Origin: Maylandia zebra
Taxonomy: Eukaryota > Chordata > Actinopteri > Cichliformes > Cichlidae
NCBI RefSeq assembly: GCF_041146795.1
Contig: NC_135177.1
Coordinates: 26,044,060 to 26,108,059, forward strand
Reading direction: 5' to 3'
Length of the DNA: 64,000 bases
Below, piece by piece: positions 1 through 64,000 of the stretch. Under the pieces are notes generated by a model, which had not been told where the DNA came from, made no database searches, and saw only the letters and a program-made list of their open reading frames with translations. The position numbers and the translations under genes are program-made. How positions within the stretch are numbered: position 1 is the stretch's first letter; every line of letters starts with the position of its first letter.

Positions 1-271
1 TCATATTAGTCACGCTATTTATATTGATTTCTCCTTTTTGGAGAGTTGTATTGTAAATAGGCAGAATTTACACACAAACTTCTTTTTATGAAGAGGTCTG
101 AATGTTAGATTGTGAACACATGGTTTAAAAAGGATAGATAAGAGAAAAGGGTTTTATTTTTCTCACGTTTTAGTTTTGCAATACATGTGCACATTAAAGT
201 AGAGCAGTGAAAAGGAACTGAGCTGAAATATTACAATACTGCGAGGAAAATCCAGTTAAGGTGTTGGACAC

Positions 272-7866
<7,595 letters not shown>

Positions 7867-7990
7867 ACTAAGGACTGGGAGCTGCACAAATCAATGGTCA
7901 GTTCCTTGAATGGCTCAAACTGAAGCATTACTGAAAAATAAATCTCTAAGAGTCAAAAGTTTGGTTTATAAATAAAACAAGATGGGATGT
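7867..7990 (+). other. Proximal 3' UTR of ddx6 with two polyadenylation signals
   Basis: Two AATAAA hexamers at 7937-7942 and 7971-7976 follow the ddx6 stop codon within 110 bases and are the nearest candidate poly(A) signals. Vertebrate DDX6 transcripts often have a long 3' UTR, so longer forms ending further right (for example after the AATAAA near 8874) cannot be excluded. Confidence 0.55.
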
Positions 7991-10830
7991 TTGCTGCCCT
8001 TTGGTTGCTCAGGACTAGGTTGTTGCAACCGTGTAAACACAGATTTTAATTGCATTTGTCAGTTAATCTACATCAAAATGTTATTCAGGGTTCATGCTTG
8101 GCCTTGAACGCGCCTGCTGAAAAGCTGTTTGATCTGTGGCCAGTGAGTATTCACTGCCCTATTCTGTGTTTCCAGTATTATGATTGTGAGGTGAATTCAT
8201 CAGCAAGGAATAGCTTAAAAAGTATATCATGTACAGGTGAAACCAGAGAGAATATTCTTGCTCGCTGTGTTCTGAACCATAAGAAGAGTACATATATAGT
8301 GGTATTTTAGGATGTAGTGCATCTGAACACTCTTCCTGAAGCAACCTTTTTAATTGATTAGTTAATCTTCATGAAAGAGGATATAAAGCTTTACAAGATT
8401 TAAAGGTGAAGGGGTTACAGAACAGTCAGCATAGATTTGGACAGAGCTGATCTGCACACAGGGCCAGCTATCTGCTCTGTGGGTTTACTACAGTAGTGAC
8501 ACATTGACATGGTTGGAACTGGAGATTATAATTTTATTCCTGGCTTTTTTCTTTTGTTTTGCAGAACAAACATGGTGCCTGGCATTTGTCACACAATACT
8601 GGCTACACATCAGACAAGATTCAAAGTGAAGATTTTCTTTCTGCTCCTTCCTCCCTCAAAATAATATTTTTGTACATTTTTCATTTCCTGTTTGAGTTTA
8701 CTAGTAAACTGGTGTCCCACAGAAAATTCCCACTTGAGCATGGACAGTGATTTCTATCAGTGTGGCAGACTACACTGCTAGAAATCATGCCTATGTGATT
8801 TGAGCTAAGGTTGAAGGACCTCACCAAATTCAGCCACTATTGAAATGATCTGCTTTTGGTGCTTTGTTGTAAGAATAAAACCGTAACCAAAGGTGAACTC
8901 GGTGGATAGTGCCAACTGTGAACTACAATGTTTGTGTCCACATCCTGCTGAAATGCATTTGAGCCAGTGACATAAAGAAAAACTGCAACTTTGGTCACGT
9001 ACGTTTGGTCATTTCTTATACTGTCTGTGATAATTATGACATGCTCAGTATTATGATGTATTTTATCAGTTTAAAAAAAGTTTTGAAGATCACCAACCCC
9101 AAATTAATTTGATGCATGGTCTGCAGTATTGAATTAAGTAATCTGGTATTTTATTACATTACTGCATTACTTTCACAGGCCTTGTGTGAAATCTGACCCT
9201 TCTTCTGTGGAGGTTTTTAAAATCTTAGCAGAAACTAAGGATTGAAAGACCATTCAATATAAAATTTGCATATACTGCATTAGGGTAAAGCCACAGTTTT
9301 TGTCTGGACACATTTGCTACAACATGACACACATGGAAAAAAAATTTCCCTCTCCCCAACTTCCTTATTTCTGTCAGCTAGAACAGATGTGGCCATTCTT
9401 ACTTGACCCTTCTCATTAGCATTTTTACCCTCACAAGCAGTCTCCCGGGGTTTATTTTTGTAACACTGAGACAAACTGTGTGGAAAATACAATGGAATCA
9501 GCACCAGTAATCCTTTCATTCTTGTCATCACCATTTCATTAACATTCAGATGATTGGGCAGAAAATCTGAATGGTGTGACCACTTCTTGCCTTTACAGGT
9601 GAAGTTTCTTTCCCTTGATTTACTAAAGATATTTGCATTAATTGTGAGACGCACCTAATATTTTGGAATATAGTACACAAAGAGACCAAAGAAGAGCACG
9701 AGTTGGAACAAACCTTCATAAACCAAAATGGCAAAAAATTCTTTCCTCTGACGAACCTTTAAAAAGGGCTGCTGTGCTGCTGCAGTGCACAAAGCTTGAC
9801 ACCCGTTTCTTATGATAAACATTACACTTTTTCTTTTCTTCACCAATAGTACAAACAGTTGTGAGTTCTAATAGCAAAGTTTCAATAATGTTGCACTTAC
9901 TAATAAATGCATTTCATGTAGCACATGTCACATATCAGTAGTCGTAACTACACTAATGACTTTGAACTATTTGACATCAGGGATTGGTTTGTATATAGAA
10001 CTTTTTTATTCTAGTGGCGCATTCTAAGTGTTTTAAACAGCATGCCTCATTCACCCATTCACACTGCAACTTTGTTTCTATGGCAAACTGCTTTGTAGCA
10101 TTCACACACATTTACACTCCAATGAATGTGTCATTGGGTCATCTATTTAAAATATGTATTTATGTTTGTTTCTCTGGCTGACTTTCACATTAGTGCTAAG
10201 CACCCAGGGAGGGGACTCGTTTTTGTCATGCGCATCTGTATTTTTCTTCCAGTGTGTCTGAACTAGTAATTGGACTCGTGGATTTGGTTACTGGATTAGA
10301 ACAGCAATCCTTTGTTTTATTCTTAGAAGAAAATTATCTCTATGGCTTGATGAACCATGTTTTTCTTGACTATATTTATTTTTTTAAATCAGGTGTTGCA
10401 ATGCTAATTCCAAGCAGATAAAAAGTTCAAGTGACTGCACTCCACAGCTGCACTTTCTGTTTTTTTTTTTAATTTCATGAATGATTGCATTTTGGTGTAA
10501 GCCTGATCCATGTAACCTAATATTTCTTGCTAAGACAGAATCCAAGTCAAACCATAAATCTGTCTTTTATTTGCCTAAAATGCAGTATAACATTTCATTA
10601 TTTACATTTTAGTTAGAACCTGTTTGAATAACCCTGTCCACTGGGAGATGATCCCATTCTTTTTGAAAAATACACAAAACCCGTATTCTCATATTAGTAT
10701 AATTAATATATTTTTGTTCCTCGCATATAATTGTGTAAACACTCCTGTTCGCTCCATACCCTTGGAATGTCTTTCAGTGAAAGGCCGAATTATGCGAATG
10801 TTCAGTAAATGAATCTAATGATACGTCACT
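7991..10830. other. Intergenic or distal ddx6 3' UTR; no gene recognised
   Basis: No exon-like or family-like open frame was found on either strand. The stretch is AT-rich unique-looking sequence apart from a decayed repeat fragment at about 10019-10140. Part of it could be a long ddx6 3' UTR. Confidence 0.4.
10019..10140. repeat. Decayed fragment of a dispersed fish repeat
   Basis: The stretch around ACAGCATGCCTCATTCACCC followed by CACACTGCAA and a second CATTCACACACATTTACACT matches the same repeat as 28940-29070. Only part of the unit is present. Confidence 0.5.
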
Positions 10831-10849
10831 ACAAAAGGGTTGTCCTAGC

Positions 10850-10990
10850 TTCAGCCAATTGTTGCCGGCATGAGATGCACATGAGCCAATGCACAGACGA
10901 GTCTGGTAATGGGCGGATCCTTGTCAACTACGGTCACTGACGTTGTGAACTTTACCGGTGTTGAACTACCCCTGGACCCAAACCGTCACC
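10850..10990 (+). promoter_or_regulatory. Probable tomm40 promoter-proximal region and non-coding first exon
   Basis: A GC-richer stretch ends in a strong splice donor (CACC|GTAAGTAGG, intron from 10991). A matching acceptor with a good pyrimidine tract (CTGTCTCTCTCAATAG, ending 11686) sits 19 bases upstream of the tomm40 ATG. This suggests a non-coding exon ending at 10990. No TATA box was seen; the transcription start is a guess. Confidence 0.5.
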
Positions 10991-11705
10991 GTAAGTAGGT
11001 AAACCGCAGAAAGGAAGGGGGTGTTTTGTCATTTGGGGGCAGGGGGGGTATTTCATGGCGTTACTCTGTCTTGCGTCGTAAATCTAGTTACCGCTCTATT
11101 CACATATGGGCGAATAGATCTCGTGGTCAATTCCACATGGCTACCTAGCCAGCCAGTTAGCTAACCAACCTCTGCTAGCTCGCTTTAGCATTCATAGGTT
11201 AAATGCTGCTAGTGAATAGTTTTGTCAGCTGGTGGCTTAAATCCATATGTGGCTTAACTAACAAATAACCAACTGCAGTACAACATGTCTTACTATCAGG
11301 TTATACTGTTTTTATTGTATTTAAAATCTCGAGAGTCTAACTAAATTGGGCCTTAGCTGAAACCAACATGCTGCACCAATGCTTCAATGAGGGTAGCGGT
11401 GTTGATGGTCGCTGAAGTCTTGTGAGCAAATGCTTTAAGAGCTCCGTGTTACTAAAGGGCTTACAGATATACTGTATGAAGCATGAGTAACAGATCTCTG
11501 AGCAGAATATGCGCGTGTATGTATTTGTGTATTTACCTCACAGGATATGCAGTTCATGTTCAAATTTACTTTTTGACCATTTCTACAAGATCAGTTTAAC
11601 AGTTTGTAATCTGAATGCAAATATGCAGCTTTTATTGCTGTTTTGAAACAATAATGTATTTATACACTGCCTGTCTCTCTCAATAGGCTGTTACCATCTA
11701 AAACT

Positions 11706-14700
11706 ATGGGCAGTGTGTTGGCTGCCGCCTCCCCCAGTCCAGCCCCAGCTGTAGCTGGAAGTGGACAAGGGGTGCCAGGCTTGGTGTCGGTCCCTCCTGG
11801 GTTCACTATGCCCTCAGTGTCTTCCGTCCCTCCAGCAGCTGGATCTGACCAGCCGACGGCAGATGCACAAGCCTCTCTCCCAAATCCAGGATCATATGAC
11901 GAATGCCACCGCAAATGTAAAGGTCTGGAAATGAGGCGCTCTCTCTGCATTTCTTCATTTGTTTTTCAACTTTTGCATCATAATTATGCTGTTGTATCAT
12001 TGCATCAAGTGTCATTGTTAAGCCGTGTTGTTCTCCCTGCTTCGTTTCAGAGGTGTTTCCACTTCAGATGGAAGGGGTGCGGTTAGTGGTCAACAAAGGC
12101 TTGAGTAACCACTTCCAGGTCAGCCATACTGTTACCCTCAGCACCCTGGGTGATTCTGGTTATCGATTTGGTGCTACCTATGTAGGCAGTAAACAGACTG
12201 GGCCAGCAGAGGTAATGCTCTCTTTTTTTTCTTTTTTCTTTGCCTTTGCCTTAACATACTACTGATGTGATTCTGACCGTTGTGTGTAAATCTTTGTAAT
12301 GTTTACAGAATTGAATGTTAATTCCATAAATACATCAACATTTCATTTAAAATGCATGAATATTATTGAGGTCGCGGTTATTTGTCACAAATAATCATTA
12401 GAACAAAATTGTCCTTTTTTTCTTTTTTTTGCACTGTCATGTAAATGTAGCATAGCTTTTATATTCATGTTGCCTTACATTCCTTATGTACAATGCTTTG
12501 CAAAAAATAAGTCACCTAGATTCAGTGCATCTTTTAGAAGAAAACTAGAAAACTTACCAAAGTGTAAGATAAAATCAAAACAAACAGGACACTCTTTGTA
12601 TTTGTATATTGTGCTAAATTCCTGTTAATTAAATCTTTTTAAAGTGTTTATTCACCTCTTTGAGGTGAAATATATTGTCTTGTGTCATTCAAACATTTGA
12701 ATTTGAACTAAATAAAGTTGTGTCCAAACTACAGGATAAAAAACAAACACAAAAAAACAAACTAAAGTGGCCATCCCTGAGTGTAGCCAAATGAAAATAA
12801 AAGGTAGGATTATGCAGGAAACGACCTACTGTTTTAGTATTATTGTAGTATTGCTTAATGCTTAAGGGTTAACACATCTTTGTCCAGTATTTTGACTATT
12901 TTCCTAAAGCCTTCATTAATCACTGTGTTTACTGGATGAATATATCTTTGGTAAAACGTGTTGGCAATTTCACTATGTCTTCATGAGCTGGGTGGATAAA
13001 CTGTACATGCTTGATTTTCTGGACACCTGACCTGCTATTGGAGGATTTCAATAAGAAACAATTGCATTGTTTACGTTGCCTTTATGCAATCATCTTACTA
13101 CAGTTAGCTGTGTGACTTTGCCACACAGACGTGAGTCTGCTATACTTTTTGCACATTGTTTGTTCTTGGTTTATGTCACTTGTTTTAAATTCCCAGTATT
13201 TTATAAACCAACGGATGATAATCTGCTTTGAGAAACAACCTTCTGTTGTACCAGATGTTTGACTTTTTAATCTAGTGATACTTGTTCAGATGACATCCAA
13301 TACATTTTATGGTGCAGGTAACAGCTGTTATTTGGCATATGCAGGGGACTTCATCAGGGGGTAATTTTAGAGAGCGATTTATTTGATTTTGTTTTGTGTT
13401 TGATTGGCAGAACACATTTTTAATATCACTTGATCATGTTCATTTATTTGGTTGAAGTCAAACTCGTGATCACCATTAATAGTGTATCTCTACTTCAGTG
13501 TGAATCTTCACATAAATGTCTAATAAGCCATAATGGATGATTAGTGATATTTTATATCCATCTTCTTCTTTCTATCCGGGGGCTGGTTTACGGGGACAGC
13601 AGCTCCCACAGGGAAGCCCAGAAATCAATCTCTCCAGCTACCTCGTCCTGCTTGTCCAGGGGAACACCAAGGCGTTCCCAGGCCAGCTGACAGATATAAT
13701 CACTCCAGTGTGTCCTGGGTCTGCCCAGGGGCCTCCTCCCGGTGGGACATGCCCAGAACACCTTGCCCAGGAGGCATCCTTGTCAGATGCTCGAACCACC
13801 TCTACGGGCTCCTATCAATGCGGAGGAGCAGCGGCTCTACTCTGAGCCCCTCCTGGATGGCTGAGCTTCTCACCCTATCTGTAAGGGAGAAGCTAGCCAC
13901 GCTTAAGAGGAAGCTCATTTCTGCCGCTTGTATCCGCGATCTTGTTCTTTCGGTCACTTCTTTCGGTCACTACCCAGAGCTTATGACCATAGGTAAAGGT
14001 AGGGACGTAGATTGACTTTGCTTTTATCCTCGCCTCGCTCTTTACCACGTCTTACCGGTACAGTGTCCGCATCACTGCAGCCGTAGCACCAATCTGTCTG
14101 TCGATCTCCTGCTTTCTTCTCCTGTCACTCGTGAACAAGACCCTGAGATACTTAAAGTCCTCCACTTGAGGCAGGAACTCGTCCCTGACTCAGAGTGGTC
14201 ACTCCATCCTTTTCCGGCTGAGGACCATTGCGTCAGATTTGGCAGTGCTGATTCTTATTCCCACCGCTTCACACTAGGCTGCAAACCGTTCCAGTGTGAG
14301 CTGGAGGCCATCACCCAATGAAGCAAACAGAACCACATCGTCCATGAAAAGCAGAGATAAGATTCTGAGACCACCCAAGTGAAGGCCTTCTGCTACTTGG
14401 CTATGCCTAAAAATTCTATCCATAAAATATTCTATTCTACTCATAGGGGTCTTGTGAATTGCTCTTTGTCCGGTGTCTCACCCAGGACCAATTTTCCATG
14501 GGAGACCCTACCAGGGGGCAAAAGCCCCTGGACAACACAGCTCCTGGGATCCCTGGGATTGCATTTTATATGCAAACAGTAAAAGATCTTGTCTGTCACT
14601 GTGACTTGAGTGATCTGTGCATAATCATTTTTTTTTTTTATAAATTTCTTTTGAAAAAATTACAATATATGTTGAATGCATGTGGAAACTAACTGTAGAC

Positions 14701-17700
14701 GTTCACATACAGTAGAGCAATAGCAATATTATATGCATCAGAAATTCATCTAGAGCACCAAAATGTGGCCACCTAACCTAAAAACTAACTTGTTGATTTG
14801 GATTATTGAGCCAAAGTAGTAGAGGTGGGAATCACCATACATCCCACGATACGATATTATCACAATACTTAACGCACGATACGATATTATTGCAATTTTT
14901 AAAATATTTTGCGATATTCAGATTCTGTACATAAAGGTAAACTTTATCAATATTCATTTTATCTAATATCAAAGTCTCACACTCAGTCTTTCTCTCATTT
15001 CAGTCAGTTTTATTGTTGACAAACTGAATGGTTTGTATTACAGTCTAGTCCAACTTAACTGAATGCAACCATCTGGTACAATTATAGCTATTCTGAACTA
15101 TGCAATTTATGAAAACTATGCAGCCCATTCAGCAACTGAAGAATTTGAAAGTAAATTAAAATAAAATAATATTTTATTTTAACATTAAATAAAAAAAGTT
15201 TTAAACTTAATTAAAATAAAACATGTCTTAAATTAAAATAAGTAAACTGTCATGTTTATTGCTGCCAAAAAACAAGTTAAACACATTTGGACAGTGAAGG
15301 AATGTCAGGATCCTTGCTCAGAAAAAGGATCAACATGCTCTGAAGTCAGAGTTCCAGTCCACAAAAACTTTTTTTGTAACAAAATATCGATTTCTGCTGT
15401 CCCTGTATCGATACATTATTAGCAAACAAAATATCACGATACTACACAGTATCGATTTTCCCCCCCACCCCTACAAAGTAGTGTCACCTTAAATGCCTGT
15501 CTCAAAAATTTAGGGGACCTCATGATAGTTCACTAATTTAGTGGGATGCTGAGATACGCTACAATGAGGCTTACAGTGACATTCATAAATATCTTGAGTA
15601 TAGTTGTGGATATTGACATCAAAAACAACCGGCTATAATACACTGAATGTTTCAAGACCATTAGGAAATGTTGGTCTGTGAACGTGATAGATCTTTTTAT
15701 GGAATTTAGGGTCCTGTGTAATTGTAAAGCATCAGCCACTTATGTGAAATCTGTATTTTTGTCGTGCAAAACAATTGGACAAAACAAAACTGAAAAACAT
15801 AATTTTGGAGCATTATGGAAGCTGTTTAAACACCAGATGTATTCCAGACCATTAAAGTCTGACCTGTGGTTGACAAAAACAATTGAATATAGTGATGACA
15901 AAAATCATTATTGTGTGTGCTATATTATATTATTAATAACCAATGCCACTCCTGAAACATACAAAGTGTGCCTAAATTAAAGATAACTCAACTTTATTAT
16001 GGTGTTAATTGTGTGCATTTCCCCCCATTTAGAGTTTGTCTCTAAAGCCTCTTTTCCATTAGTACCTACCTGGCTCGACTAACTTCAACTTGGATCGACT
16101 GTTTTTTCATTACAATTCAGTACTACCTAACATGCGTGGTTGTCGTCATAGCAACACGTCCAAGCGTCCCGCAGAGTAATTAACATGACACGAACGCTAC
16201 GAAAAAGGTGGACGTTGTGGCAAGAATATACCTTTTGCTCAGTCTGTGCCTTTTCTTTGGTCTCAGGGATCACCGTATTGTTTTTTGTAGCCATTTTTCT
16301 TATTGGTGGGTTTCAAAAATGGTGTTAATGATATGCCTTCATGACTCATCGAGTGACGCTACTGACCAGCCAATCAGTGGCATGCAGGCTGACGACGTCA
16401 CATTTTAGTACTTGATCGAAAAGTACCTGATACCAAGTACTTTTACTAAATGGAAAAACCAATTGAAGTTGATCCCAGTAGGTACTAATGGAAAAGGGGC
16501 TTAAATGACATATTATTAGTGTGTTTGACATTTAGTGTATTATTAGAGTTCAAAACTTCAAAAACACCTGGTTGGATTGTTTTTCTTCACATTTTCACAG
16601 CCCCAGATTCTGTATTACCGGTATTGATGCTGACTGCCATTTTATACAGCTGTTGACATAGTTTTGAAAAGCTGACAGTGAAGTGGTATTCTCTCTAGTC
16701 ATTCCCAGTGATGGTTGGAGATATGGACAACACCGGCAGTCTGAATGCGCAGGTCATCCACCATCTTACAACAGCTGTACGCTCCAAAATAGCCATACAG
16801 GTATGTAGACATGCAATAGCATGTAGATGTGATCCTTTAGAATTTTTATTAAGCGTTTCAGTGAATGTTTTGTTGTCCTTTCAGTATTTTATATTTTCTT
16901 TTTATTTATTTATTTTCAGACTCAGCAGCATAAGTTTGTGAACTGGCAGTGTGACATGGAGTATCGAGGAGAGGACTTCACATCTGCTGTGACGCTCGGA
17001 AATCCAGATGTACTTGTTGGATCTGGTATGATAAAGATTAGTTTGATCAGTTATCCTTTATTTATTGAAGAAAAAGTCACATTGAAATTAAAATCTCTTT
17101 TCCAAGAGAGACCTAGACAAAACTGTAGCAGAAGTTGCAACAAAAAAAGTAAAAAATGTGCTGCAAAATGAAATATAAAAATATTATTCTTAATAATGAA
17201 TATGAAACCTGATGCATTTAGTTCAATAAACAAAGGTCCAAAAGGAAGATTTTTTTTTTTTTAATAGCAAAATAATAAATTGAGCGTCATTGGGCCTTTC
17301 ATGCTTTCGTGTGTCAATAAAACACTTTCCAGATGTTCTTTCAGAACCACAGCTGATGTGACTGAATTTCAGCTTGCTGCTGAGTTGAATTGTGTGATGT
17401 CTGAGAAGCAAAGCATCAACCTAATAATCTAATAAACATTAATGGAAACCAGGGGGCGCCTGATGTCCATGAATGAGTGCTGCCTCACCTACAGAAAGTA
17501 ATACATTGCTAGTTCAGTCTATGTGTCCAAACTGTGACTCCTGGAAGAAGTTCTCATTTCTTAGAATACTACTACTATACTCTGTCACGTATTCACAACC
17601 ATTGATAATAAAACCCAACTCGACAGCAACAACAACAAAAAAAAAACTAGCGAACTACACAGGAGGGATTATAACAGCTGTTAATGAAAAGCTAGGAGTG

Positions 17701-20700
17701 CTTATAGACTACAAACATCCTCTGTGGGCGCCAGTTTAGCTCAGTGCGTTGAGCAGGCAATCGCATGACATACGGCTTAGAAAATATAAAAAAGTGTACA
17801 ACGGGAATGTGTCTCAAAAGAAAATATAATCTGTATTTGTAATAGATGCTTTTTACTGCTGCAGGCATTTTGGTGGCCCACTATCTTCAGTCTATTACTC
17901 CAGCACTGACTCTCGGTGGAGAGCTTGTGTATCACAGGAGACCAGGGGAGGAAGGAGCGGTCACCTCTCTCTTGGGCAGGTACACAGGTAAAATCGCTCT
18001 TTAAGATTCACATTCTGCACTGTAAGACTACGTTGTGCTAAAATTGATATATTTTATCATGAAGCTTTAAGGGTATGGTAAAATGTGAGCTATCTAAGAG
18101 ATGGATTAGTAATTCTCCCCGCCTTTTTTAAAAACTCCACAGGTGAAAACTATGTTGCTACGTTGACTTTGGGAGGAGCAGGAGCTCATGCTACATACTA
18201 TCACAAAGCCAATGATCAGGTATCTAACTTCAGTTAAATTGTGTTGCTATACTACTCAGGTCACACTACACTTGCATAAATCCTCACAGTAGATCTGAGG
18301 ATTTCATCTTGGGCATGTGGAAGTTTGGCCTCCTGAGGCCATCACTGACACAATGCCAAACCTGTCATAATTTTGCGGGCAACATAACCACCTGTAACTG
18401 TCTTTAACAGTAATGGTTAAAATGTTTTGTAGCTCAAACGAAAAAAACACAACAAAAAGATTCTCTTCTTTCATCCAGTGCATAGCCAAAGTCTAGAGAA
18501 TCATGAGGGACGTTTACAAGAAAATCCCTGTAACTTGCAAATGTACTTTAGATAAGCAATGGCTTCTTTCTCCTGAGCACATAATACATTTTTACAATAA
18601 AAACAATAAGTCAAAAACGCATGCAGCCAGAGAGATTGAGCAATTCACAACCATATATTAACATCAGAGACAATTTTGCTTCTGATGGTCAAAGATTATG
18701 AATGTTGGTAAAATTTTGCAAAGAGTGTTGATGAGACTCGATTGTGGGTTTGACTGCTGCACATTGGAGTCTGGATAAAGGAACAAATATACTGAGGGGG
18801 GTTTTTTTTGGGTTTTTTTTGCAAAAATCACAGGTGAAGTAAATCCTGTGTTGTTCTGTGTTGTCCTTAAAGTGACACATTTGGCGTGAACAGTTTGCAG
18901 TGTTGGGAATCCTAGCAAAACAGTGTTTTGGGGTTGTTTTGATTTTCTACTCCACATTCAGTGAAAACTGGCCTTAACTCTGATGTGAGTAACAAAATCT
19001 AAATTCTGGAATATATTTTTTGCAAGTCTGCTGATTTTGGCTTTGAAAATATTTTGCACACGTGCAATGTGCATATGGGTACTTTAATATTGAATTAACA
19101 GACTTAATGTTACATGTACTTTAAATTTCTTCTTTCACAGTTGCAGGTAGGAGTTGAATTTGAAGCCAACACGAGGATGCAAGACACAACAACATCCTTT
19201 GGTTACCAGTTGGACCTCCCCAAAGCAAATTTGCTCTTTAAAGGTAAATACCGTACACAAGTTGTAACAATCAGTAAGAACTAGAGATGGACCGATCCGA
19301 TATTACGTATCGGTATCGGTCCGATACTGACGTAAATTACTGGATTGGATATCGGACAGAAATAAAAAATGTAATTCGATCCATTAAATATCAAAAAAGC
19401 ACCTCACAAAACTTGCGACATGGCGTAACTCGGCTCATAACCGTTGCACTTCGCAGCAGTATACCTCACGTGATAGAGCAGCTGTGTGTATTTGGAGCCT
19501 CGCTACCAAACCGGCATTTCATCTCGAGGAAGTTATCCCTAAGAGAAGTAAAGCAAGTGTGTAAGTTCATCTCTTAATGTTTGTAAAGCATTCCTGCGTT
19601 AAGCTTAACAACCGATATATGGAGCGACTGCCTCTTCTCTCTCCTTCCCTCTCCTGCTGCTACTTCAATCGTGAAACTGCTTAATCATCAGCTGATCGGC
19701 TTTTCTGTCGCGAGTCCGTCTCTCTTCTTTGTTTTTGGCCCACTTTGCACGAGAAAGAGGAAACCAGCGGCTGAACAACAGTAGCACGTTTAAGCTTGAT
19801 AAGCTGTTGTTAGAATTTATTTAATATTACTTTCTAGACCAGGATCTTTTTCTACAGCTGACGGCTGGTAACTGTGTAGGGGCGGATCTAGCAAAGTTTA
19901 GCCAGGGGGGCCGATAGGGCATGAAAAGGGGGCACAAAGACATACTTTTCTTTCTTATTCTCACTTAAAATGTCTAGCTTTTAATAAATAATTATCTGAA
20001 TCTTACACCCAAAGTTTTAATCTGATGTAAAATGTATAGAAGTCCATTACTGTATATAGTAACTGTTAAGTCTAATATACCCTAGTAAGCTATAGTACTT
20101 TTTCCTTTGGGAAAGTATCATCTGTGAATTCTGGAATTGTGTTGAAGAAAGATGTTGAATCTATTTAATTATTCTTGAAAAATAATTTATTTCTGTGCAT
20201 TTTTTTTTCACCCTACATCGAAATTAAAGTTGATTACGTCGATTAAGCATCATGAGGTGGAGGGGGGGGTGGTTCCCTATTTTTATTTTTTGCTGGGAGT
20301 TGGCAACCCTGTTAGTTAGGTTGCTTAATATTTCTGCTAAGTACTCTTTAAAATACCAGAATAGGGAGGATGGAGTAGGTTTAAGTTTATTAGATTGATC
20401 AGTATTGCTGAACTATGAAATATTTTGGGTGCAGTGTATTTTTTACATACAGGTATAACAGAATAGCTTTAGTGTTGTTGTTTATTTAAACTTGAGTATG
20501 AACTTATACAAAATGCAGCAAGATATTAAAAAAACAGTTTTATTGATTAAAAAACACTATTGGATTCATATCGGTATCGGCAGATATCCAAATGTATCGG
20601 ACATAAAAAAGTGGTATCGTGCCATCTCTAGTAAGAACATTACCAAAAAAGGGGAAGCAAACATTTCCATTTCAAAATTCATCACTTCTATGTTCTCTTC

Positions 20701-20845
20701 TGCAGGATCAGTTGACAGTAACTGGGTGGTTGGAGCAACTCTTGAGAAAAAGCTCTTGCCGCTGCCTCTCACACTGGCCCTCGGGGCTTTCCTCAACCAC
20801 CGTAAGAACAAATTCCAGTGTGGCTTTGGTGTCACGATTGGCTAG
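11706..20845 (+). CDS. tomm40: TOMM40, channel subunit of the mitochondrial outer-membrane translocase (8 coding exons, 342 aa)
   Basis: Beta-barrel pore of the TOM complex, through which nearly all nuclear-encoded mitochondrial precursors enter. Coding exons: 11706-11922, 12051-12211, 16699-16800, 16920-17025, 17865-17987, 18143-18219, 19141-19243, 20706-20845; total 1029 nt, in frame. The N-terminus [15 protein letters not shown] is a Pro/Ala/Gly-rich segment as in human TOM40 (361 aa). Conserved blocks follow: [96 protein letters not shown], and the C-terminal strand [12 protein letters not shown] carrying the beta-signal read by the SAM machinery. The full-length N-terminal segment favours TOMM40 over TOMM40L. 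Introns 2 and 7 are large because of transposon insertions. Confidence 0.97.
13565..14560 (-). mobile_element. Rex3-like (RTE clade) LINE fragment, antisense in tomm40 intron 2
   Basis: The - strand carries decayed reverse-transcriptase 3' coding sequence of the Rex3 type. On the + strand it shows the family's familiar stretches, such as CTTGTATCCGCGATCTTGTT, CTCCACTTGAGGCAGGA and TTTTCCGGCTGAGGACCAT. A detached part from farther 5' in the element (CCATGGGAGACCCTACCAGG) lies at about 14455-14560, so the copy is internally deleted as well as truncated. It is a pseudogenised LINE copy with no role in tomm40 evident. Confidence 0.75.
14820..15473. mobile_element. Non-autonomous hAT element in tomm40 intron 2
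   Basis: A perfect 8-bp target duplication CAAAGTAG flanks it (14812-14819 and 15474-15481). Inverted ends read TAGAGGTGGG on the left and TAGGGGTGGG on the right. The 654-bp interior is AT-rich with GATACGATATTAT-type subterminal repeats and shows no transposase frame. Confidence 0.85.
16046..16501. mobile_element. PIF/Harbinger-like MITE in tomm40 intron 2
   Basis: The 456-bp element has inverted ends AGCCTCTTTTCCATTAGTAC and AGCCCCTTTTCCATTAGTAC, about 25 bp with one mismatch. It is bounded by TAA at 16043-16045 and 16502-16504, consistent with the 3-bp TWA target duplication of PIF/Harbinger elements. The interior has no transposase. Confidence 0.75.
17725..17785 (+). repeat. tRNA-like fragment, possible truncated SINE head
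   Basis: GCGCCAGTTTAGCTCAGTGC followed by GTTGAGCAGGC resembles a tRNA 5' half with an A-box. No B-box or 3' half follows, so it is not a tRNA gene. Confidence 0.4.
19282..20630. mobile_element. Non-autonomous hAT element in tomm40 intron 7
   Basis: A perfect 8-bp duplication GTAAGAAC (19274-19281 and 20631-20638) and inverted ends starting TAGAGATGG mark a 1349-bp hAT insertion. Subterminal regions carry repeated TATCGG motifs on both sides (19310-19360 and 20570-20600). No transposase domain was recognised in the interior. It ends 75 bases before the last tomm40 exon. Confidence 0.87.
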
Positions 20846-21210
20846 AGGTTCGGGGGCTGCTTGGAACCAGCCCACAGGCCACCGTTTGGACCGGCACAGA
20901 GACACACAGGAAACCTGGACTAAGTTTTAAAAATTGGATTGAGAGACTCTCTTATAACTGATTTTCTGAGGCAGACAGAGAGACAAAAATGACTCAAGGA
21001 GCCAGGACTGGCCAAGCCATGCCTACATACTGTAGCACAAATGTCTTTCCTTTATGGTGTGTTGGATGTACCCAGAGTCTAGAGAGATGTATATCAGAGG
21101 GGATCATGTGACGCATGACAACATGTGATGTGAAAATCAAAGTAAGTGGTGAGACATAATATATGGTGGTTATGTATAAATTGAAATAAATGTGATTACT
21201 TTTTGTACAT
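20846..21210 (+). other. 3' UTR of tomm40
   Basis: Non-coding sequence follows the stop codon to an AATAAA at 21185-21190. No other feature was seen. Confidence 0.6.
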
Positions 21211-21954
21211 TTGCCTGTGTCATTGTTTATAAAATACAACATGTATACCTGGATTATGTGTATCACATGAGCTGCAATACATTCATGAAAGGGATTCTTT
21301 GAGTCTGTGAGTGATATGCTGGGTTTACTTTAGTGAGTTGTTTCCATCCAGCTTAAAATAAATTTAGCAAAGCTATGGTTACATTTTTAGGCTGAAATCA
21401 TATTTTTGTTGTTAACTTTAGACTTTAATGTTGGAATAATTGTTATGGAAAGAAGAATATTCAGTGATGAAACTACAGAGGATCCTACAGTTTTGTGAAA
21501 AAACAAAATGTTACTATTTGTGTATATTGCTGTATGATAAACTAGGCAAGAATTTCGAGTAGATTCACCATAAGCATATAACTGATTTTACATCATTGCT
21601 TTATGAAGTAATGCATGTTTTTTTTTTAATACTTGAAAAAAAAACAGTCTTCGAATCTACAACTAATATTATAAGTTGTTTTCTAGAGTTCTTCACTTAC
21701 ACTAAAAAAAATTGCTATTTCCTGTATTCTTTAGTCATAGTTGGATTAGTACTGTTTAGAAAGGTACAAGGTTTACTTATGTTCACAAGTTTCTGAAATA
21801 TACAGTACCTGCCCAGTTACATCTGTCAGAAATGTTCAAATTGATTAAGAAGTTGCGCAATTACCAAACTAAAACTTGACCTGGAACTTCTTTAATGCCG
21901 TATAGTGGAATATGGTGAAGCATGCAGTGAGATGTTATTGTAGCTGGAGAGAAA

Positions 21955-22968
21955 ACTATTAGAGGCAAATCACCTCTCCATGAACATCAGTAAAACAAAG
22001 GAGATGGTGATTGACTTCAGAAAACAGAGAGGTGAGAAAACTCACACCCCAATTCAGATCTATGGAACCCCTGTGGAGAGAGTCTCCAACTTCAAATACC
22101 TCGGTGTCCACATCAACGAGGACCTCACTTGGAGTACACACACGGACTTCCTCATTAGTAAAGGCAGACAGCGCCTCTATCACCTGAGGCGTCTAAAGAG
22201 GTTTAAGATCTCCAAGAATATACAGAGGAGATTCTACACTGGTGTCATTGAGAGCATCCTGTGCAACAACATCATGGTGTGGTACGGGAACTGCACAGTA
22301 CAGCAACAGAAAGCCCTGCAGAGGGTTGTGCGCACAGCTGAACGCACTATGGGAACATCTCTACCAGCACTGCAGGACATCTATGCTGAAAGGTGCAGAT
22401 CCAGGGCCATCAGGATCATTAGGGATTCTAGCCATCCCGCCCACAAACTGTTCAGGCCACTGAGGTCAGGGAAGCGCCTCTGTAGCCTGAAAACAAGAAC
22501 AGAAAGGTTCAGGAGGAGTTTTTACCCACAAACTGTGAGACTCCTCAACCAAAACACAAACCGGACAACATGATGGACAATCTCACACACAGTACATAAT
22601 TTGCACTTTATCTTTCTTCTCTGAACCTTATCCGTACCTTATTATATACATCTGTACTATGTAAATATGTATATTTTTATAGTCTTCTCATTCAACTCAT
22701 TACAGTGCAATATCTTGCACGTCATGGATATATATTTATAAGCACAAACATATGGACTTTTACATTGTTTTTTTATATATTTTTTTACTTTTAACTTTTG
22801 TTTCTTTTCCTTTTTTTCTTAGCTTATGTAAAATCCTTTTTAGCATGTTTGCACAGTCGGGGGGAGTACTTTTTTAGCCAGAAAAAACATTTCACTGTAT
22901 GTTGTACCAGCTATAACTACATGTGACAAATAAATAAAGAATTGAATTGAATTGAATTAGATGTATGT
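21955..22968 (+). mobile_element. 5'-truncated L2-like LINE (C-terminal reverse-transcriptase region)
   Basis: An open frame from about 21955 to 22573 encodes the thumb and C-terminal part of a fish L2/CR1-type reverse transcriptase: NISKTKEMVIDFRK, FKYLGVHINEDLTWSTHT, RLYHLRRLKRF and RFRRSFYPQTVRLLNQ, then a stop. The catalytic region is missing through 5' truncation. A 3' UTR follows and ends in a short tandem tail of GAATT units (about 22944-22968), typical of L2-clade elements. The uninterrupted frame suggests a fairly recent insertion. Confidence 0.85.
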
Positions 22969-23159
22969 GTTCATTAATAACAGACACATTAAAACAGAAA
23001 ATGTACTTTAAGTAACAGAAGTAAAATGTCAAATATTAACAGTTCATGTATGTAAGTATTAAACACGTCGCCAATTTTATAAGTAAATGTATTTCTATAG
23101 GTGGTATTGATATGCAGACTCATCTATCTTGCTGATGAGACCCACCATAGTCACATGGG

Positions 23160-23322
23160 ACAGAAAGAGAATTAGGGTCTTGTTTTCTGCTTAGCCGTCA
23201 CCTAAGGATTTACATCCTTTATAAGCAGAAGGAGTCTCACTATCTGTTTTAACGTCTCCCATTACAATGGCCTCACTGTGTTTGTAGAGCAAAAGGCCCC
23301 TCAGTAGTGAACATGCATACTA
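23160..23322. repeat. Direct repeat, copy A of a roughly 160-bp unit
   Basis: Contains AGCCGTCACCTAAGGATTTA and CATTACAATGGCCTCACTGT, which recur in the same order and orientation at 24705-24860. Family not recognised. Confidence 0.7.
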
Positions 23323-24704
23323 TAGGTAAATGAATACCACAAACATAAACTAAATTCAATGTTAGCGTTTCTCAAAGTCTGGGGTAAAACCCAGAAGTAG
23401 CCATGAATTTCCACATAGCCAACATATATCAAACATTTCTGAGCTAAATTTACAACAGAGTGATAGATCTTTCCTCTCTATCTATGCAGTGTACTGTACT
23501 CTTTACTATTGTAGGGCCATCAGCCCATTTAAACAGTATAAACCCTCTCAAAGCCATTTACAGTTATCTTTACTGACCCCACATCAGCATGTTTGAGGCC
23601 AATCAAAATCCCTCAGTGAAATGTGATAAACTGAAAATCTTACCTTTAGCGTGTCAAATAATACGTTAAAGTTCCGTACACATGTCAAAGGAACTCACAA
23701 CTGTTGTTACAATAAGGGTCTAATGCACTTACGCATCAGGAACTGACATGCTAGAAAATCAGTCTAGCTACCCTACAAAATGTGCACAAGTTGCTGTAAA
23801 ACTTGCATGCTATAATTACTCCAATCACTTTTACTCATGTTCAGGACTCTAACAGAGTTTGTGATGTTCAGAGAGTCATATAAATGCATATCATTTATAA
23901 AATGATTATTAACTTCACACCAACGACCACCTTAACTCAAAAACACACTAAGCTTTCCAGGGAAACTGCCTGTCTGTTTAATCAGGTGCCATCTGCATTC
24001 ATTCGCTGATCCCTCTTGGGTGGCAAAATCATAAAAAACTGATGGGAAACATAGAAAGCATTGTTTCATGTTAACCGTAGAATCCCCCATTTTGACACAT
24101 GGTCTCTCCCATGAGTCAACTCATCAGAACTAGGAGAATAACAAAAAGTAAAAGGTTAGTTAGAAAATTTCTCAGACAACATCAGCTGCTTCTCCTCCAG
24201 AGTAACTTCGCTCCAGCCCAGGGTTACACCCTGTGTTAGAGAATAAAATCAGCATTATTGTCATGTTAAGTGGGTCTAACTCTTGGCTCTGCCTGGAGCC
24301 TGCATCCACACCACAGTTACCTAGAAACCAAAATCAGTGAGTAAATGCAAACTTCACGCTTGCAAACAACTGTAGGTTATAAGAGTATTAAGGCATCCCA
24401 CACCACAGACACAAGTGTGCCATGTGCAGTTTATTTCCCCAAATCATTAAAAACACTACTGTTGACATAATTTGCCCAAACCATGGATCATCCCATGTGT
24501 TTAATTAAAACTACTGTAACCAATAACTTTTCTTAAGTAATGTCACCCACTTGTTTTAAACACTATGGGCTCAACACCTTAAAATGAATAATGATATGAT
24601 AATGAGCCCCGCACTAAGATGTTCTGTAATCACTGCACAACCTGCTTCATTTCACTCATGTCTGCCTGTGTGATGCCAAAACCCTTAGAGAGGAAACAAA
24701 AAAA

Positions 24705-24860
24705 CAGAGAGAGAATTATGACCTTGTTTTCTGCTCAGCCGTCACCTAAGGATTTACATCCCTGATAAGCAGGAGTCTCACATCTGTTTAACGTCTCCCA
24801 TTACAATGGCCTCACTATGTGTGTAGAGCAGAAGGCCCCTCTGTAGTGAACATGCAAACA
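24705..24860. repeat. Direct repeat, copy B of a roughly 160-bp unit
   Basis: Second copy of the unit at 23160-23322, about 1.5 kb away and by eye about 85-90% identical. Both could belong to one larger dispersed element. Confidence 0.7.
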
Positions 24861-24939
24861 ACTAAGTGAGAAAGTGAAATTACTATTACTAATGTGATAT
24901 GATTAAATATGCGATTAATAAGTGAGAAAAGAAATCTGC

Positions 24940-25145
24940 CACCACACCCCCTATGAGCAAGCACTTTGGCGACAGTGGGAAGGAAAAACTGCCTTTTAAC
25001 AGGAAGAAACCTCCTGCTGACCCAGGCTCAGGGAGGGGTGGCCATCTGATGCGACCGGATGGGGTAAGAGAAGGAAAACAGGATGAAGAGAGACGGAGAT
25101 TAATAACAGGTATGATTCAATGCAGAGAGGTCTATTAACACATAG
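24940..25145. repeat. Fragment of a widely dispersed teleost repeat
   Basis: Includes TTTGGCGACAGTGGGAAGGA, CTTTTAACAGGAAGAAACCT and CAGAGAGGTCTATTAACACA, a block I recognise as recurrent in many fish genomes. The short open frame inside it is not a host gene. Confidence 0.6.
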
Positions 25146-25524
25146 ACCTGGACACGTGTACCTGTACTTTTAGCCACTTTTGGCTGGAATTTCTCTGCCT
25201 TCACTCTTAGCTGGTTTGTGACCTGGCTTGAGATTCAAACTAGTTGGTTATATTTCTTCTTTGCCTGCTTTTTCTCTAGCCTCTTTTCTTCCATGGGCAG
25301 AGACTAACAGGATAGTACAGGTACCTGTGTAGAACTCAGATCTGACCTGGGCCTCTCTCTGACTGTTACGACAAGAAGTCCTCATCTTCCTGGCTCCACC
25401 TTTGTAACAGAAACTTTAAAGAGTGTTCTATGCCTACACATTTTTGACTAAGAAACCTTTCCAGTTCAACTTGGCTCTCTCTGTTTTCAAGCATGAAGAG
25501 TAGTGTTCAGTTAACTCTTTCAGC

Positions 25525-25690
25525 TTTGACTGTTTCCAGCTGCATAACGAGGCTCTGTCAGACTTGGATGCTGCAATATTGTTCTATCATGGCAAACTCC
25601 TTTCCCTGATTATTATAGTTGAATACAAAGTCTACAAAGATCTTTTCATGACACTGTGGATTTTATGTGATTGTGTTCTACATTTGCAAA
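25525..25690. repeat. Low-copy repeat shared with 43035-43170 and 44853-44890
   Basis: TTTGACTGTTTCCAGCTGCA through GACACTGTGGATTTTATGTG is present here as one continuous block. The second copy, near the meprin gene, is split by a LINE insertion. Confidence 0.65.
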
Positions 25691-25729
25691 TAGCAAATAC
25701 CAGTATGACCCCATGTGGAATTTACTAGG

Positions 25730-25830
25730 GCTGTGGGAGTTCCAAGTGGGCAGACCCACTGAGGACCCACATGAGCCAGCCCAGATGGGCTATGTTCTAT
25801 GGGTACCATATGGATAAGATATAGGAAGTA
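25730..25830. repeat. Possible fragment of a dispersed GGGCCA-rich repeat
   Basis: Short G/C-rich stretch with CCCACATGAGCCAGCCCAGA and GGGCTATGTTCTATGG, similar in style to 53770-54000. Family assignment is uncertain. Confidence 0.3.
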
Positions 25831-26614
25831 GGTTGAACAGGCAACTGAGTTTAACTACCTCAGCTGAGTATAAGTATTACTGTGTTATCTTGTTGTTTTA
25901 TAAGATTAGCATTAATAAATGTCTGTACAAGACCAATTTTACTGGGTTCTAGATTTTTTTAGAGGAATATAGCTGCATGTAACCTTCTTACGTTTTTCTT
26001 TTAATGCCATCTCACAGTGCAATGAGGGTAGGGGTATATAAAAACGGCCTTGAGCAAGAAGTAGTTCCCCTGTGTTGGGAGCACGCACAACAGTCAGAAA
26101 GGCAGATCAATGAGCACACTTTCTCTGCAGAACACAGAAGATCATCATCATTTTTATTGTCACTGTTTTTATTCTCCTAGAAAAGCAAATAAAATATAAA
26201 AATTTTTTTACACACAGTGTTTTTTTGCAGAGAGAATTTTGATCAGAAATAGTGTACTGACTGTAGAATCCATCTCTGGCTGCTGTGCCTGCTCCCAAAA
26301 CAAAGGAAACTGATTATTTAAGGGGAACTGAACGGTCTTGTAGGGCCACAGTCCCAACTGCTTTTACTGTGATTGCTGTGGCCCTCTGTTTTTAACCTGT
26401 GTTAATGTTACTTTGTTAGAATTCCTTTTTCCTGCATTTACAGCTTGTGTGATTATTGGCCAGGAGGGTTTGCAGTTTCCTCAAAACACGAGTTATTTGC
26501 TGTTTTGATTATGACTTTAACTAATGGCTGCTTATAAATTGCATTGTCACACTATTACATAAATATATTATTAATATGTGTGTATTGGTTTAATTTTGCT
26601 GGTGTCACTCCCTG

Positions 26615-27500
26615 GAGTAATCAAAGTGCAGTTTGACTTGGCCTACAAAGAGCACTAGGCTGGGGTGTCACATCTGAATAAGCTGGTTGTAGGGTTAGTC
26701 TCAGGTTTTGTGCTAGACTATATGCACCTTGTGTGCCTGGGGGTAATCGCTCTGAGTCCCAATTTGTGTATTGATAACTGTGGTCATGCAGGAGATGTTT
26801 TGAAGCAGCTTGTAAAAACACATATGGTTTTATTTATGGTCTTGAATTTGGTAGCTATAATGTATATTCTTTAATACACCTTGCACAAGATACAGAACAT
26901 TTTGGCCTTTTGGATAGCATTTCTTGATTCCCATTTGAAACCTTCCTGGGAAAACTGAAGAACACTGTGCAGAGGCCACAGAAAACTGTGGAACAAATTC
27001 TCAAGTACGTCTATGAGACGCAAAGTATTCAGAAAAAAAGAAAAGAGATTATCCCTGTTTCCTCTCCATTTAAAAAGCCTCTTAACTCTGGACCAATAAG
27101 AAGTGAACTTGTAAGCAGTTCAGAAAATACGCTGATGGACAGACACATGTTTCTTGCTCCATGGGAGATAACCGTTTCAGGGTAGTGGGAAAGATTCCTA
27201 TTGTGACAAACATTTTATATGGTTGCCATGTTGTCAAAGCACTGTGTGTTAGGTCTCTGAAAACCGTAATGCCTTTTTCAGCTACCCATTGGACTCAACA
27301 TGCCTTGGAAATGGCTTTGCTGCAAATCTGTCCAAACAAATGCATGTTGATGAATTAAAAAAAGAAAAGGGTGCTTTTGCCACTGAAGTCTGGATATTTG
27401 GCATTGGCACTGCTGTACTAGTTGGCTTCTTTTTGATTTCCCCTCTGCATGCTATGATTTGCAGTTGTTGGTTTCCTGGATGGTGAAGGTGTATCCATAA
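26615..27500 (+). pseudogene. Degenerate DNA-transposase remnant (DYMHLVCLGV-type, possibly CACTA-like)
   Basis: Fragments in different frames match the transposase-like proteins of fish that carry FVLDYMHLVCLGV (near 26705-26745), a later LGKLKNTVQRPQKTVEQILK-like stretch (near 26945-27010) and GFAANLSKQMHVDEL (near 27305-27355). Stops and frame changes separate them, so no complete protein is encoded. Assignment to the CACTA/EnSpm superfamily is from memory of similar fish sequences and is tentative. Confidence 0.5.
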
Positions 27501-28589
27501 TTCTTTACAAGTGGTTTACAGGACTAGTGGAAAATTCTTGTTTCTGCCTACCACGGGTAGTCAGTATCAATCACTCATGGTGCCGTGACTTTAGCTGAAT
27601 CACATTTTGTAAAAACAAATTATATTCTCCTTTGATGGCTGCTGAGAGAAGTAGTTTTTTCAGATAGAGATGACTGATTCATGATAACAAGAAATTATTC
27701 CTCTTTCAATTATGTTTTACATATCACACAGTGCCCTCATACATTAAACCGTAGGACTGAAAGAAAGTTTACTTTCTTTTTCACAAAACTATGGTGCAAC
27801 ATGCTGGCAGTTACGTGCAAGAATGTACAGTATGTTGTGCATACAGGAAGATAAGAGAATCTGATAAAGGGGATGAGGCACAGACATAGCTAAAGGTCAT
27901 GCATAGAGGACAAGACAGACTTGGCAGGAAACAGAAAAGGACACCTAAACAAGGAAACATGGGTGATAACTACCTGAGACATACTAATAATAAACACTAG
28001 AACGTAACATTTCTCCAATACATCATAAGAAATCAAAAATACAAAAAACAAGCGCAAAATCCTGGGTCACAGATGAAGCGTCCTGACACAGTTCTCCTTA
28101 TAGATACACATCACTGGTGACCGTATTACATGGCTTGTGCATTTAACGTGCTTTGTTAAAAAAAAAGAAAGAAAGAAAGAAAACAAGGGCAAAATTAGGA
28201 CCTCTACCATAGTTTCCTAACCTTATATCTTGATATAATAATCTAAATAGTAATCATTCAGGAGGAACTTTACTATCTTTTCCATTTGTACAACGTATTT
28301 TACATTCTTCCGCATAACTATACTGCCAGTATGTTCCACCAATGAAAGTAAAACTTCTTTCAGTTCTAAGTTTTGAGACCATATTAAAAAGCATAATTAT
28401 GTGGGGTCTTTACCAGGTTCTAATATGATTTAAATGCAGCCTCAGATGAAAAAAACGAAAACATGACATAATATGCAGAGTCATTAAAGTGAACTGCAGA
28501 CGATTAAACACAATACTAACATCACTACACAAATCCAATAATCTACTTTCTTCCTTTTTTGAGGTAATCAACTCTGTCAGTTCAATTAT

Positions 28590-28905
28590 GTTCAGAGCAG
28601 GTCAGCCACTAATCAGAGGGTCAGTGGTTTGATCCCAGGCTGTCTCCTGGCTGCATGCCAAATATCCTTGGGCAAGATACTAACCCCATGTTTGTCTACT
28701 GGCGGTGGTCAGAGGGCCCGGTGGCGCCTGTGTCCGGCAGCCTCGCCTCTGTCAGTGCGCTCCAGGGTGGCTGTGGCTACAGTGTAGCTTGCCATCGCCA
28801 GTGTGTGAATGTGTGTGTGAATGGGTGAATGACTGAATGTAGTGTGAAGCGCTTTGGGGTCCTTAGGGACTAGAAAATACAAATGCAGGCCATTTACCAT
28901 TTGTT
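28590..28905 (+). repeat. tRNA-derived SINE, sense orientation
   Basis: Begins with a tRNA-like head (GGTCAGCCACTAATCAGAGG, then a B-box-like GTGGTTTGATCCC). The family core follows (CCTTGGGCAAGATACTAA, CAGCCTCGCCTCTGTCAGTG, GGTGGCTGTGGCTACAGTGT), and it ends near GTGAAGCGCTTTGGGGTCCT. Same family as the antisense copy at 3335-3662. Confidence 0.75.
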
Positions 28906-28934
28906 TATACAATATCAAGTCACAACAACAGTCA

Positions 28935-29475
28935 ACTCAATGTGCTTTCTATTGTAAATGGACTGATTCTTATATAGCCCTTTTCTATTCTCCTGGATTA
29001 CTCTATACAGCACGCTGCATTCACCCATACACACCCATTCACACGAGCACTCTATGCTTTTTGTCAGTGCTTTAACTCAGCGTTCCCTAACCCCGGGCCT
29101 CGGACCGGTACCGGTCCGTGAGTCATTTGGTACCGGGCCGTGAGAGTTGAGGCTCAGGTGTGAAATGTATGGTTTTCAGGGTTTTTATCGGTTTTGAGCG
29201 TTATTTTGTTATCATTTTTATTGTTAACTCGGTTTTCCTGGGTCTTTTCACGTGTGTTATGAATAAATCTTCTTTTTTTCGGTACCGGTACTAGTTTTAT
29301 TTTGTTGTATTTATCCGCGACACCTTAAAGGCCGGTCCGTGAAAATATTGTCGGGCATAAACCGGTCCGTGGCGCAAAAAAGGTTGGAGACCGCTGCCAA
29401 CTTACACTCATACATATTTATACTCTAATGGATGCATCGAAGAGCAAATCGGGGTTAGTATCTGGCCCAATGATA
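28935..29475 (-). repeat. Dispersed SINE-like repeat split by a hAT insertion
   Basis: The left part (28935-29077: TGGACTGATTCTTATATAGC to TTGTCAGTGCTTTAACT) and right part (29397-29475: CACTCATACATATTTATACT to CAAATCGGGGTTAGTATCTG) are consecutive parts of one common fish repeat. They are separated by the hAT element at 29078-29396. Confidence 0.65.
29078..29396. mobile_element. Short hAT-like MITE (CAGCGGTTCCCAACC type)
   Basis: Ends read CAGCGTTCCCTAACC on the left and, reversed, CAGCGGTCTCCAACC on the right. Both sides have the CGGACCGG subterminal motif of Charlie-type hAT elements. Flanking 8-mers are not identical, so the target duplication is not clear. The interior is non-coding. 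Confidence 0.65.
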
Positions 29476-29504
29476 TTTGGCCTGATTATTCATGACTTTG
29501 TATT

Positions 29505-31240
29505 TGATTAGGACTTTAAATTCAATTCTGGATTTACAGGGACCCAGTGAAGTGAAGCCAATATAGGAGACATATGCTCTTTCTCTAGTAATAACGACCT
29601 ATTATTTAGTAGGTCATTTATTTATATTATAAGTCGTGATTTTATATTATTTTTATTTTTACATTTATTTATGTATTTTTTAATTAATTTTATTCTACTT
29701 TTTTAGGTCATTACTTATTTTAACGATTATTAGCACTGAGATTCGAGTAACAACATCTTGCTCTGTCAAGCTTCTTTGTGAAGAATGATAATTAAGAATC
29801 ATTGAACCTTTAACATAAGAAAACCAGTGTGTTGTTGTCATCCACACACCGTTTTCAAATAGGTTAGGCATGTGACTGCATGTGTAGCTACCAGTGTTTA
29901 AAAGATGATATGTTGCACATGTGGTCTTGCTTACTTTGGCAAAACTATTGGAAAATTGAACTACTGTACAATTATTAAAACTGAAGGGCAATTGCGCACT
30001 GATGGCACGGTCTCTGAGCAGCAAAAATCTGCGTTCAATTCATGAACGTCAACAAACATCATTGTGATGTTTATTATATTGCTCTTTTTTTTTCTTCTGC
30101 TTGTTTTCTCTTTTTTCTTTCTCAACAGGTGATCCAGGTGATTGATACATGTATTTTTTGTCTGCTTATTTTGTTGGTTTTTGTTGTTTGCCCCTTATCA
30201 TCTTTCCTCTTCCCTGCTGTTTTTCTTTCCCTCTTTCCCCAGTCAAGTCTGTCCTGTATTTAGCAAAGTGAAAATAAAATAAAATAAACAATAAAAGGTG
30301 AATCAAATAGACCATTACCACAAGGCTGGGAGGGTCCATTTGGTAAAGTAAATCCGTTGGGCAACTTTCTTCACCTTTAGACAATAATTCTGATGGCAAA
30401 AGAGCCAAACGGGACAGGCGAAAAAAGAAGAAGAAAAAAAACAGAAAGAAGAAGAAGAAGAATTAACTATATAATTAATTGCCCAACATTGGTCTTTATA
30501 TACTGTATTTTGCAGACAGAGAGTTACAGGACTCTCTCCCAGACCACATACTCATACTCATACTACAAGTCAGAGCTTTATAAAAAACAAAAAAGAAAAA
30601 AAAAGAAGTTGTGTTTTTAAAATTGTTATTTTATTTCCAATAGTGTTAACATACTACACAGGGAGTTTGTGCGTTCGCTCAGACACAGAGGGAACATTGG
30701 TTGTAAATTATATATGATTTTTATGTTTTACAAGCATGTTTGTTAATTCACATTTTTGGAGAGAACAGAAACTTTCCAGATCTTTCCTGGCCAGACAGGT
30801 ATCCAAGTACTGCTGAAAAACATAGAGGACCAATGATGTACTCTAAAATGTTTATTTTTTAAATTAAATGTTATTATTAAAGGTTTAAAAAGTTGTTACT
30901 AACATTTTTTTTGATATAGCAAATCACCAAGACCCATGAACGTACAGTGTTTCTAAACATAATAGTGCTTTCTTTATATTTGAATAGGTTCAAACTCCTA
31001 ACTATTTAGATTTGTCACAGTTCAGAATTGCAGTTAACCAAAGTAACGTTTACGTATTGTTTAACAGGTGTCAAAGATTTAAATAATAAAATATACATAT
31101 GTGTTAACACAAGATTTCATAATTTAGTTTACCACTTGGATGAAGTAAGACTTCTCTAAAAATGTTTGGGTGGAGGTAAATCTGCTCTTTGTTTATCTGT
31201 TGTGAACTGAGTGTTGAAATGTGCATTTCAAGTGGGATGC
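29505..31240. other. Intergenic, AT-rich, no gene recognised
   Basis: Contains a short purine-rich GAA tract (about 30420-30463) and AT-rich unique-looking sequence. 29505-29590 may be the edge of another old repeat. No exon with domain content was found. Confidence 0.4.
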
Positions 31241-31243
31241 CAG

Positions 31244-32232
31244 TAGGGATGGCTACCGGTTCTGACATAAACGGTAGTAACCAGACCGAAAAGCAACGCA
31301 CATTTCGGTGCTTTATTTCGGTGCTTTTTTTTCCTGAGATGTCATACACTTTGGATTATAGCCAATCATTTTACCTTTCCGAGGATAGTAGGTGGGCCCA
31401 GTACGTACGTTCTTTTAGAGGAGAGCTACAGATTAAAAATGCCCAAAGCGAAGCGGTGAAATTCTGGCTGTACTTCACAGCAAAAGATGCAAACTCAGCA
31501 GCCTGCAACAAGTGCTTTAAGGTGATACTGTGCAAACTCGAATCTGATGAATCAACGGGCAATGTAAAGCATTTTGTTAAAAGCCGAGAAATGCGCCGTA
31601 TTTGGTAGCTTGCTGCGAGACCTCACACCGTGCACATCTACTGTGGGTGGGTTGCCTGTTATCGGACCCAGAGTTAGCAACATCCCCCAAAACCCGAAGA
31701 GTAGAGTCCTGGCCCCTAGCCCTGCCAGTGTAGCAGAAATGATGACGGATGATGATGGCAGCAGCAGCCGTTCTTCTCTGCATGAGTAGCTTAATGTTGT
31801 TCGTGTGTAAGCTAACCACGTTATTAAATTAATGCATGTAAGGTGATCTATCAAACACTGTCATAGTTACATGCGGCTGTCTTCTTGTTTGATGGCAGAT
31901 ACTCCCTTCACCCTGGCCAAAAAGGCTAAAATGACCAAAGAAAAAGTGGAAAACAGCTAAACATGAGAGGTTTTTGGACAAAGTTTGTGTTTTTTCCATT
32001 GATTAAGCACTGCTTCCAACAAAGAGTGATGCCATAAATTCCCTATAGCTGCAGAAAAGGCTAACATTGTTATCATTTTACAAAAAAACAGCTGAACATG
32101 AGAGGTTTTTGGACCAATTTTGTGTTCTCCATTCTTTAAGCACCGGTTCGAGCACCGTTTGAGCACCGGCACCGTTTCAAAAGTACCGGTTTGGTACTGG
32201 TTCGGATAAAACCTAAACGATACCCATCCCTA
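31244..32232 (+). mobile_element. Non-autonomous hAT element with BED zinc-finger exon, copy A
   Basis: Inverted ends TAGGGATGGCTACCGGTT and, reversed, TAGGGATGGGTATCGTTT. Flanks GATGCCAG (31236-31243) and GCAGCCAG (32233-32240) look like an aged 8-bp duplication. The interior keeps a BED-finger start (KFWLYFTAKDANSAACNKCF, near 31460-31520), which is the N-terminus of hAT/ZBED transposases. The catalytic core is gone. By eye it is about 90% identical to the element at 51816-52790. Confidence 0.8.
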
Positions 32233-32334
32233 GCAGCCAGAGGTTCAGCTGATGTTACTAAGGTTGGTCACACAGTGGCAGCATTGTGTAAGACAGTCTT
32301 TAGATTTCATTAATAATCCAAACAGGGAGTCACT

Positions 32335-32580
32335 GTTGCAGTTAAGGAAGTTTCATATCTCTTCCCAAATGTACAACATAGTGTACATTCTTCCATGTAC
32401 AGTAACTGACTGCCAGTATGTTCCACCCCTACAGTTATGTGAAAAAGAAAGTAAACCAATGTCAAGTTGTGCCACAGCACCATGGGCCATCTCTATGTTT
32501 TACATTTGTAGGTGCAGGTGTAGGTGACAACCATCTTGTCCATGGTAGAATGAGAATGTGATCAGTTGTGTTCTTCCCCT
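32335..32580. repeat. Left edge of the tandem duplication (copy 1 side)
   Basis: AAATGTACAACATAGTGTAC to GTTATGTGAAAAAGAAAGTA, then GTCAAGTTGTGCCACAGCAC to AATGAGAATGTGATCAGTTG, match 54428-54540 and 54880-55100 in the same order. This places the duplicated block at least this far downstream of the meprin genes. Related short copies sit at 28261-28358 (+) and 27766-27845 (-). Confidence 0.65.
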
Positions 32581-32729
32581 TACATCGTGCTCAGGAGTTC
32601 AACAGCCATTCTTTTCTTTCTGACATAGCTAACCATGATAAGACTGCCACTGAAAACCAATGTTCTGTAAACCTCCCTGAATTTGGAAGACTTCATCAGA
32701 GGAGGGATGCCGACCTTGTCCTATTGTAG

Positions 32730-33166
32730 AGTCCCCATAATAGTCGTGCTTTTCGACTCTCCTTTTTCTCCCACCTCACGCTCAAAGACACATAACGAGT
32801 CCATTCTCCCTGCAGCACGGACTACACTGCCCATGAAGCTACATTCTGCATTCTGCCTATTAGCTTAGCACAACAACAAAGGCGCTCTCTCACCCAGGAA
32901 GCACGCAGAGCGAGAGCGTCACCCTGTAACCATGGCAACCGTAACGCTGCCGCCTGGAACTACAGAACGTAGCTGTCAAACAAAACCCAAACAGTCCTGA
33001 CCCGCCACAATATGAAACAGGAAAGTACCGCCGTGTAATCCATTTATTTCAACAAAGTAACTGTATTCTAAATACCACCTTTTACCTGTAACGGAATACA
33101 GTTACTCATATTTTGTATTTTAAATACGTAACGGCGGTACATGTATTCCGTTACTCCCCAACACTG
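32730..33166. mobile_element. hAT-like element end (CAGTGTTGGGGAGTAACGG type), truncated
   Basis: The right end, reversed, reads CAGTGTTGGGGAGTAACGGA, a familiar hAT-type terminus in fish. A diverged inverted copy of the GTAACGGAATAC motif lies at about 33080-33100. A matching left terminus was not found, so the left limit is approximate. Confidence 0.55.
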
Positions 33167-33244
33167 GTTATTGCTGTGTAAAATATTATTCTTAAGTAGT
33201 GACACTCTTTATGGTCCATTAGGTATATATTCCTGACAGTTGAT

Positions 33245-33485
33245 AAGAATCAAAGGTTCACATGAAATTCCATAGGAAATGAATGGGGGTCATTTTTGAC
33301 TCACTTATGGAAGTTTGTAGTAGTAAAACAAAAACAAAAATGTTGTAAAATGTACAAAAGGTAATTTAAATATTTAAATATTTAGCTAGAATATGAAATA
33401 ATTACAACTTTTCATTACAAAAGTATTGCAAGCAAAAACAACCCGACAGGGTCATTTTTGACTCACTTATACATCCAAGGGTTAA
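33245..33485. mobile_element. Possible piggyBac-like fragment
   Basis: GGGTCATTTTTGACTCACTT occurs twice in direct orientation (33285 and 33450). The second copy runs to ATACATCCAAGGG directly before TTAA (33482-33485), which resembles a piggyBac terminus and its TTAA target. No opposite end was found. Confidence 0.4.
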
Positions 33486-35030
33486 GTTAAAATCGCTGCA
33501 TTATGAGTGATCCTGAGTGGAGTTGCATGATGTCATGGTTTAGTCACACATATCTCCTGCGTCACTTGAAAGCCAAAAGGTATCTTATGTATGAAAATAA
33601 TGTCACAGCTTAAGCTTTTTTAGGAAGTGACTAGTAATCAACAAAGGCATACTAACTTTGCAGATATTTGTTATACAAGAAAGATGTGATTATTAATGTT
33701 TTATTATGAAACGTCATTGCAATGAAGTATTACCATATGGGAATACTTCAGTGCAATCTGCATTTTGGCGTAGTTGTGTGCCTGTGTGTGTTTGATAGAC
33801 ATAATACCTTATATTGCCAAGTGACATCAGCCCCACCTTTTGGTGGTTTGGTCTGGATCATTCAATCATTTTACTGAGGTAGAGAAGCATCCTGTTAATA
33901 CTTATGTAAAAAGCTCATTACAAACGTCAGTCTCAGTACAGACATTACTCTAATCCAATCATCTTCTTGTCCCTTTTTTAGCTAATCAACCTGCACTCAG
34001 TGTGGTTTCAGTGCCCTCCATTTTGCCTTTCAGATTCTCGTTTATGCAACCCACTTCCTCAGCATATCCACCATATCCAAGTCATTCAGAGCTCCAGTCC
34101 TCATCTTCGTCTTCACCACTACCAGTGTCTAGACTCTAGACCCTTGGGGATCCTGCCCTAATCCTATCACCACTGGGATTCCATGCTGCCATGATGAGTC
34201 AAAATAATTAATTTCTCTATCTTAGTAAATTATGTTCACCACTGCCAAATGATTAAAATCCAAGTAACGCTGAAAAAAATCATGAACCAAGAATGTTTGT
34301 GTGTGGTGGAGCTGTGGTCCCTGGGTCAGCTGCAGGGGAAGGGTGGTGCAAGGGAGGCTGTAGGTGGAGGTGATTGGACTAATGAGATTTTCCTTTTTTA
34401 TAGTGAGATGGGAGAACAGAAGGGGGGAGTGTGTGAAAAGCTGTCGTTCATGGGTGCCAAACCAAAGAAATTATATGTGTGTAAAATCAATGAAACTAAA
34501 TTGATCACAAGAAGAGTTCATTTACATTTTGTTTTAAAGGTTATTTATTTATTTATTTTTGTTGAGCATCGGTACGCCAACATCCAAGAAGGCACACTGT
34601 TGCTAATCATAGTAGTATAGTCCCCCCCCACACACACACTATATTATAGTAACTTCAAACTATGTGGACTGCACATGATTGAAAACTGCAGTAGACAAAA
34701 CTGTCATATGATTATAAATTGATATTGGTCAAAAGCAGTTTAAAAGCTACACATATTTTACATATTTTTTGCTTGCTTTATTTTAGTCGCTATATTGTAT
34801 ACACAAAATGAAAACATTGTTGCAAATGATTATTATTAAACCAACAACCACAATGAAAGGTTTCACCACCAAAAAAGCAAATCATTATATTAGAAACATC
34901 TATAATAAATCAAAAAGGAACAGATAGTTATCAGGTCATACAGAAGCAAAATCCAAAAATAACAAAAAGTAATCTGGCAGCGTCAATTGTGCTGCTCATG
35001 TAAAGATTCCAGATGTGGATGAAATACACA

Positions 35031-38000
35031 TCAGGGTATCAAAAGCAGCAGCGCTAGCAGGAGTGTGAGGAAAGGAGAGGCCATCATACCAGGAGAGAAT
35101 CCAAAAAGGCTAAAACACAAAGAAACGAATTAAGGAATTAAATGAGTTATACATTTCAGAAGAAGGTGTACATCGCCATCAGCACTGTTGTGTTTTACTG
35201 GGCATAATCTATGTGTGCTGTAAGCTGCAACAAATAATACACTCAGTTGTCTTGTAATTTTACACATTGGTACTGAAAACAATTCATTATTATGGCAAAT
35301 GTGAATTACAGACATTCTGATTGGCTGGTGACTATATTCTTGTGGGTCACTGCATAAATCATTATTACCCATGCAAGAAATACATGGGCAGAGACAAAAG
35401 ACTTTAATATTAGCATTACTAGTGTCATCATCATCACTGGGCAAGGTCATGTGTAAATCAAAGCATTATACGGTATGTATGTGAAAATAACATGTTGATT
35501 TCAAATCCTGCATCAAATATTGAAATGATTACAGCTTCCAAAATGAGCTTTTTCTTTTGTCTACTCCATTAAGTGTTCACCACTGCAGATCAGCTTTCAC
35601 CATCTCACCCTATTCCTCCATTGGTACACCAAGCCTCTGCATGTGCTGCTTCACTATAAGTTTTGCTGATGACTATCCTTAAATAAAGCTTTTTGTGTTG
35701 AGCACAAAATTATACTGTGTTCAGCAGTAGAATGTCTAAAATTTCAGGTCCAGCAGAGTTTACAGCTTGTGACAACAACACGATCTTACAAACAGATGAT
35801 TGTTGTACCTGTCATCTGTTGTCTCTGGAATTGGAATTGTGGTAGGTGAGATCCTGTAAACAACAAAGTATTTTTAACAGGTAGGTCAAAATTCTTATGT
35901 GTGTAAGAGTTTTAGTGTTTCTGGCTGCAAGAAACACATTCTATTTATTTAAAAAAAAACTGAAAATGTTTGAGAAATGTGGAGTACCTGCCATCTGTTG
36001 TGTCTGGAATTGGAATTGTGGTGGTTGAGATCCTGTAAAAGCATTTTCGAGAGGTCTATTAAAACTTTCATGGGTGCAGAAGTCAGTGCTAGAGTTTCTA
36101 GCACTAGTGTGCACTAGCTTTCAGATCTAGTAACAACAGACATACAAACTGCTTACTGCTATTTTCTTATGAATTTGTATGTTGTTTCATATGATATGTT
36201 TTCTCTTCATATGAATCCTAATTTAATAAATTTTGTACCGTGATGAGCAAGGTCCTTTATCCTGGTCTCCAGGAGGATGTGTAATATTAACTGTTCTCAC
36301 TTGAAGACATGGCAGTGAACTTCCATTAACTAGAGGTGTGAGATCTATTGAAAGAAGAAATTTAAAATATGTATACAGAAACTTGCATCACTTCATGCAT
36401 TTCTGTTGTAAAAGTTTCAAGTACAATATTTAAATTTAACAATGAAAATATTTAAATTTGCCTTGTGCACTGAAGATGAAAATGGCACTCCCTCCCTTGA
36501 GATAATCTCTGGATTTGATGTCTTCCAAAGATGCAAAATAATATCTACCATACAGGTTATTAGCATAGATGAGCTCATTGTTCTCATCAACAATTTGAGT
36601 TCCAACATCACGAGGTTTGCCCCAAAAGGGAACACCTATTTATAGAAAGCATATGTAACATAGTGGTCAATAATTTAGTTAGTAGATTTTTTAAGCATTA
36701 CTTCATTTTTCTGCAAACGTACCAGTGGTGGTGAGCAGATTTGGGTCAGTGGTGAGACTCATTTGCCTTGACATCTGTAGCTGGATGTTGGGGTTCTGAT
36801 CCACCATTTGAACAGTAAATTGCCTTTGTGGGCAAGGCCATTTCAGTTGGTCATCATAGACACCAGAGACAAGATGCACATATACTCCAAAATCTGTCTG
36901 CCTTAGATATAATGCTACCCGGTAAGCATAGCCCTCACTGGAATACTGCCTTGGGCTATATATCAGGGCCGGAGTATGAGTACTGTTCCAAAATCTCTCA
37001 AAATCATTAATCTGCCAGGTTCCATCTGGACACTCGAGCTCTGATAGATTGATGTCATCAATAGAGAAGCCACCTGTAGAGTTTCCTGCTCCTTTACGAA
37101 CCTCAAACTCCACCTGGAACTGCTTGGTGGCATTTAGAGGAACATGGTGGAGAGTCCAGTGAGATGTCGGTGGACCTAGAGGGAGAATTTTTAGATTAAT
37201 AGGTGAATGTGACGTATGTCTTCATGACAAAATGTGAAATGTGAAACATTTATACTTTCTCTGGAGAAAATCATCATAAATAATCACGCAAATGATTCAT
37301 TACCACTGATCTGTCCCATGAGGTAGCGAGTTCCTGTGGAGTCCCATTCATCTTGAAACTCTCTGATCCAGATGTTAAGTTCGTCTGTCTGGCTCCCATT
37401 GTGGTAATAGTAGAACTGCAGACACTGGACATGACACTCCCTCTGGGGACTCATCCTCTTTGTCTCCAGCCAGGCTGAGTCTCCCTCCTGACCTGGTCCT
37501 GTGCTAGCATACATGAAGTAACCCGCATCCTGACCTACAATACAGTTCAAAATTATCTTTAAATTTTAAGTATCAAAAGTATTTATTATTATCTCTGGCA
37601 GCTTACTTTTGATGTTAGTAATGCTGAGGTGGAAAACTACATTTTCCATTTAAAACTGTATATTAAACACTGCAATAAAAAAAATGCAATATTTGAAACC
37701 TTACCTTGATTACCATTTCCACTGGGCAGATTGGTGTGGTCAGAGCTGGGACCACCATAAACACCAGTTACCATTTCCCAGCCATTGCCACTCTTTGAAC
37801 AGCGGTTCATTTGACACATGGTCCCATTAGTAAAGCCACAGTACATCTTAAAGGCAATGGATGAGCCTGTAGAGATCAATTAAAAGCGCAAGTTTTTTTT
37901 TTCAAGGAAGGTTGGAGGGAAAAGGCAAAATTGTCAACTCACAAAACTGTCATCTCAAGTGAGTGAACTGTTTTCACGTGAGCAATTTTCTACACACATT

Positions 38001-41000
38001 CAGCACTTTTAGGCTTAGTTAATTACTGACAATGAGCAACAGAAAGTTGATTATTGGAGTACTCATGATATTGCTGAAATCGCAGCCTGACAATCCCGGT
38101 ATGTTGTTTTTTGTATGAATTAAACAAATAGAGTGGGATTATTTGCTGATTATAAATTGGCCATAGGTGCAAATATGAGCATGGTTGTCTGTTTGTTTAA
38201 ACCATTTTCAAATCATAATTGTGACTTGTTGAACTTTTCTTAAAACAAATAGACTTGATCATTGTGCCAGTTCAAAAAGTGATCATAATAGATATTTTGG
38301 AATTCAATAATATATAAATTTATGGCCTCGTGAATATAAGTAAAAACCCCTAGTAAAGAGCCCTACTAAGTTTAAATGCGCGTAGTAACTCTAAAAACAA
38401 TGTAAAAACTATTTACAAATGTGAGTGTGAGAAAGAAAATGGTTACTTTCTATTGGTTAAGAGCACAATATTCTCACGGTGTCCTTAGTAATTTTAACCA
38501 GTAATCCCAGAGTATTCCTAAAACTGGATGCTGGTCCCCATAATCTTTGAGCACTTACTGCATTTGTAGAGTAGATTCAGCTCCTGAACATCACTAGCAC
38601 TCATTTCCAGTCGTTGACCAATAAGATTCTGGAATTTGGGGTCTTTGGTGATAATTGTAGATCCATTGCCATTGGTGAAATCATCTTTGCCATAGTGCAT
38701 CACGGACAAATAGTCATATGGGACTCCATGGGTGGTGCTTTCATCACTGCCGACTATTCTAAAATTGTGCTTGTAAGCTATAAAAATCATATATAAAAGT
38801 CAAACATCAGATACAGTACACTTAACTGAAAATATTTTGATAATATGAGAGAAGGTCAAATCATAAAAGGAAATATTTTGTATACTCACTATAGTGATTT
38901 CATTGATTTTATGACTCAATCTCAGATTATTAAATAGTTATGATTTTATGTTAACAATTTCAGAGTGGTTATTACATTTATGCAGACTGCTTTATACAGC
39001 TTTAAGATAAGTATTTGAATAGAAATATTGAACAAAGACATTAACATTGTTATAATTAGTATAAGTGTTAACCAAACCCTCTAGGATGTTTTCAAAGTTA
39101 ATCGTCACATAATCATCTCTGTCATATCTGGACTGTTCATGGTAGAAGCCAAGAGCATGAAGGAACTCATGTTCAACAATTGCAATGTAACCACAGCCTA
39201 TTCCAATGGAGAGTTCCTGTCCATTGGAAAATATTCGTCCAATGTATGACCAACATCTGAAATTAAAGGCAGAACACTGATGAATATTTGTCCTATAACT
39301 AGTTATGTATTCTGTAATTTATTTAGTTTAATCTATAAAATCACAATTAAATAAATCAGAAAAGAAATAACAAAAACATAACCATTCTTAAAAATTTCAC
39401 TGTATTCATCTTGTTCTTTTGCTAGAACTATATATTTTGATTTGATATACCTTTATTAGTCCCATAAGGGGGAATTTCATAAGGCTGCCGACCTATTGCG
39501 CGCAATGGCGGCGCCATCTTACCCTCCAGCCATACATACATTACACAAAACATCACATGGGGAAGACAGGTCAGAGAGGTATAACAATGGAAAATGCACC
39601 ACATGAGGAAAGATAAGGAGAAAAAATAACTCCCCCCCCCCAGACTGAGCTCCAACAGGGAGATCAGTTTGAGAACAGAAAAAAACCCCTCTGCACAAAG
39701 CACATGAAAAAACTCTTAATACACCAAAGAAACACATGACAAGCAACAGGGGTGGGTAAAGGGTGAGAGACAGCTGATTTAGACAGTATCCGGTCCTGCA
39801 GCCTGTGCGCTGGTCTCCTTGATCCACCGTCAGCATCGGAAGGGAATAAGCGTCGAAGGCATTTGGAAAGGAAGGGGGGATGAGTGTGTGCATATCAGTG
39901 TGTATGTGTGTGTGTGTCCAGAGTTCAGCTGAGACAGTGTCCTTCGCCCTGCTAGGCTAAGTAAACAGTCTTCCAGCCAACCCAGGTGGCCTTGCATGGA
40001 ATGGGAAGGAACAGTCTAAACAGTCGTTATCAGGGTGTTTTTGTTCGGCTGCAACCTTACGACCGCAGCTGGCGCCGAGAGGGTATCAACATGAAGTGAT
40101 GGTGTTTCTTACTTTAGTGCGAACAGCTCATATGAATTTCAAAGCAGTTCTACAGTCTAACACTGGTCTCTCAATCTCCCATTGGAGAGCCGCGAGCTTC
40201 GCCATACTTGCGTTCTGTGATGTTGTCATTTCTTGTGCTCAAGGAGCCGATTCTGAGAACTCACGACAGTGTGCCTCCCCGAGATGTCATCCAATTTGCG
40301 TTCAGAGATGTTTTTCCGAGCTAGCCCTCTGAGATGTAATCCAGTCTGCAGTCAGAGATCTTATTCTGAGTATTCACAGCAGCCGTAGCCTTTCCAAGAT
40401 CTTATCCGTGCTGCACTCAATGAGCCCATTGAGTGCAGCAATCGTTTCAATCACATCGTTTCAATCCCAGTGGGCAGCCTTGTGGGGGTTTGAACAGCCG
40501 GTTCCGCTTTCTTAATTCTTCGATAAGTCAGGGCCAAGCCAGCTCCGATCAGCCAGAACCCTGTTACCATGGTTCCAAATAGGTAGATATCTTCAGCACT
40601 CAGGCTCACCCAAGCCCAAACTTCTCGTTGAGAAAGGGGTGTCAATTGCATTTAGGGACCAGTTGATCCAATCCATAATTCCTCTTTTAGGTTTTAGAGA
40701 ACAGACTGTGAGTGAGTGTTCCTGGGAAAAGTAATACAAAAAAACACGAGACTAGACAAGGACACAAGAGGCTAAGCAGGGAAGCTAAGGGAGAGGAGGA
40801 GGAGGAGAGGAGAAAAGTGCAACCGCCTTCGTCAAGAGCAAGAGCAGAAGTATATCACACACACATATATATATATATCACAAATTAAACTAAGCTAAAC
40901 GAACAAAAAGTCTAATTGAAAAATCAGCATAGTCATTTTTAGAATATTTATGCTAATTACAGCTAAGTAGAAAATTTTATTTTTAAAAACAACAACAACA

Positions 41001-42385
41001 AAGAGCAGAAAAACATACCCATTTAACTGTTTGACAGAAATGTAATAGTCCTCAGAGTCCCTTGGTTTGAAGTCAATGCATGATTTCAATCTGAACTGGT
41101 CAAAGGCTCTCAGAATGACTCCTTTAGAATTAATGTCTACCGTTGTTGTGTTATAGAGATTAAAAGAAAAGAAGAAGATATTTTAGACAACCAATAAAGG
41201 TCCTTAGCCTTGCCCATGCATTTTACTGTAAGGCTATAAAGCATGGAGCTATAAAAATTTTAGCAAAGGCGTGGGTGGTTGCTTTGCAAAACTATTCCAT
41301 TAAAGTAGCTCTGTTCACTCGCACATGCTGCTGTATTTTTTTTCAATATGTGGCTTCTATGTGTCAAAAGCGTCCAGCTGACATGGAAAAAATGCATTTT
41401 CAGGTATGACATCACAAAGATGTGTTCCCATAGAAATAAAGAAATAAAGACTTCTTTCAGGTGTATTTATAAGAAAATACATATTTACCAAGGTCATTAT
41501 TTAAGAGGTAGGGGACTGGAGATGTCCACAGGATGTTTTCATTAATAATGGTACTCCTCTGCTTGCCTATAGGCTAAAGTGTAAGAAACATGTATATTGT
41601 GACATAATGCAAAGTTACTATGCACACAGATGTTTTTAGAACAAATACATTTTTATCTTCATACAAAAAAACTCACCTCCAAAATATCATCATGTAAAAA
41701 TTCTAAGATAAAATTTAAAAAATTAGAAACAAGTCACTAATATTCAAGTACAGTTGCATGAAGAACAAAAATATCCTTATAAAAAGGTTTAGTTATAAGT
41801 AGATGTTGAACTTTACCCTTGTTTATTTCAGGAATGTCCTTCACTTCACCAACATCTACAAAAACAGATGAGGTATTTTTGTATACAGTTTTTTTTTAAT
41901 ATTAAAAAAAAATTGAATTTCATCAAATGATGTGGAAAATTAAAAAAATAGAACTTACCCACTATTTCTAGCCCATTCTGTAAAAATATCAAAGTGGTAT
42001 TAAAATAAATGTTCCATCATTTAACATACTGTATGTAGTACTGTGAATAAATGTTTTTTATTTTTTTTTTCATTTTAAGCTTTGATAGAAAACACACTCC
42101 ATACTTGTTGGTCAACATGCAAAATTACAATTTTTGTTTTTCTTTTTGAAAAACCAAAATCATTGTTTGTAGCTGATATTTAATATTCAGTATTATTGTT
42201 CAACAAACTTGATTACAAAACAAACCAGACAAATAATAAAAAAAAATCTCTTTAAGTTCTCTTTGCATATTGATATTTACGATTTCTGAAATATCACTAT
42301 GCAACTAATCACTTACTGGGTTTAAGGAGAATGCTTCAGAAATTGCCATGATCACAAAAATAAAAACACATTCTTTCATCCTCAT
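35031..42385 (-). CDS. Meprin-like astacin/MAM/MATH metalloprotease, copy 1, complete (16 coding exons, 682 aa)
   Basis: Secreted or surface zinc endopeptidase of the meprin type. Exons, 5' to 3': 42317-42385, 41959-41977, 41817-41855, 41677-41702, 41489-41573, 41019-41136, 39078-39256, 38559-38777, 37705-37866, 37304-37534, 36723-37175, 36462-36635, 36239-36344, 35988-36032, 35809-35853, 35031-35109; 2049 nt, in frame. Signal peptide (MRMKECVFIFVIMAISEAFS), propeptide with an Asp-switch-like FLHDDI, astacin zinc site HEFLHALGFYHEQSRYDRD (148-166), Met-turn SVMHY (203-207), MAM about 257-430, MATH about 431-590. A Thr/Pro stalk (592-657) follows, then a hydrophobic C-terminus (670-682) with no cytoplasmic tail. 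Human meprin beta instead has an EGF-like module, a membrane span and a cytoplasmic tail. The intron after exon 12 uses GC-AG. Meprin identity is firm; alpha versus beta orthology is not settled here. Confidence 0.92.
35809..36032 (-). repeat. Two tandem 45-nt stalk exons of meprin copy 1
   Basis: Exons 35988-36032 and 35809-35853 are duplicates, each flanked by AG and GT and of phase 2-2. They encode ISTTTIPIPDTTDGR-like and ISPTTIPIPETTDDS-like peptides. The repeating genomic unit is about 179 bp. Confidence 0.8.
39436..40850 (-). mobile_element. Unclassified retro-like element with a small membrane-protein frame, in intron 6 of meprin copy 1
   Basis: Present in copy 1 and absent at the same point of copy 2, so it is an insertion. 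It sits between ACTATATAT and TATATC, suggesting a short TATAT-type duplication. Read on the - strand it ends with GGGACTAATAAAGGTATATC, a tail style also seen in fish LINEs (compare 44640-44660). Near its 5' end (about 40651-40451) a 66-residue frame has one membrane-spanning segment (IYLFGTMVTGFWLIGAGLAL, then TYRRIKK). The rest has no recognised domain. Family unknown; it may be an old, decayed copy. Confidence 0.6.
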
Positions 42386-42605
42386 GGTGCGTCTTTGATG
42401 AAACCTAAATCAATAGAGATTCTACCAAGAATGAGGAAAAACAATCACAAAATTAAAAAATATGTAAATATTAAAGATATATCAAACTTTATGTTTGTTC
42501 TTATAGAAATATGAAACTTGTCTTTACCTTGTCCCACGCTTGTCTCTTCCTCATCTGCATGAGAAGTTGTACCTGTGACAGGAGTGTTAGAACCAGTTTT
42601 ATACA
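42386..42605 (-). promoter_or_regulatory. Core promoter and 5' UTR of meprin copy 1
   Basis: On the - strand a TATAAAA box (42603-42597) lies about 30 bases upstream of a likely start near 42570. A short non-coding exon ends at a donor just before 42530 (GGGACAAG|GTAAAGAC), and an acceptor (TTGATTTAG) precedes the exon carrying the ATG. Confidence 0.55.
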
Positions 42606-43034
42606 ACTAAAGCTACGTGCTTGACACATCAGGGAGTCATGCATCTAGATTTGTTCCTGCTTTAGCCCACGTCATCATTTCCTGTTATCTGATGTCTGTG
42701 ACATTAACAAATCCCGAGTATTTGCATTATTTAAAGACATTCCACTTCACACCTAATTTTTACCAGGAAAACATGAACAACAGTTGATAACAATGATAAA
42801 CTCAACATTTGACTATGAACTTTTGTCTTTTACTCTTAGTGGAGAACTTTTTTTTTTCTGTGTGTAATCGATAGATGACCTAAGGTACTATATTATCTTT
42901 CCTCTGTCTCTGATGTGAAACAAATATTTTGTTGTGGGAGTTGGCTGTGGATATGGATCTCAGTCATCTACTTCATCAAATCTTCTGTTTTCTTTTATTT
43001 GTAAAAATGTTTGAAAAGAGGACTGATCAATGAA

Positions 43035-44890
43035 ATCTCTCACCTTTGACTGTTTTCAGTTGTATAACAAGGCTTTGTCTGTCAGGCTTGGATGCTGCGA
43101 TATTGTTCCATAATGGCCAACTCATTTCCCTGATGATGATACTTGAGTACAAAGTCTAAAAAGATCTTTTCAGCTCCAGTTGTTGCTGACTTGTTGGGTG
43201 AAATGATCCATAGCAACTACAATGTACTTATATAGACCCTGGAGCGGTTGGTCCTGGCTCAGCTTCGGCGCCTAACAAGCTCATCACTGGACCCACTTCA
43301 GTTTGCCTACCAGCCTGGCATTGGAGCGGATGATGCCGTCATTCACCTCCTACATCGTTCCCTCGCTCACCTGGAGACCGCTGGAAGCACTGTGAGAATC
43401 ATGTTCTTTGATTTCTCCAGTGCCTTCAACACTATTCTTCCCTCGGTTCTGAAGGACAAGCTGGAGAACTCTGGAGTGGACCATCACCTCACTACCTGGA
43501 TTTTGGACTACCTCACCGACCGACCACAGTATGTGAGGACTCAGGGCTGTGTGTCGGACAGGGTCGTCTGCAGTACGGGGGCCCCACAGGGAACGGTTCT
43601 GGCTCCGTTCCTCTTCACCATCTACACTGCAGACTTCTCCCACAATTCCACCCAGTGCTTCCTGCAGAAGTTCTCTGATGACTCTGCAATAGTCGGCCTC
43701 ATCACTGATGGGGACGACAAGGAGTACAGAGGACTGACTCAAGACTTTGTGGACTGGTGCCAGCTGAACTACCTCCAGATCAATGCCAGTAAAACCAAGG
43801 AGCTGGTGGTAGACTTCCGCAGGCACAAGCATTCTCCACTGCAACCACTGAACATCCAGGGTATGGACATTGAGGCTGTGGACAGCTACAGGTACCTTGG
43901 TGTTCATCTGAACAACAGACTGGACTGGACTCATAACTCAGACGCCCTCTACAGGAAAGGGCAGAGCAGGCTGTACCTGCTGTGGAGACTCAGGTCGTTT
44001 GGGGTGGAGGGCCCACTCCTGAAGACCTTCTATGACTCTGTGGTGGCTTCTGCTATCTTTTATGGTGTGGTCTGCTGGGGCGGCAGCATCTCTGCTGGGG
44101 ACAGGAAGAGACTGAACAGGGTGATCCGAAGGGCCAGCTCTGTTCTAGGATGCCCTCTGGACCCAGTGGAGGTGGTGAGTGACAGGAGAATGGCGGCTAA
44201 GCTGTCATCCCTGTTGGACAACATCTCCCACCCCATGCAGCAGACTGTGACAGCACTGAGCAGCTCCTTCAGTGGGAGACTGCGGCACCCACGGTGTGGG
44301 ACGGAGAGATTTCGCAGGTCTTTCCTCCCCACTGCTGTCAGACTCCACAACAAAGACTTTAACTGAACAAACACACACATCCACACATGTGCAATAACAC
44401 TAAGTGCAATAATCTTTTCTGGCATCGTTGTATTTTTACTCAGTTGTATATAGCATTCGTATTCTATTTTTATCTTATTGTATATTTTTATTCTATTTTA
44501 TTCTACTGTATATAGTATATTATTTTATTCTATTCTGTACAGTTGTGTACTGTATTTATTCTTATTGTATTCTAATTTTTGCGTCATAACTTTTGCACTG
44601 TCCACTTCCTGCTGTGACAAAACAAATTTCCCACGTGTGGGACTAATAAAGGTTATCTTATCTTATCTTATCTTATCTTATCTTATCTTATCTTATCTTA
44701 TATCCTCCATTACAAACTTCCAGATACAGATACAGTGATTCTCTGTTCGACTTGTTTGGAGATTTCTGTTCCAGGCAGCTAATGATCACCTAATAATCCA
44801 TATCTCTTTGCATATGTGTTATTGATCACGCTGAGTGTCTGTTCTACTCTAAGATGACACTGTGGATTTTATGCGCTTGTGTTCTACATC
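43035..44890. repeat. Low-copy repeat split by a LINE insertion
   Basis: 43035-43170 and 44853-44890 together match the uninterrupted block at 25525-25690. The sequence between them is mainly the LINE at 43213-44700. Confidence 0.6.
43213..44700 (+). mobile_element. 5'-truncated L2-like LINE with a long open reverse-transcriptase frame
   Basis: An uninterrupted frame (to the stop at 44364-44366) covers most of a fish L2/CR1-type reverse transcriptase: LDPLQFAYQPGIGADDAVIH, FDFSSAFNTI, GAPQGTVLAPFLFTIYTADF, the catalytic block QKFSDDSAIVG (FSDD in place of the usual FADD), NASKTKELVVDFRR, YRYLGVHLNNRLDWTHNSDA and RFRRSFLPTAVRLHN. The endonuclease is missing by 5' truncation. The 3' UTR ends in a (TTATC)n tail at 44653-44700. 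The intact frame and clean tail indicate a young insertion. Confidence 0.88.
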
Positions 44891-47985
<3,095 letters not shown>

Positions 47986-47989
47986 TTGC

Positions 47990-49025
47990 AGTCAAACTAC
48001 CAGCATTTACGCATTCTTTTGTTCAGCACAGTCCCCAAGAGTATTACCAGCAAAGCACCCCCACAAATCATCACACCTCCTCCTCGATGCTTCACTGTGG
48101 GAGCCATGCATGTAGACCATCCATTCACCTTTTCTGCATCCCACAAAGACATGGCGGGTGGAACTAAAGATCTCAAATTTGGACTGATCAGACCAAAGTG
48201 CACATTTCCACTGGTCTAATGTCCATTTCTTGAGTGTTTTGGCTCAAACAAATATCTTCTGCTTGTTGCTTTTCCTTAGTAGTGGTTTCCTAGCAGCTGA
48301 CCATAAAGGCCTGATTCACACAGTCTCCTCTGATCAGTTGATATAGAGATGTGTCTGCTACTAGAACTCTGTGTGGCATTTATCTGGGCACTGCTAACTT
48401 GTGATATCTGACGCTGGTGACTCTGATGAATTTATCCTCAGCAGCAGAGGTGATTCCTGGTGTTCCTTTCCTCGGGTGGTCCTCATTGTGAGCCAGTTTC
48501 GTCGTAGTGCTGAATGAATCTTAGGACTGCACTTGGGGACACAGTCAAAGTTTTAGCAATTTTCTGGACTGACTGACCTTCAGTTCTTAAAGTAATGATG
48601 GACTGTTGTTTCTTGTTACTTAGCTGATTGGTTCTTACCATAATATGAATTCTAACAGTTGTCAAATAGGGCTGTCAGCTGTGTACCAACCTGACTTCTG
48701 CAAAACACAATTGATGGTCCCAAACCCATTAAGAAGACAAGAAATTCCACAAATGAACCCTGACAAGGCTGAGCTGTAAAGTTGAAACCATTTCAGGTGA
48801 CTACATCATAAAGCTCATTGAGAGAAAGCCAAGGGTTTGCAGCAATGCCAAAAAAGCAAATGGCATCTACTTTGAGGAATCTAAAATATAAAACATATTT
48901 ATATTTATTTATCAATTTTTTCTTTGGTACAATTCATATAATTGATGTCATCAGTATGTATCTACAGTGTAGAAAGCAGTGAAAATAAAGAAAAAACATT
49001 ATATGAGAACGTGTGTCCAAACCTT
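47990..49025 (-). mobile_element. Decayed Tc1-like transposon
   Basis: The - strand carries a Tc1-type N-terminus (MVRTNQLSNKKQQSIITLRT at 48639 downward, then a helix-turn-helix with SPSAVLRFI). Further on is a core fragment with the VPTVKHRGGGVM motif (near 48115-48080). Stops and frame changes interrupt it. The upstream non-coding part to 49025 matches the usual Tc1 5' region (AAATTCCACAAATGAACCCT, ACGTGTGTCCAAACC). The 3' part of the transposase and both termini are missing or unrecognisable. Confidence 0.75.
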
Positions 49026-49639
49026 ACCACTCGATGGCAGTGTAACCTTGTTTTAGGACAGAAAACCTTCATGTTTACAGTGTCACGTGGGGCATTGTAG
49101 TTGCTTGGAAAAGCTGTTGTTGTTGTTTTTTTCTTTTAGAATTCACAAATTAACATGACCTAAAAAAGTAATATGTAACAATGTAACAAAAGTATTAGAC
49201 TTCAAAGTTTTTTAAGGAAAATGACCAAGTATGAGGTACATCTGTATGTATTTGAGTATTATATCTGTAGGCTAAGCATTTAAGCCTGTAGGAGTAATTT
49301 TAACAAATAGAATGACAGTCATGTAGAAAAGTTGTACTATTGATATTCATACATATTCTGATTTTAATAGCAGAAAATGAATTATGAACAAACCATGAAC
49401 AAATAAGATTTATTACCATACCATAACAGCTTTATTTATAAAGCACTTTAACATAAAACCAGGGTTCACAAACTGCTGTACATATACAAATAGCATAAAC
49501 ACAACAAAAGAAAAATAAGATAAAATACAATAAATAACTAAATGAATAAAATGAAATAAAACATGTTAAAACAAATTGAGCCACCCCCTTAAAGATAGCC
49601 AAAGGCTTCAGCTAATTAATATGTTTTAAGAAGATTTTT

Positions 49640-50300
49640 AAAGTCAGAAAGATAAGTTTTCACAAATTACCTGAGGGGAGTCAACACCAACAGTCTGTAC
49701 AGCATGAAGGACCATGTCAATAGTTTTAAATAAGGCTTGAGGCTTACAGGAATTAGCCTGCATAATAGCAGCAAAATGTTTTCTCTTAACAGTTTTCTGA
49801 TATGAATTCCAGTAATACTGTAATATTTGGTATGAAAGCTGAAGTTTATCCTTCTTCCATTTACGTTCAGCTCTCCTACACTTTCTTCTGACAGCACGGG
49901 TGGCTTCATTCAGACCTGAACCCTTCAGCTTAAAGGGGGCCACCGACTGAGTAAAACCATGAGCTGAGCTCTTCTGGATCATTACATATAGAATCAGGAA
50001 GGCTGCTGTTCTGATGAAAAACAACAGAGAACTGACCAGCAGTGGATGGGTTAAAAATACCACCGCTCTGACCGCTCTAACCCTAACCCTAACCCAGGAG
50101 GATTAACTTTAGTACAAGGAAGGGAAACCTCAAACAAGACAGGCTTATGGTCCAGCCATACAGCATCACAGACCTCTAAGTTAAAGACCGGTAAACCGCG
50201 AGTTAAAACAAGATCCCATATTTTTGTGTAGGCACAGACACAGGTTTTGCGAGTGTACACTAAAAGAGAGTAAACTCTAGCACACAAAAAATAGCCTAAA
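49640..50300 (-). mobile_element. Decayed L2-like LINE fragment (endonuclease end to linker region)
   Basis: The - strand encodes KIWDLVLTRGLPVFNLEVCD and VWLDHKPVLFEVSLP (end of an APE-type endonuclease). After a gap it encodes RRKCRRAERKWKKDKLQLSY with HFAAIMQANSCKPQALFKTI (linker ahead of the reverse transcriptase). Frames are broken. A short (CCCTAA)n run sits between the two parts at 50079-50096. The simple-sequence stretch at 49420-49560 may belong to the same or a neighbouring element. Confidence 0.65.
50079..50096. repeat. Short interstitial telomere-like repeat
   Basis: CTAACCCTAACCCTAACC is three tandem units of the vertebrate telomere repeat, located inside the decayed LINE fragment. 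Confidence 0.85.
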
Positions 50301-51138
50301 TAGCACAAACAAACACAACAGGAACAGGGCTAGATGGCAAGCCAAACACATTGGTGCCATCTTGGGCACAGGACCAAGATACTTGATAGCCATCACGTGG
50401 GAACGGCAAAGCTAGACTGTGTACAAAGGGAGGAAATTCAAGATAGAAAGTGGGCCATACAATAAGACAACATCCTCTTGGAGCAAAGAAAACTAAAAGT
50501 CAGTGCTTTGAAATGTTCTGGTCAAAACCATGACCTGAAGGGTTCTGGACGAGCTGCCCATGTCAGGAAAACACCAGCATGGCAGAATCGAATGTGTTCC
50601 TCTAGGCTGGTGACTAGGACTGGTCAATATAAATGTTTAGTTGCATTTACTGCTTCACAAAGTGGTAAATCAAATATTTAAATAATTGATCATTGCCTCA
50701 ATTATTTAAAAAAAAAATCCACATTTAGTTAGTTTTGCTTAATATACTCTGAAAACTTGCAGAAAATGAAAAAGAAAACCCACAAAAACATATGAGGTTG
50801 TTTTATGATGTATTTATAGGGGACTCTGAAAACTTCCAGAGCTGTAACAAAACATTTCCAGTAGAGGTACAGTTGGAGGTTTAAACACTGGCATGGAAAA
50901 TGTGAACATGATGATATGCTGCATACAACAGTTTTCTCATGGCAATTTCAAATGATTCTAAATTCCAAGTACTAGGTGAAATTGTTGTGTTACATTTTTC
51001 TTTCTTGTCAAGAACGTCTCTTCATAACAACCCTGCTCTGAAGCATGGCCATATTCATATGATTGAGAAACAAACGCCATGACCTGAGATCATTTCTAAT
51101 GATCCAATGACATGCGATACTTATCTTATCACTGCTTG

Positions 51139-53600
51139 TCAAGCAGAGAAGAAAAGTTGGCGTTCCTTTCCACTTCCTCCATGTAAAGGTTGGCTACAAT
51201 AGGTGACACGGGGGAGCCCATGGCACAGCCATGTTTTTGTCTGTAGAAGCCTTCGTTGTATTTGAAGTATGTTGTGTTAAGGCAGAGGTCTAACAGTGTG
51301 CAAATCTGATCGGGTGTGAAGTTGGTCCCGTCTTCCAAGGAGCTGTCTTCTTGTAGTCGTTTTCTGACAGTCTCCACGGCCTCCGTGGTGGGTATGCAAG
51401 TGAAGAGAGAGACTACAAAGGACACCATGGTTTCATTTGGATCCAGGGTAAGTTTCTGGACCTTGTCAGTGAAGTTCTTGATGTGGTGTGGGGTGTTCCC
51501 CACGAGAGGAGCAAGGATGGTGGCAAGGTGTTTTGCAATGTTATAAGTGGCTGAGTTTATGCTACTGAATATGGGTCTGAGTGGGACAGCTTCCTTGTGG
51601 ATTTTAGGAAGTCCGTAAATGCAGGGTATGGAATCCCCTGGGTAAAGGCGGTGATATGTAAGGCGGTCAATGGTTTTGTCCTTTTCAAAGTCTTGAAGGC
51701 AAGCTATAACTTTCTTTTTGTAGCTGCTTGTGGGGTCTCGCTTTAAGGCTTCGTAGGTATTGTTGTCACTGAGGAGAGTAGTGATCTTTGTATGGTAATC
51801 TGTAGTGTTTAGGACTAGGGAGACCGAAAAGCAGCGCACATTTCGGTGCTTTATCTCGGTGCTTTTTTTTCCTGAGCTGTGATACACTTCTAGCCAATCA
51901 TTTTACGTTTCCGAGGATAGTAGGCGGGTCCAGGTACGTACGTTCTTTTAGAGCAGAGCTACAGATTAAAAATGCCCAAGGCGAAGCGGTCAAAAGTCTG
52001 GCTGTACTTCACAGCAAAATATGCAAACTCAGCAGCCTGCAACAAGTGCTTTAAGCTGATACTGTGATACTGTCAAAGGAGGTAACACCTCGAATCCGAT
52101 GAAACACCTGGCGACGCATAGCGGGTTTTTTTTAAAGCCAAGAAATGCACTGTATTTGATAGCTTGCTGCGAGACCTCACACCCAGCGCATCTACTGCGG
52201 GTGTGGTGCCTGTTATCAGACCCGGAGTTAGCAACATCCCCAAAAACACAAAGAGGAGAGTCCTGGCCCCTAGCCCTGCCAGTGTAGCAGAAATGATGAC
52301 GGCAGCAGCAGCCGTTCTTCTCTGTGTGAGTAGCTTAATGTTGTTCGTGTGTAATTTACGTTGAGTAGGCTAACCACGTTATTACATTAATGCAGGTAAG
52401 GTGAACTAGCAAACATCATCATAGCTACATGCGGCTGTCTTCTTGTTTGATGGCAGATACTCCCTTCACCCTGGCCAAAAAGGCTAAAATGACCAAAGAA
52501 AAAGAGGGAAACGGCTAAACATGAGAGGTTTTTGGATAAAGTTTGTGTTTTTTCCATTGTTTAAGCACTGCTTCCAGCCAAGAGTGATGCCATATATGCC
52601 CCATAGCTGCAGAAAAGGCTAACATTGTTATCTTTTTACAAAAAACAGCTGAACATGAGAGGTTTTTGGACCAATTTTGTGTTCTCCATTCTTTAAGCAC
52701 CGGTTTGAGCACTGTTTGAGCACCGGCACCGTTTCAAAAGTACCGATTTGGCACCGGTATCGGATAAAACCTAAACGATACCCATCCCTATTTAGGACCA
52801 CGGTGCATCTTCCCTTATCAGCTGGTAAAACAGTGATGTTGTGGTCTTTGCTCAGGGAAGCGACGGCCTTCTTTTCTTGTATTGTGAGGTTGGACGGAAG
52901 GACTTTGGCACTGGAGAGGGTGGCTGAGACTTTCATCCTGATTTGCTCTGCTTCTGTCTGTGATAATTTATTAATCCGTATGGCGGATTCTGTGGCTGTG
53001 ATGAGGTCCACTATGGGCAACTGTTGTGGAGAAATGGCAAAATTGAGTCCTTTGGCTATTACTCTCTTTTCAGTTTCAGTGAGATTCCGGTCTGAAAAGT
53101 TCTTTACCCATTTCTCCTGACTGTCTTCAGGTGTGTTTTCTTCTCTGGGTTGTGTAGGTGTAGGTTCAGAATGAGGAGTGTGTGTTTTTGAAAGCAAGGT
53201 GTGAAATTTCCTGCGTTGTCTTTCTTTTCCTTTAGAATGTTGGGCCCGCTGAGCCTTGTCCACAAACTTGTAAACCTCTTCTAAGATTGGAGAGGGTAGA
53301 AGGGTTTCCAGTTCCTGCAGAGTCTGGCTGATCTTGATCTGGAGGGCATCTATAGTGAAATGGACCTGTCTTATCCTTTCACTTAAAAGGTGATTTTGTG
53401 CTCTCTGTAGAATCAAGTCTGTTCTGTATCCCCTGACAGTGGATCCAAGGCGCAGGCGCAGGGGGGATACTCCCACTAGGTTTAAATCTGGGACTCCCCA
53501 CCATTTGACCTTAGAACTGAAGAAGCTTCTCGGATGAGAGGTGAAACGTCTTCAAGCAACTTAAAGAAGTCCAGACGCTTTTCTTTGCAAGCTCCTTTGA
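51139..53600 (-). mobile_element. Penelope-like retroelement, broken, interrupted by a hAT element
   Basis: The - strand carries two coding parts of a fish Penelope-like element. One lies before the insertion (53476-52791), with SDRNLTETEKRVIAKGLNFA and VLPADKGRCTVV. One lies after it (51815-51139), with reverse-transcriptase blocks GDSIPCIYGLPKIHKE, PLRPIFSSINS and KHGCAMGSPVSPIVANLYME. The leading end has the sequence typical of this family near 53500-53600 (GAAACGTCTTCAAGCAACTT on the + strand). No GIY-YIG endonuclease part was seen. The copy is old and non-functional. Confidence 0.85.
51816..52790 (+). mobile_element. Non-autonomous hAT element with BED zinc-finger exon, copy B
   Basis: A perfect 8-bp duplication TTTAGGAC (51808-51815 and 52791-52798) flanks the 975-bp element. 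The right end, reversed, reads TAGGGATGGGTATCGTTT; the left end starts TAGGGAGACCG. The interior encodes SKVWLYFTAKYANSAACNKC and NPMKHLATH, a BED-type finger, without the transposase core. It inserted into the Penelope-like element at 51139-53600. Confidence 0.88.
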
Positions 53601-53769
53601 CCATAGAACCATTAAAATACATCTGCAGCTTATCATTTCAGACTGGAGAACTGAAAATAGCTAAAGTTGTTAATTATTAAATTAATTATGTTAAACAACA
53701 GAACAGGAACCAAAATAGGAGTTATTTATTCCTTGAAGTTTTATCTATGAGGACATAATAAAAAATCAT

Positions 53770-54000
53770 GTTATCCTTCCCACCAGTTGCACGTAACTTA
53801 CTGCTAGTTGCGGTGACACTGGTGGTCCTGTGCTGGCCAATGTGTGGATTACCTCTGGCAAACCTGATCTGGGCCACCAAAGGGCCATCATTCTTTGCGG
53901 TATGTGAGCCATGTGTAAGTTGTGTTCAGCCACGGGCCAGTTGTAGACACACTGCTGACCCTGTGCTGGCCCAGATGTCAGCCTGATGTGTACCTTAATC
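53770..54000. repeat. Dispersed CTGTGCTGGCC-type repeat
   Basis: CCTGTGCTGGCCAATGTGTG and CCTGTGCTGGCCCAGATGTC occur 140 bp apart within a G/C-rich stretch resembling known dispersed fish repeats. The open frames across it are not supported as genes. Confidence 0.4.
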
Positions 54001-54079
54001 AAGCCATGTAATAACAAAATGTGCTGGAACATAATAGTGCAAAAGTAACTGTGACAGTGACATGAACTATGTCATATTT

Positions 54080-55620
54080 TGAATTATGACATAATTTCAT
54101 AGTTCAAGCTTCTTTAGGAAGTGACTATGATCAGCAAAGATATCCTAAATGTGGCAGGTGTAGGTTGAACAAGAAACGTGATTATTAATTTTTTATAAAG
54201 AAACTTCTTTTCAAATGTAGCAGACCATATGGGAATAGTGTAATCTATATCATGGTTTAATTGTGTGCCTTTGTGGGTCTGATAGACTTAATCCCTTATA
54301 CTTCCCAAGTGACATCAGCCTAGCACTCACTCATTTTTAACGAGGCAGAGAAACTTCCTGTTAAAACTTATCTACAATTTCTACACTTATTGTGAGCTCA
54401 GTGGCATGATATCTTCTTAAAAAAACATTGTTGCGTTTGAGGAAGTTCCTTATGTCTTCCCATATGTACAACATACTGTACATTCTTGCATGTAACAGTA
54501 TGTTGCACCCCTATAGTTATGCGAAAAAGAAAGTAAACCACCTTTCCATTCTAAGGTTTAATCTTTAAAAAGCAAGGAAAATGCAGAAGCAGTGTATGAT
54601 ATGTAAAACTTTGGAATTGAAAGAGGAGTCAGCTTTATCTGAACAAACTACTTCTCTCAGCAGCCGGTTGAGTTGTGGCTTTTTTCTACACGTACCTTCT
54701 AATTGCTTCAATGATCAGGGTTTGGAGTTTGAGGCAAACTTCCATTCAACTTCTAATATTTACTGTGGCAAGCTCCTTTGAGCGCTCAGTAAGGAAGACC
54801 CATCATGGATTGATGATACCATTCTTGAGTTTAGGGTTCTGAGCTGTGAAAAAGGTTTAGGCATTCAGGGTAGCAATGTCAAGTTGTACCACAGCTATGT
54901 TTTACACTTGTAGGTGCCAACCATCTAGTCCAGGGGTGTGAACTCCAGGCCTCGAGGACCGGTGTCCCGCAGGTTTTAGATATCACCCTGTTTCAACACA
55001 CCTGAATCAAATGATTAGTTCGTTACCAGGCTTCCGGAGAACTTCAAGACATGTTGAGGTGATAATAGTAAAATGAGAATGTGATCAGTTATGTTTTCCC
55101 AATATGTTGTTAGACATATGGGAATGCTTCACTGGAACATGTATTTTGGTGTGGCTGTATGCCTTCGTGTGTTTGATAGACATAATGTTTTATAAATCCC
55201 AAGTGACATCAGCCCTACCTTGTTATGGTCTGGTGTGCATAATTTGCTCACTCTAATGAGAAACTTCCTGTTAATAATTATCTACAATTTCCACACTTGT
55301 TCTTAGTGCAATGGTTGTATGCATGATATCTTTTTAAAAAGCTCATTACAAACATCAAACTCAATACTGACATTACAATAATCCAATAATCTTCTTGACC
55401 CCTTTTGAGCTAATCAACCTCCACTCTGTGTGATTTAAATCTCAGAGTGCTCTCCTCATTTATGCAAACCACTTTCTCCCCATCGTCACCTTGCCTGAGG
55501 TCCATCCAAGCCTCAATCTTCTTCTTCACCACCTCCACTGTCTAGACCCTGGGGGATTCTTTCCTAAATCGTATTGCCACTGGGATTCCATTCTGCCATC
55601 ATTGGACTCTAAAACGCCAA
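54080..55620. repeat. Copy 2 downstream flank of the tandem duplication, with an internal duplication
   Basis: 55100-55620 aligns with 33720-34200 downstream of copy 1 (for example ATAGACATAATGTTTTATAA and CCAAGTGACATCAGCC). 54110-54360 is a second, more diverged match to 33610-33900. The stretch was therefore duplicated once more on this side. Confidence 0.6.
54931..55066. mobile_element. Half of a hAT-like MITE (CAGGGGTGTCAAACTCC type)
   Basis: Begins CAGGGGTGTGAACTCCAGGC and continues CTCGAGGACCGGTGTCCCGC, a well-known fish MITE terminus. It stops where the inverted right half should begin. The matching position in copy 1 (near 32545) lacks it. Confidence 0.65.
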
Positions 55621-56234
55621 ATTAATTAATATCTCTAGTAAATTATTTTCAGTTCTTCCAAGTGATCTCTTTTTACATTCAAGCAACACACACACAAAAA
55701 ACAGAGGACCAAGAATGTTTTTGATTTAAAGGTTTTATTTTATGTTTTCTTAAACATCAATACACCAACAACCAAGAAAGCACACTGTGGCTAATCATTG
55801 TAGTATATTTTTGTTCACTACATTTTAATAACGTCAAACTCATGTAGATTTCTTGTGATTGAAAATTGCAGTAAACAAAACTATCATATGATTAAAGACT
55901 AATATTAGTTAAATGGAGTTTTAAACTTAGATATAGATAGATATTTTACATACTTTTCATTTCACTTTTTGCTTGCTTTATTTAGTTTTATTCTCTATAT
56001 TGTGGAGAGAAAAAAACAAACAAACAAAAATATTGTTGCAAATGATTATTTTAAAAACAAAAACTACAATGAAAAGTTCCTGCACCAAAAAAACAAATCG
56101 CTATATTAGGAAAATCTATAATAAATGAAAAATGAATCAATACACTAAAATAATAAAAAATATCTAAAATGAATCTGGCAGAGTCCTTGGTGCTGTCCAT
56201 GTAACGAGTCCAGATGTGGATGATCAAGATCACA

Positions 56235-59200
56235 TCAAGGCATAAAAAGCATCAGTGCTAGCAGGAGGGTGAGGACAGGAGAGGCCATCATACCAGGAGA
56301 GAAAGTGCTACTGCAGAAAGACAGGAAATAATTAAATAAGTCATGTATAGATAAGCTCATGATAAGTACAGAAATTCTGAATTGCTATCACTGCTTTTGT
56401 GTTTCTGCAAAATCTATGTGGGCTTCAAACTGCAACAAATGATGACTATTCTTAAACAGAGCTTTTTGTGATGAACACTATCATTGGTATAACATCTACA
56501 TTTTTCATGTCCACACACATTGTTATAAACAGAACATGTTTGAGAAGATTGTTGTGTCTGGAATTGGAATTGTGGTGGGTGAGATCCTGTAAACATCAAA
56601 GCATTTCTTAACAGGTATGTTAAAACTTTTTAGCGTTAATTTTAGTGTTTCTGTTTGAAAGAAACACTTTCTATTTATTAAAAATCAGGAAATGTTTGAG
56701 AACATTGCAGTACCTGCCATCTGTTGTGTATGAGGTAGGAATCGAGGTGGTTGAGATCCTGTAAGCATCAAAGCATTTCTTAACAGGTATGTTAAAACTT
56801 TTTAGCGTTAGTTTTAGTGTTTCTGTTTGAAAGAAACACTTTCTATTTATTAAAAATCAGGAAATGTTTGAGAACATTGCAGTACCTGCCATCTGTTGTG
56901 TATGAGGTAGGAATTGAGGTGGGTGAGATCCTGTAAAAGTTAAAGCATTTTTAGAGGGGTATTAAAACTTGTTAGAGTTTCACCTGCATTAACTTTTACA
57001 TCTAGCAACCACACTTATTCTTGCAAGGTGCTCAAAAATGCATGAGAAAATTGCAGTATCTCTCATCATATATATTGTTTCATATGACATGTTGTATCTT
57101 CACATGAGTTGTAATTTAATAATATGTCCTACTGTGATGAGCAGTTTCCTTTATCCTGGTCTCCAGGGGGATGTGTAATTTTTACTGTTCTTACTTGAGG
57201 ACAAGGCAGTGAACTTCCATTAACTAGAGGTGTGAGATCTATTGGAATAAAGAAATTAAAATAATCATAGAAAACTTGGTTTTGATGATGTGTAAAATGA
57301 TTGAAATGTTTCATACATTTCTGTTGTAAAAGTTTCAAGTACAATATATAAGTTTAGGAATGAAATTATTTAAATTTGCCTTGTGCACTGAAGATGAAAA
57401 TGGCACTCCCTCCCTTGAGATAATCTCTGGATTTGATGTCTTCCAAAGATGCAAAATAATATCTACCATACAGGTTATTAGCATAGATGAGCTCATTGTT
57501 CTCATCAACAATTTGAGTTCCAACATCACGAGGTTTGCCCCAAGCAGGTACACCTGTTTATAGAAAGCATATGTAACACAGTGGTTAATAATTTAGTGAG
57601 TACATTTTTAAGCATTACTTCATGTTTCTGCAAACGTACCAGTGGTGGTGAGCAGATTTGGGTCAGTGGTGAGACTCATTTGCCTTGACATCTGTAGCTG
57701 GATGTTGGGGTTCTGATCCACCATTTGGACAGTAAATTGCCTTTGTGGGCAAGGCCATTTCAGTTGGTCATCATAGACACCAGAGACAAGATGCACATAT
57801 ACTCCAAAATCTGTCTGCCTTAGATATAATGCTACCCGGTAAGCATAGCCCTCACTGGAATACTGCCTTGGGCTATATATCAGGGCCGGAGTATGAGTAC
57901 TGTTCCAAAATCTCTCAAAATCATTAATCTGCCAAGTTCCATCTGGACACTCGAGCTCTGATAGATTGATGTCATCAATAGAGAAGCCACCTGTAGAGTT
58001 TCCTGCTCCTTTACGAACCTCAAACTCCACCTGGAACTGCTTGGTGGCATTCAGAGGAACATGGTGGAGAGTCCAGTGAGATGTCGGTGGACCTGGAGGG
58101 AGAATTTTTAGATTAATAGGTGAATGTGACGTATGTCTTCATGACAAAATGTGAAATGTGAAACATTTATACTTCATCTGGAGAAAATCATCATAAATAA
58201 TCACGCAAATGATTCATTACCACTGATCTGTCCCATGAGGTAGCGAGTTCCTGTGGAGTCCCATTCATCTTGAAACTCTCTGATCCAGATGTTAAGTTTG
58301 TCTGTCTGGCTCCCATTGTGGTAATAGTAGAACTGCAGACACTGAACATGACACTCCCTCTGGGGACTCATCCTCTTTGTCTCCAGCCAGGCTGAGTCTC
58401 CCTCCTGACCTGATTCTGTGCTAGCATACATGAAGTAACCCGCATCCTGACCTACAATACAGTTCAAAATTATCTTACATCAGATCGTTAAATCTTAAGT
58501 ATCAAAAGTATTTATTATTATTGCTGGCAGCTTACTTTTGATGTTAATAATGCTGAGTTGGAAAACTAGATTTTCCATTTCAAACTGTAATAAAAACTGC
58601 AATAAAAAATGGAATATTTGAGACCTTACCTTGATTACCATTTCCACTGGGCAGATTGGTGTGGTCAGAGCTGGGACCACCATAAACACCAGTTACCATT
58701 TCCCAGCCATTGCCACTCTTTGAACAGCGGTTCATTTGACACATGGTCCCATTAGTAAAGCCACAGTACATCTTAAAGGCAATGGATGAGCCTGTAGAGA
58801 TCAATTAAAAGTGCAAGGTTTTTTTTTTCAAGGAAGGTTGGAGGGAAAAGGCAAAAATTTCAACTCACAAAACTGTCATCTCAAGTGAGTGAATTGTTTC
58901 GGTGTGAGCAATTTTCTACACACATTCAGCACTTTAGGCTTAGTTAATTACTGACAATGAGCAACAGAAAGTTGATTATTGGAGTACCCGTGATATTGCT
59001 GAAATTGCAGCCTGACACATAGCAATCCTGGCATGTTGATTTTTGTATGAATTAAACAAATAGAGTGGGATTATTTGCTGATTATAAATTGGCCATAGGT
59101 GCAAATATGAGCATGGTTGTCTGTTTGTTTAAACCATTTTCAAATCATAATTGTGACTTGTTGAACTTTTCTTACAACAAATAGACTTGATCATTGTGCC

Positions 59201-62200
59201 AGTTCAAAAAGTGATCATAATAGATATTTTGGAATTCAATAATATATAAATTTATGGCCTCATGAATATAAGTAAAAACCCCTAGTAAAGAGCCCTACTA
59301 AGTTTAAATGCGCGTAGTAACTCTAAAAACAATATAAAACTATTTACCAATGTAAGTGTGACAAAGAAAACGGCTACTTTCTATTGGTTAAGGGCACAAT
59401 ATTCTCACGGTGTCCTTAGTAACTTTAACCAGTAATCCCAGAGTATTCCTAAAACTGGATGCTGGTCCCCATAATCTTTGAGCACTTACTGCATTTGTAG
59501 AGTAGATTCAGCTCCTGAACATCACTAGCACTCATTTCCACTCGTTGACCAATAAGATTCTGGAATTTGGGGTCTTTGGTGATAATTGTAGATCCATTGC
59601 CATTGGTGAAATCATCTTTGCCATAGTGCATCACGGACAAATAGTCATATGGGACTCCATGGGTGGTGCTCTCATCACTGCTGACTATTCTAAAATTGTG
59701 CTTGTAAGCTATAAAAATCATATATAAAAGCCAAACATCAGATACAGTACACTTAACTGAAAATATTTTGATAATATGAGAGAAGGTCAAATCATAAAAG
59801 GAAATATTTTGTATACTCACTATAGTGATTTCATTGATTTTATGACTCTATCTCAAATTATTAAATAGTTATGATTTTATTTTAACCATTTCAGAGTGGT
59901 TATTATATTTTTGCAGACTGCTTTATACAGCTTTAAGATAAGTATTTGAATAGAAATATCAAACAAAGACATTAACATTGTTATAATTAGTATAAGTGTT
60001 AACCAAACCCTCTAGGATGTTTTCAGAGTTAATCGTCACATAATCATCTCTGTCATATCTGGACTGTTCATGGTAGAAGCCAAGAGCATGAAGGAACTCA
60101 TGTTCAACAATTGCAATGTAACCACAGCCTTTTCCAATGGAGAGTTCCTGTCCACGGGATGCTTTCCCAATGTATGACCAACATCTGAAATTAAAGGCAG
60201 AACACTGATGAATATTTGTCCCATAACTGGTTATGTATTCTGTAATTTATTTAGTGTAATCTATAAAATCACAATTAAATAAATAACAAAAACAGAATAA
60301 CAGAATAACAAAAACATAACCATTCATAAAAATTTCACAGTATTCATCTTGTTCTTTGGTTAGAACTATATATCCAGGGGTGCACATACAGTGGCTTGCA
60401 AAAGTATTTGGCCCCCTTGAAATTTTCCACATTTTGACACATTACAGCCACAAACATGAATCAATTTTATTGGAATTCCACGTGAAAGACCAACACAAAG
60501 TGGTGTACACGTGAGAAGGGGAACGAAAATCATACATGATTCCAAACATTTTTTACAAATAAATAACTGCAAAGTGGGGTGTACGTAATTATTCAGCCCC
60601 CTGAGTCATCCATCCATCCATTCGCTTCCGCTTATCCTTTTCAGGGTCGCGGGGAGCGCTGGAGCCTATCCCAGCTATCATAGGGCGAGAGGCGGGGTAC
60701 ACCCTGGACAGGTCGCCAGTCTGTCGCAGGGCCAACACACAGGGACATACAATCATTCGCACTCACATTCACTCGCACATTCACACCTAGTGGCAATTTG
60801 GATTATCCAATTAACCTATCCCCACAAGTTGCATGTCTTTGGACGGTGGGAGGAAGGCGGAGTACCCAGAGAGAACCCACGCAAACACGGGGAGAACATG
60901 CAAACTCCACACAGAAAGACCCTGGCCTGATGGTGGAATTGAACTCAGGACCTTCTTGCTGTGCGGCAACAGTGCTAACCACCGTGCCACCGTGCTGTCC
61001 TTAGGATTAGTGAATACCCCCTGAGTCAATACTACAAAAAGATTTCCCAAGCCTTGAACATCCCACGGAGCACTGTTCAAGCAATCATTCAGAAATGGAA
61101 GAAGTCTGGCACAACTGTAAACCTACCAAGACAAGGCCGTCCACCTAAACTCACAGGCCGAACAAGGAGAGCGCTGATCAGAAATGCAGCCAAGAGGCCC
61201 ATGGTGACTCTGGACGAGCTGCAGACATCTACAGTTCAGGTGGGGGAATCTGTCCATAGGACAACTATTAGTCGTGCACTGCACAAAGTTGGCCTTTATG
61301 GAAGAGTGGCAAGAAGAAAGCCATTGTTAACAGAAAACCATAAGAAGTCCTGTTTGCAGTTTGCCACAAGCCATGTGGGGGACACAGCAAACATGTGTAA
61401 GAAGGTGCTCTGGTCAGATGAGACCAAAATGGAACTTTTTGGCCAAAATGCAAAACGCTATGTGTGGCGGAAAACTAACACTGCACATCACTCTGAACAC
61501 ACCATCCCCACTGTCAAATATGGCGGTAGCAGCATCAAGCTCTGGGGGTGCTTCTCTTCAGCAGGGACAGGGAAGTTGGTCAGAGTTGATGGGAAGATGG
61601 ATGGAGCCAAATACAGCGCAATCTTGGAAGAAAACCTCTTGGAGTCTGCAAAAGACTTGAGACTGGGGCGGAGGTTCACCTTCCAGCAGGACAACGACCC
61701 TAAACATAAAGCCAGGGCAACAATGGAATGGTTCAAAACAAAACATATCCATGTGTTCGAATGGCCCAGTCAAAGTCCAGATCTAAATCCAATCGAGAAT
61801 CTGTGGCAAGATCTGAAAACTGCTGTTCACAAATGCTGTCCATCTAATCTGACTGAGCTGGAGCTGTTTTGCAAAGAAGAATGGGCAAAGATTTCAGTCT
61901 GTAGATGTGCAAAGCTGGTAGAGACATACCCTAAAAGACTGGCAGCTGTAATTGCAGCAAAAGGTGGTTCTACAAAGTATTGACTCAGGAGGCTGAATAA
62001 TTACATACACCCCACTTTTCAGTTATTTATTTGTAGAAAATTTTTGGAATCATGTATGATTTTCGTTCCACTTCTCACGTGTGCACCACTTTGTATTGGT
62101 CTGTCACGTGGAATTCCATTAAAATTAATTCATGTTTGTGGCTTTAATGTGACAAAATGTGGAAAAAGTGGTTGCAGAAGGTGAGATGGCTTCAAACAAA

Positions 62201-63704
62201 TGATGAATGCACAGAGATGTGGTGCAGAATATCCCATGAAAAACAGGTCCTTTTATATTATATAAAAGGCCCTGTTTTTGTCCGCTAGAGTGGAATCTAC
62301 CGGCACCACTTTTCCGAGAATACACGCTTCTTTTGCGGTTCGGACTCTGTCTGATATTTCTTTGGAGGTGGAGGAACACCAAAGTAATTGCTTAGAGGAG
62401 CTTGCTTCGTCGACATCTTTAAGAGTTCTAAACAAATGTCTGTCCTCCTCCAGAAAATCTTATGCACGCAAACGTGCGTTGCACCTTCTTATCTGGTGCG
62501 CGTCTTTGATATTGACAGTGTATGCGCACCTGCGGACTTATGTGCACCCCTGTATATATCACAAATTAAACTAAAGGAACAAAAAGTCTAATTGAAAAAT
62601 CAGCATAGTCATTTTTAGAATATTTATGCTAATTGCAGCTAAGTAGGAAATTTTATTTTTAAAAACAACAACAACAACAACAACAACAAAGAGCAGAAAA
62701 AAACATACCCATTTAACTGTTTGACAGAAATGTAATAGTCCTCAGAGTCCCTTGGTTTGAAGTCAATGCATGATTTCAATCTGAACTGGTCAAAGGCTCT
62801 CAGAATGATTCCTTTAGAATTAATGTCTACCGTTGTTGTGTTATAGAGATTAAAAAAAGAAAGAAGATATTTTAGACAACCAATAAAGGTCCTTAGCCTT
62901 GCCCATGCATTTTGCTCTAAGGCGCTAAAGCATACAGTTATAAACATTTTTTCCGGTTTTAGCAAAGGCGCGGGTGGTTACTTTGCATAACTGGATGGTA
63001 CAAAACTATTCCATTAAATTAGCTCTGTGCACTCGCACATGCTGCTGTTTTCTTTTTCATTATGTGGCTTCTATGTGTCAAAAGAGTCCAGCTGACATGG
63101 GGAAAAAAATGCATTTTCCGGTATGACATCACAAAGATGTGTTCCCATAGAAATAAAGAAATAAAGATTTATTTCAGGTGTATTTGTAAGAAAACACATA
63201 TTTACCAAGGTCATTATTTAAGAGGTAGGGGACTGGAGATGTCCACAGGATGTTTTCATTAATAATGGTACTCCTCTGCTTGCCTATAGGCTAAAGTATA
63301 AGAAACATGTATATTGTGACATAATGCAGTAAGTTACTATGCACACAGATGTTTTTAGAATAAATAGATTTTTTATCTTCATAACAAAGACTCACCTCCA
63401 AAATATCATCATGTAAAAATTCTAAAATACAATTTAAAAAATTAGAAACAAGTCACTAATATTCAAGTACAGTTGCATGAAGCTAAAAGAACAAAAATAT
63501 CCTTATAAAAAGCTTTAGTTATAAGTAGATGTTGAACTTTACCCTTGTTTATTTCAGGAATGTCCTTCACTTCACCAACATCTACAAAAACAGATGAGGC
63601 ACTTTTGTATACTGTTTTTTTTAATATTTAAAAAAAAATGAATTTCATCAAAAAAAAAGTGGAAAATTAAAAAAATAGAACTTACCCACTATTTCTAGTC
63701 CATT
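56235..63704 (-). CDS. Meprin-like astacin/MAM/MATH metalloprotease, copy 2 (first exon beyond the window)
   Basis: Tandem paralogue of copy 1, about 21 kb away in the same orientation. Visible exons, 5' to 3': 63686-63704, 63543-63581, 63396-63421, 63206-63290, 62709-62826, 60009-60184, 59490-59708, 58630-58791, 58221-58451, 57640-58092, 57380-57553, 57133-57238, 56886-56930, 56714-56758, 56235-56310. Phases match copy 1 throughout, and exon lengths match except exon 7 (3 nt shorter) and the last exon (3 nt shorter). Zinc site HEFLHALGFYHEQSRYDRD and Met-turn SVMHY are intact, as are the MAM and MATH domains. The stalk exons read ISPTSIPTSYTTDG, and the tail contains FSPGMMASPVLTLLLALMLF. 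The signal-peptide exon should lie about 40-110 bp past 64000. The frame is open throughout the visible part, so it is probably functional. Intron 6 holds a nest of transposons. Confidence 0.9.
56540..56930 (-). repeat. Three tandem units carrying 45-nt stalk exons (two intact, one decayed)
   Basis: Units of about 172 bp repeat in tandem. Exons at 56886-56930 and 56714-56758 keep both splice sites. The third unit keeps its acceptor (exon edge at 56586) but has lost the donor through a small deletion, so it is probably skipped. Introns between units are almost identical, indicating very recent expansion. Confidence 0.8.
60609..61016 (-). repeat. tRNA-derived SINE with (ATGG)n tail, nested in the Tc1 element
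   Basis: A perfect 12-bp duplication CCCCCTGAGTCA (60597-60608 and 61017-61028) flanks it. On the - strand the head reads GGCACGGTGGTTAGCACTG, then a B-box-like GGTCCTGAGTTCAATTCC. The body contains GTTTGCATGTTCTCCCCGTG, and the 3' tail is AATGGATGGATGGATG. It is oriented opposite to the transposase. Confidence 0.88.
61054..61983 (+). CDS. Tc1-like DD34E transposase, N-terminally shortened (309 aa)
   Basis: Uninterrupted frame: second helix-turn-helix region (NIPRSTVQAIIQKWKKSGTT, with GRPPKLTGRTRRA), then the catalytic triad as VLWSDETKMELFG (first D), FQQDNDPKHKAR (second D) and SPDLNPIENLW (E, 34 residues after the second D). Family members are about 340 aa. Here the first 20-25 residues are lost: the reading frame upstream (YYKKISQALNIP) joins the terminal repeat directly. 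With a damaged right end and a SINE in the leader, the copy is unlikely to move itself, though the catalytic domain looks intact. Confidence 0.9.
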   Translation: MNIPRSTVQAIIQKWKKSGTTVNLPRQGRPPKLTGRTRRALIRNAAKRPMVTLDELQTSTVQVGESVHRTTISRALHKVGLYGRVARRKPLLTENHKKSCLQFATSHVGDTANMCKKVLWSDETKMELFGQNAKRYVWRKTNTAHHSEHTIPTVKYGGSSIKLWGCFSSAGTGKLVRVDGKMDGAKYSAILEENLLESAKDLRLGRRFTFQQDNDPKHKARATMEWFKTKHIHVFEWPSQSPDLNPIENLWQDLKTAVHKCCPSNLTELELFCKEEWAKISVCRCAKLVETYPKRLAAVIAAKGGSTKY

Positions 63705-64000
63705 CTGTAAAAGTATCAAAGTAGTATTAAACTAAATGTTCCATCATTTAACATACTTTATGTAGTACTATGAATAAATGTTTTTTATTTTTTATTTTAT
63801 TTTATTTTTTTACATTTTAAGCTTTGATAGAAAACACACTCCATACTTGTTGGTCAACATGCAAAATTAAAACTTTTCTTTTTGAAAAAACAAAATCATT
63901 GTCAGTAGCTGATATTTAATATTCAATATTATTGTCAAACATCTTCATCACAAAACAAACCAGACAAATAATTTAAAAAATCTCTAAGTTCTCTTTGCAT

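Follow-up and report, generated by a model that had tools for sequence, protein, structure and literature searches.

A tandem pair of beta-derived meprins in Maylandia zebra with a predicted GPI-type ending

The attachment of a meprin to the cell determines the substrates within its reach and the manner in which it is shed. A stretch of 64,000 nucleotides from the cichlid Maylandia zebra (C11:26044060-26108059, hereafter the window) raises the question of whether such an enzyme could be held at the cell surface by a glycosylphosphatidylinositol (GPI) anchor. It contains two tandem copies of a meprin-like protease gene, and a preliminary description of the locus had proposed that their last exon encodes a GPI-anchor-like tail. 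We asked what the genes are, whether the last exon is likely to be coding, and how the ending compares with those of other meprins.

Structure and identity of the gene pair

Gene models for both copies, which lie on the minus strand, were assembled manually by following the reading frame across splice sites. The 16 exons of copy 1 (42385-35031) join in frame to encode 682 amino acids. Its 15 introns all have AG acceptors (15/15) and matching phases, and 14/15 have GT donors; a GC donor is found at the intron following exon 12 in copy 1 and copy 2 alike. Copy 2 (64117-56235) has the same exon layout and encodes 680 amino acids, although its exon 1 (64117-64049) is located 49-117 bases outside the window edge. 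Thus, the preliminary description was right that copy 2, which ends FSPGMMASPVLTLLLALMLFMP, keeps the plan of copy 1. The intron borders that it had placed at 35109/35809 and 56310/56714 are correct in the rebuilt splice models, and the last exon does join the stalk in frame, with a matching phase and an AG acceptor in both copies. The features are as follows.

42317..42385, minus strand: copy 1 exon 1, carrying the start codon and an N terminus, MRMKECVFIFVIMAISEAFS..., that resembles a signal peptide by eye
41019..41977, minus strand: copy 1 exons 2-6, propeptide and beginning of the astacin domain
41977-41959, minus strand: copy 1 exon 2, from the splice and frame model
41855-41817, minus strand: copy 1 exon 3, from the splice and frame model
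41702-41677, minus strand: copy 1 exon 4, from the splice and frame model
41573-41489, minus strand: copy 1 exon 5, from the splice and frame model
41136-41019, minus strand: copy 1 exon 6, from the splice and frame model
38559..39256, minus strand: copy 1 exons 7-8 (39256-39078, 38777-38559), zinc site and Met-turn
36462..37866, minus strand: copy 1 exons 9-12, MAM and MATH domains
36239..36344, minus strand: copy 1 exon 13, where the stalk begins, including cysteines 604 and 624
35809..36032, minus strand: copy 1 exons 14 and 15 (36032-35988, 35853-35809), tandem 45-base exons
35031..35109, minus strand: copy 1 last exon (16), encoding the tail SLFGFSPGMMASPFLTLLLALLLLIP-stop, which resembles a GPI signal
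34777..34782, minus strand: copy 1 polyadenylation signal AATAAA, 254 bases past the stop
56235..64000, minus strand: copy 2 exons 2-16 within the window, from the splice and frame model
56714..56930, minus strand: copy 2 stalk exons 14 and 15 (56930-56886, 56758-56714), from the splice and frame model
56550..56586, minus strand: copy 2 decayed third stalk unit, acceptor and coding start kept, no donor end of the kind seen in the live units
56235..56310, minus strand: copy 2 last exon, SSTFSPGMMASPVLTLLLALMLFMP-stop, the first serine codon split with the preceding exon
55977..55992, minus strand: copy 2 AATAAA polyadenylation signals at two positions, 248 and 258 bases past the stop

Exons 14 and 15 of copy 1 encode 15-residue units rich in threonine and proline. 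Each copy has two live 45-base stalk exons in tandem, and copy 2 has one more without a donor end.

The meprin identity given in the preliminary description was upheld. A Pfam scan of the copy 1 protein recovered astacin (67-252, E 7.5e-62), MAM (PF00629, 261-432, E 1.8e-31), and MATH (PF22486, 435-585, E 3.5e-13) domains in that order, but no EGF module, whose absence the description had implied. The best match of copy 1 among solved structures was human meprin beta (4GWM, E 2e-154). Both copies carry the zinc site HEFLHALGFYHE (HExxHxxGxxH; residues 148-159 in copy 1) and the Met-turn SVMHYG (203-208 in copy 1) with its tyrosine kept. Because copy 1 scored 518.9 bits against meprin beta versus 394.7 bits against the meprin alpha structure, and because the zinc site and Met-turn are present, the window gene is, by sequence, a beta-derived meprin.

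Shape of the tail and other meprins of the genome

The claim of a hydrophobic run at 670-682 without a cytoplasmic tail was borne out. In copy 1 these 13 residues are FLTLLLALLLLIP, and the last exon ends FSPGMMASPFLTLLLALLLLIP-stop, with zero residues after the run; the proteins end TTDDSLFGFSPGMMASPFLTLLLALLLLIP (copy 1) and TTDGSSTFSPGMMASPVLTLLLALMLFMP (copy 2). In each copy, the most hydrophobic window of 19 residues is the one that reaches the C terminus, with means of 2.11 in copy 1 and 1.89 in copy 2, both exceeding the usual membrane-span threshold of 1.6.

To place this ending among other meprins, we searched the genome (962 Mb in 63 contigs) with domain profiles. There were 41 astacin and 22 MATH matches, which coincided at five places: the two window copies, a gene on C18, a gene on C22, and a piece on C15 whose MATH match was under the family cut-off. 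The C15 piece is degenerate, with an altered zinc site in the alignment and stops in its longer match, and no 3' end was found for it. At five other astacin places (two on C15, 3.5 kb each, and one each on C12, C7, and C6, 10 kb each), similarity to copy 1 was confined to the protease part. The number of meprins counted here, from the astacin matches that were inspected, is a lower bound. The C18 MAM-MATH piece and the C22 MATH piece both scored higher with meprin beta than with alpha. An EGF-like piece, a span, and a basic tail (KKKYKKR...) are all present in the C18 gene, and the C22 gene has a span and tail (GKAWRTNKMKR...); no EGF was seen by eye in the little sequence that separates MATH from the span of C22, and the C18 EGF piece found no match there. 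Between the best 19-residue window and the open-frame stop there are 23 residues in C18 and 47 in C22, versus 0 in both window copies. The window pair thus truly departs in its ending from these two beta-type meprins, both of which retain a membrane span followed by a basic tail. A hidden EGF, span, or tail exon was also considered and set aside: when the window plus 8.9 kb was searched by tblastn, the C18 EGF and span-tail and the C22 span found nothing beyond weak matches, the best of which (E 0.03) was an asparagine run.

We scored the tails with a home-made, uncalibrated rule built on small residues, a spacer, a hydrophobic end, and no cytoplasmic tail. Copy 1 (11.2) and copy 2 (10.0) passed, and the C18 and C22 tails both failed. 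The rule picked up 2/4 tails of GPI-anchored proteins used as positive controls. As a background, we used 3327 acceptor-like sites on both strands of the window and eight other genome stretches, of which one overlaps the window by about 1 kb; six stretches repeating others were left out. Of these sites, 1433 yielded tails that were 15-60 residues long and in the required phase, and 25 passed. Three were the window's own last exons, with copy 2 reached through two acceptor-like sites, and 22 were unrelated (1.5% of the 1433, some tails being counted twice through two sites). Copy 1 had the top score of all (11.2 vs 11.13 for the best unrelated tail), and 3/22 unrelated tails scored at least as high as copy 2 (10.02). 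Because 22 unrelated tails pass, the tail shape is uncommon but not unique. Furthermore, the last 26 residues often passed when shuffled (2893/5000 for copy 1 and 1238/5000 for copy 2), so much of the score reflects composition and not residue order.

The proposed attachment sites, SPG and ASP, did not hold up. A proline directly after the site, or a site abutting the hydrophobic run, is unfavorable for GPI attachment; since a proline follows SPG and ASP adjoins the run, both are poor candidates. In copy 1, DDS or GFS is a better predicted site; in copy 2, GSS or SST is.

An argument can be made that the last exon encodes an ordinary type I span whose cytoplasmic tail was lost, leaving an integral protein that ends at the inner face. 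The hydropathy of both tails would allow it, and the C22 paralogue, which also lacks an EGF match, retains its span. A transmembrane region is likewise part of the meprin definition in the available portions of Marin 2015 (PMC4545420). Yet a run of 13 residues is short for a span, zero residues and no basic stop-transfer cluster follow it, and small-residue sites are found at the usual upstream distance. We consider a tailless span unlikely, and a GPI signal to be the best reading of this ending.

Divergence of the copies and coding status of the last exon

The two copies are not uniformly diverged. Exons 2-12 are 94.7-100% identical, and the introns compared among them are 86.4-97.7% identical; intron 6 was left out since it has different insertions in each copy. 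Identity is 80.3% in the intron after exon 12 and 48.4-82.5% in introns from exon 13 onward. Similarly, Ks between copies is 0.026 for exons 1-12 and 0.18-0.37 for the pieces beyond. Because exons 1-12 are near-identical while the 3' pieces diverge, the simplest reading is that the ectodomain part was homogenized by gene conversion and that the 3' end is older and freely diverging. It had been argued that copy 2 keeps the plan of copy 1 despite sequence differences; this is so for the 3' end, but exons 1-12 differ too little for it to apply.

Within the diverged 3' end, the tail is better kept than the intron before it. The last 69 bases, which begin at FSPG and close with the stop, are identical at 62/69 positions, compared to 86/142 for the adjoining intron sequence (P 6e-6), in agreement with the earlier argument that copy 2 favors a coding last exon. 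The comparison with the 3' untranslated region (186/236) was borderline (P 0.052). Over the entire last exon, 63/76 positions are identical (P 7e-4 versus the upstream intron), and the sole length difference is one whole codon. The seven differences in the 69 bases comprise three silent and four replacement changes, the latter all from one hydrophobic residue to another. When substitutions were simulated at random, the hydrophobic residues were retained in 7.7% of trials, and chance alone may account for the hydrophobic character of the tail. Ka/Ks of the last exon is 0.45-0.49, from few changes. In these two related copies of one genome, the patterns suggest but do not prove selection on the tail. 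A genome-wide DNA search with the last exon returned two matches, the window copies themselves, though diverged relatives would escape such a search. Because phase, acceptors, conservation, and the whole-codon length change agree in both copies, the last exon is very probably coding; the same concordance of phases, acceptors, and conservation makes a frame-shifted or chance exon unlikely.

A coding exon could still be unused, or be one of several alternative ends, with the main product secreted or spanning the membrane via an unrecognized exon. Such an end could hide in intron 15 because this intron is so unlike between the copies (699 vs 403 bases, 48% identity), the least alike of those compared. 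We find this doubtful given that the phase and acceptor of the last exon are exact in both copies, that its conservation exceeds that of the intron, that AATAAA follows the stop in both copies, and that similarity searches of the window plus 8.9 kb recovered no other tail exon. Finally, one or both copies might be decaying genes and the tail a relic, given that they lie in tandem, carry insertions in intron 6, and, in copy 2, include a dead third stalk exon. This is very improbable, as both copies have kept an open frame across their 16 exons along with every splice site, the zinc site, and the Met-turn tyrosine.

Proposed anchoring and comparison with known proteases

On balance, we think it probable that the window pair are beta-derived fish meprins that end in a C-terminal GPI signal. 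The encoded astacin protease would run from a signal peptide and propeptide through the catalytic domain, MAM, and MATH to a short stalk rich in threonine and proline, built from duplicated 45-base exons, and then the GPI signal. The signal peptide would direct the protein into the endoplasmic reticulum, where GPI transamidase would remove the last ~22-27 residues. A lipid in the outer leaflet would then be attached to the stalk end, the likeliest points being D655 or G660 (copy 1) and G655 or S656 (copy 2). This would leave the enzyme on the outer membrane face without a cytoplasmic tail, probably on epithelia. The shape of the tail thus favors the anchoring first proposed for this locus, while we infer from sequence the attachment itself, along with transcription of the last exon, transamidation, the site, and the cell location.

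The pair resembles human meprin beta (4GWM) and the C18 gene in the order of propeptide, astacin, MAM, and MATH, and copy 1 has counterparts of the cysteines that pair in the human enzyme's four listed intramolecular disulfides. Unlike human meprin beta, the window copies lack an EGF match and a span-plus-tail ending. Human subunits are joined via Cys305, according to the available portions of PMC8197800. Using human numbering that was cross-checked by counting against Ser182-Glu185 and Tyr211 of the same text, this position aligns in copy 1 to a cysteine-free loop, LPSGNGNQGQDAG, whereas the C18 frame retains the cysteine (GKC). Copy 1 has extra MAM cysteines at 274 and 339, and a different cysteine could serve as the interchain link. 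In addition, Arg184 of the human S1 pocket is a tyrosine in copy 1, equivalent to the Tyr187 described for meprin alpha (PMC8197800, available portions), while Arg238 is kept. Because Cys305 is not matched and Arg184 is replaced, substrate preference and dimer form may differ from those of meprin beta.

Fish meprins are the proper comparison for this locus. The contrast with mammalian meprins drawn in the preliminary description stands as far as the missing EGF and cytoplasmic tail are concerned, but EGF-less fish meprins are already in print. In the available portions of Marin 2015, the EGF is missing in ~22% of meprins, mostly from fish, and tandem, divergent, beta-derived fish meprins are named meprin-F, with at least four in tandem in Poecilia formosa (PMC4545420). 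Compared by description, the window pair are beta-derived fish duplicates like meprin-F. Two Poecilia meprin-F proteins are described there with a serine in place of the Met-turn tyrosine, which the window pair keeps (PMC4545420). The term GPI is absent from the main text of that paper, and neither "GPI" nor "transmembrane" was found in the available text of a zebrafish paper (PMC2809112). A tilapia growth-gene paper mentions a meprin in passing (PMC7811220, available portions). Among the matches listed in a search of titles and abstract openings, with most subscription journals outside its coverage, none described a meprin or astacin anchored by GPI. Fish meprins that are divergent and lack the EGF are thus already known; what would be new is the predicted GPI-type ending, our best reading of the sequence.

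A broader scenario is conceivable, but we offer it more tentatively and at somewhat less than even confidence. In a fish lineage, a meprin beta that was a covalent dimer and spanned the membrane may have lost its EGF and the cysteine known to link the subunits, and become anchored by GPI. Its stalk length would vary by the gain and loss of 45-base exons, and gene conversion would keep the protease uniform while stalk and anchor diverge. If true, this conversion would make the window pair a GPI-anchored astacin. A GPI form would place the enzyme in another part of the membrane and permit its release by phospholipases, and a natural one would allow the roles of anchoring and catalysis to be told apart. 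Matrix metalloproteinases (MMPs) are a catalytic family unrelated to the astacin meprins, so they offer a functional precedent only, an analogy of metzincins held by GPI. Among the membrane-type MMPs, a GPI-anchored group exists that includes MT4-MMP and MT6-MMP (PMC3037967, available portions), and the window enzyme would sit on the membrane as they do. A GPI-anchored meprin would repeat, within the astacin family, a mode of anchoring known in membrane-type MMPs.

Sequence divergence between the tandem copies

Our comparison of the two tandem meprin genes (copy 1, 35031-42385; copy 2, 56235-64117) revealed a mosaic pair. Specifically, Ks was low across exons 1-12 (0.026), which encode the astacin, MAM, and MATH ectodomain, while pieces of exons 13-16 returned higher values (0.18-0.37). 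The pattern is as if gene conversion had made the ectodomain portion of both copies uniform, ending short of the stalk. The intron after exon 12 begins with a GC donor rather than GT in both copy 1 (36462) and copy 2 (57380).

In addition to its two live 45-base stalk exons, copy 2 carries a third:

56550-56586, minus strand, stalk exon with the acceptor present and the donor end absent

Stalk length seems to vary through exon duplication and decay.

Mobile elements within and between the copies

Matches to Pfam families identified the following features:

60979-61983, open transposase frame of 334 codons (HTH_Tnp_Tc3_2 and DDE_3)
43236-44363, retroelement reverse transcriptase frame (RVT_1)
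51132-51902, minus strand, a further match, under the family cut-off

Intron 6 is large in copy 2 and contains the transposase frame; by eye, intron 6 of copy 1 holds a different insert, around 39440-40880. The reverse transcriptase frame is placed between the two copies.

Other meprins and the MAM cysteines

Elsewhere in the genome, on contigs C22 and C15, we documented additional meprin-related sequences:

C22 (stretch L013), bases 2519-2328 of that stretch, reverse strand, second beta-type meprin
C15:76000-85999 (stretch L017), about 4843-5839 of that stretch, meprin-like remnant
C15:88574-88786, MATH piece, under the cut-off

The C22 gene retains a membrane span and cytoplasmic tail, and its sequence apparently lacks an EGF module. 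The C15 remnant has a changed zinc site, with stops inside the match.

Within 36723-37866, copy 1 has two extra MAM cysteines (residues 274 and 339) and is without a cysteine at the place equivalent to human meprin beta Cys305. In contrast, the meprin on contig C18 of the same genome has retained that cysteine.
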